From an uncultured bacterium (lineage in GTDB: Bacteria; Patescibacteriota; Patescibacteriia; Patescibacteriales; SZUA-104), in the NCBI GenBank assembly GCA_913009695.1, contig CAJVWV010000005.1:1-52698 (forward strand): 52,698 bases of DNA, written 5' to 3'. The notes under the pieces are model-generated. The model searched no databases. It saw only the letters and a list, made by a program, of their open reading frames with translations, and was not told where the DNA came from. The position numbers and the translations under genes are program-made. Each line of letters opens with the position of its first letter. The stretch's first letter is position 1. Below, one piece after another: positions 1 to 52,698 of the stretch.

Positions 1-60
1 GAAGACGGCATACGAGATATATCAGTGTGACTGGAGTTCAGACGTGTGCTCTTCCGATCT
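1..60 (+). other. Illumina TruSeq P7/index adapter (contaminant)
   Basis: GAAGACGGCATACGAGAT + 8-nt index ATATCAGT + GTGACTGGAGTTCAGACGTGTGCTCTTCCGATCT. Confidence 0.98.
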
Positions 61-2894
61 AATTTATAAAATGACCTATCTAATTTGGATTGTTTTTCAC
101 TTGGCTTTGCTATAAATTGTTTTGCCGCTTCCATGAAATCGATTTCCGTAGAAACAGAAGATATTCCAGTATTAACTATAAAAAATTTCTGTAATTTTCC
201 TTTTCTAAAATAAGTTAGTAATTCTGATTTACTTTCTTGCGATTTTCGTGCGGTGCGCGCTTTTTTAGGTAACTTTTTTATTTTTTCAAACAAATCTGGA
301 TTTTTGTCTCTTATTTTTCTAATTTCTTGTAAATATTTCAATTCACTCTCTTCCTCGTTTTCTTCACCTTCAATCATTTCTTTTGACAGTATTTTACTAA
401 ATAAACCCTGGTCCTCAGGAATCTCTCCCTCTGTTAATAATTTTGCATCAGTTCCTAACAATTCAATAAATGCTTGGATTTTAGCTTCTGCTAATTCTGT
501 TAATTTAATTTGTTCGTTTGATTGATCAGTCGGGAAAAAAGTGTAAGTATAAATTTCGTCATGTTTTGTATCAACCCTATTTATACGACCGACTCTCTGC
601 ATTATGCGAGTTGGATTCCATGGGATATCATAATTTATTACAACATTTGCTTGGTGTAAGTTTGCTCCTTCTGCTAAAACATCAGTTGTAATAAGTAGCT
701 TAAAATCATTTTTAATATTTTTTGTATTTGCATCAAAATTTTCCATTACAATTTCTCGCTCCGCCTGTGAACTGCCTCCGGAAAAATAAATAATTTGATT
801 TGGAAAAACATCTTGTAGGTTTTTTATAAAATAATTTGCAGTTTCTGTTGATTCTGTAAAAATAATAGATTTTCCTTCTTTGATTGGAGCTTCTTTTGCC
901 AATTTTTCTTTAAAAGCAATAATTTTAGGATCTCTATCAATATCTTTCCATATTTCTTTTATTTTCTTCAAAGTGGTGAGATCTTTATTTAAATCATTTA
1001 AAAAACTATTACTAAACTCATCACTAGAAAATTTTTCTGCCTTCCTTTCAGAAATTAATTGATCTACTGCGTTTAAATTACCACTATCCAAATAATCAAA
1101 TATTTTTCGTATATGTTTTTTACTTACATATACACTGCCCGTATTATATTCATCTATAAATTTTTCATAAGATACTATAAAGCGGTCTATTGACTGCGTA
1201 AAAGCAAAGAAACTACTCTCTAATCGTTTAATCAAAAGCATTTTCATGAATTTACGCATATTTTTTTGCCGTGTTTCATCAGAACCCAAATCTCCCTTAT
1301 GATATAGCATAGGGGTATAACGAGAATACTTGAAATCTTTTGTTATTATTTTTATAGTTTTAAAGAATATTTCATCTTCTTTTTTATTAAATTCATAAAA
1401 AATTGGTTTTGGGTCTGCAATTTCAGGAAAGCTCATTTTTTGTTTTTTCAAGTCATCTCCATAATACTTTTGAATTTCTTTTCTCGTTCTTCTAACCATT
1501 AAATATTTTAATAATTTTTCACGAATCAGTTTGGAGTTTTCTTTTGTTTTTTTAATAAATTCTGTCTTATCTTTTCTTCTATCAAGACCTTTTAGATTTT
1601 TTTCTAATTTCTTAAAAAACCCTTCTATATTTAATAGGTTTGGTATTGTGCTTTGTCTTGCTTTTTGAAAAAGTTTAATTTGAGAGAGTAAATCTTTTGG
1701 AGAATTATTATATGGAGTTGCGGTAACAAGAATTACTTTCTTGCCTCGACAAATTTGAGCTAATTTGGCGTATGTTTCAGTTTCTTCCGTTCTAAAACGA
1801 TGCGCTTCATCAATAAGAACAATATCAAATTTTTTATGGAGTTCTTTTTTTATTATTTTGTCTAATACTCCGATAGATTCACATTTATAATCTTTGGCGC
1901 GGAATCCGAAATTTTTAAAAGAATTTTCCCAGCTGCCTTCATTATTTTCATCAATAAGGTGAGGAGGCGCCAACACTAAAATTCTTCCTTTTAACTCTTG
2001 GCAAAGCATAGTTCCCATATATGTTTTTCCTAAACCAACAACATCAGAGAGAAATACGCCGCCATACTCTTCTACGATTTTTTTTGCATTTATAACCGCG
2101 TGATCTTGATATTTCAACTCTTTAAAATTATCAGGTCTGTAGCTATGCTCTAAAATATCCTCTTCGTTTATTTCTTCTTTAAAATATTCATAAAGAAACT
2201 TGAGATATAATTCATACGGTGTTATATCTTCTTTAAGCCACGTATCTTCTGTTATTGTTTCTATATATTTTTCACTAACATCAACTCCTTTTTCCCACAA
2301 TTCCTCAAATTTTTCTTTAGCAAATTTATAATCAGAGGAATTTTTAAGCTCAACATTAAATTCTAAATTATCTACTAGCCCGCTTTGGGTAAAATTACTT
2401 GATCCTGTAATAACCCTGCCGATATCACGATCATCTTTTTCAAAAGTCATGATATAAAGCTTTGAATGTATTTTTTCCTCTGGATATGCTTTTATTTCTA
2501 ATTTCCCGCTTTTCAACCATTCAAGAAATTTATAAACCCCTTCCTCTACTTTTATGTTATTTTCACTATCTTCCAATTCTTTTTTTACACTTTCACTTAT
2601 CCGATCTCCTACTTCTTTATGAGATTGAACTTTCTGAAGTAAATCATAGGTTTGGCGGTTAGTGCTTATGCCAATTAAAATTCTAATTTTATCTGTTTTT
2701 TCCAAGCTGGGATAAACTGCGTAAAAACCGCTTGTATAAAAATAACCAACCAAAACATCAAAAAAACGTGAATCTTTTATTAGAGAATCAAACCTATCTT
2801 TTAAGCTTTTACCGTCCTCGTTAGTAATAAACGTTAAATCATTATTTACATATTTTACAAAATTATTTTCTTTTTTATTTGTTATTGATGGCAT
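60..2894 (-). CDS. PLD-like nuclease domain + SNF2/DEAH-type helicase, 3' end truncated by adapter
   Basis: Open minus frame from ATG at 2892-2894 into the adapter (not in ORF track because no stop); motifs SDVVGLGKTYMG, LIDEAHRFR, ATPYNNS, MQRVGRINRVD; N-terminal KIHSKLYI...SSNFTQSG PLD-like motif. Confidence 0.85.
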
Positions 2895-3349
2895 AATATT
2901 AAATTTTATCTAAAAATAAAAACAGGTCAAAAGCTTAACCTATCTTTAATTTACCAGTTTTGGCCTTAAAAGTCAAAATCTAAAGGGAGTTCTTTTAACA
3001 TCGCGCGAATGGGTGGGAGGGTTCATCCTTCGTTAAAACTACGGACGACAAAGCAAGCGCGATGAAAACGGCGGCGCATCCCGAAGCGTCGGGATACGAA
3101 AAATATTCGAGTCTGAAATAAAACTTTGCTTTGAAAAAATTCGATTGCGAATTTAGCGGGGCGAATAAAATGTTTTTGCGGTCTTTAAAAAGGAAAACGA
3201 AAAAATAAAAACTTTCTTTTCCTTAAATCAACTACCTCGTAGCAAGCTGACGAGGTATAGTAAGGAATTATTTTTATTTTGAAACACCAAGGGTTTCTCA
3301 AACTCTTCCTTACGGAGACCCCGAAGCAAGCTTACGGGGAATAGGATGA

Positions 3350-3772
3350 TTTAAAAGAGGGGCGGACAATAAAAAAATAAAAGATGCTGGATTAAGCATC
3401 TTTGGGTACTGGTTAATTCCTTTTCTAAACATTGTTAACGGCGGAAGTAGCATTAAATCTTTTTGCGGTAACGTAGTGGGCGAAAGTGTGTGTATCTCTT
3501 CTGAGGGAAATTTTAAATTGTGCGGATATGAAAATACGAGTACGCATAAATACACTTCACTTAAAAAACACCTATCGTCAAAAGAGTTTAAAGCGGTTTG
3601 CAAAAACCGCATGCCTAATAAAAATCAGCTCTGTGCTAATTGCATCATTGAAGGAGTATGCGGCGGTCAATGCATGTTGGCTGATACAGCCAGCCAATCA
3701 TGGAAAAACACTTGTACATTTTATCAAAAAATAACTAAAGCATTGCTAATTGATTATTTTAGCAACAAATAA
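3350..3772 (+). pseudogene. radical SAM/SPASM protein C-terminal remnant
   Basis: Frame opens after stop at 3347 without a start: FKRGADNKKIKDAGLSIFGYWLIPFLNIVNGG...VCISSEGNFKLCGYEN...CANCIIEGVCGGQCM...C; SPASM-like Cys pattern, no CxxxCxxC radical SAM core. Confidence 0.6.
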
Positions 3773-3773
3773 A

Positions 3774-3808
3774 CACCTATTCTTGAATTATGAGGTAGGT
3801 GTTTTTAT
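3774..3808. terminator. bidirectional terminator-like hairpin between convergent fragments
   Basis: AAACACCTA...TAGGTGTTTTT with A/T tracts on both sides. Confidence 0.6.
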
Positions 3809-4392
3809 TTTAATGTAAAATGCTATCGCCGGAATAAATAAGAGCGCTAAAACACTTATGGCGATTTGCCCGCCATAATTATTAGTTAAAAATCCTCCGG
3901 CTATAGCGCCGATAAAAGCCGAGAGACCTAATGACGTAGCCTGCAGAGAACTAAGGGTAGCGCGTATTTTTGAAGGAATTTCTTTATGAAAAAATGAAGA
4001 GTTAACCGGATTAAAAGCGTCTTCAAAGCTGTTATGCAAAAAGATGAACAAAACAGCAAACAACGGACTTAGAATAACGCTTGCTGACAAAAACAATATC
4101 GCGTGGCTGATAAAAACTATAATAAGATAGTTTTTCTGATTTGAAAATTTCTTAGAAAGCCGTATTGCTAAAAAAGGAATAAAAATACCGGCTATTGCCG
4201 AAACGGAATAAACAATGCCCCAATTTTCTTCCTGAAGAAATGATTGCAGTAAATATTTTTGTAATGCCACGCTACCGACTCCGACTAAGGCAACCGTAGC
4301 AAAAAATTCTCCCAATATAATATTTCTAGTATTTGTGTTATGTATAAAATAAGAAAAGCCTTTAGATAAATTTATGTTGATGATTTTGTGTA
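3788..4392 (-). pseudogene. MFS transporter, N-terminally truncated (C-terminal half only)
   Basis: Hydrophobic MFS-like frame open to 4392 (LHKIININLSKGFSYFIHNTNTRNIILGEFFATVALVGVG...) with no proper start or N-terminal half. Confidence 0.65.
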
Positions 4393-5291
4393 GTCAGGCA
4401 AAATTAGAAAACGACAATAAAGGTATTAATGTAAAAAGAGGCCTAAAAGCAAAATGCGATTTAGGTATTAGACCGGGACATTGCCCGCTTGGATATTATA
4501 ATGAGATGAATAGTGTGAGAGGTAAAAGTAGAATATTAGTTGATGAAGAACGATCTCCAATTATCAAAGAAATATTTAGTAAAGTAGCTAATGAATTCTG
4601 GACTGGACGGGAAATATTCCGCTGGCTCAAAGAAGATCTAGATTTTAAAACAAGAACCGGCAAACATGTTACACTAGGCGGAATTTATAGAATACTGGAA
4701 AGTACATTCTATTATGGCGAATTTGAATTTCCCAAAAAATCAGGCAACTGGTGTCAGGGAACGCATGAGCCGTTAATTACGAAAGAATTATTTGAGCGGA
4801 CTAGGGGCAATCTAATATCGGCGCCTAAGCAATGGGGCTTAAAAGAATTCCAATTTACAAGAATAATAAAATGCGGTTATTGCGGATCAACAATATCTGG
4901 ATATGAAAAAATTAAAAGAAATTTATCAGGCGGACAGAAACGATATGTGTATTATCACTGTGCAACCAAAAAAGAAGCGGAATGCAGAAAAACGCATATG
5001 AGAGAAGAAGAATTGATAAGTCAATTCATATTATTAATAGATAAAATTAATTTTAATAAAACCAGAGCAATCGGAAAACTTAAAAAGGAAGTTGAGAAGT
5101 ATAATAAATTATCGCAAGTTATGTTCGGAGAGAAGTTAATTAGTAAAAAGGAAATAAACATAAACAAAACCGACATAAAAAGTTATGCTAAATATATTTT
5201 AAAAGAAGGCGGCGCTGAAGAAAAAAGAGAGATGCTTCTGAATTTAAAGGGACAATTTATTATAAAAGATAAGAAAGTAGTTATAAAATAA
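4374..5291 (+). pseudogene. large serine recombinase lacking the N-terminal resolvase catalytic domain
   Basis: SQAKLENDNKGINVKRGLKAKCDLGIRPGHCPLGYYNE..., zinc ribbon CGYCGSTISG...C; begins at the linker after the catalytic domain. Confidence 0.75.
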
Positions 5292-5311
5292 AAAAAATTA
5301 TACAAAACACA

Positions 5312-5341
5312 AAAAGAGTCCCGAGCATTCGGGACTCTTTT
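5312..5341. terminator. Rho-independent terminator (bidirectional)
   Basis: AAAAGAGTCCCGA-GCAT-TCGGGACTCTTTT, 13-bp stem. Confidence 0.8.
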
Positions 5342-5387
5342 CGGCTTCCCGCAGGTGTGCGGGTCTATTTACACAGAATAATCTAAG

Positions 5388-5458
5388 CACGGGATGAGGG
5401 AATCGAACCCCCGCCAGAGGTTTTGGAAACCCCTGTACTACCACTATACTAATCCCGC
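5388..5458 (-). tRNA. tRNA-Trp (CCA)
   Basis: GCGGGAT/ATCCCGT acceptor, anticodon loop TTCCAAA, T-arm GGGGGTTCGATTCCCTC; CCA tail not encoded. Confidence 0.93.
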
Positions 5459-5573
5459 CTACGTCCCGAAGCTTCGGGACTTCGGCGGGCAAGCCCGCCA
5501 ATAGACGTTTTTTGTTTTAAAATATTATATTTGTAATAAACAAGGCAAGCCCGCTTTTACCATGTCAATATAT

Positions 5574-5975
5574 CTAATTATTCTCTCCTATATTAAATTT
5601 TTTAATCAACTTACTTAACAAAACCTCAACTGAATCTATAGCTTCTCTCGCCTTTTCTTTAATTAACGGCATCCATTCGGTATCTAGTTGATCAGCGACA
5701 CCTTTAGGAGTATTTAAATCTTGTTCTTCAAGCCAATCATTTGTAATATCAATTTTTTCCTGAATAAAATCATTTTCACTTACTTCATTGCCCTCTTTCA
5801 TAAAGCCGACTACATCTTTTTCAGCTTCTTTTGTTATTTCGGTATATTTGCCCCATGACTCTTCACCTTGAACTTTAAATTTATCAACCACTTCTATTAA
5901 ACTGCAACCTGAAGTAAGTAATAAAACAAAAACCGCCAAAACAAATATTTGACTGATTTTTGTCAGCTTAGGCAT
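5574..5975 (-). CDS. small putative lipoprotein
   Basis: N-terminal signal with lipobox-like LTSGC. Confidence 0.6.
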   Translation of the reverse strand: MPKLTKISQIFVLAVFVLLLTSGCSLIEVVDKFKVQGEESWGKYTEITKEAEKDVVGFMKEGNEVSENDFIQEKIDITNDWLEEQDLNTPKGVADQLDTEWMPLIKEKAREAIDSVEVLLSKLIKKFNIGENN

Positions 5976-5985
5976 AAATTTAAGT

Positions 5986-6141
5986 TTATTTAGTTTCTTT
6001 ATGGGGAATATGCTTTCCGCAAAACTTACAGAACTTTTTTAGCTCCAACCTGTCTTTAAGAGTTTTCTTATTTTTACGAGAATAATAATTTATTCTTTTG
6101 CACTCAGTGCACTCCATCTTTATCATGTTGTCTTGTGACAT
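5986..6141 (-). CDS. rpmG: 50S ribosomal protein L33
   Basis: [51 protein letters not shown]. Confidence 0.88.
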
Positions 6142-6239
6142 AATATAAAAAATGCGATTTAACCGCATTTAATTAATAATTAATTTCATATTTATAATAT
6201 TACAAAACGCCCAAAAAGTCAATATTTGCAATAAAAAAG

Positions 6240-6261
6240 TTGCGAACAATCGCTCGCAACA
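6240..6261 (-). terminator. Rho-independent terminator
   Basis: GTTGCGAgcgattgtTCGCAAC followed by TTTTTT on the minus strand. Confidence 0.7.
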
Positions 6262-6272
6262 GTTTAATATTG

Positions 6273-6545
6273 TTAAAAATATTGAATTCTCATCATGGGT
6301 AATAACGCTATTACACCCATAAAATTAGCTATATAATAAGCTGAGCCCGTAAACTTCCATCCCCATTCATTGGATATTCTGAGTATTTCATGTCCGTCGG
6401 ACATAAGAACATCAAAAACAGGATAGAAGCCAAGCGGGGCGGAAATAAAAAACAAAAACAAAAAAATCTTTAACAAAAGAACTTTTTTACACTTTTTCAC
6501 ATTTACCTCCTTTTTATATAAATTATTTACTCTTCCAGAGTCCAT
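6273..6545 (-). CDS. small membrane protein; likely true start is a GTG near 6500 after AGGAGG
   Basis: Two hydrophobic segments; strong SD AAAGGAGGTAAATGTG. Confidence 0.5.
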
Positions 6546-6900
6546 GCAGATTACAATATGCTCTTGCCGTTATACTATCATCTTCAACGCAAAACTCAGT
6601 TTGCGACTCACCTCCCGGCTTTAAAAACTCTTTATACGATTTTCCGTCAACTAAAATTTCAATCCATTCAATATAATGGGCTTTTTCCATTGGATGCGGT
6701 ACTGACCCCACTTTAATTAAAATGCCTTTGGCGGTTTTTTCAATAACCGGAACGTGCTTCTCCTCTGCCGCGTCTTCAGTGTTCTCGATTTTTAATTCCA
6801 TTGGCCGACCGCAACAAACAAGCTCCCCTTCTCCGTCATGTACAACCTCTACAATATTACCACAAACAGTGCATTTATAAACTTGATTTAATTCTGCCAT
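6523..6900 (-). CDS. desulfoferrodoxin / superoxide reductase
   Basis: [27 protein letters not shown] ... [12 protein letters not shown] ... [13 protein letters not shown]. Confidence 0.92.
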
Positions 6901-6946
6901 ATATTTTTATTTACCCTGTTAGATAATAATTTTTTATTTAATAGGG

Positions 6947-7495
6947 TTAATAAGGTTCACAAAAAATCTCAAAATGAGCTTGTGGATGCTCACAGGCCGG
7001 GCATTTTTCCGGAGCTTCTTCGCCTTCATGAATATAACCGCAATTATTACATTTCCATTTTTTAACTTCGTCTCTCTTAAATACTTTTCCATTTTCTAAA
7101 TTATCCAATAACTTTTGATATCTTATTTCATGATTTTTTTCAACCTCGGACACCTTGTTAAACAGCTCAGCAATATCCTTATGTCCCTCCTCCTCAGCTT
7201 CTTTAGCCATTCGTGGATACATATCCGTATTTTCATAATACTCCCCCTCTATGGCCGCTTTTAAATCGCCTGGTAAATCGCTAATTAAGCCTAATTGCTT
7301 TGCCCAAAGCTTGGCATGCTCTTTTTCATTCTCGGCAGTTTCTAAAAAAATATTAGCTATTTGCACATATCCAGCCTTCTTGGCAATGCTCGCAAAATAA
7401 GTATATTTATTTCTTGCCATTGATTCGCCGGCAAAAGCATCTTCTAAATTTTTCTTTGTTTTTGATCCTAAATTTTTCATATATTTATTTGTCAT
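6947..7495 (-). CDS. rubrerythrin
   Basis: Ferritin-like Exx...ENEKEHAKLW plus C-terminal rubredoxin WKCNNCGYIHEGEEAPEKCPACEHP. Confidence 0.92.
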   Translation of the reverse strand: MTNKYMKNLGSKTKKNLEDAFAGESMARNKYTYFASIAKKAGYVQIANIFLETAENEKEHAKLWAKQLGLISDLPGDLKAAIEGEYYENTDMYPRMAKEAEEEGHKDIAELFNKVSEVEKNHEIRYQKLLDNLENGKVFKRDEVKKWKCNNCGYIHEGEEAPEKCPACEHPQAHFEIFCEPY

Positions 7496-7609
7496 CCTCG
7501 ACCCCGATCGGGGATCCAGAAATTTTAATTATTACACTATAATTTTACCATTCCACGGTTCAAAGTCAAGAAATAACACCCCCTTTATCAAGGAGGTTGG
7601 GGGGGGATT

Positions 7610-8497
7610 TTACACTTGGCACTTAGAGCAATATCTAGTTCCCCGTCCACCAATCTTTATTTTTTTAATAATACCATTACATTTTTTACACTTCTCTCCT
7701 TCTCTTCCATAAACCTTTAATAATTTAGTAAAATTACCCTTTTTACCGCGAGAATCAACATAATCCGAAAAAGTTGTTCCGCGATATTTAATAGCTTCTT
7801 TTAAAATTACTTCAATCGCTTTAAACATTTTCTTTATTTCATCTTCTTTTAACTGCCCTGCTATCCTAGTTGGTCTAATTCCCACTTTAAATAAAATTTC
7901 ATCAGCGTAAATATTACCAATTCCTGCTATTAATTTTTGATTTAATAATAAATTTTTTACGTTTACTTTCCTGTCATTAAATATCTTTCTAAAATTATTT
8001 AAAGTATAATTTTTCGTTAATGGTTCAATGCCAAATCTACTTTTAACTGCCTTCAGCTCATTTTCATCTACAATTTTTAAATACCCGAACTGACGCATAT
8101 CATTAAAGTATAAAGTAGACTTGTCAGAAAAATTGATTATCACGTGTGAATACTTATTGGGTAGTTTGTCGTCCATTCCCAGAATTTCATGCCCGCCTGC
8201 AATCACCCTTTTCTTCCTCTCCTTACTAAGGAGAGGATTGAGGTGAGGTTTATAAATCAACTGCCCTGTCATCTTAAGATGAATAAGTAAATATTTATTA
8301 TTTCTTAAATGAAAAATAATCAATTTACCTATTCTTGAAATATTCTTAAAAGTATTGCCTCGCAAAATTTTAACAAATTCCTTAAAATCACTTTTTATTA
8401 AATTTTTCTTGCGCACCTCAACATCAACAATCCTTTTATTTAAAATTGCTCTCTTTAAATCATTTTTAATTGTTTCAACTTCTGGTAATTCTGGCAT
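7610..8497 (-). CDS. mutM: formamidopyrimidine-DNA glycosylase
   Basis: MPELPEVETI N-terminus, C-terminal zinc finger CKKCNGIIKKIKIGGRGTRYCSKC. Confidence 0.93.
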   Translation of the reverse strand: MPELPEVETIKNDLKRAILNKRIVDVEVRKKNLIKSDFKEFVKILRGNTFKNISRIGKLIIFHLRNNKYLLIHLKMTGQLIYKPHLNPLLSKERKKRVIAGGHEILGMDDKLPNKYSHVIINFSDKSTLYFNDMRQFGYLKIVDENELKAVKSRFGIEPLTKNYTLNNFRKIFNDRKVNVKNLLLNQKLIAGIGNIYADEILFKVGIRPTRIAGQLKEDEIKKMFKAIEVILKEAIKYRGTTFSDYVDSRGKKGNFTKLLKVYGREGEKCKKCNGIIKKIKIGGRGTRYCSKCQV

Positions 8498-8509
8498 GCT
8501 TTTAGTATA

Positions 8510-8536
8510 CAAAAAACCCGCAATTAATGCGAGTTT
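8510..8536 (-). terminator. terminator after tRNA-Tyr
   Basis: CTCGCATTAATTGCGGG followed by T6 on minus strand. Confidence 0.6.
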
Positions 8537-8579
8537 TCACTGACTGGCTTGCCCTGAGCGAGCAAAGCGAGTCGAAAGG

Positions 8580-8662
8580 TGGGCCGGGCAGGATTCGAAC
8601 CTGCGAAGTCCGGAGACGCTTGATTTACAGTCAAGTGCATTAGACCGCTCTGCAACCGACCC
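8580..8662 (-). tRNA. tRNA-Tyr (GTA)
   Basis: GGGTCGG/CCGGCCC acceptor, anticodon loop CTGTAAA, long variable arm, T-arm GCAGGTTCGAATCCTGC. Confidence 0.95.
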
Positions 8663-8665
8663 ATA

Positions 8666-9280
8666 TTATTTATAATAATTAGAAAAATCATTAATCCACT
8701 CTCTCATAAGCAACAATAATTTTTTATCAGAATATCTTATATGTATAAGGCCATACTTCATTTTGCCTTTTTTATCATGATTAAAACTTTCTCTAACATA
8801 CGGCTTGCTAAATTGATTTTTAGGAATTTTTGTTATTTCTGACCAAAATTTTATTAATTTTTTTGGATTTTGGTTGGCATAACAATATAAATATACCCTT
8901 AACTTTTTCTCTTCAACTCCACACACTCTCCTCAAAAAAGCAACAAACACCTTTATCATGTCCACATCACTATTAGCAAAATCTATAATTTTTTCTCCCA
9001 TCCATTTTGACCCTTCACCCCAATAAAGCATAACGCCTGCTGTTTTTAATTCTTTTTCTTTTAACGAAAGGCTATCTTTTAATTTAAAAGACGGTTTTTT
9101 TCTTTGGAATTGAATCGCGCTGTTTTCTCGTGAATTACGGCGAGGTATATCGTGCCTGCGAAAAAAATAATAAACAGCATCTATGGGCGCATTTAATTTA
9201 TCTCCTATTTCACGCGCGCTAAAACCATCCTGATACCATTTTTTAATTGTTTTTAAGTTATCACTGTGAATAGTCGCCAT
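8666..9280 (-). CDS. HTH + LAGLIDADG-like putative endonuclease
   Basis: N-terminal HTH (IKKWYQDGFSAREIGDKLNAP), then GVMLYWGEGSK...DFANSDVDMIKVFVAFLRRVCGV...KLRVYLYCYANQN, reminiscent of LAGLIDADG-like repeats. Confidence 0.5.
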   Translation of the reverse strand: MATIHSDNLKTIKKWYQDGFSAREIGDKLNAPIDAVYYFFRRHDIPRRNSRENSAIQFQRKKPSFKLKDSLSLKEKELKTAGVMLYWGEGSKWMGEKIIDFANSDVDMIKVFVAFLRRVCGVEEKKLRVYLYCYANQNPKKLIKFWSEITKIPKNQFSKPYVRESFNHDKKGKMKYGLIHIRYSDKKLLLLMREWINDFSNYYK

Positions 9281-9412
9281 GCTACCATTATATCAAAGCA
9301 AGCTGACGCTGTAAAGAGTTGTTTTGGCTATAAAAATAAAAACCCTTTAGCAGGGCAATCCTTAATTAATTTAACATAGTTTGCAAAGTTTATCAAGGCC
9401 CTAGTTTACAGT

Positions 9413-9811
9413 TTAATTTAGCCACATCAAAACATCATTAACAACCGCGTAGACTAAAGCTAAAACCGAAAAAACAAAAATAACAATATAATTCCATCTT
9501 GCCTTGCTTGATCGTAAAGCTCTTAAAATATAAACTAAAGCTGCCCGATCCTCGTCAGATAATTTCTTTTTGTGGTGAATTTTATAACCTAATTTTTTTT
9601 CAACAATTAATTTCTCCCTTTTGTTTTCTACGCGATAACGATGGGCAAAATACCAAATAAACCCGATAGTACCGATATACCAAGCAATTTCCACCCAAGC
9701 TTTAGAATATTGGTTTAAAATAACAATTATGCGGTAAGCGAATGTTGCTATAATCCCTACCCAAAAAACTAATAAGCGATAAAAATGTTTACTTGTTTTA
9801 TATCTTAGCAT
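9413..9811 (-). CDS. hypothetical membrane protein
   Basis: Three predicted hydrophobic segments. Confidence 0.55.
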   Translation of the reverse strand: MLRYKTSKHFYRLLVFWVGIIATFAYRIIVILNQYSKAWVEIAWYIGTIGFIWYFAHRYRVENKREKLIVEKKLGYKIHHKKKLSDEDRAALVYILRALRSSKARWNYIVIFVFSVLALVYAVVNDVLMWLN

Positions 9812-9872
9812 ATCTTTATTTTAGCATGTTTTTAGATATAAAAAAACACTGCAACTAATACAGCATATATGA

Positions 9873-9952
9873 GCCGAGACGGGGACTTGAACCCCGGATC
9901 CCTTCCTTACCATGCCCCGCAATATGCGGGGTACCACTAAGCTACATTAAAA
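9873..9952 (-). pseudogene. tRNA-Thr-like sequence A: intact T-arm and 3' acceptor, 5' acceptor mismatched, D/anticodon 5' stem replaced by a hairpin
   Basis: ...AGTGGTACCCCGCATATTGCGGGGCATGGTAAGGAAGGGATCCGGGGTTCAAGTCCCCGTCTCGGCTCA. Confidence 0.7.
9904..9938. repeat. 35-bp direct repeat copy A with internal hairpin CCCCGCA-TAT-TGCGGGG
   Basis: TCCTTACCATGCCCCGCAATATGCGGGGTACCACT, identical to 10292-10326. Confidence 0.97.
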
Positions 9953-9961
9953 CTTAAAATG

Positions 9962-10034
9962 AGCCGTCTTCGGGACTTGAACCCGAGACCCCCACCTTAC
10001 CATGGTGGTGCTCTACCAACTGAGCTAAGACGGC
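9962..10034 (-). tRNA. tRNA-Thr (GGT)
   Basis: GCCGTCT/AGACGGC acceptor, anticodon stem CCACC-ATGGTAA-GGTGG, T-arm TCGGGTTCAAGTCCCGA. Confidence 0.96.
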
Positions 10035-10285
10035 GTATTAATCATATTTTTAATTTCTATATCTAACTGTTTTCCACCTTTTAAACTTTTTAAATATTTT
10101 TCATATTTCATTGCCTCAATCCTTGTTTTAAATAGCTTATAACACATCAACTTTAATGGACGTCTATTTTTAGTCGATGGATTTAATCCCGAGTTATGAT
10201 ATTCTAAACGTTCATTTAAATTGGCTGTAAATCCAATATAACGTCTATTATCTTTAATTGATTTTAATATATAAGTATAAAACAT
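10025..10285 (-). CDS. GIY-YIG family nuclease (standalone, UPF0213-like)
   Basis: MFYTYILKSIKDNRRYIGFTANLNERLEYHNSG...; stop codon lies inside tRNA-Thr, SD lies in tRNA-like half B. Confidence 0.88.
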   Translation of the reverse strand: MFYTYILKSIKDNRRYIGFTANLNERLEYHNSGLNPSTKNRRPLKLMCYKLFKTRIEAMKYEKYLKSLKGGKQLDIEIKNMINTPS

Positions 10286-10339
10286 ATTCCCTCCTTACCA
10301 TGCCCCGCAATATGCGGGGTACCACTGAGCTATCTCGGC
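10286..10339 (-). pseudogene. tRNA-Thr-like sequence B: 5' half only (acceptor GCCGAGA, D-loop, hairpin, GGT anticodon region)
   Basis: GCCGAGATAGCTCAGTGGTACCCCGCATATTGCGGGGCATGGTAAGGAGGGAAT, then ATG of the GIY-YIG ORF. Confidence 0.7.
10292..10326. repeat. 35-bp direct repeat copy B
   Basis: Identical to 9904-9938, 388 bp apart. Confidence 0.97.
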
Positions 10340-10458
10340 GCTACTGCGCTAAAACTTCGTAGTGTAAACTGCAAAACTAAAAGCAAAAAGTTATAAAATT
10401 CATAAAGTTATTGTAATATTAATTGCTTTATGAACTTTATAACTTTATGAACTTTTAA

Positions 10459-11232
10459 CTATAATTCATCAATTTGCGCTTTTATTTCATCCAACTTCTG
10501 ATTTTCAGGATTAACTTCTTTTAATTTTTTATAAGCGTCTAAAGCCGTTATCTTATCTTTATTTATTATACTTATATCAAATAATGTGTCAAGATAACGA
10601 GGATTATTCGGTTCAATTTTTAAAGCCTCTTTAATATTTTTCATGGCCGCCTCAATATCTTCCGATTCTTTATTAACTAAAGATAGGTCATAATAAATTT
10701 CCCCATTATCTCCTTCTTCTAGTTTTATGACATGTTCAAGCGTCTGCTTCGCTTCTTCAAAATTTTTTCTTTCAAAATAAAGTTCACCCAATGTTTGAAA
10801 AGCTTCTATATTTTTATTATCTAAATCAATAATTTCAATTAATTTTTTTTCGGCTTCTTCTAAATTGCCATCTTTAATTAACTCGTCGGATTCAGCCATC
10901 AGCTCATCAACTTTTTTAACGGCCTCTTCTTTCGGTAATATCTTTTCACTTTTATACTTATCTTTTAATTCAAATAACTTACTATAAATCCATTTAAAAA
11001 AATTACCAACAGCCTGTGTCGCGGGCTCTATAAATCGTACTGTTTTTGATCCCGCCATCACAATATTTCTTTTAAGGCGACCGCTAATAATCTGCTCTTT
11101 AAATTTCGCTTCTTTTTCTTTCGGAATGCTTTCCACGTCTAAATTAGCAAGTACAGGAAATTTCCTGACAAAAATAATAATTATAACGCTTAAACTTATT
11201 AAAATTAAAATTAAAGGAATAATATTATACAT
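10459..11232 (-). CDS. membrane-anchored TPR protein
   Basis: N-terminal TM then repeated TPR-like helices (AEKKLIEIIDLDNKNIEAFQTLGELYFERKNFEEAKQTLEHVI). Confidence 0.75.
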   Translation of the reverse strand: MYNIIPLILILISLSVIIIIFVRKFPVLANLDVESIPKEKEAKFKEQIISGRLKRNIVMAGSKTVRFIEPATQAVGNFFKWIYSKLFELKDKYKSEKILPKEEAVKKVDELMAESDELIKDGNLEEAEKKLIEIIDLDNKNIEAFQTLGELYFERKNFEEAKQTLEHVIKLEEGDNGEIYYDLSLVNKESEDIEAAMKNIKEALKIEPNNPRYLDTLFDISIINKDKITALDAYKKLKEVNPENQKLDEIKAQIDEL

Positions 11233-11342
11233 GTATTTAGTAAAAAGTTATAAAGTCAAAAGTCCTTAAAGTAAATAAGGCTATATATTAAAATTAAACA
11301 ACCTTCCTTTAGACTTTATAGACTTTTTGACTTTTGACTATT

Positions 11343-12215
11343 TTAAGTTTTAACTTCTCCTATATCAACCTTGCCGGCGCTGCCGAATAATTTCATCTTA
11401 TTAAAGACAACGTCTTCTACCGCTTTAATCGTCGGTCTAAGTAAATTTCTAGGATCAGTTTCTTTTTTATTTTTTATACAATTGCTAATTAAAGTTTTTG
11501 AAAAAGCTACTTTTATATCAGTTCCAACGTTAATAATATTTGCCCCTATTTTTATGGCTTTCTTAATTTTTTTATCCGGTATGCCCGATGCGCCATGCAA
11601 CACAAATGGAATTTTAGTTTTTAGTTTAATGTTTTTAAGTAAATTAAATTTAATATCTTCTTCTGCATAAATTCCATGCGCTGTTCCTACGCCAGCAGCA
11701 ATTGTGTTAACCTTTGTTTTCTTAACAAATTCCACAACCTCATCCAAATCAGCCAAAGGAATCTTTAAATCTTTCCCCCTTTGACCATGTCCGCCAACTA
11801 TTACGCCAACCTCTCCCTGAACCCAAACTTTCTTGGCGCGCCCTATTTCAACAACCCTTTTAGTTAAAGCTATATTTTCATCCAAAGGAAGCTCGGAAGC
11901 GTCAATATGAACGGAAGTAAATCCCGCGTCAATGCAAGCAAAAACTGTATCAAAACTTTTTCCATGGTCCAGATGCAAAGCAATAGGAACTTTGGCGGCA
12001 ATATTCTTAGCAACGGTTGATACGATGTGCGTCACCGGCTTTAAGCCCATATATTTAATCGTTCCTTCGGAAACCTGAATAATCGCCGGTGATTTAGCGC
12101 GCACAGCGGCTCGAGCGACGCCTAAAATTGACTCTAAATTATGAACATTAAAAGCGCCGATGGCATAACCGCCATTCTGCGCGTCTTTTACTAAATCTTT
12201 AATGTGTACTAACAT
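11343..12215 (-). CDS. fba: class II fructose-bisphosphate aldolase
   Basis: YAIGAFNVHNLESILGV, ALHLDHGKSF, FTSVHIDASELP, VLHGASGIPD. Confidence 0.92.
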   Translation of the reverse strand: MLVHIKDLVKDAQNGGYAIGAFNVHNLESILGVARAAVRAKSPAIIQVSEGTIKYMGLKPVTHIVSTVAKNIAAKVPIALHLDHGKSFDTVFACIDAGFTSVHIDASELPLDENIALTKRVVEIGRAKKVWVQGEVGVIVGGHGQRGKDLKIPLADLDEVVEFVKKTKVNTIAAGVGTAHGIYAEEDIKFNLLKNIKLKTKIPFVLHGASGIPDKKIKKAIKIGANIINVGTDIKVAFSKTLISNCIKNKKETDPRNLLRPTIKAVEDVVFNKMKLFGSAGKVDIGEVKT

Positions 12216-12332
12216 AAATAATTTTTAATTTTTATAATTTTTAATTTTTAAATAATACTTTAATTTTATAATTTTTAAAAATTTAGTCATTAAAAATTAT
12301 TTATAAAATTACAAAATTAAAAATTAAAAATT

Positions 12333-13097
12333 TTATTTAAGTATAGCCTTAGCTATTTTATAAAACTCTTCTGCGTCTAAACTTGCTCCGCCAACTAACA
12401 ATCCATCAACGCCCTCTAGGCCAGAAAATTCTTTTACATTTTTGCTTGATATGCTTCCTCCGTAAATAACGCGAAAATTATTTTTCACAACCCTCATACC
12501 GAACATATCATTTAAGGCTATTTTGATAATTTTATGGGCATATTCCGCCTCAGTTGGTTCAATGGCGGTACCGGACCCTATGGCCCAAATAGGCTCATAA
12601 GCGATAATAACCTGCTGATCCCCCATTAAATTTATTCCTCCAAGCGCTTCTTGCAATTGATTTACTAAAACAAAATCCCGACGGTCGGTTTTTCTCTCAA
12701 CCGTATCTTCGCCAATACATACAATCGGAGTTAGCCCCTCTATATTTAAAACTGCCTTTAACTCTTTATGAATCATAGAGTAATTTTCAAGCAAATATTT
12801 TCGCCTTTCAGAATGCCCGACTATAACGTACTCGCACCCCGCTTCAACGAGCATGCTTGGAGAAATTTCGCCCGTATAAGCGCCTTTATCTTCCCAAAAT
12901 ACGTTTTGCGCGCCAAGTTTCACCGGACCACCCTTTAAAATTTTTCCTACCCCTACTAAAGAAACCGAATTAGGGCAAATCGCCGCCTCTCCGCCAAATC
13001 CCTTGAATTTATTTTTCATTTCTTTTGCTAAGTCGGAAGTTTCCGCTAAACTTAACTTCATTTTCCAATTAGCAATAACAATTTTTTTATTATCCAT
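12333..13097 (-). CDS. tpiA: triosephosphate isomerase
   Basis: IANWKMKL, VIVGHSERR, AYEPIWAIGSG, IYGGSIS. Confidence 0.96.
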   Translation of the reverse strand: MDNKKIVIANWKMKLSLAETSDLAKEMKNKFKGFGGEAAICPNSVSLVGVGKILKGGPVKLGAQNVFWEDKGAYTGEISPSMLVEAGCEYVIVGHSERRKYLLENYSMIHKELKAVLNIEGLTPIVCIGEDTVERKTDRRDFVLVNQLQEALGGINLMGDQQVIIAYEPIWAIGSGTAIEPTEAEYAHKIIKIALNDMFGMRVVKNNFRVIYGGSISSKNVKEFSGLEGVDGLLVGGASLDAEEFYKIAKAILK

Positions 13098-13112
13098 ATT
13101 ATAAATTATTAA

Positions 13113-13607
13113 TTAAAATATCTTAAATGCTCCTAAACTTAAAAGCGTTACTATTCCTGCTGCTATTATAACACCTAAAGAAACATACAGCAAAGCCTTC
13201 TTTTTTGAAACATCAAAAAGCCAGGAAGCGGCTGAACCTGTCCAGGCGCCGGTAATCGGCAAGGGAATAGCCACAAATAACATTAAAGCTAAATTACCAA
13301 ACACTTCATACTTACGAAAAAACCTCCTTCTTGTTCTTCCAAAAAACCAATTAAAAAATTTATCAATAAATTTAAACCTGCCAGCTAGAAAATTATAAAT
13401 CGGACCTAAGGAATAAATAATAACCGCGGAAATAAATATATCAGCCAATACCGACCAAAAAATCGCTTCAGGAACAGACATCCCATAAACCCCCAGAGCA
13501 ACCGGTATTGATACCCTAAGTTCAGCAATCGGAATTAAAGCGATGAGAACCACAGCTAGCTGAGGCGGTAAACTAGTAAATAATCCTACATAATCTATAT
13601 TAAACAT
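13113..13607 (-). CDS. small multidrug export family membrane protein
   Basis: ALIPIAELRVSIPVALGVYG..., PLPITGAWTGS. Confidence 0.75.
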   Translation of the reverse strand: MFNIDYVGLFTSLPPQLAVVLIALIPIAELRVSIPVALGVYGMSVPEAIFWSVLADIFISAVIIYSLGPIYNFLAGRFKFIDKFFNWFFGRTRRRFFRKYEVFGNLALMLFVAIPLPITGAWTGSAASWLFDVSKKKALLYVSLGVIIAAGIVTLLSLGAFKIF

Positions 13608-13680
13608 AATTTTTAATAATATAACAAAATTATAAATTCAAAGCGCCAAATCCTAAATAAATTCAAAATTACAATTTTTT

Positions 13681-14670
13681 CTAATTCCATACATAACTCT
13701 CATAGGCCCATTCAGCTAAATTTTTTGTTTCACTAAAACGAGAATTTCTGCTACCGCTCCCCAAAACAACTGAAATCATTTCTATTCCGTTGTGGTCTAC
13801 AAATTTTCCTACAAAGCAGTAGCCAGCGGCTTCCGTATAACCGGTTTTACCGCCTATAATTTTAATTCCATTCTGCGGAAAAATATCTAATAAGTCGTCT
13901 GTGTTATAAACAATCCTTTTTCTTCCACCCAAAGTAGTAAGTTCATATTTTTTAGTTAATGTCGCTGCGCTAATATCGGAGTTAGATAAAGCCACTTGAG
14001 CAAATTTAGCAACTTCTTTCGCCGTAGAAACATTATAACTTAAACCAGCCGGATCAGAAAAATATGTATTTTCTAAGCCCATATTACTCACCTTCTCGTT
14101 CATTTTTTGCACGAACTCCTCTTCATTCATGCCAGTTGAACGCACTAAGGCTAGTGTCGCGGTATTGGCTGAACCGACTAAACTTAAATAAAATAAATTT
14201 TTAACGCTAACCTTGTCCCCTGTATATAAATAAATTTTTCCTCCCTCTCGCCTATCTTCTCGTCTTACTTCATAAATCGCATCCCAACCGGGATTATTGT
14301 CTAAAAAGACTAAAGCGGTTACCAGCTTAGTAATACTGGCGATTGGCCACTTTTTATCAGCTTCCTTGTTAAACAATATCTCTTTATTTTGTAAATCCAT
14401 TACCGAACCGCAATTAGATTGTAAATCAAACGGAATAACTTCGGGTCGTTCTTCTTCCTTCGGTTTATCTTCACTCTCTGGAAGCTTTCCTTGGGCTTGT
14501 AAAACTCGAGGTAGATGGGATAAAGAAATATCTTTTATTTCTTCTGACATGCCCAATACTTTCCCTTTGACGTTTTCTATACCATCAATCGCTATTGTGC
14601 TGCCTGATAAGACAAAACTTAAACCAATAGCAAAAAACATAACAAAACAGATTAAAATTGTGAACATGGG
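13681..14670 (-). CDS. dacA: D-alanyl-D-alanine carboxypeptidase (PBP5-like)
   Basis: SITK, SAN and KTG motifs; annotated start at 14751 falls in an intergenic repeat, later ATG more likely. Confidence 0.88.
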   Translation of the reverse strand, partial: PMFTILICFVMFFAIGLSFVLSGSTIAIDGIENVKGKVLGMSEEIKDISLSHLPRVLQAQGKLPESEDKPKEEERPEVIPFDLQSNCGSVMDLQNKEILFNKEADKKWPIASITKLVTALVFLDNNPGWDAIYEVRREDRREGGKIYLYTGDKVSVKNLFYLSLVGSANTATLALVRSTGMNEEEFVQKMNEKVSNMGLENTYFSDPAGLSYNVSTAKEVAKFAQVALSNSDISAATLTKKYELTTLGGRKRIVYNTDDLLDIFPQNGIKIIGGKTGYTEAAGYCFVGKFVDHNGIEMISVVLGSGSRNSRFSETKNLAEWAYESYVWN

Positions 14671-14812
14671 GAATCTCATAAAAATTAAATGACAAATGAC
14701 AAAGCTCAAATGACAAATCAAATCCAAAATCCAAATCAATAATTTAAACATTTAGTCATTTGGGCTTGATTTGACATTAGAATTTTGACATTAGGATTTA
14801 ATAAAATATTTT

Positions 14813-16003
14813 CTATTTCCTGAATTTATTTAACAAATATTTCCTGTTTTTCCAAAAAATTTGCGCTTGGCGATTAATATCATCTTCACACTCTATTGTT
14901 GTTTTTTCTAACGTAGATTTAAAAAATGTAGTAAAACGCCCAAAGTATAAAGACTTTAACGCTTCAATTAAATCCGTATGGGAATAGGACGTATTATAAG
15001 CATAAATAAAATCATAAAGTATTTTATTCCACATTTTAGCGTCAATATTTACAATTTTTTTACTATACATTCTTTTGAGCTTCATATATAACAACGGATT
15101 TAAAGCTCTTTTTATTGTTTCCTCATTAGCAATAAAATTAAAAATTGAAGCCGCTTTCATTGCTTTGTAATCTACGCTTAAAGTCTGGCACTCCTCAAGC
15201 CTTCCTTTGCCAAAATTTATCGTATCGCCTTTTAATTTTTTGTTTATCCATTTCTTCTTATTTGCTTTAATAAATTTAAAAAAAGTAGTAAGCACTTGGG
15301 TGAACATGGGACCAAGCTTGGGAGCGCTTGGCTTATGAACTTTTGCTCCTAAATTGGTTTGCTCAATTTTAAAATTTCCCATTAAAGCGTGCATGGTCAT
15401 AAATATATCAATGCCGTACAAATATGTAGTTTTATGCCATTTTTGTTTAAGCCAATAATTAACTAATTTTGGCGAAAAAGAAAAGTCTCCGCCGATTGGC
15501 TGCCTTATTTTTTTTCCAAACAATCCGTATATTATCGGGTAGCAAATATGATTTGTAAGCGACCCGTCATACTCGCATCTGGCATAATTCGGAGTAATAT
15601 AGTCTTTGCCCTCTAAAATGGGGGTTATAAACGAATAAATCCATTCCGGAGTTATGCTTTTTAAATCCGCGTCAACAACGCAAATGGCTTTTGCTTTAAA
15701 TTTCATCGCTTTATTAAATAAATTATAAAAATTATTTCCCTTTCCCATGACTCCGGAAGGAGTTGAAATATATATTTTCGGATTAACGGTTTTAGTTTTT
15801 AAAAAATATTTTTTTGTATTGTCGGGCGAATCATTATCTACATTAATAATTACTGATTTATAATTATTAAAATATTTCTTTAATCCTTTATCAACTTGTC
15901 TTACCACAAAAGAAATATTATCCGCTTCATTAAGCGAAGGAATACCGACAACAATATCGGCTTTTCTAATTTTATTTTTGTTTACGATTGTGTTTTTTGG
16001 CAT
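14813..16003 (-). CDS. glycosyltransferase family 2-like protein
   Basis: VGIPSLNEADNISFVVRQVD..., CVVDADLKSITPEWI. Confidence 0.75.
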   Translation of the reverse strand: MPKNTIVNKNKIRKADIVVGIPSLNEADNISFVVRQVDKGLKKYFNNYKSVIINVDNDSPDNTKKYFLKTKTVNPKIYISTPSGVMGKGNNFYNLFNKAMKFKAKAICVVDADLKSITPEWIYSFITPILEGKDYITPNYARCEYDGSLTNHICYPIIYGLFGKKIRQPIGGDFSFSPKLVNYWLKQKWHKTTYLYGIDIFMTMHALMGNFKIEQTNLGAKVHKPSAPKLGPMFTQVLTTFFKFIKANKKKWINKKLKGDTINFGKGRLEECQTLSVDYKAMKAASIFNFIANEETIKRALNPLLYMKLKRMYSKKIVNIDAKMWNKILYDFIYAYNTSYSHTDLIEALKSLYFGRFTTFFKSTLEKTTIECEDDINRQAQIFWKNRKYLLNKFRK

Positions 16004-16020
16004 GATATTTACTTTATTAT

Positions 16021-16575
16021 TTATGCAACATTTTCCTTTTCTTCCCCTGCTAACATCCGATCAATCGTATCATCTTTATTTAACCTCTCATAATCAGGTA
16101 GTTCATGAATATCATTAATACCCAAAAATCTTATAAAATTAAAAGTTACGCTATAATAAGTTTCTTTCTTTTTGTTATCAACTTTTCCTTCAATTAATCC
16201 TCTAAGTAATAAATTGCGTATAATTAAAGAACAATTTACTCCTCTAATTCTATCTAAATCAATTTTAGAAATAGGACCGCGGTAAGCAATTATGGTTAAG
16301 GTTTCCATGCTAGGACGAGACAAATCTCCGGTTGTTTCATCTTTAATAAAACCCTGCACTAACTTAGCATTTTCAGGAGAACTAACCATCTGATACTTAG
16401 AACCGTTTTTAATAATTTGAATTCCTTGATTTTTATTTTTATAATCTTCAACCAACTCATCTCCGGCCTGCTTAATTTCTTTCTGATCTTTTTTTATTAA
16501 ATCCGACAGCTGCCTAACCGTCATGGGTTTAGCCGAGATAAATAATAATGACTCTATTTTTGATTTAATTTCCAT
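16021..16575 (-). CDS. scpB: segregation and condensation protein B
   Basis: Winged helix ScpB motifs; TLTIIAYRGPISKIDLDRIRGVNC; adjacent to scpA. Confidence 0.92.
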   Translation of the reverse strand: MEIKSKIESLLFISAKPMTVRQLSDLIKKDQKEIKQAGDELVEDYKNKNQGIQIIKNGSKYQMVSSPENAKLVQGFIKDETTGDLSRPSMETLTIIAYRGPISKIDLDRIRGVNCSLIIRNLLLRGLIEGKVDNKKKETYYSVTFNFIRFLGINDIHELPDYERLNKDDTIDRMLAGEEKENVA

Positions 16576-16576
16576 G

Positions 16577-17305
16577 TTATTCGTTTTTACTAATTAATAT
16601 TTTGTTAAACAGCCCCTCCTGCGAAACCTTAATATCTCTTTGTTTAATAAGTTCAAGCATTGCCAGAAAAGTAACAATTACTTCGGTTTTTGATTTTGCG
16701 TCTTTTGCAATTCTGCTAAAACTTGTTTTTAGCTTATTTAATACTAATTCTTGTATTGCTTTTATTTTATCTTCAATATTAATTTTTCGTTCTAGTTTTT
16801 CTTCTTCTAGTTTTTCAGGCGGCTTTACGCGCCCAAGCAAATCTTTAAAAACCATTTTCAAGTCGCTTGCCTTTAACTTCTTTGGCGGAGAAAACATATT
16901 AATATTAGCCATTATTGCCTTCCTGTTAAACTCACGCGTAAACATAAACTTCTTTTTTCCAATCATTTTTTCTACACCTTTCATGGCTTCTAAAAATTCT
17001 TTGTACATTCTTAGCTGCCGTTCCAGCTCTTCAATTTCCTCCTCTTCCTCCGGGCAAAGGTATGGCAAAAGAGCTTTTGATTTTATAAGGAGCAACCGCG
17101 TCGCTACCACTAAAAAATCCGCCATTTCATCCGGACTAATACTTTCCGATTTATTAATATATTCAACATACTGATTCGCAATCTTAGCTAAGCTCACCTG
17201 CGTTATATCCATTTCCTCTTTTTCAATAATCTGTAGCAACAAGCCCAAGGGACCCTGGAAAGAATTTACTTTTACATTTAACATTATAAAATAATTAATT
17301 TTCAA
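16577..17305 (-). CDS. scpA: segregation and condensation protein A
   Basis: FQGPLGLLLQIIEKEEMDITQVSLAKIANQYVEYI; start likely inside annotated N-terminus. Confidence 0.92.
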   Translation of the reverse strand: MKINYFIMLNVKVNSFQGPLGLLLQIIEKEEMDITQVSLAKIANQYVEYINKSESISPDEMADFLVVATRLLLIKSKALLPYLCPEEEEEIEELERQLRMYKEFLEAMKGVEKMIGKKKFMFTREFNRKAIMANINMFSPPKKLKASDLKMVFKDLLGRVKPPEKLEEEKLERKINIEDKIKAIQELVLNKLKTSFSRIAKDAKSKTEVIVTFLAMLELIKQRDIKVSQEGLFNKILISKNE

Positions 17306-17377
17306 TTTTCAATTTCTAAACAATTACTAATTAGAAATTGAAAATTGTTTGAAAATTGAAAATTGAAAATTGAATCG

Positions 17378-18010
17378 TTATTTTTTCTTACTTACCTTCT
17401 TCTTCTTGCCCGCCGAAGCTTTAGCGGAGGAGGGTTTGACAGCCCTTTTCTTCGTAACCTTCTTCTTCGGCTTAGTCACCTTCTGCTTTTTTACTTTTTT
17501 CTTAGCGCCAAAATTTCCCATAATCGCTTTTTCCAATTTAATAAAATCCTTAACTGTCATTTCAACTGAATGATTATGACTGCCTGACGCGAAGACTCCC
17601 TTTTTTGCTTTAGCTAAATTTTTATCAACAATAACCGGCAATTTATGTAGTCCTCCAAAAGCGCTCATCGCCCCTGCTTTTACTTTTAATAAATTCTCCA
17701 TTATCTTTTCTCCAGGAATCTTTACGGTCTTAATCGGTTTTTTGGTTTGCACAGTAAGACACTTCCCCAGCTTTTTAAAATCTAAATTATGGTCAGCCGG
17801 TAAAAGCACTAAATAATAATCCTTATCCGCTTTAATAAATAAAGATTTTGCTATTTCATTTAGTTTTTTCTTCATAGTAGCCGCTGCGTCATAAGCCGTA
17901 TATACGGTTTTATGCTCTATAATCTCATGTTTTACTCCCGCTTTTTCTAAATATTTTACTAATTTTGCGGGAAGCTTTGTTTTCTTTTTTAAATTTTTTT
18001 TCTTTGGCAT
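17378..18010 (-). CDS. YbaK/EbsC-family aminoacyl-tRNA deacylase with Lys-rich tail
   Basis: GVKHEIIEHKTVYTAYDAAATMKKKLNEIAKSLFIKADKDYYLVLLPADHNLD. Confidence 0.85.
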   Translation of the reverse strand: MPKKKNLKKKTKLPAKLVKYLEKAGVKHEIIEHKTVYTAYDAAATMKKKLNEIAKSLFIKADKDYYLVLLPADHNLDFKKLGKCLTVQTKKPIKTVKIPGEKIMENLLKVKAGAMSAFGGLHKLPVIVDKNLAKAKKGVFASGSHNHSVEMTVKDFIKLEKAIMGNFGAKKKVKKQKVTKPKKKVTKKRAVKPSSAKASAGKKKKVSKKK

Positions 18011-18023
18011 ATTATTTTCATTA

Positions 18024-19196
18024 TTATATTAAGTTAGATAAAAATTTATCAGCGCTTATTATTCTTATATTATTTTGCGTAAAATCAATATTTTTTTCTT
18101 TTACAACCTGATAAACAAACGGAATATTAATGCGCTCGGAAAAATACTTTAAATTTTTTGAAATTTTTTGATCTTTTAATTTTACTTCAATCGCCATCCA
18201 TGGTTTTTTATTTACTGAAATTATAAAATCAACTTCCCTGCCTTCACGATCGCGCAAAAAATTTAATTCAATTTTACGGCCTTCAACATCATGAAAAAAA
18301 TGAACTAATTTTAACAAATGCGAAGCAATCATATTTTCCAACCGCGCCGCTTCATCCTCTATTTCCGACCAATCCCATAAATATATTTTCGGCTCTTTGC
18401 GCAAAGATTTTATTTTCGTTGAGGCAAAAGGGTAAATGCGAAAATGATAATAAAATCTCTCCAAGACATCAACCCACAAGGAAACGGTTTTATGAGTCAC
18501 GGCCAAATCTTCTTTAAGAGAATTTAAGGAAAACATAGAGCCGACTTTTTCCGGAATCATTTCCGTTAAAAGTTCTAAAGACGACAAATCGCGGATACTT
18601 TCCATATCTCTGATATCCTCCTTTACCAGCCGCTCTTTGCGCTCATTATGAAAACGGCGCAAAGTTTTCATGTCTTGTTTTATAAACGGCTCTGGAAAAC
18701 CGCCGAATTTAAATAAACGGTCAAACGCGCTACTCGCTCCCTTGTGAATCAAAAAATCAGATTCTTTCAAAACTTCAATTTCCGGCTGAATTCCAATCGC
18801 TTCCGCCAATGAAAACGGATGCAAGCGAAAATAATGGTATCTTCCCAAAAGCGAATCTCCTCCGCGCCTGTAATAATCAAGCCTGGCGCTGCCTGTTACG
18901 ATAATATCATATTTATCTTTATTTTTATCAAACTCGCCTTTTATATAATTCCGCCACTGCTTATATTTATGAATCTCGTCAAAAATAATAAGATCCGCTC
19001 CGCTTTCAAATTTTTCTTCTATTATTTTTTTCCGGTCATCCCGAAAATCCCAATTCAAATAAACCGGTTTTTTGTATTTTTTCCCGACAAGCTTGGCTAA
19101 AGTGGTTTTCCCGACTTGTCTGGGTCCGCCGATAAAAACCATCTTGTTCTGAATATCTTCTTTAATAAATTTATCCAGATATCGTTTTTTCAACAT
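18024..19196 (-). CDS. AAA+ ATPase with DUF4143
   Basis: FIGGPRQVGKTTLAKLV Walker A, LIIFDEIHK, VTGSARLDYYRRGGDSLLGRYHYFRLHPFSL. Confidence 0.88.
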   Translation of the reverse strand: MLKKRYLDKFIKEDIQNKMVFIGGPRQVGKTTLAKLVGKKYKKPVYLNWDFRDDRKKIIEEKFESGADLIIFDEIHKYKQWRNYIKGEFDKNKDKYDIIVTGSARLDYYRRGGDSLLGRYHYFRLHPFSLAEAIGIQPEIEVLKESDFLIHKGASSAFDRLFKFGGFPEPFIKQDMKTLRRFHNERKERLVKEDIRDMESIRDLSSLELLTEMIPEKVGSMFSLNSLKEDLAVTHKTVSLWVDVLERFYYHFRIYPFASTKIKSLRKEPKIYLWDWSEIEDEAARLENMIASHLLKLVHFFHDVEGRKIELNFLRDREGREVDFIISVNKKPWMAIEVKLKDQKISKNLKYFSERINIPFVYQVVKEKNIDFTQNNIRIISADKFLSNLI

Positions 19197-19225
19197 AAAA
19201 AATAATTTCCCATTAATTCAACTTT

Positions 19226-19253
19226 ATTATACCAAAGTATAATTTTGTGTCAA
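19226..19253 (-). promoter_or_regulatory. sigma70-type promoter of the DUF4143 ATPase
   Basis: TTGACA -16 nt- TATAAT on the minus strand; consensus hexamers. Confidence 0.8.
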
Positions 19254-19365
19254 CTTTTTTATACTTCGGTATAAAATTTCCGATTATCTTTTTTCTCGCC
19301 TAAATCAAATTTTATCCCCATATACCTATATTATAACATAATTCGCTTTCTAACCAAAGAAAAAA

Positions 19366-19391
19366 CCGACTTTCGCTATGCGAAAGCCGGA
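19366..19391 (-). terminator. Rho-independent terminator
   Basis: CCGGCTTTCGC-ATA-GCGAAAGTCGG then T6. Confidence 0.8.
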
Positions 19392-19418
19392 TATTGTTAA
19401 ATTTGCTTATGTTTACGT

Positions 19419-20165
19419 TTAGACAGCCTGAGATGTTGTTATTCTCTCCCAGTTTTCATCAGTTATCTTCGGCTTTATCGCTTCAGAACCTCTCTCACAC
19501 AACGGACACTCTTCTTTTGTCCAGTCATTAATGCGACGCTCAGCAATAGGCGAAACCTCGTAATGGACATCTCCAATTTTAATAAACTCTAGTCCACCAC
19601 GATTGACTATAACAATGTCAAAAGCAAGAACGACTACGCCAGGATACTGGCTTTTTATCTCTTTAACAGCCTCAGCATAGCCCGTACCCTTTGTGCAGAT
19701 ATCATCAATGACAAGGATTGATTTGTCGGCCTCGAGGGATGTCACTATTTTTATGTGACCTTCTTCATTCTTTATCATTTCGACTTTTTCTGCACCGGAT
19801 ATTTCAGCAACTTCATTGCCAAGATCCGTAGCCGCAGTCGGAACACCAACTATGTAGTCAGGCCTTAGATCAAGCTCTTTTATCCTCATTACGATCTGAC
19901 GAGCAAATAGTTTGCGTATGTTAAGATATTCTTTTAAACATCCTTTCGCATTTATAAACCCGTCACTGTGATTGAGTGATTTAAGCATGGCATGTAGCCC
20001 GAGCCTACCGTCATCAGCCGCACCATAGTCATAAAACCAGGCGTAACCAAGCGTAAGGAAAATATGAAGCGTTTCCTCTTTGGAAAGCAAATGCGCTACA
20101 GTATCGGGGTTAAGCGAAGCTAAATCGTTCTTGTTCATGTCCAGAATAGATGTTACAATTGTCAT
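19419..20165 (-). CDS. pyrE: phosphoribosyltransferase, orotate phosphoribosyltransferase-like
   Basis: PRPP motif SILVIDDICTKGTG; adjacent to pyrF. Confidence 0.7.
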   Translation of the reverse strand: MTIVTSILDMNKNDLASLNPDTVAHLLSKEETLHIFLTLGYAWFYDYGAADDGRLGLHAMLKSLNHSDGFINAKGCLKEYLNIRKLFARQIVMRIKELDLRPDYIVGVPTAATDLGNEVAEISGAEKVEMIKNEEGHIKIVTSLEADKSILVIDDICTKGTGYAEAVKEIKSQYPGVVVLAFDIVIVNRGGLEFIKIGDVHYEVSPIAERRINDWTKEECPLCERGSEAIKPKITDENWERITTSQAV

Positions 20166-20196
20166 TCTCTTTCACCTCCTCAGTTTTTCTTTAAGA

Positions 20197-20946
20197 TTAA
20201 GCGGCCCTTTTTTTCAGGCCATCTTCTATCTCGGCGTAAGCCCTTTCAACTGCTTCAACTCCGCCCTTTATAAGCGAACTGCCCATAACAAGAATGTCAG
20301 ATCCAGCAGCTATAGCGTTTGACGGTATGCCAAGGCGCTTCTGATCACGCGCGTCTGTCTTAAGCTCTTCCAAAAAACGTATTGCTGGAGTAATGACCTT
20401 AAAATCATCGCCGCAAGTTTTTTTGATCATTCCAGCTTCATGCATAGAGGACACAATGCCGTCGCAACCTGCCTTTTTGGCATTAATTGCAAGCCTTTTA
20501 ACCACATCCGTCACTGTGCCAGGTATTCCGAGCTCATTGTTCATCTTGTCCTGATCAATACTGGTCAATATAGATATGGCTATACTTAAAGGTCTATTGT
20601 CAGGCCCGAAAACTTCCCTTGCTCTTTTATTGCCAGCTTTCATCATTTCAATAGTACTCAGGGCGTGCATATTAAACATGCTTATACCCAGTCCCCTTGA
20701 CGCTAAAACATACCCTGCTACGGTATTAGGAATATCGCTCCATTTAAGATCAAGCCAGATTTTCGCACCCCGCTCTCTTATCATAGAGAAAAGATCTATA
20801 CCAGATTCAGCCAGCAACACATAAGCTTCCAGGAAAATAAAATTCATTTTTACCCAGCCAACCCTGCCACCGATTTTTTCTATTATGTCCGGTGCTTTTT
20901 CAATAGGTACATCCAAGGCAAATGCTAATCTATCCTTAAGTTTCAT
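20197..20946 (-). CDS. pyrF: orotidine 5'-phosphate decarboxylase
   Basis: LAFALDVP, IWLDLKWSDIPNTV, SILTSID; SD AGGAGGTGG before ATG at 20946. Confidence 0.88.
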   Translation of the reverse strand: MKLKDRLAFALDVPIEKAPDIIEKIGGRVGWVKMNFIFLEAYVLLAESGIDLFSMIRERGAKIWLDLKWSDIPNTVAGYVLASRGLGISMFNMHALSTIEMMKAGNKRAREVFGPDNRPLSIAISILTSIDQDKMNNELGIPGTVTDVVKRLAINAKKAGCDGIVSSMHEAGMIKKTCGDDFKVITPAIRFLEELKTDARDQKRLGIPSNAIAAGSDILVMGSSLIKGGVEAVERAYAEIEDGLKKRAA

Positions 20947-20983
20947 TTCTTCCACCTCCTCTTTCTTTCTCCTGCTATGCAGG

Positions 20984-21220
20984 TCATTTACTGATTTTGT
21001 TATTAATGTAATCAACCACTTCCTGAATTTTCAGTAACTTTTCCGCGTCTTTATCCGCTATCTCAATATTAAACCATTCCTCAAAAGCCATTATAAGCTC
21101 AACAGTATCCAAAGAATCAACGCCCAAATCTTCTACAAAATTTGCTTCCGGTGTCACCTTTTCAGGGTCAACTCTTAGATGCTCAACTATTATTTTCTTT
21201 ACTTTTTCGGCAGTTGCCAT
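20984..21220 (-). CDS. acpP: acyl carrier protein
   Basis: [27 protein letters not shown]. Confidence 0.93.
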
Positions 21221-21355
21221 TCATACCCTCTCTTTCTTTAAATGATTATTATATTTATGCTTATTTTTAAGGTTCAAGGTACAAAAAAGCCCAAAGTTTC
21301 CTCCTTGGACTTTTTATTATATTACAATTTTATTTTAGATTAGTCAATAATAACG

Positions 21356-22309
21356 CTATTCAATACGTAATGGCTCGGGTGCTGTTATTACATTAACCTT
21401 ATCAGCTCTTACTTCCTGCTCTAAACATTGATAACCTTTATCATATTCCCATGTTTTATTATAATATCTATGCAAGCCCTGTGCTTCTGCGTCACTACTT
21501 GACATTAAAAAAGTAGCGCATAATTCATATGTTTTATCATCAACAATCTTATAATCAAATTTTTTCTTAGTTGCGCTATCTTCTAAATCTTCTGTTCTTA
21601 AATAAGTAAGTCCGCTTATTAATATATCTAAATTATCCGGCAGTTTTTCTTTTTGATTATAATGACTGTTTATGGCATTATCAATTTTAGAAAATTTTTC
21701 TATAATATTATTGTCGTGCTTTATATTCCTTGTTTGTGTAGGAGATTCAACAAATACAAAAGCGGAAATTAAAATTGCTATAACAAGAACAAGAGAGCCG
21801 TAAAAATATATTCTAATAATATTATCTTTAACGCCAACTACATTCTCTCTTTTTATATCATAAAAATAATAAGTAAAAATTATGGCTGAAATTATAATAG
21901 CGGTTAAGGCCTTAAGAATAAACTTAGTAGTTAGTTCGCCGTCTAGAAAGCTATAAATAGTAGCAATAAGCCAACCGGTCATAACTAAAGAAGAAATAAA
22001 TAAAATTAAATAAGTAAGCCATTTTCTAACACCCGAGTCTTTACCAAGAAAACCTTTAAACAGATTCTTATTAATTTGCGCGACCATAACGTAATAAATC
22101 GGCGCGGAAATAATAATAGCGGAAATCGCGAACTTTAAAGCGCCGGATTCATAACGTCCGCGAAAAGTCTCTAATACGTCAATAATATTCTTGTTAATAA
22201 TCTGAAAAACAATAATACCTGAAGAAAGCGCCATAAATATTAACGCCGCTAAAGATAACATGTAGAAAAACGCGAACTTGGCCGCATTGTTTTTTTGTTC
22301 TTGTTCCAT
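21356..22309 (-). CDS. DUF5671-like membrane protein
   Basis: FAFFYMLSLAALIFMALSSGIIVFQIINKNI..., multiple TM segments. Confidence 0.6.
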   Translation of the reverse strand: MEQEQKNNAAKFAFFYMLSLAALIFMALSSGIIVFQIINKNIIDVLETFRGRYESGALKFAISAIIISAPIYYVMVAQINKNLFKGFLGKDSGVRKWLTYLILFISSLVMTGWLIATIYSFLDGELTTKFILKALTAIIISAIIFTYYFYDIKRENVVGVKDNIIRIYFYGSLVLVIAILISAFVFVESPTQTRNIKHDNNIIEKFSKIDNAINSHYNQKEKLPDNLDILISGLTYLRTEDLEDSATKKKFDYKIVDDKTYELCATFLMSSSDAEAQGLHRYYNKTWEYDKGYQCLEQEVRADKVNVITAPEPLRIE

Positions 22310-22326
22310 ATTTTTGTATAACTTCA

Positions 22327-22418
22327 ACCGAGCTTTAGCTCAGGGTTCGGGAAGTTTTAACTTCCAGTGTTTCCGCGTATGGCGGCTAAAGCCGCCCGAA
22401 CCCGAGCTAAAGCTCGGT
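22327..22418. repeat. compound palindromic element (nested inverted repeat)
   Basis: ACCGAGCTTTAGCTC...GGGTTCGGG [GGAAGTTTTAACTTCC]...[GGCGGCTAAAGCCGCC] CCCGAACCC GAGCTAAAGCTCGGT. Confidence 0.95.
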
Positions 22419-22436
22419 AGAATCTTAATAAAAATT

Positions 22437-24239
22437 TTATTTTTTAACCTTCAACCCTAAATCCTTAAGCTGTTGCTCGCTAACTTCATTAGGCGAATCC
22501 ATCATAACATCCCGCGCCTGCCCGTCTTTCGGGAACGCATAAACATCGCGAATTGAGTCCAAATCAAATAAAATCATAAGAAGCCTGTCTAATCCGGGAG
22601 CGAATCCGCCGTGCGGCGGAGCGCCGTATTCAAAGGCTCTTATCATGGCCCCGAATTTTTTATCTACGTCTTCTTTTTTATAACCGGCAATTTCAAAGGC
22701 CTTGTACATAATCTTTGGATCATGATTTCTTATCGCGCCTGATGAAACTTCATATCCGTTACAAGCTAAATCATACTGATACGCTAAAATATCTAAAGGC
22801 TTTTTAGTCTTTAAAGTTTTCATTCCGCCTTGTGGCATAGAAAAAGGATTATGTGAAAAATCTATTTTTCCATCTTCAATTTCCGAATAATCATACATCG
22901 GATAATCATAAATCCAACACCAAGCAGCTAATTTTTTATTCTTAAGTCCTAAACGAGCTCCGCATTCGTTTCTAACCGCCCCCAAGGCTTCACAAACCTC
23001 GCGCCATGCGTCAGCTCCAAAAAATATTGTATCGCCAGCTTTAGCTCCCGTTTCTTTAACGATTTTTTTAGACAAATCATCACCTAAAAATTTAACAATT
23101 GGCGACTTTAATTCATAGCCACCCTCTCCTGTACTGGGAGAGGAGCTGGGGGTGAGGGTTATATAAGCGAGTCCTTTTGCGCCCCTACTTTTAGCTATTT
23201 CAGTCAACTCGTCAATATCTTTACGGCTAAATTTTGAACCATTATCAACTTTCATGGCATGCACGACTCCTCCGTCTTTAACAACGTTCGCAAAAACTCC
23301 GAACCCGCATCCTTTAACCATCTCCGTGATGTCCATTATTTCTAAACCAAAACGCAAATCAGGTTTATCAGAACCGTACTTATTCATGGCTTCCGCATAA
23401 GTTAAACGAGGAAACGGTTTTTTTATTATTTTTTTATTAGAGAACTTTTCTGTTAAATCTATCATTAAAGGTTCAACCATGCTCCAAATATCTTCTTGCT
23501 CAACAAAGCTCATTTCCATATCAATCTGGTAAAAATCTCCTGGATGACGATCCGCGCGCGGATCTTCATCTCGAAAGCATGGCGCAATCTGAAAATAACG
23601 GTCAAAACCGCCTACCATAAGTAACTGCTTAAACTGTTGAGGCGCCTGTGGTAAAGCATAAAATTTTCCGGGATGCATACGCGAAGGAATTAAATAATCA
23701 CGAGCTCCTTCCGGAGAAGAGTTTGCCAGAATCGGAGTCTGTATTTCTATAAAATTATTTTTATGAAAATAGCCCCTAATATACTGAATAACCTCATCTT
23801 TCTTTTTTATAATTTCTTGCATCTTATCCCTTCGTAAATCAACAAATCTATATTTTAATCTTAAACTTTCGTTAGCTTCTTTAGATTTTTCTTCTCCAAT
23901 TTCAAAGGGCGGAGTCTTGGACTCATTTAAAATCTCAATCTCCGAAATTTCCATTTCAATTTCCCCGGTCGCCATTTTTTTATTAATCATTTCCTTCGGC
24001 CGAGCTACTACCTTGCCCTCTACCCTAACAACCCATTCACTGCGTAATTTATCAGCCGTTTTCCACGCCGTTTTATTAGCATCGGGATCAAAAGTAATCT
24101 GCGTCAATCCATAACGATCCCGCAAATCAATAAAAATAATACCGCCGTGGTCTCGTCGGCGGTGTACCCAGCCTGCTAATTCCACGGTTTTCCCCGCCTC
24201 CTTTTTGCTTAATTCCCCACAAGTATGTGTTCTTAACAT
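22437..24239 (-). CDS. aspS: aspartyl-tRNA synthetase
   Basis: LRTHTCGELSKKEAGKTVELAGWVHRRRDHGG, FRDEDPRADRHPGDFYQID, GGFAPGLDRLLM. Confidence 0.96.
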   Translation of the reverse strand: MLRTHTCGELSKKEAGKTVELAGWVHRRRDHGGIIFIDLRDRYGLTQITFDPDANKTAWKTADKLRSEWVVRVEGKVVARPKEMINKKMATGEIEMEISEIEILNESKTPPFEIGEEKSKEANESLRLKYRFVDLRRDKMQEIIKKKDEVIQYIRGYFHKNNFIEIQTPILANSSPEGARDYLIPSRMHPGKFYALPQAPQQFKQLLMVGGFDRYFQIAPCFRDEDPRADRHPGDFYQIDMEMSFVEQEDIWSMVEPLMIDLTEKFSNKKIIKKPFPRLTYAEAMNKYGSDKPDLRFGLEIMDITEMVKGCGFGVFANVVKDGGVVHAMKVDNGSKFSRKDIDELTEIAKSRGAKGLAYITLTPSSSPSTGEGGYELKSPIVKFLGDDLSKKIVKETGAKAGDTIFFGADAWREVCEALGAVRNECGARLGLKNKKLAAWCWIYDYPMYDYSEIEDGKIDFSHNPFSMPQGGMKTLKTKKPLDILAYQYDLACNGYEVSSGAIRNHDPKIMYKAFEIAGYKKEDVDKKFGAMIRAFEYGAPPHGGFAPGLDRLLMILFDLDSIRDVYAFPKDGQARDVMMDSPNEVSEQQLKDLGLKVKK

Positions 24240-24445
24240 AATTTTAAAAAATGACAAAATCAAAATGACAAATCAATGACTAAAATACAAAAATAATTTA
24301 TGCATTTGAGTTTTGGATTTGATTTGGCATTTGAGTTTTGTCATTTAATATTATCTCATCCTTATTTTTATAATTTTAATTCTGCCATTTTCTTATGTTT
24401 ATTTTGTCTATATACTACCTCATTTCCTCAATTTTAGCAAGAAAA

Positions 24446-24475
24446 AAACTGGTTGACTCAAAGAGCCAGCCAGCC
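24446..24475 (-). terminator. terminator-like hairpin
   Basis: CTGGCTGGCTCTTTGAGTCAACCAG followed by T7. Confidence 0.55.
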
Positions 24476-24482
24476 GTAATTA

Positions 24483-24788
24483 TTAACATGGGTAATCGCT
24501 TCCTTCCCAGACAATGTTGATAGTAATAGGATAATCTATAGAAACACAATTCGTCTCCATCTTTTTTAGGGCGGCCGTAGCGATACTATTGACGTTATTA
24601 CTAATAACAACATCTTTTATGCCAACCGCACCGTCCATTATCTCCTTCTTGAGCCTGGGTCCAATTTCTCTAATCAGGACTTCAATGTTTGTATAGTCCT
24701 CTGTGCTATAAACGTAAGAATATATTTTTTCTTTCTTGGTGCCGTCTTTTAAATGCTCAACTTCAATAACCAAAACTTTGTTTATCAT
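24483..24788 (-). CDS. hypothetical protein
   Basis: ORF with SD GGGAGGAACATAATG. Confidence 0.6.
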   Translation of the reverse strand: MINKVLVIEVEHLKDGTKKEKIYSYVYSTEDYTNIEVLIREIGPRLKKEIMDGAVGIKDVVISNNVNSIATAALKKMETNCVSIDYPITINIVWEGSDYPC

Positions 24789-24805
24789 TATGTTCCTCCC
24801 TCTAA

Positions 24806-25015
24806 TTATTGCTGCTTAACAGCTGCCGTTTTTAGTATTTTTTTGAAGTCAACCTCTTCTCCGCCGACCTTGGTCAGTTTAACATCAGAAAATCTTTCTG
24901 CTTTATCAAAGGCAATTTTACATGCCTCCACGAGCGTTGCGTCAAATGGCAGCCATGGCCTTGAAAGGTAAAAAAGACGAAACTTCTTTTTTTCTTCTGA
25001 ATCTGGCTTACTCAT
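24806..25015 (-). CDS. hypothetical protein
   Basis: ORF with SD GAGGAGGACATATG. Confidence 0.6.
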   Translation of the reverse strand: MSKPDSEEKKKFRLFYLSRPWLPFDATLVEACKIAFDKAERFSDVKLTKVGGEEVDFKKILKTAAVKQQ

Positions 25016-25024
25016 ATGTCCTCC

Positions 25025-25741
25025 TCAAAAATTAAATTTGTAAAATGAACTGCTTATTTTTTTTACTTCTTTATTTAAATTGCTGTCTATTTTCAACTTA
25101 GTTAATTTCTTTAAATCATCGTTAACCACCATTCTCAACACCTTAATACAATTATCTGTGATTGTCAAACTGCTTTGTTCGCCCACTAAACAAGTATTGT
25201 GAGCTACTCCCCCTTTATTTAAGTTGAACTTATTGTTGCCTGGCTCTATCTTTTTTTTACATACTACACAATTATATAGTTCAGGCGTATAGCCTAACTC
25301 AACTAATAATTTCATCACAAAAAAATAAAAAAATAATTCGTAATTCGTAATTCGTAATTCGTAATTATTTAATGTCTCTAAAAAATCCTCTAATAATTTA
25401 AATAATTTTTCATCTTTTTCGTTTTCTTTTATTAATTTTTGGAATACGTTTACGGCTTTTCCGGCTATGGACAATTTATCTAAATCATTTTTTATATTTA
25501 AAAATGAATTTTCATTAATCGCGCTTCCTAAATAATCATACCTTTTCCCGCGAATTACCATAATATTTGCTAAAATAATTGGCTCTATGTGTCCGGCTAA
25601 CTTTGAGCTTACTTTTTTTGCGCCTCGGGCTACTAATTCCAATCTGCCTTTCTTAAGACAAAAAACTGACACTTTTGTGTCATTTTCTCTAAACGGCTTC
25701 CTGTTTAAAATAATGGCTTTTGTCTGATAAGTCTCATCCAT
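25025..25741 (-). CDS. recO: DNA repair protein RecO
   Basis: KAIILNRKPFRENDTKVSVFCLKKGRLELVARGAKK; CxxC zinc region. Confidence 0.9.
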   Translation of the reverse strand: MDETYQTKAIILNRKPFRENDTKVSVFCLKKGRLELVARGAKKVSSKLAGHIEPIILANIMVIRGKRYDYLGSAINENSFLNIKNDLDKLSIAGKAVNVFQKLIKENEKDEKLFKLLEDFLETLNNYELRITNYELFFYFFVMKLLVELGYTPELYNCVVCKKKIEPGNNKFNLNKGGVAHNTCLVGEQSSLTITDNCIKVLRMVVNDDLKKLTKLKIDSNLNKEVKKISSSFYKFNF

Positions 25742-25778
25742 GTTGACACGCGAAATTAACGGATAAAAACAAAATAAA

Positions 25779-26216
25779 CTAATTTTTATTTTTGTTTCTT
25801 TCGTTTTTGTTCGTTTCTTTAGTATTTAATTTATCTAAATAAGTTTGTAATATTATCATGGCCGCGACAGCATCTCTGGGAGCTTTGGTTTTTTTGCCTC
25901 CCACAAGAGCATCAGCGGCCTTGCTTGATAATCTTTCGTCAATAAATTTAATCGGAACATTAACTTTCTTCTTTAATTCATTGACAAACTTATTATACTC
26001 CTTGTTTGTAATTTGTAATTTGTAATTTGTAATTGAAACTGGCTTACCAACAATTATCTCATCAATATCTTCATCTTTAATGATGCTAATAATTTTATCT
26101 ATATTACCAACGATCCTGTATGGACTAGCAATTTTAGTCTCGCCATCTCCTAGCGCCAACCCTATACGTTTCTCGCCCCAATCTATTCCTAAATATTTTT
26201 TTTCTTTACTGTACAT
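25779..26216 (-). CDS. ruvX: Holliday junction resolvase-like RuvX/YqgF
   Basis: YLGIDWGEKRIGLALGD, IDERLSSKAAD. Confidence 0.93.
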   Translation of the reverse strand: MYSKEKKYLGIDWGEKRIGLALGDGETKIASPYRIVGNIDKIISIIKDEDIDEIIVGKPVSITNYKLQITNKEYNKFVNELKKKVNVPIKFIDERLSSKAADALVGGKKTKAPRDAVAAMIILQTYLDKLNTKETNKNERNKNKN

Positions 26217-26225
26217 AATTTTTCT

Positions 26226-27080
26226 TTATGTTTTTGTTAAAATTTCGCATCCTTTTTCAGTAACCACAATCGTATGTTCAAAGTGCGCGCTTATACTTTT
26301 ATCAACTGTCTTAATAGTAAGTCCGTCAGACACATTTTTAATTTCATGAGAACCTACATTAACCATTGGTTCAATCGCTAGAACCATGCCCGGTTTTAAA
26401 ATGACATTATTAAATTTTTTTCCTTCAACTACATAATTCGGTATTTGCGGATCTTCATGCACGTCATATCCGACTCCATGTCCGACTAAATCTCTAACCA
26501 CTGAATATCCATTGGATTCAACGTATTCCTGCACAGCTCTTGCTATATCAGTGAGTTTGTTGTTTGGTTTTATTTGTTTAATAGCCAGATCCAATGACTT
26601 TTTTGTTACGTTAATTAATTTCTTTGCTTCCTTGCTTACCTTGCCCACGGGCACAGTAATAGCCATGTCTGTATATAATCCTTTTTTATTTTCTTTGCAG
26701 GGCTTGCCCGCCGAAGCTTCCTTGTCGTCCATAGCTTTAGCGAAGGATGAAGCGTAGGCGGGATATTCCATTCCAATATCTATTCCAACTATATCTCCAA
26801 CATTTAATCTGCGCGAAGGCAGGGCCGGAGTATGGACAACTTCATCATTTATTGATGTACAAAGAGCTGTTGGAAAAGCGATGTTATCTAAATTAGTTTT
26901 ATAACCTTTAAAAGACGGGCATCCGCCGGCTTCTCTAATTAAAGAACAGGCCATTTGTTCTAACTGGCCTGTTGTTATTCCCGGCTTAACTGCATTTCTT
27001 AATTTTTTCGTAATATTAGCTAAAATTTTACCACCATCTCTTAACACTTTTATTTCTTTTTCAGTTTTAATAGTTACCAT
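26226..27080 (-). CDS. map: type I methionine aminopeptidase
   Basis: FPTALCTSINDEVVHTPA, GDIVGIDIGMEY, GHGVGYDVHEDPQIPN, AIEPMV. Confidence 0.95.
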   Translation of the reverse strand: MVTIKTEKEIKVLRDGGKILANITKKLRNAVKPGITTGQLEQMACSLIREAGGCPSFKGYKTNLDNIAFPTALCTSINDEVVHTPALPSRRLNVGDIVGIDIGMEYPAYASSFAKAMDDKEASAGKPCKENKKGLYTDMAITVPVGKVSKEAKKLINVTKKSLDLAIKQIKPNNKLTDIARAVQEYVESNGYSVVRDLVGHGVGYDVHEDPQIPNYVVEGKKFNNVILKPGMVLAIEPMVNVGSHEIKNVSDGLTIKTVDKSISAHFEHTIVVTEKGCEILTKT

Positions 27081-27083
27081 AAT

Positions 27084-27749
27084 CTATATTTTATGTTTTT
27101 TTAATTCTTTAATTATATCTTTTTGAACCTTTTCAATGCTCTGTTCTCCGTTTATTTTTATTAATTTATCATTTTTATTCCAATAGTCAAGTATTGGCGC
27201 AACTTCCTTGTGATATATTTTAAGTCTGCTAGCGATCACAGACGGTTTATCATCGTCCCTGATATACAATTTAGAATCGCACAAATCGCAAATTCCTTTC
27301 TTTTTTGGAGGATTAAATTTAATATGATACGTTGCTCCACAACCGCAAACCCGCCTACCGCCTAAACGGCTCCTTACTTCTTTATCGCTAACATCAACTA
27401 AAATCGCTAATACATTTACTTCACCCTGTTTTAAATTTTTTATTAAATAATTAAGTTGTTTTTTGTTTCTAGGATATCCATCAAGGATGTATCCAGCTTT
27501 TACATCTTTATTTTTTATTCTTTTTAAAATTATTTCTTTTATTATTCGTTCAGGGGCGTATTTGCCTTTAGAAATAATCTTCTCAACTTCCTTGCCTGTT
27601 TTAGTTCTATCTTTTATTTCTTGGCGTAATAATTCTCCGGTAGAAATAGTCGGCAATTTAAATTTTTTAGAAATCATCTCAGCCTGTGTCCCTTTACCCG
27701 ACCCTGGTGGCCCAAAAAATATTAGAATAGTTTTATTTATTTTTAACAT
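27084..27749 (-). CDS. adk: adenylate kinase with Cys4 lid
   Basis: FGPPGSGKGTQAEMISKKF, ILDGYPRN, CGCGATYH...CDLCDSKLYIRDDD. Confidence 0.96.
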   Translation of the reverse strand: MLKINKTILIFFGPPGSGKGTQAEMISKKFKLPTISTGELLRQEIKDRTKTGKEVEKIISKGKYAPERIIKEIILKRIKNKDVKAGYILDGYPRNKKQLNYLIKNLKQGEVNVLAILVDVSDKEVRSRLGGRRVCGCGATYHIKFNPPKKKGICDLCDSKLYIRDDDKPSVIASRLKIYHKEVAPILDYWNKNDKLIKINGEQSIEKVQKDIIKELKKHKI

Positions 27750-27813
27750 AAATATAATAAATAACTAAAAAATTAATTAGAAATTAGATATTAGACATTA
27801 GAAATTTTTTTCC

Positions 27814-28794
27814 TTATCCTCTAAAAATTAAAAACGCCATATATAAAACATACGAAAACACTAAAATTATTCCCTCCCATCTCCCAAGAATATTTTTCTT
27901 TCCTATATAAATTAAAAACAAAAGCATAAGCGTAATTCCAAATAAAATAAACATATCCATGTTTAAAATCCTATTATAACTAATTGGATTAATAGTTGAA
28001 CTTAAGCCTAAAACCCAAAGAAGATTAAAAATATTTGATCCGATAACGGCACCGACCGCGATATCGGCCCGCTTTCTGTGCGCCGCTACCGCGGCAGCGG
28101 CAAGCTCAGGAAGAGACGTTCCAATGGCAATAATAGTTAAACCTATTAAAGCTTCCGACATTCCAAAAATACTGGCAATTTTTACGGCTCCATCAACTAA
28201 CCACTTGCCGCCTATCGCCAAACCGGCTAAACCAACTATAATCATGCTAAAAGCCACAAAATTATTATATACTTTTGGCTCTTTTCTAATCTCCCCCTGT
28301 ATTTTTTCAAAAATATTCTCTTTTGCCTTGCTAATGCCGAATGTATAAAAAGCAAAAATGAAAAAAAATAAAATAAGAATAAGTCCGTCAACCCTTGTTA
28401 GCCCATCAAGGCCATTGCCATCAATTAAAAAATCATTAACCAAAATTCCCACAGCGGCAATCGCAAGTAAAGAAAAAGGAATTTCTTTATGAATTGTCGC
28501 TTTTTTAACTACAAGAGGATAAATAATCGCCGCTATACCTAAAATAAGCAATGTGTTGGTTATGTTTGATCCAATAATATTTCCCAAGGCGATGTCAGAA
28601 CTTCCCCTTATGCTGGCTAAAGTACTAACTATTAATTCAGGCATTGAAGTGCCAAAAGCAACAATTGTTAAACCAATAACAAAAGTGGAGATGCCGTACT
28701 TTCTGGCGATTGACGACGAACCGTCAATCAGCATATCAGCGCCCTTAAGTAAAAAAATAAAACCTAAAATAAATAAAATTATTGTTAACCACAT
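27814..28794 (-). CDS. CaCA family Na+/Ca2+ antiporter
   Basis: Two alpha repeats: VAFGTSMPELIVSTLASIRGSSDIALGNIIGSNITN and IAIGTSLPELAAAAVAAHRKRADIAVGAVIGSNIFN. Confidence 0.93.
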   Translation of the reverse strand: MWLTIILFILGFIFLLKGADMLIDGSSSIARKYGISTFVIGLTIVAFGTSMPELIVSTLASIRGSSDIALGNIIGSNITNTLLILGIAAIIYPLVVKKATIHKEIPFSLLAIAAVGILVNDFLIDGNGLDGLTRVDGLILILFFFIFAFYTFGISKAKENIFEKIQGEIRKEPKVYNNFVAFSMIIVGLAGLAIGGKWLVDGAVKIASIFGMSEALIGLTIIAIGTSLPELAAAAVAAHRKRADIAVGAVIGSNIFNLLWVLGLSSTINPISYNRILNMDMFILFGITLMLLFLIYIGKKNILGRWEGIILVFSYVLYMAFLIFRG

Positions 28795-28797
28795 AAA

Positions 28798-29406
28798 TTA
28801 TCTTGATAAAGGAATATTGGGCCTGCTTGGCGGAGATGATTTTGGCGGTGTAGGCGTCGAGAGTTCTGCTCTCTTAAAATTACCGGCAAAATTAGTGCCT
28901 GCGCCAGACTCTCTTCCTCCTTTAATGCCCAAGTCCGCTGCTGAAGCGCCTCTTTCTATCCTTGTAATTCTGCTTCCCACCGCATGATGCCCGGCAAAAC
29001 CGCCGATAGGCGATGTATCTATTTTGCGCCTAGCTCCACCTGTGTCTATATAATCTCGTTTTTCATCCTGTGGCTGTGACACCAAGCCTCTTTTAACATT
29101 CCGTGCCTTTTGTACCTCGATCGCTTTTTTTGCTTTTACGCGCAATTCATAGGGAAGTTTTTTAAGCTCCTGTTTGGTTAATTCTGGAAGATCCTTGCTT
29201 ATATCTACTCCACCCCTAATATGCGTAATTACCGCCTTTCTACGAGTCGGATCATACCCCATTTCTTTTAATTTTTTCTCCATTTGCAGGCTGCTAAAAC
29301 CTCTGCTGCCAGCTTCTTCAGCTAAAATTTCCTTATGTTCTTTTTCTTTAAATAACTTAGTTTTTTTTGTTTTTAAAATTTTAATTTTTCCAAATTCTTT
29401 TGCCAT
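28798..29406 (-). CDS. hypothetical protein
   Basis: Long ORF between antiporter and pseudogene, no recognised domain. Confidence 0.6.
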   Translation of the reverse strand: MAKEFGKIKILKTKKTKLFKEKEHKEILAEEAGSRGFSSLQMEKKLKEMGYDPTRRKAVITHIRGGVDISKDLPELTKQELKKLPYELRVKAKKAIEVQKARNVKRGLVSQPQDEKRDYIDTGGARRKIDTSPIGGFAGHHAVGSRITRIERGASAADLGIKGGRESGAGTNFAGNFKRAELSTPTPPKSSPPSRPNIPLSR

Positions 29407-29470
29407 ATTTTAATTAATTAATAATTAATCCTTGTATAATTATACCATTAATCCGCCTAAAAATAAAAGC

Positions 29471-29491
29471 CCCACACGTATAACGTGTGGG
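29471..29491 (-). terminator. Rho-independent terminator
   Basis: CCCACACGT-TAT-ACGTGTGGG then GCTTTTATTTTT on minus strand. Confidence 0.8.
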
Positions 29492-29501
29492 ACAAATCAT
29501 T

Positions 29502-29827
29502 TTAACAGCTCACACCATAATAGAGACCCGCATATCTCACAAGTTGTTTATAACCTTCTTTAAATAAGTCACAAATATAATCCGAGTTCCATTTATTATC
29601 ATCATATTTATTTCTTAAGTGCTTGCAAAACATATCTATTACAGGCAAAACATTGCAACTGTCATAATACTTATTTAGGATCTATAATGGCTATCCAATG
29701 ATCATCAGTTAACTCCAATCCTTTTCTGCCATAAATTTAGCCAATCCTTTGTCCGTTGTGTTCGATCCTCAAGATAACCTTTATCGTCAAATCTTATTGC
29801 TTCCAGGCAGTTTATTAAATCTGCCAT
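29502..29827 (-). pseudogene. DsrC/TusE-like sulfur-carrier protein, multiply frameshifted
   Basis: Three-frame concatenation: MADLINCLEAIRFDDKGYLEDRTQRTKDW / LAKFMAEKDWS / ELTDDHWIAIID / LNKYYDSCNVLPVIDMFCKHLRNKYDDNKWNSDYICDLFKEGYKQLVRYAGLYYGVSC-stop; SD GAGGAGG before ATG. Confidence 0.7.
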
Positions 29828-29895
29828 GACTTTCCCTCCTCTTTATCAAATAAAGAACAACTTTCATTGCTCTTTATTATTTTAAAATATTTATT

Positions 29896-30432
29896 TTATT
29901 TATTTTCTTTAGCTTGCCTAATATCCCTTTTTCTATCATTTATAAAATTTTCAAATTTTTTTCCAGTTAAATCTTTATACTTCCCCTCACTAACAATTTT
30001 ATCAATCCATTTTCGCGCTCTATCGTAATCTTTTTGTTTTAATAATTCTCTAAAATCTAAAGTGCTTTTTATTTCAACAATTTCTTTTGCCTCGGACGAA
30101 TCTATTTCTTTAAATACAATTTGATTTTCAAATTCTTTAAATTTTTCCCCAGCCAATTCCTTAAAACGATTTATCCTTCCTTTCTGGCTAAATGGATCCT
30201 CTGTCGCATTAATAATCCTTACAACGCCCTGCCAGTTTTCCTCTTTATAATAAGCTTGAAAAACTCGTCTTTGTAATTTATCTTTTTCCCTTGCTTCAAG
30301 CTTTTCTTCATTTAAAATTCTTTCTACTTCATTAAAATCACCTTTGTTAAAGGCTTCATTGAATTTATTTTCAACTTCTTTCCCTCGATCAGGTTGTTCC
30401 GCAGAATTCATCATATCTTTTTCATTAAACAT
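29896..30432 (-). CDS. hypothetical helical protein
   Basis: Long ORF, charged helical composition. Confidence 0.55.
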   Translation of the reverse strand: MFNEKDMMNSAEQPDRGKEVENKFNEAFNKGDFNEVERILNEEKLEAREKDKLQRRVFQAYYKEENWQGVVRIINATEDPFSQKGRINRFKELAGEKFKEFENQIVFKEIDSSEAKEIVEIKSTLDFRELLKQKDYDRARKWIDKIVSEGKYKDLTGKKFENFINDRKRDIRQAKENK

Positions 30433-30482
30433 AATTTAAAATTATTAATTCGTAATTGTTAATTGTTAATTGTTAATTGACT

Positions 30483-31760
30483 CTACATTCCCTCATACTC
30501 TCTCATAGTCAACTGCGATTCAATCTGCTTTACTATTTCAATAACAACCGCTACAACGATTAAAAGCGAGGTTCCTCCTATCGCTAAAGACTGTATGCCG
30601 GTAAAATAACGCATTATTAAAGGCAAAATCGCAATAGAACCTAAAAATAAAGCGCCGACAAAAATAATTTTATGGGTTGTGTTAGCTAAATATTCCGAGG
30701 TATGCCTTCCCGGCCTTATACCCGGAATAAATCCGCCTTGTTTTTGCAAATTTTCCGCGATTTGTGTCGGATGGAAAATAACTTCTGTGTAGAAAAATGT
30801 AAAAGCAAATACTAATAAGAAATACAAAATACCGTAAAATAATTGATTTTGGAAAATCGCGATTATCCATTCGGCAAAACTCGCAATCCAAGCTGATCTG
30901 GCTTGTATAAAAAACTGGGCAATCATAGGCGGAAATAAAACAACCGAAATAGCAAAAATAATCGGAATAACTCCGGCCATATTAACGCGTAAAGGCAGAT
31001 GCGTATTTGTTCCGCCGTACATCCTATTTCCCCTGATCTGTTTAGCATATTGCACGGGCACATTCCTCTGCCCTTCAGTAATTACTATAACACCAACAAT
31101 AGTAACCAAAGCAATAATAACAAAACCAATTAAAGTAAATAATTGCTGTGGATCATATGTAACAATTGTTTGTTGAATGGCCTTAGGCAGCGCGGAGATA
31201 ATACCTGCGAAAATTAATATTGAAATTCCGTTGCCGATATTTTTTTCCGAAATTAACTCTCCCAGCCACATTAAAAAGATAGTGCCGGCCGTAATAGTAA
31301 GTATCATCGTAAATAAATCAAAATTGCTAATATCGCCTAAAATGCTATAAGAAGAGCGGCGAAGTATTGTAATCATGCCGTAGGACTGTAAAGCGGCGAA
31401 AGGTACTGTCGCCCACCTGGTCCACATATTTATTTTCTGTCTGCCTGCTTCTTCTTTTTGCATTTCCTCCAACTTTGGAACTATCATGCCCAAAAGCTGA
31501 AAAACAATTGATGAAGTAATGTACGGAGCAATGCCCATCATAACAATAGAAAAATTTTCCATCACTCCTCCTGAAAAAACATTTAGAAGTCCTAAAATCT
31601 GATTAGAAGCAAAAAATTCCTTAAGCGCGGAAACATCAACTCCAGGAATTGGTATATGCGCGGCAAGCCTAAATATAACCAGCATCGCCAGCACAAATAA
31701 TATATTTTTTCTCAAATCTTTAATTTTCCAGATTTGAATTATCTTATTAAATATAGGCAT
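30483..31760 (-). CDS. secY: preprotein translocase subunit SecY
   Basis: RLAAHIPIPGVDVSAL, GIAPYITSSIVFQLL, GNGISILIFAGI. Confidence 0.97.
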   Translation of the reverse strand: MPIFNKIIQIWKIKDLRKNILFVLAMLVIFRLAAHIPIPGVDVSALKEFFASNQILGLLNVFSGGVMENFSIVMMGIAPYITSSIVFQLLGMIVPKLEEMQKEEAGRQKINMWTRWATVPFAALQSYGMITILRRSSYSILGDISNFDLFTMILTITAGTIFLMWLGELISEKNIGNGISILIFAGIISALPKAIQQTIVTYDPQQLFTLIGFVIIALVTIVGVIVITEGQRNVPVQYAKQIRGNRMYGGTNTHLPLRVNMAGVIPIIFAISVVLFPPMIAQFFIQARSAWIASFAEWIIAIFQNQLFYGILYFLLVFAFTFFYTEVIFHPTQIAENLQKQGGFIPGIRPGRHTSEYLANTTHKIIFVGALFLGSIAILPLIMRYFTGIQSLAIGGTSLLIVVAVVIEIVKQIESQLTMREYEGM

Positions 31761-32254
31761 TATTTTTTATTAACAACTTTCTTTTTAGATTGTAAATATT
31801 TTTTATCTTTACTTTCATTGTTTTTTCCGCCATTCTTTTCAATCTGCGCTTTCGCGCTCTCACTTATTTTTACATCTTCAAATTTCAAACCTTTCAATCT
31901 CAGTTCCCCGTTTCCCAATATTTTTACTCCCAATCTAATATTATCAATTAATCCTCTTTTTAACAATATCTTTGGATTCACGGTTTCCCCGTCCTTAAAA
32001 TTATCGTTAATTAGGATTAAATTAACAACATGGTCTTTCGGCTTTAAAGACTTAAATCCACGCTTTTTCGGAGTGCGCATTAATGTCATTTTCATACCCA
32101 ATCTTTTTAAATTAGAAACGCCTGAACGAGCTTTTTGCCCTTTAAGACCGCGGGTACTATAAGTACCGTGCCCGGAAGCGTTGCCTCTTCCTACTCTTTT
32201 TCTTTTCTTTTTGGAGCCTTTGGCCGGTTTAATTGTATGTAGTGATAAAGTCAT
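31760..32254 (-). CDS. rplO: 50S ribosomal protein L15
   Basis: KGSKKKRKRVGRGNASGHGTYSTRGLKGQKARSG. Confidence 0.95.
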   Translation of the reverse strand: MTLSLHTIKPAKGSKKKRKRVGRGNASGHGTYSTRGLKGQKARSGVSNLKRLGMKMTLMRTPKKRGFKSLKPKDHVVNLILINDNFKDGETVNPKILLKRGLIDNIRLGVKILGNGELRLKGLKFEDVKISESAKAQIEKNGGKNNESKDKKYLQSKKKVVNKK

Positions 32255-32360
32255 AGTTTTATAAAATTCTAAATTCTAAATTACAAATCCTAAATAAATT
32301 CTAAATTACAATTCTCAAAATTACAAACTGTTTTGAATTTTGGATTTTGACCATTGTGAT

Positions 32361-33074
32361 TTATTTGGAATTTGTAATTTTGGATTTTGAGTTTGATATA
32401 TCTGAATGTTTTTCTCTATTTGCATCACTTTTCTTTTTCTTGCTCTCCACTTTCTTTAAACTCTTTAACGCTTCAATGGCGCATTTAACATTAGTAACTT
32501 TATTATTGGTTCCTAAAATTTTACTGGTAACATTCTTGATGCCAGCAAGTTCTAAAATAATTCTAACTGCTCCGCCAGCGATAACACCGCGTCCTTTCCT
32601 GGCCGGTTTGAATAAAATTTTAGCCGCCCCATACTTATAAAAAACTTCATGGGGGATGGTGTTGTTAACTATAGAAACTTTAATAATATTCTTTTTGGCT
32701 TTAGTGACCGCCTTTGAAACCGCGATAGCTACGTCGGCGCCCTTAGCTAGCCCAACAGCTACTTCTCCTTTTTTGTTGCCAATAGCAACGCACGCCCTAA
32801 AACGCATTCTTTTTCCACCAGCCATAACACGTGTTACTCGAGCCAAGTCAACAATTTGCTGATCATACTCGTCCTGCGGTCTTCCTCCCCTATCTCTTCT
32901 AAATTTACCCCTCTTGGCCATTTTTCTTTCACCATAAACTGACTTAGCAACAGCTTGCGCCGCGCCTTTATTAGTATTTTTTTTCGGAGCTTCTTTCACG
33001 TCCTGACTTGTTGAAGGAGAAATGGGTTTTTCTTCTTTCTTTTTATTATCTTGTAGTTTTTTTTCTTCTGCCAT
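32361..33074 (-). CDS. rpsE: 30S ribosomal protein S5 with N- and C-terminal extensions
   Basis: VDLARVTRVMAGGKRMRFRACVAIGNKKGEVAVGLAKG. Confidence 0.96.
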   Translation of the reverse strand: MAEEKKLQDNKKKEEKPISPSTSQDVKEAPKKNTNKGAAQAVAKSVYGERKMAKRGKFRRDRGGRPQDEYDQQIVDLARVTRVMAGGKRMRFRACVAIGNKKGEVAVGLAKGADVAIAVSKAVTKAKKNIIKVSIVNNTIPHEVFYKYGAAKILFKPARKGRGVIAGGAVRIILELAGIKNVTSKILGTNNKVTNVKCAIEALKSLKKVESKKKKSDANREKHSDISNSKSKITNSK

Positions 33075-33099
33075 ATTTAAAAATTATTTATTTTTAATT

Positions 33100-33453
33100 C
33101 TAAAATTTTAATCCACCCTCTCTTGCCCCATCGGCTACTGATTTTATTCGACCATGATATTTATATCCGCCCCTATCAAAAACAACTTTTTTTATCTTTT
33201 TGTCTAATCCTTTTTTAGCTATTAACTTTCCTAACTCAAAACTAACAACAACCTTCTTATCTTTACTTTTCATTTCCTTAATATTGGCGCTTGCCAAGGT
33301 CTTGCCTTTGTCATCATCAATAATTTGCAAATACATTCCTTTGTTTGATCTAAATACGCTTAACCTAGGACACTTACCCGTTCCTTTAACTTTAGCGCGA
33401 ATCTTTTTTCTTCGTCTAAGTTTTCTATTTTGTTTTACTATTTCTTTTTTCAT
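33100..33453 (-). CDS. rplR: 50S ribosomal protein L18
   Basis: PRLSVFRSNKGMYLQIIDDDKGKTLASA. Confidence 0.95.
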   Translation of the reverse strand: MKKEIVKQNRKLRRRKKIRAKVKGTGKCPRLSVFRSNKGMYLQIIDDDKGKTLASANIKEMKSKDKKVVVSFELGKLIAKKGLDKKIKKVVFDRGGYKYHGRIKSVADGAREGGLKF

Positions 33454-33460
33454 ATATTAT

Positions 33461-34006
33461 TTATTCGCCCTTAACGGCAGTCTTACCGACTTTTCTTATA
33501 ATTACTTCATCAATATATTTTATGCCTTTCCCTTTATATGGTTCAGGTTTTTTTACTTTTCTAATTTGCGCCGCCGCTTCACCTACCAACTGCTTATCAA
33601 TGCCGCTTATAGTAATAATATTTTCTTCAACTTGCGCGTCTATGCCTAGAGGTAAATTATATTCAACCGGATGAGAAAAACCAACGTTTAACGTAAGTTT
33701 TTTGCCGCTAACTGCCGCTTTAAAACCTACACCATTAATTTCAAGTTTTTTTTCAAATCCTTCTTCTACTCCAGTGACCATGTTTTGGATTAAACTTCGA
33801 TATAATCCCCAGAGCGCTCTTTCGTTTTTATTTTTTAAATTACTAACACTAGTCTTTACTTCTTTGTCGCCAATCTCTACCTTTACTAAGTCATGCAACT
33901 TTTCTTTTAGTTCTCCTTTAGCTCCTTTAACAACAATAAAACCATCCTCAATTTTCGCTTGAGTTCCTTCTTCTAATTCAATTGGTAATTTTCCTAGTCT
34001 AGACAT
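33461..34006 (-). CDS. rplF: 50S ribosomal protein L6
   Basis: MSRLGKLPIEL, NMVTGVEEGFEKKLEINGVGFKA, KKPEPYKGKGIKY. Confidence 0.96.
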   Translation of the reverse strand: MSRLGKLPIELEEGTQAKIEDGFIVVKGAKGELKEKLHDLVKVEIGDKEVKTSVSNLKNKNERALWGLYRSLIQNMVTGVEEGFEKKLEINGVGFKAAVSGKKLTLNVGFSHPVEYNLPLGIDAQVEENIITISGIDKQLVGEAAAQIRKVKKPEPYKGKGIKYIDEVIIRKVGKTAVKGE

Positions 34007-34116
34007 AAGTGTAATGCGAATCTACTAATTATACGAATTCTACAAACATGCGAATGCAATAAATTTTAATTCGCATGTTTGTAGAATCTGTATAAAATTT
34101 GTAGGTTCGTATTATA

Positions 34117-34530
34117 TTAATATATTTCGCAAATAACTTCACCGCCAACTCTCTTTTTTCTTGCTTCTTTATTAGTCATTAAGCCTTGTGAGGTAGAAAT
34201 TATCGCTATTCCTAAATTATTTAAAACTTTTGGCAGTTTATCTTTGTTGACGTAAATCTTTAAACCTGGCTTACTTATTCGTTTAAGTGAACTTATTGCT
34301 GAATTTTTTCCATTTTTATATTTTAAAGCAATCTTTAAATTGTCAAATACTGCACTGCTATTTTTTTCACTTTTAATTTTTATTACTTCAACCTTTCCAA
34401 CCCATCCTTCGCGCTCCAAAATTTTAGCAATTTCACGCTTTATTTTGCTCATAGGCAAAACCACCTCGTCCTTTCCGACGGCTGAAGCGTTTCTTATTCT
34501 TGTTAACATGTCTGAAATTGGATCTGTCAT
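34117..34530 (-). CDS. rpsH: 30S ribosomal protein S8
   Basis: DPISDMLTRIRNAS, GIAIISTSQGLMTNKEARKKRVGGEVICEIY. Confidence 0.96.
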   Translation of the reverse strand: MTDPISDMLTRIRNASAVGKDEVVLPMSKIKREIAKILEREGWVGKVEVIKIKSEKNSSAVFDNLKIALKYKNGKNSAISSLKRISKPGLKIYVNKDKLPKVLNNLGIAIISTSQGLMTNKEARKKRVGGEVICEIY

Positions 34531-34693
34531 AATATTAATATAAAATATTAAAAATAAAATATAAAATACACAAACGTAAAAATGTAAAAATGATTTTATT
34601 TATTGATATACTGAAATTTAATAATTATTGATAAATTTTTGCACATTTTATATGAATTTTTTATTTTTTATCTTTTATTTTTTATTTTGCAAT

Positions 34694-34879
34694 TTACCAA
34701 CTTGATTTAGTAATTCCCGGCAAGTCACCGCTATTGGCTAACTCTCTAAAACAAATTCTGCACAAACCAAAATCACGCATATAACCGTGGTTGCGTCCAC
34801 AACGCCAACATCTCCTAATTACACGAGTTGAATATTTTGGTTTTCTTTTTGCTTTTGCTATTAAAGCTTTTCTTGCCAT
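34694..34879 (-). CDS. rpsN: 30S ribosomal protein S14 (zinc type)
   Basis: [26 protein letters not shown]...GITKSSW. Confidence 0.96.
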
Positions 34880-34909
34880 ATTTATTATTTTTCGCCAACT
34901 GACGAATTA

Positions 34910-35467
34910 TTATTTTTTATTTTTTTCTTCCTCTTTTTTAAACGGAAATCCCATTAATCTAAATAGCTCTAATCCTTCCTCGCGAGTTTTAGCTGTAGTC
35001 GCAATACTTATTTCTAAACCATGAATTTTATCAACCTCTTCAGCTTGTATTTCCGGAAAAGCTATATGTTCACGAAATCCGATTGTTAAATTACCGGTTC
35101 TATCAACTTGGCTTTCACTAATTCCTCTAAAATCCCTAACTCTTGGAAAAGATATATTAATTAATTTTTCAGTAAAATCATACATTCTCTTTCCTCTTAT
35201 GGTAACAACAACGCCTACTATCATTCCCTGTCTTGTCTTAAAAGCGGAAATAGCTTTCTTGGCTTTTGTTAATATCGGTTTCTGTCCTGTAATTTTATTT
35301 AAACTCTTCTGCACAGTATCAATATAAGATTTATCCTTGGAATGCTTACCGACTCCAACATTAATAACCACCTTATCTAATTTCGGCGCCTGTAAATTAT
35401 TTTTATATCCAAACTTTTCTTTTAATTTGGAAACTATTTTCTTTTTGTATAATTCTTGTAATCTCAT
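34910..35467 (-). CDS. rplE: 50S ribosomal protein L5
   Basis: LDKVVINVGVGKHSKD, PRVRDFRGI. Confidence 0.96.
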   Translation of the reverse strand: MRLQELYKKKIVSKLKEKFGYKNNLQAPKLDKVVINVGVGKHSKDKSYIDTVQKSLNKITGQKPILTKAKKAISAFKTRQGMIVGVVVTIRGKRMYDFTEKLINISFPRVRDFRGISESQVDRTGNLTIGFREHIAFPEIQAEEVDKIHGLEISIATTAKTREEGLELFRLMGFPFKKEEEKNKK

Positions 35468-35470
35468 ATA

Positions 35471-35803
35471 TTAATCAATAGTTTGATCGCATTTTTTACA
35501 TATTCTAAATTTCTTCTTTTTTTTCTTACTGCCTTCTCCTGATTCAATGTATTTATACCCAACTGTAGTCGGTTTACTGCATTTAGTACAAACTAACATC
35601 ATATTTGATAAATTCATTGGTGCTGGAAATTCTATTCTCTGGCCTTTCTCTCCTTGCTTTCTTGGACGCATATGCTTAATTAATAAATTTAATCCTTCAA
35701 TGCTTGCTAAATTTCGGGACTGAAAAACCTGTAAAACCTTTCCGATTTTACCCTTATCTTTCCCTGCTATAATTTTTACTTTGTCACCTTTCTTAATTTT
35801 CAT
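35471..35803 (-). CDS. rplX: 50S ribosomal protein L24
   Basis: MKIKKGDKVKIIAGKDKGKIGKVLQV. Confidence 0.95.
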   Translation of the reverse strand: MKIKKGDKVKIIAGKDKGKIGKVLQVFQSRNLASIEGLNLLIKHMRPRKQGEKGQRIEFPAPMNLSNMMLVCTKCSKPTTVGYKYIESGEGSKKKKKKFRICKKCDQTID

Positions 35804-35845
35804 AATATATTAATTGTTATGTGTTACATGTTACGTGTTATGTGA

Positions 35846-36217
35846 TTACAATACTTCCGGCGCTAATGACGCTATCTTAAAAAATCCAGCTCTTCTTACT
35901 TCACGAGCAATAGGCCCAAAAACTCTTGTACCTCTCATGTCTTTTTTTCCTTTTTCAACAATAACACAAGCATTCTCATCAAAACGTAAATAGGTGCCGT
36001 CTTTTCTTCTTATTTCCTTTTTGGTTCTAACTATAACGGCCTGCACAACATCACCTTTCTTAATAGCCGTATGAGGGGTTGCTTCTTTAACTGCCGCAGT
36101 AATAATTTCACCAACGCGCGCGTATCTTTTTTTGTAACCACCTAAAACCCTAATGCATTGAACTTTCTTTGCACCTGCGTTATCTGCTACTTTTAACATT
36201 GATTGAACTTGTATCAT
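35846..36217 (-). CDS. rplN: 50S ribosomal protein L14
   Basis: [27 protein letters not shown]. Confidence 0.97.
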
Positions 36218-36295
36218 TTTAGTCGCGAATTTTAACGAATTTATAACAAATAATAACTAATAGCATTCGCAAAATTCGTTCTTAATTCGTATAAA

Positions 36296-36568
36296 TTAGT
36301 GATATAACACTCTCCAGCGCTTATCTTTTGATAAAGGCCGACATTCAATAAAGGTTACTTTGTCCCCTTCTTTAAATTTATTTTTCTCATCATGAACTTT
36401 ATATTTTTTACTTACTGCATATCTCTTCTTATACTTGGGATGAATCTTAACATTATCAATCTTAACGGTAATTGTGTTTTTCATTTTATCACTAGTAACA
36501 ATTCCGTGAAATCTTTTTCTGATAACACTTTTCTTATTATCTAAATTTTTTGTTTTATTGGTATCCAT
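36296..36568 (-). CDS. rpsQ: 30S ribosomal protein S17
   Basis: RKRFHGIVTSDKMKNTITVKID...PLSKDKRWRV. Confidence 0.94.
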   Translation of the reverse strand: MDTNKTKNLDNKKSVIRKRFHGIVTSDKMKNTITVKIDNVKIHPKYKKRYAVSKKYKVHDEKNKFKEGDKVTFIECRPLSKDKRWRVLYH

Positions 36569-36659
36569 ATTAATTTCATTGTTTCATTACTCAATTGTTT
36601 CATTGTTTTAACGTTAGTTTATTAATCCAACAATGAAGCAATGAAACAATCGAACAATT

Positions 36660-36845
36660 TTATTTATTCTTTTTTATTAACATTAAAACTCTAGCAATTG
36701 TTTTTTTAATAACCCGAATTTCTCTTACGTTTTTAAGCTGCTTTGAGGCATCTTTAAAACGCAAATCTCTAAGCTTCTCACGAGACTCATTTAAAACTTT
36801 ATGTAATCCACTTTCATTTTTATTTTTTAATTCTTTAAATTCCAT
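36660..36845 (-). CDS. rpmC: 50S ribosomal protein L29
   Basis: LNESREKLRDLRFKDASKQLKNVREIRVIKKTIARVLMLI. Confidence 0.93.
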   Translation of the reverse strand: MEFKELKNKNESGLHKVLNESREKLRDLRFKDASKQLKNVREIRVIKKTIARVLMLIKKNK

Positions 36846-36955
36846 TTAATATTATGCTAATCTACAAATTATGCGAATTATACGAACCTGCGAATGCTAG
36901 AAATATTAATTCGCATGTTTGTAAAATTTGCATAAAAATTTGTAGGTTCGTATTA

Positions 36956-37363
36956 TTAGTGCTTAGACACAAATTTACATTTAACAGGCAGCTTATAAGC
37001 TGCTAGTTTCATTGCTTCTTTGGCTGTCTTCTCGTCAACGCCCTCCATCTCAAACATAATCATTCCCGGCTTAACAACAACTACATAATGGTCAACCGCT
37101 CCCTTTCCTTTTCCCATAGGAATTTCTCCGCCCTTTTTAGTAACCGGTTTATCGGGAAATATTCTAATCCAAATTTTTCCGCCTCTCTTTATATATCTTG
37201 TCATAACTCTACGAGCCGATTCAATCTGCCTTGAAGTTACCCAACAAGCGCCTAAACTTTTTAATCCAAAACTGCCAAAGCTTACTTTAGTTAAACGTGT
37301 CGCCTTTCCGCCTCTTTTCCCTTTATGCGACTTTCTGTGTTTTGTTTTCTTCGGCTCTAACAT
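36956..37363 (-). CDS. rplP: 50S ribosomal protein L16
   Basis: [46 protein letters not shown]. Confidence 0.96.
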
Positions 37364-37478
37364 ACTTAAGTGTAATACGAATCTACGAATTATACTAATT
37401 CTACGAACCTGCGAATTAGAATTTATAACATTCGCATGTTTGTAGAATTTGCATAAAAATTTGTAGGTTCGTATTGTT

Positions 37479-38183
37479 TTATTTCATTTTTTTACCAACA
37501 ATTTCTCCTTTTTTATTATTTTTATCTTCTTTTTCAAAAACTTCTCCTTTGTAAATCCATACTTTAATTCCAACCGCGCCGTAAGTAGTACTAGCTACGC
37601 CTCTGGAATAATCAATATCAGCCCTTAAAGTATGCAATGGCACCTTGCCGGATGAAAGCATTTCAGATCTGGCAATTTCCGCGCCATTAAGACGTCCTTT
37701 CATAATTATTCTAACTCCTAACGCGCCGGCTCTTTCTACTCTATTTATTGCCTGTTTCATTACGCGCCTAAAAGGCATTCTTTTTTCTACCTCTAACGCC
37801 ATTTGCTGTAATACAATTTGTGAACTTAAATTCGGCCTATCAAACTCAGTTACATTTAAATCAATTTCTCCTAATCTATACTTTTTTAAAAATCTATCAT
37901 GAATATCTTTCTTTAATTCTTCAACACCAGCTCCTCCGCGGCCAATTATAATGCCTGGCTTAGCTGTAAAAATATTAACACTAACCTTTTTAGCATTTCT
38001 TTCTATTTCTATTCTGTCCACACCTGCTTCACGCAATTTTTTTGTTAAATATTTTCTTACTTTTATATCCTGTTCTAAATTATTTATATATTTTTTGCCA
38101 GCACCAAACCACTTAGATGGCCAAGTTCTAATGATTCCCATTCTTAAAATTTTTGGATTTACTTTTTGTCCCATATAACTCAA
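37479..38183 (-). CDS. rpsC: 30S ribosomal protein S3
   Basis: [42 protein letters not shown]. Confidence 0.96.
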
Positions 38184-38258
38184 TTATCAATTACGAATTA
38201 CTAATTAACAATTAATTTTTTATTCGTAATTTGTAATTCTTAATTCGTAATTGACTAT

Positions 38259-38861
38259 TTACCCGCTTTTTCTTCTAAATATTTTATCTACAAACCCCTT
38301 TTTGCCTTCAATCTTTGTGTGTCCGCCTCTTCCTTCTAATCTAGGGTCTACTATTTTTTTACCTTTTTCTAATGCTGATTCCCTTGGCTCTTCTTCGCTT
38401 TCCTTCTTCTTTACAACTTCTTTTTTTCCTTTTTTTGAAACTATAACGCCCTTATTCTCTTTTGGCTCACTTCCTAATTTAACCGGCGATTCAAGTTTCT
38501 GTTTTTTAGCTTCCTTTTTGCCGCTATCTTTTATTTCAGCTAAAATTAAATTGATGTGGCTGGTTCTTTTTCTAAGCGGCGTAGCTCTGCCATGCGCTCT
38601 AGGCATCCAACGATAAGTTGTCGGTCCATCATCAACTTTTATTTCTTTTATATATAAATTGTTTTTATCTAATTCGTAATTATTCTCAGCGTTAGCAATT
38701 GCTGAATTAATTAGTTTAATTACCGGCTTCTTCGCCTCTTTGTTTACAAATTTTAACTGATCCAACGCTTTAATAGTTTCCATTCCACGAATTACATCAA
38801 CTACCAGACGAATTTTTCTGGGTGACGTTCTAACAAATTTTACTTTTGCTTTTACTTCCAT
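38259..38861 (-). CDS. rplV: 50S ribosomal protein L22 with long charged C-terminal tail
   Basis: VRTSPRKIRLVVDVIRGM, RWMPRAHGRATPLRKRTSHI. Confidence 0.95.
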   Translation of the reverse strand: MEVKAKVKFVRTSPRKIRLVVDVIRGMETIKALDQLKFVNKEAKKPVIKLINSAIANAENNYELDKNNLYIKEIKVDDGPTTYRWMPRAHGRATPLRKRTSHINLILAEIKDSGKKEAKKQKLESPVKLGSEPKENKGVIVSKKGKKEVVKKKESEEEPRESALEKGKKIVDPRLEGRGGHTKIEGKKGFVDKIFRRKSG

Positions 38862-38937
38862 AGTTTAGCTTATTAGCTTATAGCTTATTAGCTTGTTAGG
38901 GATTCTCCTAAAAAGCTAATAAGCTATAAGCTACTTT

Positions 38938-39219
38938 CTATTTTTTAGCCTGATCTTTGGCCATTTTTCCGCCATGCACAACAAATTTTCTTGTCGGCGC
39001 GAACTCGCCTAATTTATGTCCTACTGACTCTTCTGTTACATAAACCGGGGTATGCTGTCTGCCATTATGAACTCCGATAGTAAATCCTATCATCTCCGGA
39101 GTAATAGTACAAGCTCTGTCCCATGTTTTAATAACAGTCTTATCACCTATTTTTAAATCTTTTATTTTTTTTAACAGCCTCTCATTAATATAAGGGCCCT
39201 TTTTTAAGCTTCTTGACAT
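38938..39219 (-). CDS. rpsS: 30S ribosomal protein S19
   Basis: [19 protein letters not shown]. Confidence 0.97.
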
Positions 39220-39289
39220 TTTTTTAGCTTATAGCTTATAGCTTATAGCTTATAGGATTTTTCCTAAAAGCTAAAAGCTAAAAGCTAAT

Positions 39290-40141
39290 TTATCTTCGTT
39301 TTTTCTTTCTTCTTCTAATTATTAATTTATCTGAACTTTTTCCTTTTTTCCTAGTTTTTACGCCTAGTGCCGGTTTACCCCATGGAGTTTTTGGATGTTT
39401 TAAACCAATCGGCTGTTTTCCTTCTCCACCGCCGTGAGGATGATCTTTGGGGTTCATGGCTGTACCGCGAACAGTCGGTCTTATTCCTAAATTTCTATTT
39501 CTTCCTGCCTTGCCTATTTTAATATGCCTTTTATCTGGATTACTTGCTTGACCGACCGTACATAAACATTCTTTCTTTATTAATCTTATTTCTCCTGATG
39601 GCATTTTAATCTGCGCGAATTTACCTTCAATTCCCATAACACTAACTGAATTTCCAGCTCCTCTGGCAATTAACGCTCCTTTCCCGGGTGTTAATTCAAC
39701 ATTATAAACATCAATCCCCGCAGGTATATATTCTATTGGCATCGCGTTTCCGGTTATTATTTCAATCTTTTTCTTTGAACTTACTACCTTTGAATCAACT
39801 TTAAGCCCGGTAGGTGAAATTATATATCTCTTTTCTCCATCTCTATATTGGAGTAGGGCAATTCTCGCTCCACGATTCGGATCATATTCAATGGCCGTAA
39901 CTTTGGCTGGAACATCAAATTTATCTCTTTTGTAATCAATCAAACGAGTATATCTCCTTGCTCCTCCACCTCTATGTCTTATAGTAATCCTTCCTTGCGA
40001 GTTTCTTCCACTTTTTTGTTTTCTAAAAACAATCAAATTCTTTTCCGGCTCCTTTTTTGTAATATCAGAAAAATCATCGAAGCTGGCTCCGCGTCTGCCT
40101 GGTGTTGTTGGTTTTGCTTTCTTAATTCCCATAGAATTCAA
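39290..40141 (-). CDS. rplB: 50S ribosomal protein L2
   Basis: [52 protein letters not shown]. Confidence 0.97.
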
Positions 40142-40236
40142 TTACGAATTACTAATTATCAATTACGAATTAACTTTTTTTCCTTTCATTATTTTTTTAA
40201 TTAATTGTTAATTTGTAATTGTTAATTAATAATTGA

Positions 40237-40785
40237 TTACACTCCTTCATAAACTTTAATGCTTTCCCCTTTCTTTAAAGTTACAATGGCTTTTTTCCAG
40301 TCTTTCCTTTTGCCAAAAGTTCTTCCGCGTCTTACTTTTTTTCCTCCTACCCTCATTATATTAACGCTAACCGGTTTTACTCCGTAAACATCGTTAATCG
40401 CTTTTGCTATTTCAATCTTGTTCGCGTCTTTTTTAACTTCAAAAAAATATTTATTTTCATCCGTGCCCTGCACACTCGCTTTTTCCGTTATTAGCGGTTT
40501 AACCAATATTTTATACGCATTACCATATTTTTTATTTCCACCCTTCTTATCTTTTATAACTTTCTTGTCCTCAGAAACTTTCTTGCCATCCGTAGCTTTA
40601 GCGACGGATGGAGCGGAAACAGATTTTTCTCCATACAAATCTTTCATGCTCTTTTTTTTCACCTGTGCTGAGCTTGCCGAAGCATCACTAACCTTTACCG
40701 ACTTCCGGGTAGCTTTCTTGTCATCCATAGCTTTAGCGACGGATGATTTACTATCTTCAGTTTTCTTTTTACTAAATAAACCCAT
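40237..40785 (-). CDS. rplW: 50S ribosomal protein L23 with ~90-aa repeat-derived N-terminal extension
   Basis: ILVKPLITEKASVQGTDENKYFFEVKKDANKIEIAKAINDVYGVKPVSVN. Confidence 0.94.
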   Translation of the reverse strand: MGLFSKKKTEDSKSSVAKAMDDKKATRKSVKVSDASASSAQVKKKSMKDLYGEKSVSAPSVAKATDGKKVSEDKKVIKDKKGGNKKYGNAYKILVKPLITEKASVQGTDENKYFFEVKKDANKIEIAKAINDVYGVKPVSVNIMRVGGKKVRRGRTFGKRKDWKKAIVTLKKGESIKVYEGV

Positions 40786-40786
40786 A

Positions 40787-41500
40787 TTACTTATATTTTT
40801 CTTCTATTTTTTTAACCGTATCAACAGTTAAAATTAAATTTCTGTATTTTAGCAAATCAAGAATGTTTATATTATCTAAATTGATTAATTTTACCCCAAC
40901 TAAATTTTTTGCGGAATATTTAACTTTATCATTCTTTTTATCGCTAATTACTAAAACGCTTCGCTTCTTGCTTTTATTTTTTTTGTTTTCTTTTTTGTCT
41001 TTTAATTGTTTATCTTTCCGCGCAGTCTTGCTGTTTCCTGTTTCCTGTTTCCTGTTTCCTAGTTTATTTAATATTTCATTAAATACTTTAGTTTTATATT
41101 CTGAAATGTCTAATTTATCTAAAACCGTTAAACCTTTGCTTTCAACTTTATCGCTTAAAACCATAAGTAGAGCTTTTTGCTTCATTTTTTTATTAATATT
41201 TTTTGAAAAATTTCTGTTCTTAGTGGGTCCGAAAGTAACGCCTCCGCCAATCCAAATTGGAGACCTAGTTGAGCCCGCTCTTGCCCTTCCTGTTCCTTTC
41301 TGTTTCCATGGCTTCTTTCCTCCACCCCTAACTTCAGCTCTCTGTTTTGTATGCGCTAAAACCTGTCTTTCATTGCCCATCTGCGTTACTGCGGCCTGAT
41401 GTACTAAAGACTCATTTACTTTAACATCAAAAATCTTATCAGACAACTTTAAGTCACCGACTTTTTCACCTTTTTGGTTGTAAATTTCCGCTTTTAGCAT
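40787..41500 (-). CDS. rplD: 50S ribosomal protein L4
   Basis: RAEVRGGGKKPWKQKGTGRARAGSTRSPIWIGGGVTFGP. Confidence 0.96.
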   Translation of the reverse strand: MLKAEIYNQKGEKVGDLKLSDKIFDVKVNESLVHQAAVTQMGNERQVLAHTKQRAEVRGGGKKPWKQKGTGRARAGSTRSPIWIGGGVTFGPTKNRNFSKNINKKMKQKALLMVLSDKVESKGLTVLDKLDISEYKTKVFNEILNKLGNRKQETGNSKTARKDKQLKDKKENKKNKSKKRSVLVISDKKNDKVKYSAKNLVGVKLINLDNINILDLLKYRNLILTVDTVKKIEEKYK

Positions 41501-41574
41501 ATTCTGTGTTAATTTTCAATTTTATAATCTTTAAATAATTTTCAATGTTTTTATTTTTATTTTTTATATTCTTC

Positions 41575-42456
41575 TTATTTATCTTCAATCCTCTCTTCTT
41601 TTTTACTGCCCACTTCTTTAACCTTCTCGGTATTTTTATTTTTTTCTTCAGATTTTTCTGTTGTCTGTTTACTGTTGTCTATTGTCTCGGTTTTAACTTC
41701 ATCAACTTTTTCAACTTTATTTTCAGTTTTATTTTCAATTTTTTCTACCATCACTTCTTCAGTCTTATCTCCTTCTTTTTTATTGTTAATTGTTAATTGT
41801 TCATTGTTAATTGTTTTCAACTCTCCTTCACCTGAAATTAAAACTAGACTATCTCTTACGCCAGGTATGGCCCCGCCAATTAACAAAATATTATTTTCAG
41901 TATCTACTTCTATAACTTTTAAATTACTCAGTGTTACCTGATCTCCGCCCATTCTTCCCGGCATTTTCTGCCCCTTAAAAACACGAGCGGGTCCCGTAGC
42001 TCCAGCTGAACCGGGCATACGTAATTGATCCTTTGTGCCATGACTTGCGTCTTGTCCGTGAAAACCATGCCTTTTAACAACTCCCTGAAACCCCTTTCCT
42101 TTTGAAACACCCGTTACTTTAATTTTGTCGCCTGCTTCAAATGTGTTCACGTCAATCATATCCCCTATATTTAAATTGTCTATTTCTTCTACTCTAAATT
42201 CTTTTAAATATCTAAAATTAATTCGACATTCGTCATTCGTCATTCGACATTTCTTCAGGTGCCCTTTCTGCGGTTTAGCGATATTTTTTTCTTTCTTTTT
42301 CCCACAACCAACCTGCACAGCTTTATATCCGTCCTTTTTTTCATCTTTAACCTGCGTAATAATGCAAGAGTCAACTTGAACACGCGTAATAGCGATTGAT
42401 TCTTCGCCCTTCCATACTTGGGTCATATCTAATTTTGTACCTAAAATAAACTTCAT
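41575..42456 (-). CDS. rplC: 50S ribosomal protein L3 with ~90-aa charged C-terminal tail
   Basis: GTKLDMTQVWKGEESIAITRVQV, GFQGVVKRHGFHGQDASHGTKDQLRMPGSAGATGPARVFKGQKMPGRMG. Confidence 0.95.
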   Translation of the reverse strand: MKFILGTKLDMTQVWKGEESIAITRVQVDSCIITQVKDEKKDGYKAVQVGCGKKKEKNIAKPQKGHLKKCRMTNDECRINFRYLKEFRVEEIDNLNIGDMIDVNTFEAGDKIKVTGVSKGKGFQGVVKRHGFHGQDASHGTKDQLRMPGSAGATGPARVFKGQKMPGRMGGDQVTLSNLKVIEVDTENNILLIGGAIPGVRDSLVLISGEGELKTINNEQLTINNKKEGDKTEEVMVEKIENKTENKVEKVDEVKTETIDNSKQTTEKSEEKNKNTEKVKEVGSKKEERIEDK

Positions 42457-42601
42457 AATAAACAATACTAATTCTACGAATTAATATGCGAATTCTACGA
42501 ACATGCAAATAAAAATATAATTCGCATGTTCGTAGAATTCGCATGAAACAAATAATGATATTTAAAACTACAAACTAATTCGTATTATGTTAAAATAAAA
42601 A

Positions 42602-42622
42602 ACTGGTCTTCAATAAACCAGT
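42602..42622 (-). terminator. terminator-like hairpin in the S10-L3 spacer
   Basis: ACTGGT-TTATTGAAG-ACCAGT then TTTTTTATTTT on minus strand. Confidence 0.55.
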
Positions 42623-42851
42623 ATTCAACACACAAACGTCCTGCTAGTGCAGAAAAATTATCTTGTGTTTTAAACTATAATTTATTGAATCTAACCTCCA
42701 TTTAAATATTAATTTTCATTTAAGCACTTCCCTAATTAACGCATGGGGTTGCTCAAATAATTGTTAATATCTTAATATTTTAAATTATTACTAAATTTAC
42801 ATATTCGCAATTCGCAACATTCGCATATCATTCGTAGGTTCGCATTATACC

Positions 42852-43223
42852 CTACATTTTTACTTCAACATCAACACCAGCCGGAAGGTTTAAATTTGTT
42901 AAAGCCTCTATTGTGTCCGCTCCCGGTTCAATAATATCAATTATTCTTTTGTGAATTCTCATTTCATACTGATCACGCGCGTCTTTATGGACAAAAGTTG
43001 ATCTGTTAACCGTATATTTCTTTTTTTCAGTAGGTAATGGAATCGGACCAAAAATCTTAACCCCGCTTCTTTGGGCTGTTTCAATAATAGTCTTGGTTGA
43101 CTCGTCAATCACCCTGTGATCAAAAGCTTTAATTTTAATACGAATTCTCTGTTTTGATTCTTCGTTGCCATTAGAAGATGCTTCTTCGGTTTTATTTTCG
43201 GTTTTATCTTTTGCCTCAAACAT
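42852..43223 (-). CDS. rpsJ: 30S ribosomal protein S10
   Basis: [39 protein letters not shown]. Confidence 0.96.
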
Positions 43224-43358
43224 TTACTAACAGAACAGACAACAGACAACAGACAACAGGATAAATCTAATACCTGTTTACTGTTTACTGTTTACTGTTT
43301 ACTCAATAATTAAATAAACACTATAATACCGCCCAAATTATTGAGCGGTATTGAGTAT

Positions 43359-44546
43359 TTATTTTATAACTTTAGTAACAACACCCGCGCCTACGGTTCT
43401 TCCACCTTCACGAATAGCAAATCTTTGTTTTTCTTCTAACGCAATCGGAGCGATTAATTTAATCTTTAAATTTACAGTATCGCCGGGCATAACCATTTCA
43501 GTTCCTTCCGGTAACTCTACTTCACCGGTAACGTCAGTTGTTCTGATATAGAACTGTGGTTTATATCCTTTAAAGAATGGCTTATGTCTTCCGCCTTCTT
43601 CTTTAGATAAGATATATACTTCGCCTTCAAATTCAGTGTGGGGAGTAACTGTTCCCGGTTTTGCTAATACTTGACCTCTTTCCACTTCGTCTTTCTTTGT
43701 ACCACGAAGTAAAATTCCAGCATTGTCTCCGGCCCTGCCTTCGTCTAGCTGCTTATTAAACATCTCTATTCCGGTTACAATTGTTTTAACAGTATCGCGT
43801 AAACCAACTATTTCAATTTCTTCGTTTACTTTTACGATACCTCTTTCAATTCTACCTGTTACAACCGTACCGCGTCCTTCAATTGAAAAGATGTCTTCAA
43901 CAGGCATTAAGAATGGCTGGTCAACTTCACGCTTTGGTTCCGGAATAAATTCATCTAAAGCTTTTATTAAGTCCATAATCGGCTGCGCGTCATCGCCTGA
44001 TGGATTTTCTAAGGCCTTTAAAGCTGAACCTCTGATAATTGGAGTTTTGTCACCAGGAAATTCATATTTCTTAAGTAAGTCCCTGATTTCTTCTTCAACC
44101 AAATCAATAAGTTCTTTATCTTCAACCATATCGCATTTATTTAAAAATACAACAATGTGAGGAACGCCTACCTGACGAGCAAGTAAGATATGTTCTCTTG
44201 TTTGAGGCATGGGACCATCAGTTGCGGCAACGACTAAAATAGCGCCGTCCATCTGAGCCGCGCCAGTAATCATGTTTTTAACATAATCAGCATGACCAGG
44301 ACAATCAACGTGAGCGTAATGACGATTTTCTGATTCATATTCCTGGTGAGAAGTAGCGATAGTAATACCTCGCTCTTTTTCTTCAGGAGCCGCGTCAATT
44401 TGATCTACATTCTTATCTGAAGCAGTCATACCTTTGGCTCTTAAAACCTGTAAAATAGCTGCTGTTAAAGTTGTTTTTCCATGATCAACGTGGCCGATTG
44501 TACCGACGTTTACATGGGGTTTTGTTCGTTCAAATTTTTCTGCCAT
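43359..44546 (-). CDS. tuf: elongation factor Tu
   Basis: [57 protein letters not shown]. Confidence 0.99.
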
Positions 44547-44674
44547 GTTTTTTGCGTTTAGGCCCCAACTCCAGTTTTATAAACTGAGAATGGGTTCTTG
44601 GCCCCTAAAATGAGCCACCAGCCGTAACTTTAATTATTTATTATTTATAATATATTTAATCAATAAACTTTCAA

Positions 44675-45214
44675 CTAAAACGGTAATTCTTCTAAATATT
44701 GTCTATCTTCGTCTTCTCCTTCAATTTCTTCAGCTGACTGTTTTCTTTCTGAAGGAATTGACCAATTATTTCTTGTGATATTGCTCTTTTTTGAAAAGCT
44801 TTTTTGCATTTCCTTTAATCCTGGAGATGAAAAATCATCTTTATATATATCTTCAATTTCGTCGTCTTCGTCCTCTAAATTTTCAAAATCACTAAAGTCA
44901 ATATTTACGTTGTCTATATCTGCATCAAAACCATCTCTGCCCCCATTATAAAGGGGGGTTTGGGGGGTTATTCCCTCGTCAAAATCACTAAATTCATTGT
45001 CACTTTTCCAAACAGCAATATCGCGATTAATTTTATCAAGTAATTCGTTTTCTGTCAAGCCTCTAACTTCGCTATGTCCAATAACTAATTTTTCATATTC
45101 ATCCATGCTCATTACCACAAACGGATCGCCTGATTCCGCTTTATCAAAAACAATCAACCTATCACCGGTTTTCTTTGCTAAATCTATAGCTTTTTGTAAT
45201 TGATTGCTCTGCAT
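44675..45214 (-). CDS. hypothetical protein (Phd-like N-terminus)
   Basis: LAKKTGDRLIVFDKAESGDPFVVMSMDEYEKLV then acidic low-complexity region. Confidence 0.55.
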   Translation of the reverse strand: MQSNQLQKAIDLAKKTGDRLIVFDKAESGDPFVVMSMDEYEKLVIGHSEVRGLTENELLDKINRDIAVWKSDNEFSDFDEGITPQTPLYNGGRDGFDADIDNVNIDFSDFENLEDEDDEIEDIYKDDFSSPGLKEMQKSFSKKSNITRNNWSIPSERKQSAEEIEGEDEDRQYLEELPF

Positions 45215-45219
45215 AATAC

Positions 45220-45591
45220 TTAACGGATTAAATCACTTAAAATTTTTAATTCTTGCGGCTTGATTATTTTTTCTCTTTTTAAAACACCTAAAATTTTTAT
45301 TTTCCAGTTCTTATCCCTTTCCTGGTCGCCCTTAATGTAGGCTATAATATCTCCTTTATTTTCAGTCAACTTGCTATCAATATAACTTTTCATTTCATGC
45401 GTATGCTCTCCAAACCTTTTATCTAGTTTGTCGTCAACTATATTTTCTATCGCCGGTAACAAAACATCATCGGTGAATTCCATAAAATCCTCCCGAGTCG
45501 CTTTCTTTATCTTTGGCACTAAAACATCATCAGTAAATTTTCCTAAATCATCCAATGTTAACGGTTTTGTATTTTTTTGCTTCTTTTTCAT
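45220..45591 (-). CDS. hypothetical coiled protein
   Basis: Internal repeat LGKFTDDVLVPKIKK / FMEFTDDVLLPAIEN. Confidence 0.6.
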   Translation of the reverse strand: MKKKQKNTKPLTLDDLGKFTDDVLVPKIKKATREDFMEFTDDVLLPAIENIVDDKLDKRFGEHTHEMKSYIDSKLTENKGDIIAYIKGDQERDKNWKIKILGVLKREKIIKPQELKILSDLIR

Positions 45592-45636
45592 GTTTTTTGT
45601 TTTTGTATAAATTTTATTAAAATAATTATTTGCTAT

Positions 45637-45786
45637 TTATTCCACGTACAACTCAATCGCCTCTTAAACATTATTAATTGTTTCTTCAAAGTTATTACCC
45701 TGCGAAAAACATCCGGGCAAACTAGGAACACTCGCGCTATAACCACCCTTTTCTTCTTTTTGTAAAATAACATTATAAGTTTCCAT
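45637..45786 (-). pseudogene. HicB-like antitoxin with in-frame stop
   Basis: METYNVILQKEEKGGYSASVPSLPGCFSQGNNFEETINNV-stop-EAIELYVE-stop; not in ORF track (<60 aa). Confidence 0.65.
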
Positions 45787-45858
45787 ATAATTATCAAAAT
45801 TACACTAAATTGAACATAATATTATAATATAATAATCTCCAGTATTCGTCAATACTTT

Positions 45859-47934
45859 TTATTTCTTTCCTTCCTTTATTTCTTCCGCTACATTTTTAGG
45901 AACCTCAGAATAATGTGAAAACTCCATTGAATAACTAGCTCGCCCTTGCGTCATTGACCTTAACTGCGTCGCGTACCCGAACATAGAAGATAAAGGAACT
46001 TTAGCGGCGATCGCCTTAACCTGTCCCCTGTCAACCATTTCTCCGACCTGTCCTCTTTTAGCGTTAAGATCTCCGATTACGTCTCCCATAAAATTTTCAG
46101 GAGTAATAACGTCAACTTTCATAATCGGTTCAAGTAAAATCGGGCTTCCTTTCTTAACAGCATCTTGAAAAGCCATAGAACCCGCGATTTTAAAAGCGCC
46201 TTCGCTTGAATCAACTTCGTGATAACTTCCGTCATATACCGCAACATTTATATCAACCATTGGATAACCGGCAATAACGCCTTTGTCCATTGCTTCCTTA
46301 ACGCCTTTTTCAACAGCGGGAATATATTCTCTTGGAATAGAGCCTCCCTTAACTTCATCGATAAATTCAAAGCCTTCTCCTTCGCCGGCAGGCGCGATTC
46401 TAAGCCAGCAATGTCCGTATTGTCCGCGTCCTCCCGATTGCTTAATATATTTACCTTCAGCTTCCGCTTCTTTTTTAATAGTTTCCCTATAGGCAACCTG
46501 TGGCTGGCCAATATTAGCTTCAACGTTAAATTCCCTCTTCATGCGGTCAACAATAATATCTAGATGCAGCTCGCCCATTCCTGAAATTAACGTTTGGTTT
46601 GTTTCTTCGTCGGTTTTTACTCTAAATGTCGGATCCTCCTCGGATAATTTCGCAAGCGCCATACCCATTTTTTCCTGATCTGACTTTGTTTTCGGTTCAA
46701 CGGCAATAGAAATAACCGGTTCAGGAAAAGTAATAGATTCTAAAATTACTGGACGCGATTCATCACATAACGTATTTCCTGTAGTAGTCGCTTTTAGTCC
46801 GATAACAGCGGCGATTTCTCCGGCAAAAACTTCATCAACTTCTTCCCTGTGATTAGCGTGCATTCTCATAATACGGCTAATACGTTCTTTTTTCCCGGTT
46901 GAAGAATTTAAAACATAAGAACCGGATTTTAGGGTTCCGCTATATATTCTGATAAACGCTAATTTTCCCACGAAAGGATCAGTCGCGATTTTAAAAGCTA
47001 GGGCCGCGAATTTTTCATTGTCGCTAGGCTTAACTTCTATTTTCTTTTCTTCATCATCAGGGTCAAAACCCGTCAAGGCTGGAACGTCTAATGGAGAAGG
47101 TAAATATTCAACAACAGCGTCAAGTAAAAACTGTACGCCTTTATTTTTCAACGCGCTTCCGCAAAAAACAGGAACAATTGATCCGGCGCAAACCGCCTTT
47201 CTTAGTTCAGCCTTAAGGTCTTTAATATCAATCTCTTCGCCTGCTAAATATTTATTCATTAACTCTTCATTGTTTTCCACGATTGCTTCAATTAACTTTC
47301 CTCTGTATTCTTTAACTTTTTCTTTCATGTCTTCCGGTATATCAGTATCTTCCCACTTAGTTCCTAGATCGTCCTGATATACGCGCGCCTTTCTTTCAAA
47401 TAAATCAACAATCCCCTTAAAGTCGGCTTCAGTCCCAATCGGCAACTGAACAGGATAAGCGTTCTTAGTTAATCTTTCATGAATTGAGTCTAAGTCTTTA
47501 TAAAAATCAGCGCCCATTCTGTCTAACTTATTGATAAAAGCGATTCTGGGCACTTTATATTTATCAGCCTGATGCCATACGGTTTCGGACTGCGGTTCAA
47601 CGCCGGCAACACCGTCAAAAATAACAACACCGCCGTCTAAGACCCTTAAAGATCTTTCAACTTCGGCGGTAAAATCAACGTGCCCCGGAGTATCAATTAT
47701 ATTAATTCTCGCGTCTTTCCAAAAACATGTAGTTGCGGCTGATGTAATAGTAATACCTCTTTCCTGCTCCTGCTCCATCCAATCCATTTCAGCGGCGCCT
47801 TCATGCACCTCTCCGATTTTATGCTTTTTCCCCGTGTAAAATAAAACACGCTCGGTGACAGTAGTCTTGCCTGCGTCTATGTGGGCGATAATCCCAATAT
47901 TTCTAGTTTGTTCAAGTGTGTACTCTCGTGCCAT
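45859..47934 (-). CDS. fusA: elongation factor G
   Basis: [60 protein letters not shown]. Confidence 0.99.
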
Positions 47935-48043
47935 AATTTTATTTCGCCCCCTCTTAAATAACTCCCCCTTTCTTGTCCCGAAGTAAGCGGGAATTAAAGG
48001 GGGTTGGGGGATTTTTGGGGGATTTTAGTTTTAAATTTATAAT

Positions 48044-48520
48044 TTATCTCGCGAATCTCGCAAAGTGAGCGAACGCCTTATTAGCTTCCGCCATTCTATG
48101 CACGTCTTCGCGCTTTTTAACAGCCGCTCCTTCGCCTTCAACCGCGTCTAATATTTCATACGCTAATTTCTCGTGCATTGGCTTTCCTTTTCGCGCCTTA
48201 GATGCTCCAATTAACCATCGGCAAGCCAAAGTAAAACGGCGTTCTCCTCTAACCTGAAATGGAACCTGATAATTAGCGCCGCCGACTCTTTTTCCGCGAA
48301 CCTCTACTAAAGGCGAGATTCTTTTTAATGCTTTATGAAAAACATGCCGCGGATCCTGTTTTGTTTTTTCTTTAATAATATCAAAAGCGCCATAAACTAC
48401 CTTTTCGGCTACGGATTTTTTACCGCGACTCATTATATAATTGATAAATTTAGCTACGTCAGTATCATTATACTTGGCGTCTCCTTCAATTTTTCTTTTT
48501 GGCGCTTGTTTCCCTCTCAT
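48044..48520 (-). CDS. rpsG: 30S ribosomal protein S7
   Basis: YNDTDVAKFINYIMSRGKKSVAEKVVYGAFDII, KRVGGANYQVPFQV. Confidence 0.97.
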   Translation of the reverse strand: MRGKQAPKRKIEGDAKYNDTDVAKFINYIMSRGKKSVAEKVVYGAFDIIKEKTKQDPRHVFHKALKRISPLVEVRGKRVGGANYQVPFQVRGERRFTLACRWLIGASKARKGKPMHEKLAYEILDAVEGEGAAVKKREDVHRMAEANKAFAHFARFAR

Positions 48521-48646
48521 ATCAATTAATTTCTAATTTTCAATTTCTAAACAATTTTCAATTATTTAATTAATAAATTATTAATTGTTTGAAAATTAGA
48601 AATTGAAAATTGAAAATTTTTATGTATTTAAAATAAATGAATAAAA

Positions 48647-49066
48647 TTACTTATTCTCACGCTTCGCTCCATAGCAGCTCCTTGACTGCTTCCGTCCTTC
48701 AACACCCTGCGCGTCATAAACTCCGCGTACAACTTTATAACGTACACCGGCCAAATCCTTTGTTCTTCCGCCTTTAAGCATTACGATAGAGTGTTCCTGT
48801 AAATTATGTCCCATACCGGGAATATAAGCGGTAACTTCCATTCCATTAGATAATCTTACACGGGCGATTTTGCGTAAAGCTGAGTTCGGCTTTTTAGGAG
48901 TTACTGTAGTCACCTTTAAACATACCCCTCTTTTAAAAGGAGCTCCTTTTAGCAATTCAGACTTCTTTCTATGTAAACTATCGGTCACTGTTTGCAGCGC
49001 CGGTGATTTACTTTTTCCTTTTGTTGTTTTTCTTCCCTTGCGGACAAGTTGGTTTATTGTTGGCAT
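48647..49066 (-). CDS. rpsL: 30S ribosomal protein S12
   Basis: [49 protein letters not shown]. Confidence 0.98.
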
Positions 49067-49177
49067 AATGCGCTTCGCTAAAATAAAAAATTAAATATAA
49101 AATATAAAAAATATTTCTTATATAAACTAAAACAAACCCCGAATACTCGAGATGTGTATAATTTAAATTACTATTAT

Positions 49178-49206
49178 AATTTAACAAAACTTCTTAAATA
49201 AGTCAA
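49178..49206 (-). promoter_or_regulatory. candidate promoter of the str operon
   Basis: TTGACT - 17 nt - TAAATT on minus strand upstream of rpsL. Confidence 0.45.
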
Positions 49207-49542
49207 CCCCGAACCAACTTTTACCAAGTTTATTAAATAATTGCCTTATTATTATCAAAAGTGGTACGGGGCTAGGAGGTTCCCGTAATTATTGAGAATA
49301 AAAATATTATGAGAGGCCAAAGCAAACTAAAAATACCGAACATTAGCAAAATTAATAAAAATAAAAAACACAAAACTCCTAATTAAAAGAATATTTTCTT
49401 CATAAAATATTCTCCTTTACTATTTTAATCTGATGCTGTTGCAAGTATACCCACTATCAAAAGCCCACCATGAGCCTTGCCAGATCGCCACCTGTCGCTA
49501 AATTTTTAACTATCTCCAATTCTGGCATCGCAAAACCTCCCT

Positions 49543-51903
49543 TTAATCTACATCCGTCCATGTGCAAGTTTTGTTTATCGTAACCCATGTTGCACCTGTC
49601 CATTCTATTGATAGATACTCGCCTGTAAGGTCAAATAAACAATAATTCAAAGTTGTATCACCACCATTATCAGCATCATCCCAGGGGGATATTGTTATTT
49701 GAGCAGTATCGTCAGCATCCCCAAGTTGCATATAAAAAGTTTTCTTCTGCCCAACCCGCATACCCACGCCAACAACAGCGGTTATAACATTGTTGTCAGC
49801 AGTATCATTATTAATCCATATTGTGTCGTAAACAAGATAGGATGTTGTTTTGGCAAGAGGGTTATCATCCCAAGTCCATCTTTCATTCATGTTATCTTTT
49901 ATCCAAATGTTAGGTTCTTCGGTTGCCTTAATTTCCTTCGCATCTTCTGTTGTTACACCCTTAAAATTATTATCAGTAACATATACCTCGTTAGCATTTA
50001 AAAGGTATAATCCCCTCTGTGAAGTGCCTGCTATATTGTCAGTTATGTTATTATTGGCAATGGTTGTAAAGGCATCTGTGTCAGATGTGAATTGAATAAC
50101 AAGACCGAAATCAGCTCCTCCCCCCGTTGAGTTATTCGCTATGGTGTTGCCTGTTATATCAAGATAAGTTGAATCGAAAGATATCATCCCTTTCTCTGTA
50201 TTTTCTACTATTGTATTCCCTGTAATAGTTCCATTTATAGCTTCAGCTATGGAAATACCTTGTACACAATTTTTTACGGTATTGTTACTAATCGTAAAAC
50301 CATCTACCCCGTTGGTTGTATCTGAGCCACTTATGGAGATACAATTACTTGCAGCAGTTTCGTTAGTTATCGTATTCCCTGTAATAATGATGTTATTTGC
50401 CTTAAAATTTACACGGTTAGAGTTTGCTAAAATACCACTTCCTGCCATATTTTTAACTATATTATTCGCTATTATTATATCGTGTGACGCGGGAAAGGTT
50501 GAATCTACATCTAACAAAACGCAAATACCTCTACCGCCTGACAGTGCCCCCGTATTATCATGAATATAATTATCTGATGCGTCTATGTTATTTGAACCAT
50601 CTTCTATCTCGATACCACATGAATTTGCGTGATCGCCAAATAAATTATAAATATTATTATTTGTGACAATTCCATTGTAAGAAGTACCGATGATACTTAC
50701 TCCATCATCACCACACTCAGATATCTCATTGCCGGTAATTTCAAAATTAGTAGAAGCATTTGTCAATTCTACACATCCTGCCTCTGCCCCTTTTATCTTC
50801 ACCCCCTGAATGACAAGGTTATTAACCTCTGTCATTAAAATATTATTAAACGAAACATGACCCGTACTGTCTAAAAAACCACCTGTGATTTTTATATCGG
50901 TGTTCCCGTTTGTAACATCGCTATTTTTAAATGGTGCTGAAGTTTGGGATATCCTTCCCTGTATCTCAATCCATGTATATGAGGGAATATCAAGAATTGA
51001 ATCAAATGCGAAATCACCCTGAAGTACAACTTTTTCATGCCACGTTCTGCCATGAGTGTAGGTCGCTGTTATGTCTGTCGCTGTTTCTGGTTCGTCAGGG
51101 TTCGGAAATACTAAAGTGACTTTACCAGTGACATAATTAATAGTACAAGACGTAATTAATGCTGTACCGGTACCACCCTGATTACAGTCAGTTGAGCCAA
51201 TAGCATTCCCAGTATCAAGGATAGTATATTCTGTGCTATCGTTCTCAGAAGTCCATTTTAATGTAAGCGTTGTAGGGTCAATGGCAAGTAAGAAAAACTC
51301 AAATGTTACCTTAGTACCATCAGGAGATGTATCAACCACTATATCTGTTTCCTGCACCGTAACATCTGGAAGATTATTCATTGCAGACTCTATTACTGTC
51401 TCTGGGTCTGTCCCTGAGTAATCAATAGCGCCTGTCAATCCATTCTCTGCGTAATATGTAGCCCCTGATTTATAGACTATATAAGCAGCCCCTTTATGGA
51501 GTCCGCCTCCTGTCACCGTTAAGTCGCCAGTAATGGTAGTAGTAGCTAAATATGAATTTTCACTAACTGTTAAAACTGTAGTTGAGGCGTTTCCAAGCGT
51601 GGTCAAGCCAGTAATATTTAAAGTTCCGGTTGTGCTTAAGTTTTCATTACCAAAACTAATAGAACCGCTTGCGTCAGTAATAGATCCGTCAGCCAGAATT
51701 AAACCGTTTGAGCCGCCGATGTATCCCGTACCGCTTACGGAAAACAGGGTGGAAGAAGCATTACCCATTGTTGTTAATCCGGTTGCTGTTAATGTTCCGG
51801 TAGTAGAAATATCAGTGCCGACAATAGTGGCGGCATAAATAATCCCCGTGCAAGCTAGCGCGGCGATTAGTGAAGTTAGAGTGATTTTTAAAAATCCCCC
51901 CAA
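49543..51903 (-). CDS. secreted right-handed beta-helix (pectate-lyase-like) surface protein
   Basis: Signal-like ITLTSLIAALACTGIIYA, repeated TLTATGLTTMGNASSTLFSVSG, then NNxI...GNTI beta-helix repeats. Confidence 0.8.
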   Translation of the reverse strand: MGGFLKITLTSLIAALACTGIIYAATIVGTDISTTGTLTATGLTTMGNASSTLFSVSGTGYIGGSNGLILADGSITDASGSISFGNENLSTTGTLNITGLTTLGNASTTVLTVSENSYLATTTITGDLTVTGGGLHKGAAYIVYKSGATYYAENGLTGAIDYSGTDPETVIESAMNNLPDVTVQETDIVVDTSPDGTKVTFEFFLLAIDPTTLTLKWTSENDSTEYTILDTGNAIGSTDCNQGGTGTALITSCTINYVTGKVTLVFPNPDEPETATDITATYTHGRTWHEKVVLQGDFAFDSILDIPSYTWIEIQGRISQTSAPFKNSDVTNGNTDIKITGGFLDSTGHVSFNNILMTEVNNLVIQGVKIKGAEAGCVELTNASTNFEITGNEISECGDDGVSIIGTSYNGIVTNNNIYNLFGDHANSCGIEIEDGSNNIDASDNYIHDNTGALSGGRGICVLLDVDSTFPASHDIIIANNIVKNMAGSGILANSNRVNFKANNIIITGNTITNETAASNCISISGSDTTNGVDGFTISNNTVKNCVQGISIAEAINGTITGNTIVENTEKGMISFDSTYLDITGNTIANNSTGGGADFGLVIQFTSDTDAFTTIANNNITDNIAGTSQRGLYLLNANEVYVTDNNFKGVTTEDAKEIKATEEPNIWIKDNMNERWTWDDNPLAKTTSYLVYDTIWINNDTADNNVITAVVGVGMRVGQKKTFYMQLGDADDTAQITISPWDDADNGGDTTLNYCLFDLTGEYLSIEWTGATWVTINKTCTWTDVD

Positions 51904-51960
51904 CCCCCCTTTACTAAAGGGGGGAGTTTTAAAATTTATTTTAGAGAAACGGCCTTTACT

Positions 51961-51999
51961 CCCTCCCTCTCTCTCCCTCCCTCCCTCTCTCTCTCTCTG
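51961..51999. repeat. polypyrimidine (CCCTCC/CT)n tract
   Basis: CCCTCCCTCTCTCTCCCTCCCTCCCTCTCTCTCTCTCTG. Confidence 0.95.
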
Positions 52000-52095
52000 A
52001 TTTCACGTTATTATTATTGAAGTTAGTTTTTTGCATATACATACTAATAAAATTGCGGATATTGATTATCCACAGTTTAATGAATTATGATCATA

Positions 52096-52600
52096 TTATA
52101 GCACAAACTCATCAAAATTTTTAGGCGTTATAATTTTAAACTCGCTGTTTTTATAATTTTGCCAAAGCGCCGGCTGTCTTATTTTTTTATCCTTAAATTT
52201 AAATTCAAAGCCGTAAAGCTTGCCGTCTCGCTCTTCCACCCAGTCAATCTCGGTTTTCGTAAAAGTTCTCCAAAAATAATTATTTGAATAAATATTATGG
52301 TAAGCTAAATATTTTAATCTTTCAACAATGATAAAATTCTCCCAAAGAGCGCCGACATCGTTTCTGGAGTCAAGCGAATTAAAATTATTGATAATGGCAT
52401 TTCGGATTCCAATATCATAAAAATAAATTTTTTTGGATTTTGATATTTCCTTTCTCTTGTTCGTGTAATACGGTGGGAGCCTGAATATGATGAAATTTTT
52501 TTCTAGCAGATCAACATATCTTTCAACTGTTTTTTTGTCAATCCCGACGGTATTCGCGAGCTCGTTGTAAGAAACCTCGGAGCCAATTTGCAAAGCAATG
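52096..52600 (-). CDS. DUF4143 ATPase C-terminal fragment, 5' truncated by adapter
   Basis: ELANTVGIDKKTVERYVDLLEKNFIIFRLPPYYTNKRKEISKSKKIYFYDIGIRNAII; ORF start MCSSDL is adapter-derived. Confidence 0.85.
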
Positions 52601-52698
52601 AGATCGGAAGAGCACACGTCTGAACTCCAGTCACACTGATATATCTCGTATGCCGTCTTCTGCTTGAAAAAAAAAAAAAAAAAAAATCAAAAACATCC
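52601..52698 (+). other. Illumina TruSeq adapter (reverse orientation, index ACTGATAT) followed by poly-A read-through
   Basis: AGATCGGAAGAGCACACGTCTGAACTCCAGTCACACTGATATATCTCGTATGCCGTCTTCTGCTTG then ~20 A; index is the reverse complement of the one at the 5' end. Confidence 0.98.

Follow-up and report, generated by a model that had tools for sequence, protein, structure and literature searches.

Why does a bacterial chromosome hold an intact tRNA-Thr gene and a small nuclease gene between two fragments of a tRNA-Thr gene? This arrangement is found on the minus strand of the window, by which we mean the whole stretch of 52,698 nucleotides that was analyzed, from an uncultured, ultra-small member of the Patescibacteria. 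Read from 10339 to 9871, the locus consists of a tRNA-Thr 5' piece (B), an 86-aa GIY-YIG open reading frame (ORF), an intact tRNA-Thr(GGT), and a 3' piece (A). The initial annotation had given this order, with which our re-derived coordinates agree (Table 1), had taken B and A for the halves of one split tRNA-Thr, and had likened the whole to a tRNA-targeting mobile unit that carries a functional tRNA-Thr.

Table 1. Positions of the tRNA-Thr cassette and of the second tRNA-abutting ORF in the window
Feature	Position	Strand	Basis or remark
B, whole piece	10339-10286	-	broken tRNA-Thr 5' piece
B, host-derived end GCCGAGATAGCTCAGTGGTA (native tRNA-Thr nt 1-20)	10320..10339	-	100% identity to G002 tRNA-Thr(GGT)
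Hairpin CCCCGCATATTGCGGGG in B, in place of tRNA nt 21-29	10303..10319	-	sequence
CATGGTAAGGAGGG (tRNA anticodon-loop and 3'-stem sequence) plus spacer	10286..10302	-	likely Shine-Dalgarno of the ORF
GIY-YIG nuclease ORF, 86 aa	10025..10285	-	PF01541, E = 1.6e-17
Intact tRNA-Thr(GGT) carried by the cassette	9961..10034	-	ARAGORN; Infernal, 67.4 bits
A, whole piece	9944-9871	-	broken tRNA-Thr 3' piece
A, D-arm remnant TAGCTTAGTGGTA, 5' acceptor strand lost	9932..9944	-	alignment to native tRNA-Thr nt 8-20
Second copy of hairpin CCCCGCATATTGCGGGG, in A	9915..9931	-	sequence
A, host-derived end (native tRNA-Thr nt 30-73)	9871..9914	-	98% (43/44) identity to G002 tRNA-Thr
Second tRNA-abutting ORF, 204 aa, HTH plus unknown domain	8666..9280	-	comparable cassette, separate from the Thr one
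tRNA-Tyr(GTA), apparently chimeric	8578..8662	-	3' half native; 5' half closer to ORF-carrying genomes

The split tRNA-Thr gene and the tRNA that it holds

The nuclease gene and the intact tRNA are flanked by a direct repeat that is exact over 35 bp, as had been annotated, and extends over 47 bp with 94% identity. When the region underwent 100 dinucleotide shuffles, the longest exact repeat had a mean length of 11.9 and a maximum of 16, so the repeat is far beyond chance. It had been described as a duplication of the central tRNA segment. The segment is indeed repeated, but this is not plain duplication: both broken copies have lost tRNA nt 21-29 (GAGCACTTC) to the same 17-nt hairpin, CCCCGCATATTGCGGGG, which in B has a perfect 7-bp stem (CCCCGCA-TAT-TGCGGGG), and A has no 5' acceptor strand. 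Neither piece was detected by ARAGORN or Infernal, and neither folds better than shuffled sequence, whereas the intact tRNA does. A split tRNA built from B and A was rejected because nt 21-29 are missing from both. The ORF begins right after GGAGGG, and the tRNA-derived GGTAAGGAGG directly upstream of its ATG is a plausible candidate Shine-Dalgarno sequence. The TAG stop codon coincides with nt 8-10 of the intact tRNA-Thr, an overlap of 10 nt.

The empty-site comparison proposed with the initial annotation found the unoccupied form of the locus. Two genomes of the same family each hold one intact tRNA-Thr there, G002 at L024:330-402 (sequence GCCGAGATAGCTCAGTGGTAGAGCACTTCCATGGTAAGGAAGGGGTCCGGGGTTCAAGTCCCCGTCTCGGCTC) and G001 at L034:626-698 (slightly different in sequence). 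The G002 gene stands between the end of a TPR gene and a homologue (80%) of the window ORF 9413-9811, and the neighbors in G001 are likewise those of the window. B is identical to the G002 tRNA-Thr at 20/20 positions (nt 1-20) and A at 43/44 (nt 30-73), so the two pieces together match at 63 of 64. Because these relatives hold a single intact gene to which the pieces align in this way, B and A are, as judged from the alignment, the two ends of the native tRNA-Thr gene, and the proposed split is borne out.

The tRNA between them is of another type. The native ends, GCCGAGA in B and TCTCGGC in A, complement each other and not the ends of the carried tRNA (GCCGTCT...AGACGGC), which shows further differences from the native one, in the anticodon stem and at other sites. 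Over 75 nt, the carried tRNA-Thr is identical to that of G043. This genome belongs to another family, and its TPR and TIM proteins share only 41-45% identity with the window's. The carried tRNA is unlike those of same-family genomes. Since G001, a close relative with an aldolase 85% identical to the window's, has a different tRNA-Thr, this identity to a distant genome makes the carried copy look foreign. The cassette thus carries a tRNA-Thr that is not the native one, and in the window a foreign-looking copy has displaced native pieces; in the remaining Thr carriers, B has the acceptor sequence of the intact tRNA, hence a foreign origin cannot be seen there. G043 itself (L009) has a hairpin-interrupted 5' tRNA-Thr stub, with no ORF, ahead of its intact tRNA-Thr, and this stub is likely the scar of a lost element in the putative donor lineage. 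No other intact tRNA-Thr of the native type was found in the window's own assembly, which is about 80% complete.

Several known kinds of element were considered for this locus and rejected. The interval between B and A encodes the GIY-YIG ORF alone, whereas an integrative element with a tRNA att site would encode an integrase and restore the 3' end of the tRNA. Group I introns are absent among the Rfam matches in 9000-11200. A viral carrier was rejected on 0 matches of the tRNA/ORF junction pattern in viral contigs and a single weak match (38.5% identity) of the window protein in phage records. Nor is the hairpin a high-copy palindromic repeat, as CCCCGC hairpins occur at 7 places in the genome; in the window, 2 were found and 0.23 are expected. 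A CCCCGCAAAATGCGGGG hairpin lies within an apparent 23S rRNA gene of the same genome (G000:C6, L041:1501-1517).

Related elements in other genomes

A search for further copies found the unit of tRNA-Thr 5' piece, hairpin, GIY-YIG ORF, and intact tRNA-Thr(GGT) in five more genomes of different families: G060, G070 (Parcubacteria GW2011_GWC2_42_12), G120 (Falkowbacteria), G039, and a Portnoybacteria contig (L051). All five have the order 5' piece, CCCCGC..GCGGGG hairpin, CATGGTAAGGAG, ORF, and intact tRNA; CATGGTAAGGAG is conserved in all Thr cassettes, and a hairpin with the stem CCCCGCA/TGCGGGG stands at the equivalent place in these genomes and in G133. A downstream hairpin-bearing 3' piece is also present in G039, G120, and L051. 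The ORF extends into the 5' half of the tRNA in G060 and G120 and has decayed in G070. In G133 (L043), the stub and the intact tRNA-Thr remain with no ORF, and the hairpin-bearing stub is likely the scar of a lost element. Perfect 10-bp inverted repeats flank the intact tRNA and lengthen its acceptor stem in G039 (TCCCATTAGA/TCTAATGGGA; L006, around 1803-1876) and in L051 (TCCCGCCAGA/TCTGGCGGGA; around 332-404).

Identity to the window's protein is 63-70% among the intact GIY-YIG proteins, compared with 41-47% for the neighboring TPR proteins. The five Thr-linked sequences group in a single clade (SH-aLRT 96; 0/500 shuffles as low). Elements of the Thr form are rare: the strict hairpin pattern was present in 3/383 genomes of the class, and a search of 381 sampled genomes of the phylum with the Thr-type protein (E ≤ 1e-27) gave no carrier except its own genome.

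Is the element confined to tRNA-Thr? It is not unique to Thr and belongs, as a single branch, to a broad population of GIY-YIG genes associated with tRNAs. A profile made from twelve of these proteins, built from tRNA-linked members so that the statistics call for caution, matched in 80 of 98 genomes of the class. Among 80 loci taken down the match ranking, with other positions in the same loci as controls, a tRNA lay within 300 bp in 54 (3.4% of control positions) and within 50 bp in 31 (1.7%). All 54 tRNA-linked genes are on the strand of the tRNA, and an ORF upstream of the tRNA usually abuts or overlaps it. In an order survey with a Thr-only profile, 12 of the 27 non-Thr matches were tRNA-linked within 300 bp, and the linked tRNAs of both surveys cover 17 amino acids. 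For 14/54 linked genes, the opposite flank of the ORF holds the corresponding end of the linked tRNA (up to 2 mismatches in 14), compared with 16/2634 (0.6%) tests with other tRNAs. G/C-rich hairpins interrupt 12 of these 14 broken copies, typically in the D-, anticodon-, or T-loop.

On a GIY-YIG tree with a short alignment and many unresolved forks, tRNA type clusters (34 changes against a shuffled mean of 51.3; 0/200 as low), if not for every type (Leu, Gln, and Lys fail), and host family clusters slightly (53 against 57.8; 1/100 as low). The Thr set is one clade, and on the whole the nuclease lineages are linked to a target gene.

Other loci show variants of these arrangements. Some kin with no tRNA beside them adjoin other RNA genes on the same strand: GIY-YIG ORFs follow tmRNA genes at about 150 bp (L166, L167), and one stands directly before an RNase P RNA gene and overlaps it (L179). 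In the window's own genome, another GIY-YIG gene (L002:1341-1707; G000:C7) follows tRNA-Ser(TGA) on the same strand at about 70 bp, with palindromic sequence between. At L062:1400-1810 (G059), the 3' end of the ORF and the start of tRNA-Val are repeated upstream of a broken tRNA-Val, which suggests tandem duplication of the ORF-tRNA unit. At L105 (G164:C75), an ORF with a flanking 19-bp inverted repeat has a partial copy of an apparent glycyl-tRNA synthetase gene on one side and the intact start of that gene on the other; broken copy, ORF, and intact gene follow the plan of the Thr cassette, but in a protein gene. Inverted repeats of at least 12 bp flank the ORF in 10/78 loci (L092, L095, L103, L105, L107, L124, L129, L140, L144, and L147), compared with 1/539 control placements.

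The 204-aa ORF of the window belongs to a family unrelated to GIY-YIG and ends just before tRNA-Tyr. It has no match in G001 or G002 and has homologues in 34/146 related genomes. In 16 of the 19 homologues examined, a same-strand tRNA lies downstream at -15 to +13 bp, and the tRNAs abutted are those for Tyr, Thr, Pro, Trp, Gly, Gln, Arg, and Lys. The last 31 nt of the window's tRNA-Tyr are identical to those of G001/G002, and nt 9-30 match G045/G016, which carry a homologue of the ORF before their tRNA-Tyr, at 18/22 positions, compared with 15/22 for G001/G002; from these matches the tRNA looks chimeric. The homologues showed no broken tRNA copy on their upstream side. The AlphaFold model of the protein is good (pLDDT 91) and has no confident PDB match; with a best TM of about 0.3 we do not claim a LAGLIDADG fold, and a nuclease label would be a guess.

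How the cassette may move

How did the cassette come to sit in the native gene? We hypothesize, with a probability of roughly two in three, that it is a selfish element resembling a homing endonuclease, which would break tRNA-Thr(GGT) genes and supply a replacement tRNA. The GIY-YIG endonuclease would cut an unoccupied tRNA-Thr gene in its D-arm/anticodon part, and repair would copy the whole locus of the donor, from the hairpin through the ORF and the intact tRNA to the downstream pseudo-tRNA; the joints would fall in the homologous tRNA ends. In the end state, which is the one present in the window, the native tRNA consists of two dead pieces and the cell retains the donor tRNA-Thr. Homing predicts native outer ends and a foreign interior, as observed. 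The ORF might be translated from a ribosome-binding site formed by the GGTAAGGAG of the tRNA, and the hairpin might disrupt the tRNA fold of B and release the GGTAAGGAG site from its partner strand. Loss of the cassette would be costly because its tRNA-Thr(GGT) is the only intact one found.

Some observations do not fit simple homing. The hairpin occurs in both broken copies, and the D-loop of A (GTGGTA) has the native length, whereas simple homing would bring that of the donor. A broken copy was recognizable for only 14 of the 54 tRNA-linked genes, and homing gives no reason why the carried tRNA-Thr escapes cleavage. The protein belongs to the GIY-YIG superfamily by its PF01541 match over residues 1-70, and Y5, Y16, G18, R26, and E62 are invariant in both alignments. 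It is, however, a bare domain and lacks a separate DNA-binding domain like that of I-TevI, and its nearest solved kin are UPF0213 (1zg2, 1ywl) and SLX1, not homing endonucleases, with I-TevI also among the kin.

The kinship with SLX1 is in line with a different account, unlikely in our judgment, in which the mobile unit is a G/C-rich hairpin with a GIY-YIG gene and the nuclease is structure specific, acting on cruciforms or stem-loops. Genes for tRNA, tmRNA, RNase P RNA, and rRNA would then be favored landing sites, and the spare tRNA would result from repair duplication and not be cargo. The location of the hairpins in the loops of broken copies would fit, as would the kin beside genes for tmRNA and RNase P RNA and the finding that non-intron insertions in CPR rRNA genes contain GIY-YIG ORFs (PMC11270868). 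Alone, this account does not explain the foreign tRNA of the window or why GIY-YIG lineages cluster by tRNA type, and the CCCCGC hairpin is not high-copy in the genome.

Might the protein have no part in the movement at all? tRNA genes are conserved and offer homology for recombination, by which a foreign tRNA-Thr with a hitch-hiking GIY-YIG gene could have entered the native gene, whose halves then decayed. The ORF-less stubs in G043 and G133 speak for such passive decay. The Thr clade has dN values of 0.17-0.24 and dS above 1.3, and the ORF is therefore under strong purifying selection. This selection, the strand shared with the tRNA in 54/54 cases, the usual abutment or overlap of upstream ORFs, and the presence of the unit in six genomes of several families, the window's included, all argue against decay, which we regard as quite unlikely.

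The initial annotation had also raised cleavage of the anticodon region of the tRNA itself by the GIY-YIG protein. The data do not support this; well-studied GIY-YIG enzymes act on DNA, and cleavage of the tRNA gene is the likelier putative role. The action of these enzymes on DNA also speaks against a reading that we hold to be very improbable, in which the protein would be a toxin, or an RNase directed at competitors, with tRNA-Thr as its substrate and the carried tRNA-Thr as a resistant antidote. The differences between the carried and native tRNAs, those in the anticodon stem among them, would suit an antidote, but related genes adjoin tRNAs for 17 amino acids as well as tmRNA and RNase P RNA genes, and the carried tRNAs of the other Thr carriers show no sign of recoding. 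The fragmented source assembly (43 contigs, about 80% complete) and the 35-bp repeat might point to repeat collapse or a chimeric assembly, but A and B differ outside the repeat and independent assemblies hold the same order, which leaves this with a negligible chance.

Meaning and comparison with known systems

Our data suggest that putative tRNA-gene parasites, which would cut and then replace their targets, are widespread and little noticed across Patescibacteria. A wider proposal, to which we give slightly less than even odds, is that these bacteria harbor a large undescribed class of chromosomal tRNA-gene parasites, in which at least two unrelated families (GIY-YIG; HTH with an unknown fold) abut tRNAs, include branches that keep to particular tRNAs, and put their own copy in place of the whole host tRNA or half of it; in these tiny genomes, many of the tRNAs may then be element derived and move between lineages by homing. 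If the account of the cassette is right, a simple selfish gene takes over an essential noncoding gene by replacing it, in a natural parallel to cleave-and-rescue drives. It would also provide a concrete route for the movement of tRNA genes between bacterial lineages, offer a reason for the commonness of small GIY-YIG genes in Patescibacteria, and warn that the phylogeny of tRNA sequences in this group may depart from that of the species.

In the literature searched, which lay outside most subscription journals, we found no description of tRNA-linked GIY-YIG elements in Patescibacteria. The UPF0213 stand-alone GIY-YIG proteins are of the same family as the cassette protein and include its nearest solved structures, and we found no description of them as tRNA-linked mobile genes. 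Cleave-and-rescue (ClvR) gene drives share the logic of breaking an essential gene and supplying a working copy (PMC7951863); they are engineered, whereas we infer cleavage by the cassette. In CPR rRNA genes, GIY-YIG ORFs occur in non-intron insertions, mostly at the tops or bases of stem-loops (PMC11270868). They resemble the cassette in their bacterial group and in their location within structured RNA genes. However, that study concerns rRNA, with tRNA unmentioned, and placed GIY-YIG outside homing spread, while the cassette has tRNA genes as its targets and restores a working copy.

A functional precedent is SegB, a free-standing GIY-YIG homing endonuclease of phages T4/T6, whose cuts were mapped inside tRNA genes with the motif RAWTSGAAC (PMC13096335, citing Brok-Volchanskaya 2008). 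In our own reading, this motif would be the complement of tRNA T-loop sequence. The segB gene adjoins tRNA genes, the enzyme cuts inside them, and the inheritance of its own tRNA region is favored; its setting is a phage tRNA cluster, and neither the splitting of one tRNA gene nor the carriage of hairpins is described for it. To phage GIY-YIG homing endonuclease families, the protein of the window has only weak matches (phrog_5123, E about 0.001-0.004).

In architecture, the closest system by analogy is the mobile ORF of fungal mitochondria. Such ORFs (Allomyces atp6; Glomus atp6, atp9, cox2, and nad3) bring a foreign replacement for the 3' end of their target gene (PMC3630166). Like the cassette, they combine a homing endonuclease ORF (GIY-YIG in atp9) with a foreign replacement piece, and the displaced native piece matches a close relative. 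They carry part of a protein gene, its 3' end, whereas the cassette, on a bacterial chromosome, carries a complete tRNA and its displaced pieces contain hairpins. The class of mechanism is hence already known from mitochondria and phage; what appears to be new is its form at bacterial tRNA genes, in which a complete rescue tRNA stands with remnants, interrupted by hairpins, of the gene that it replaced.
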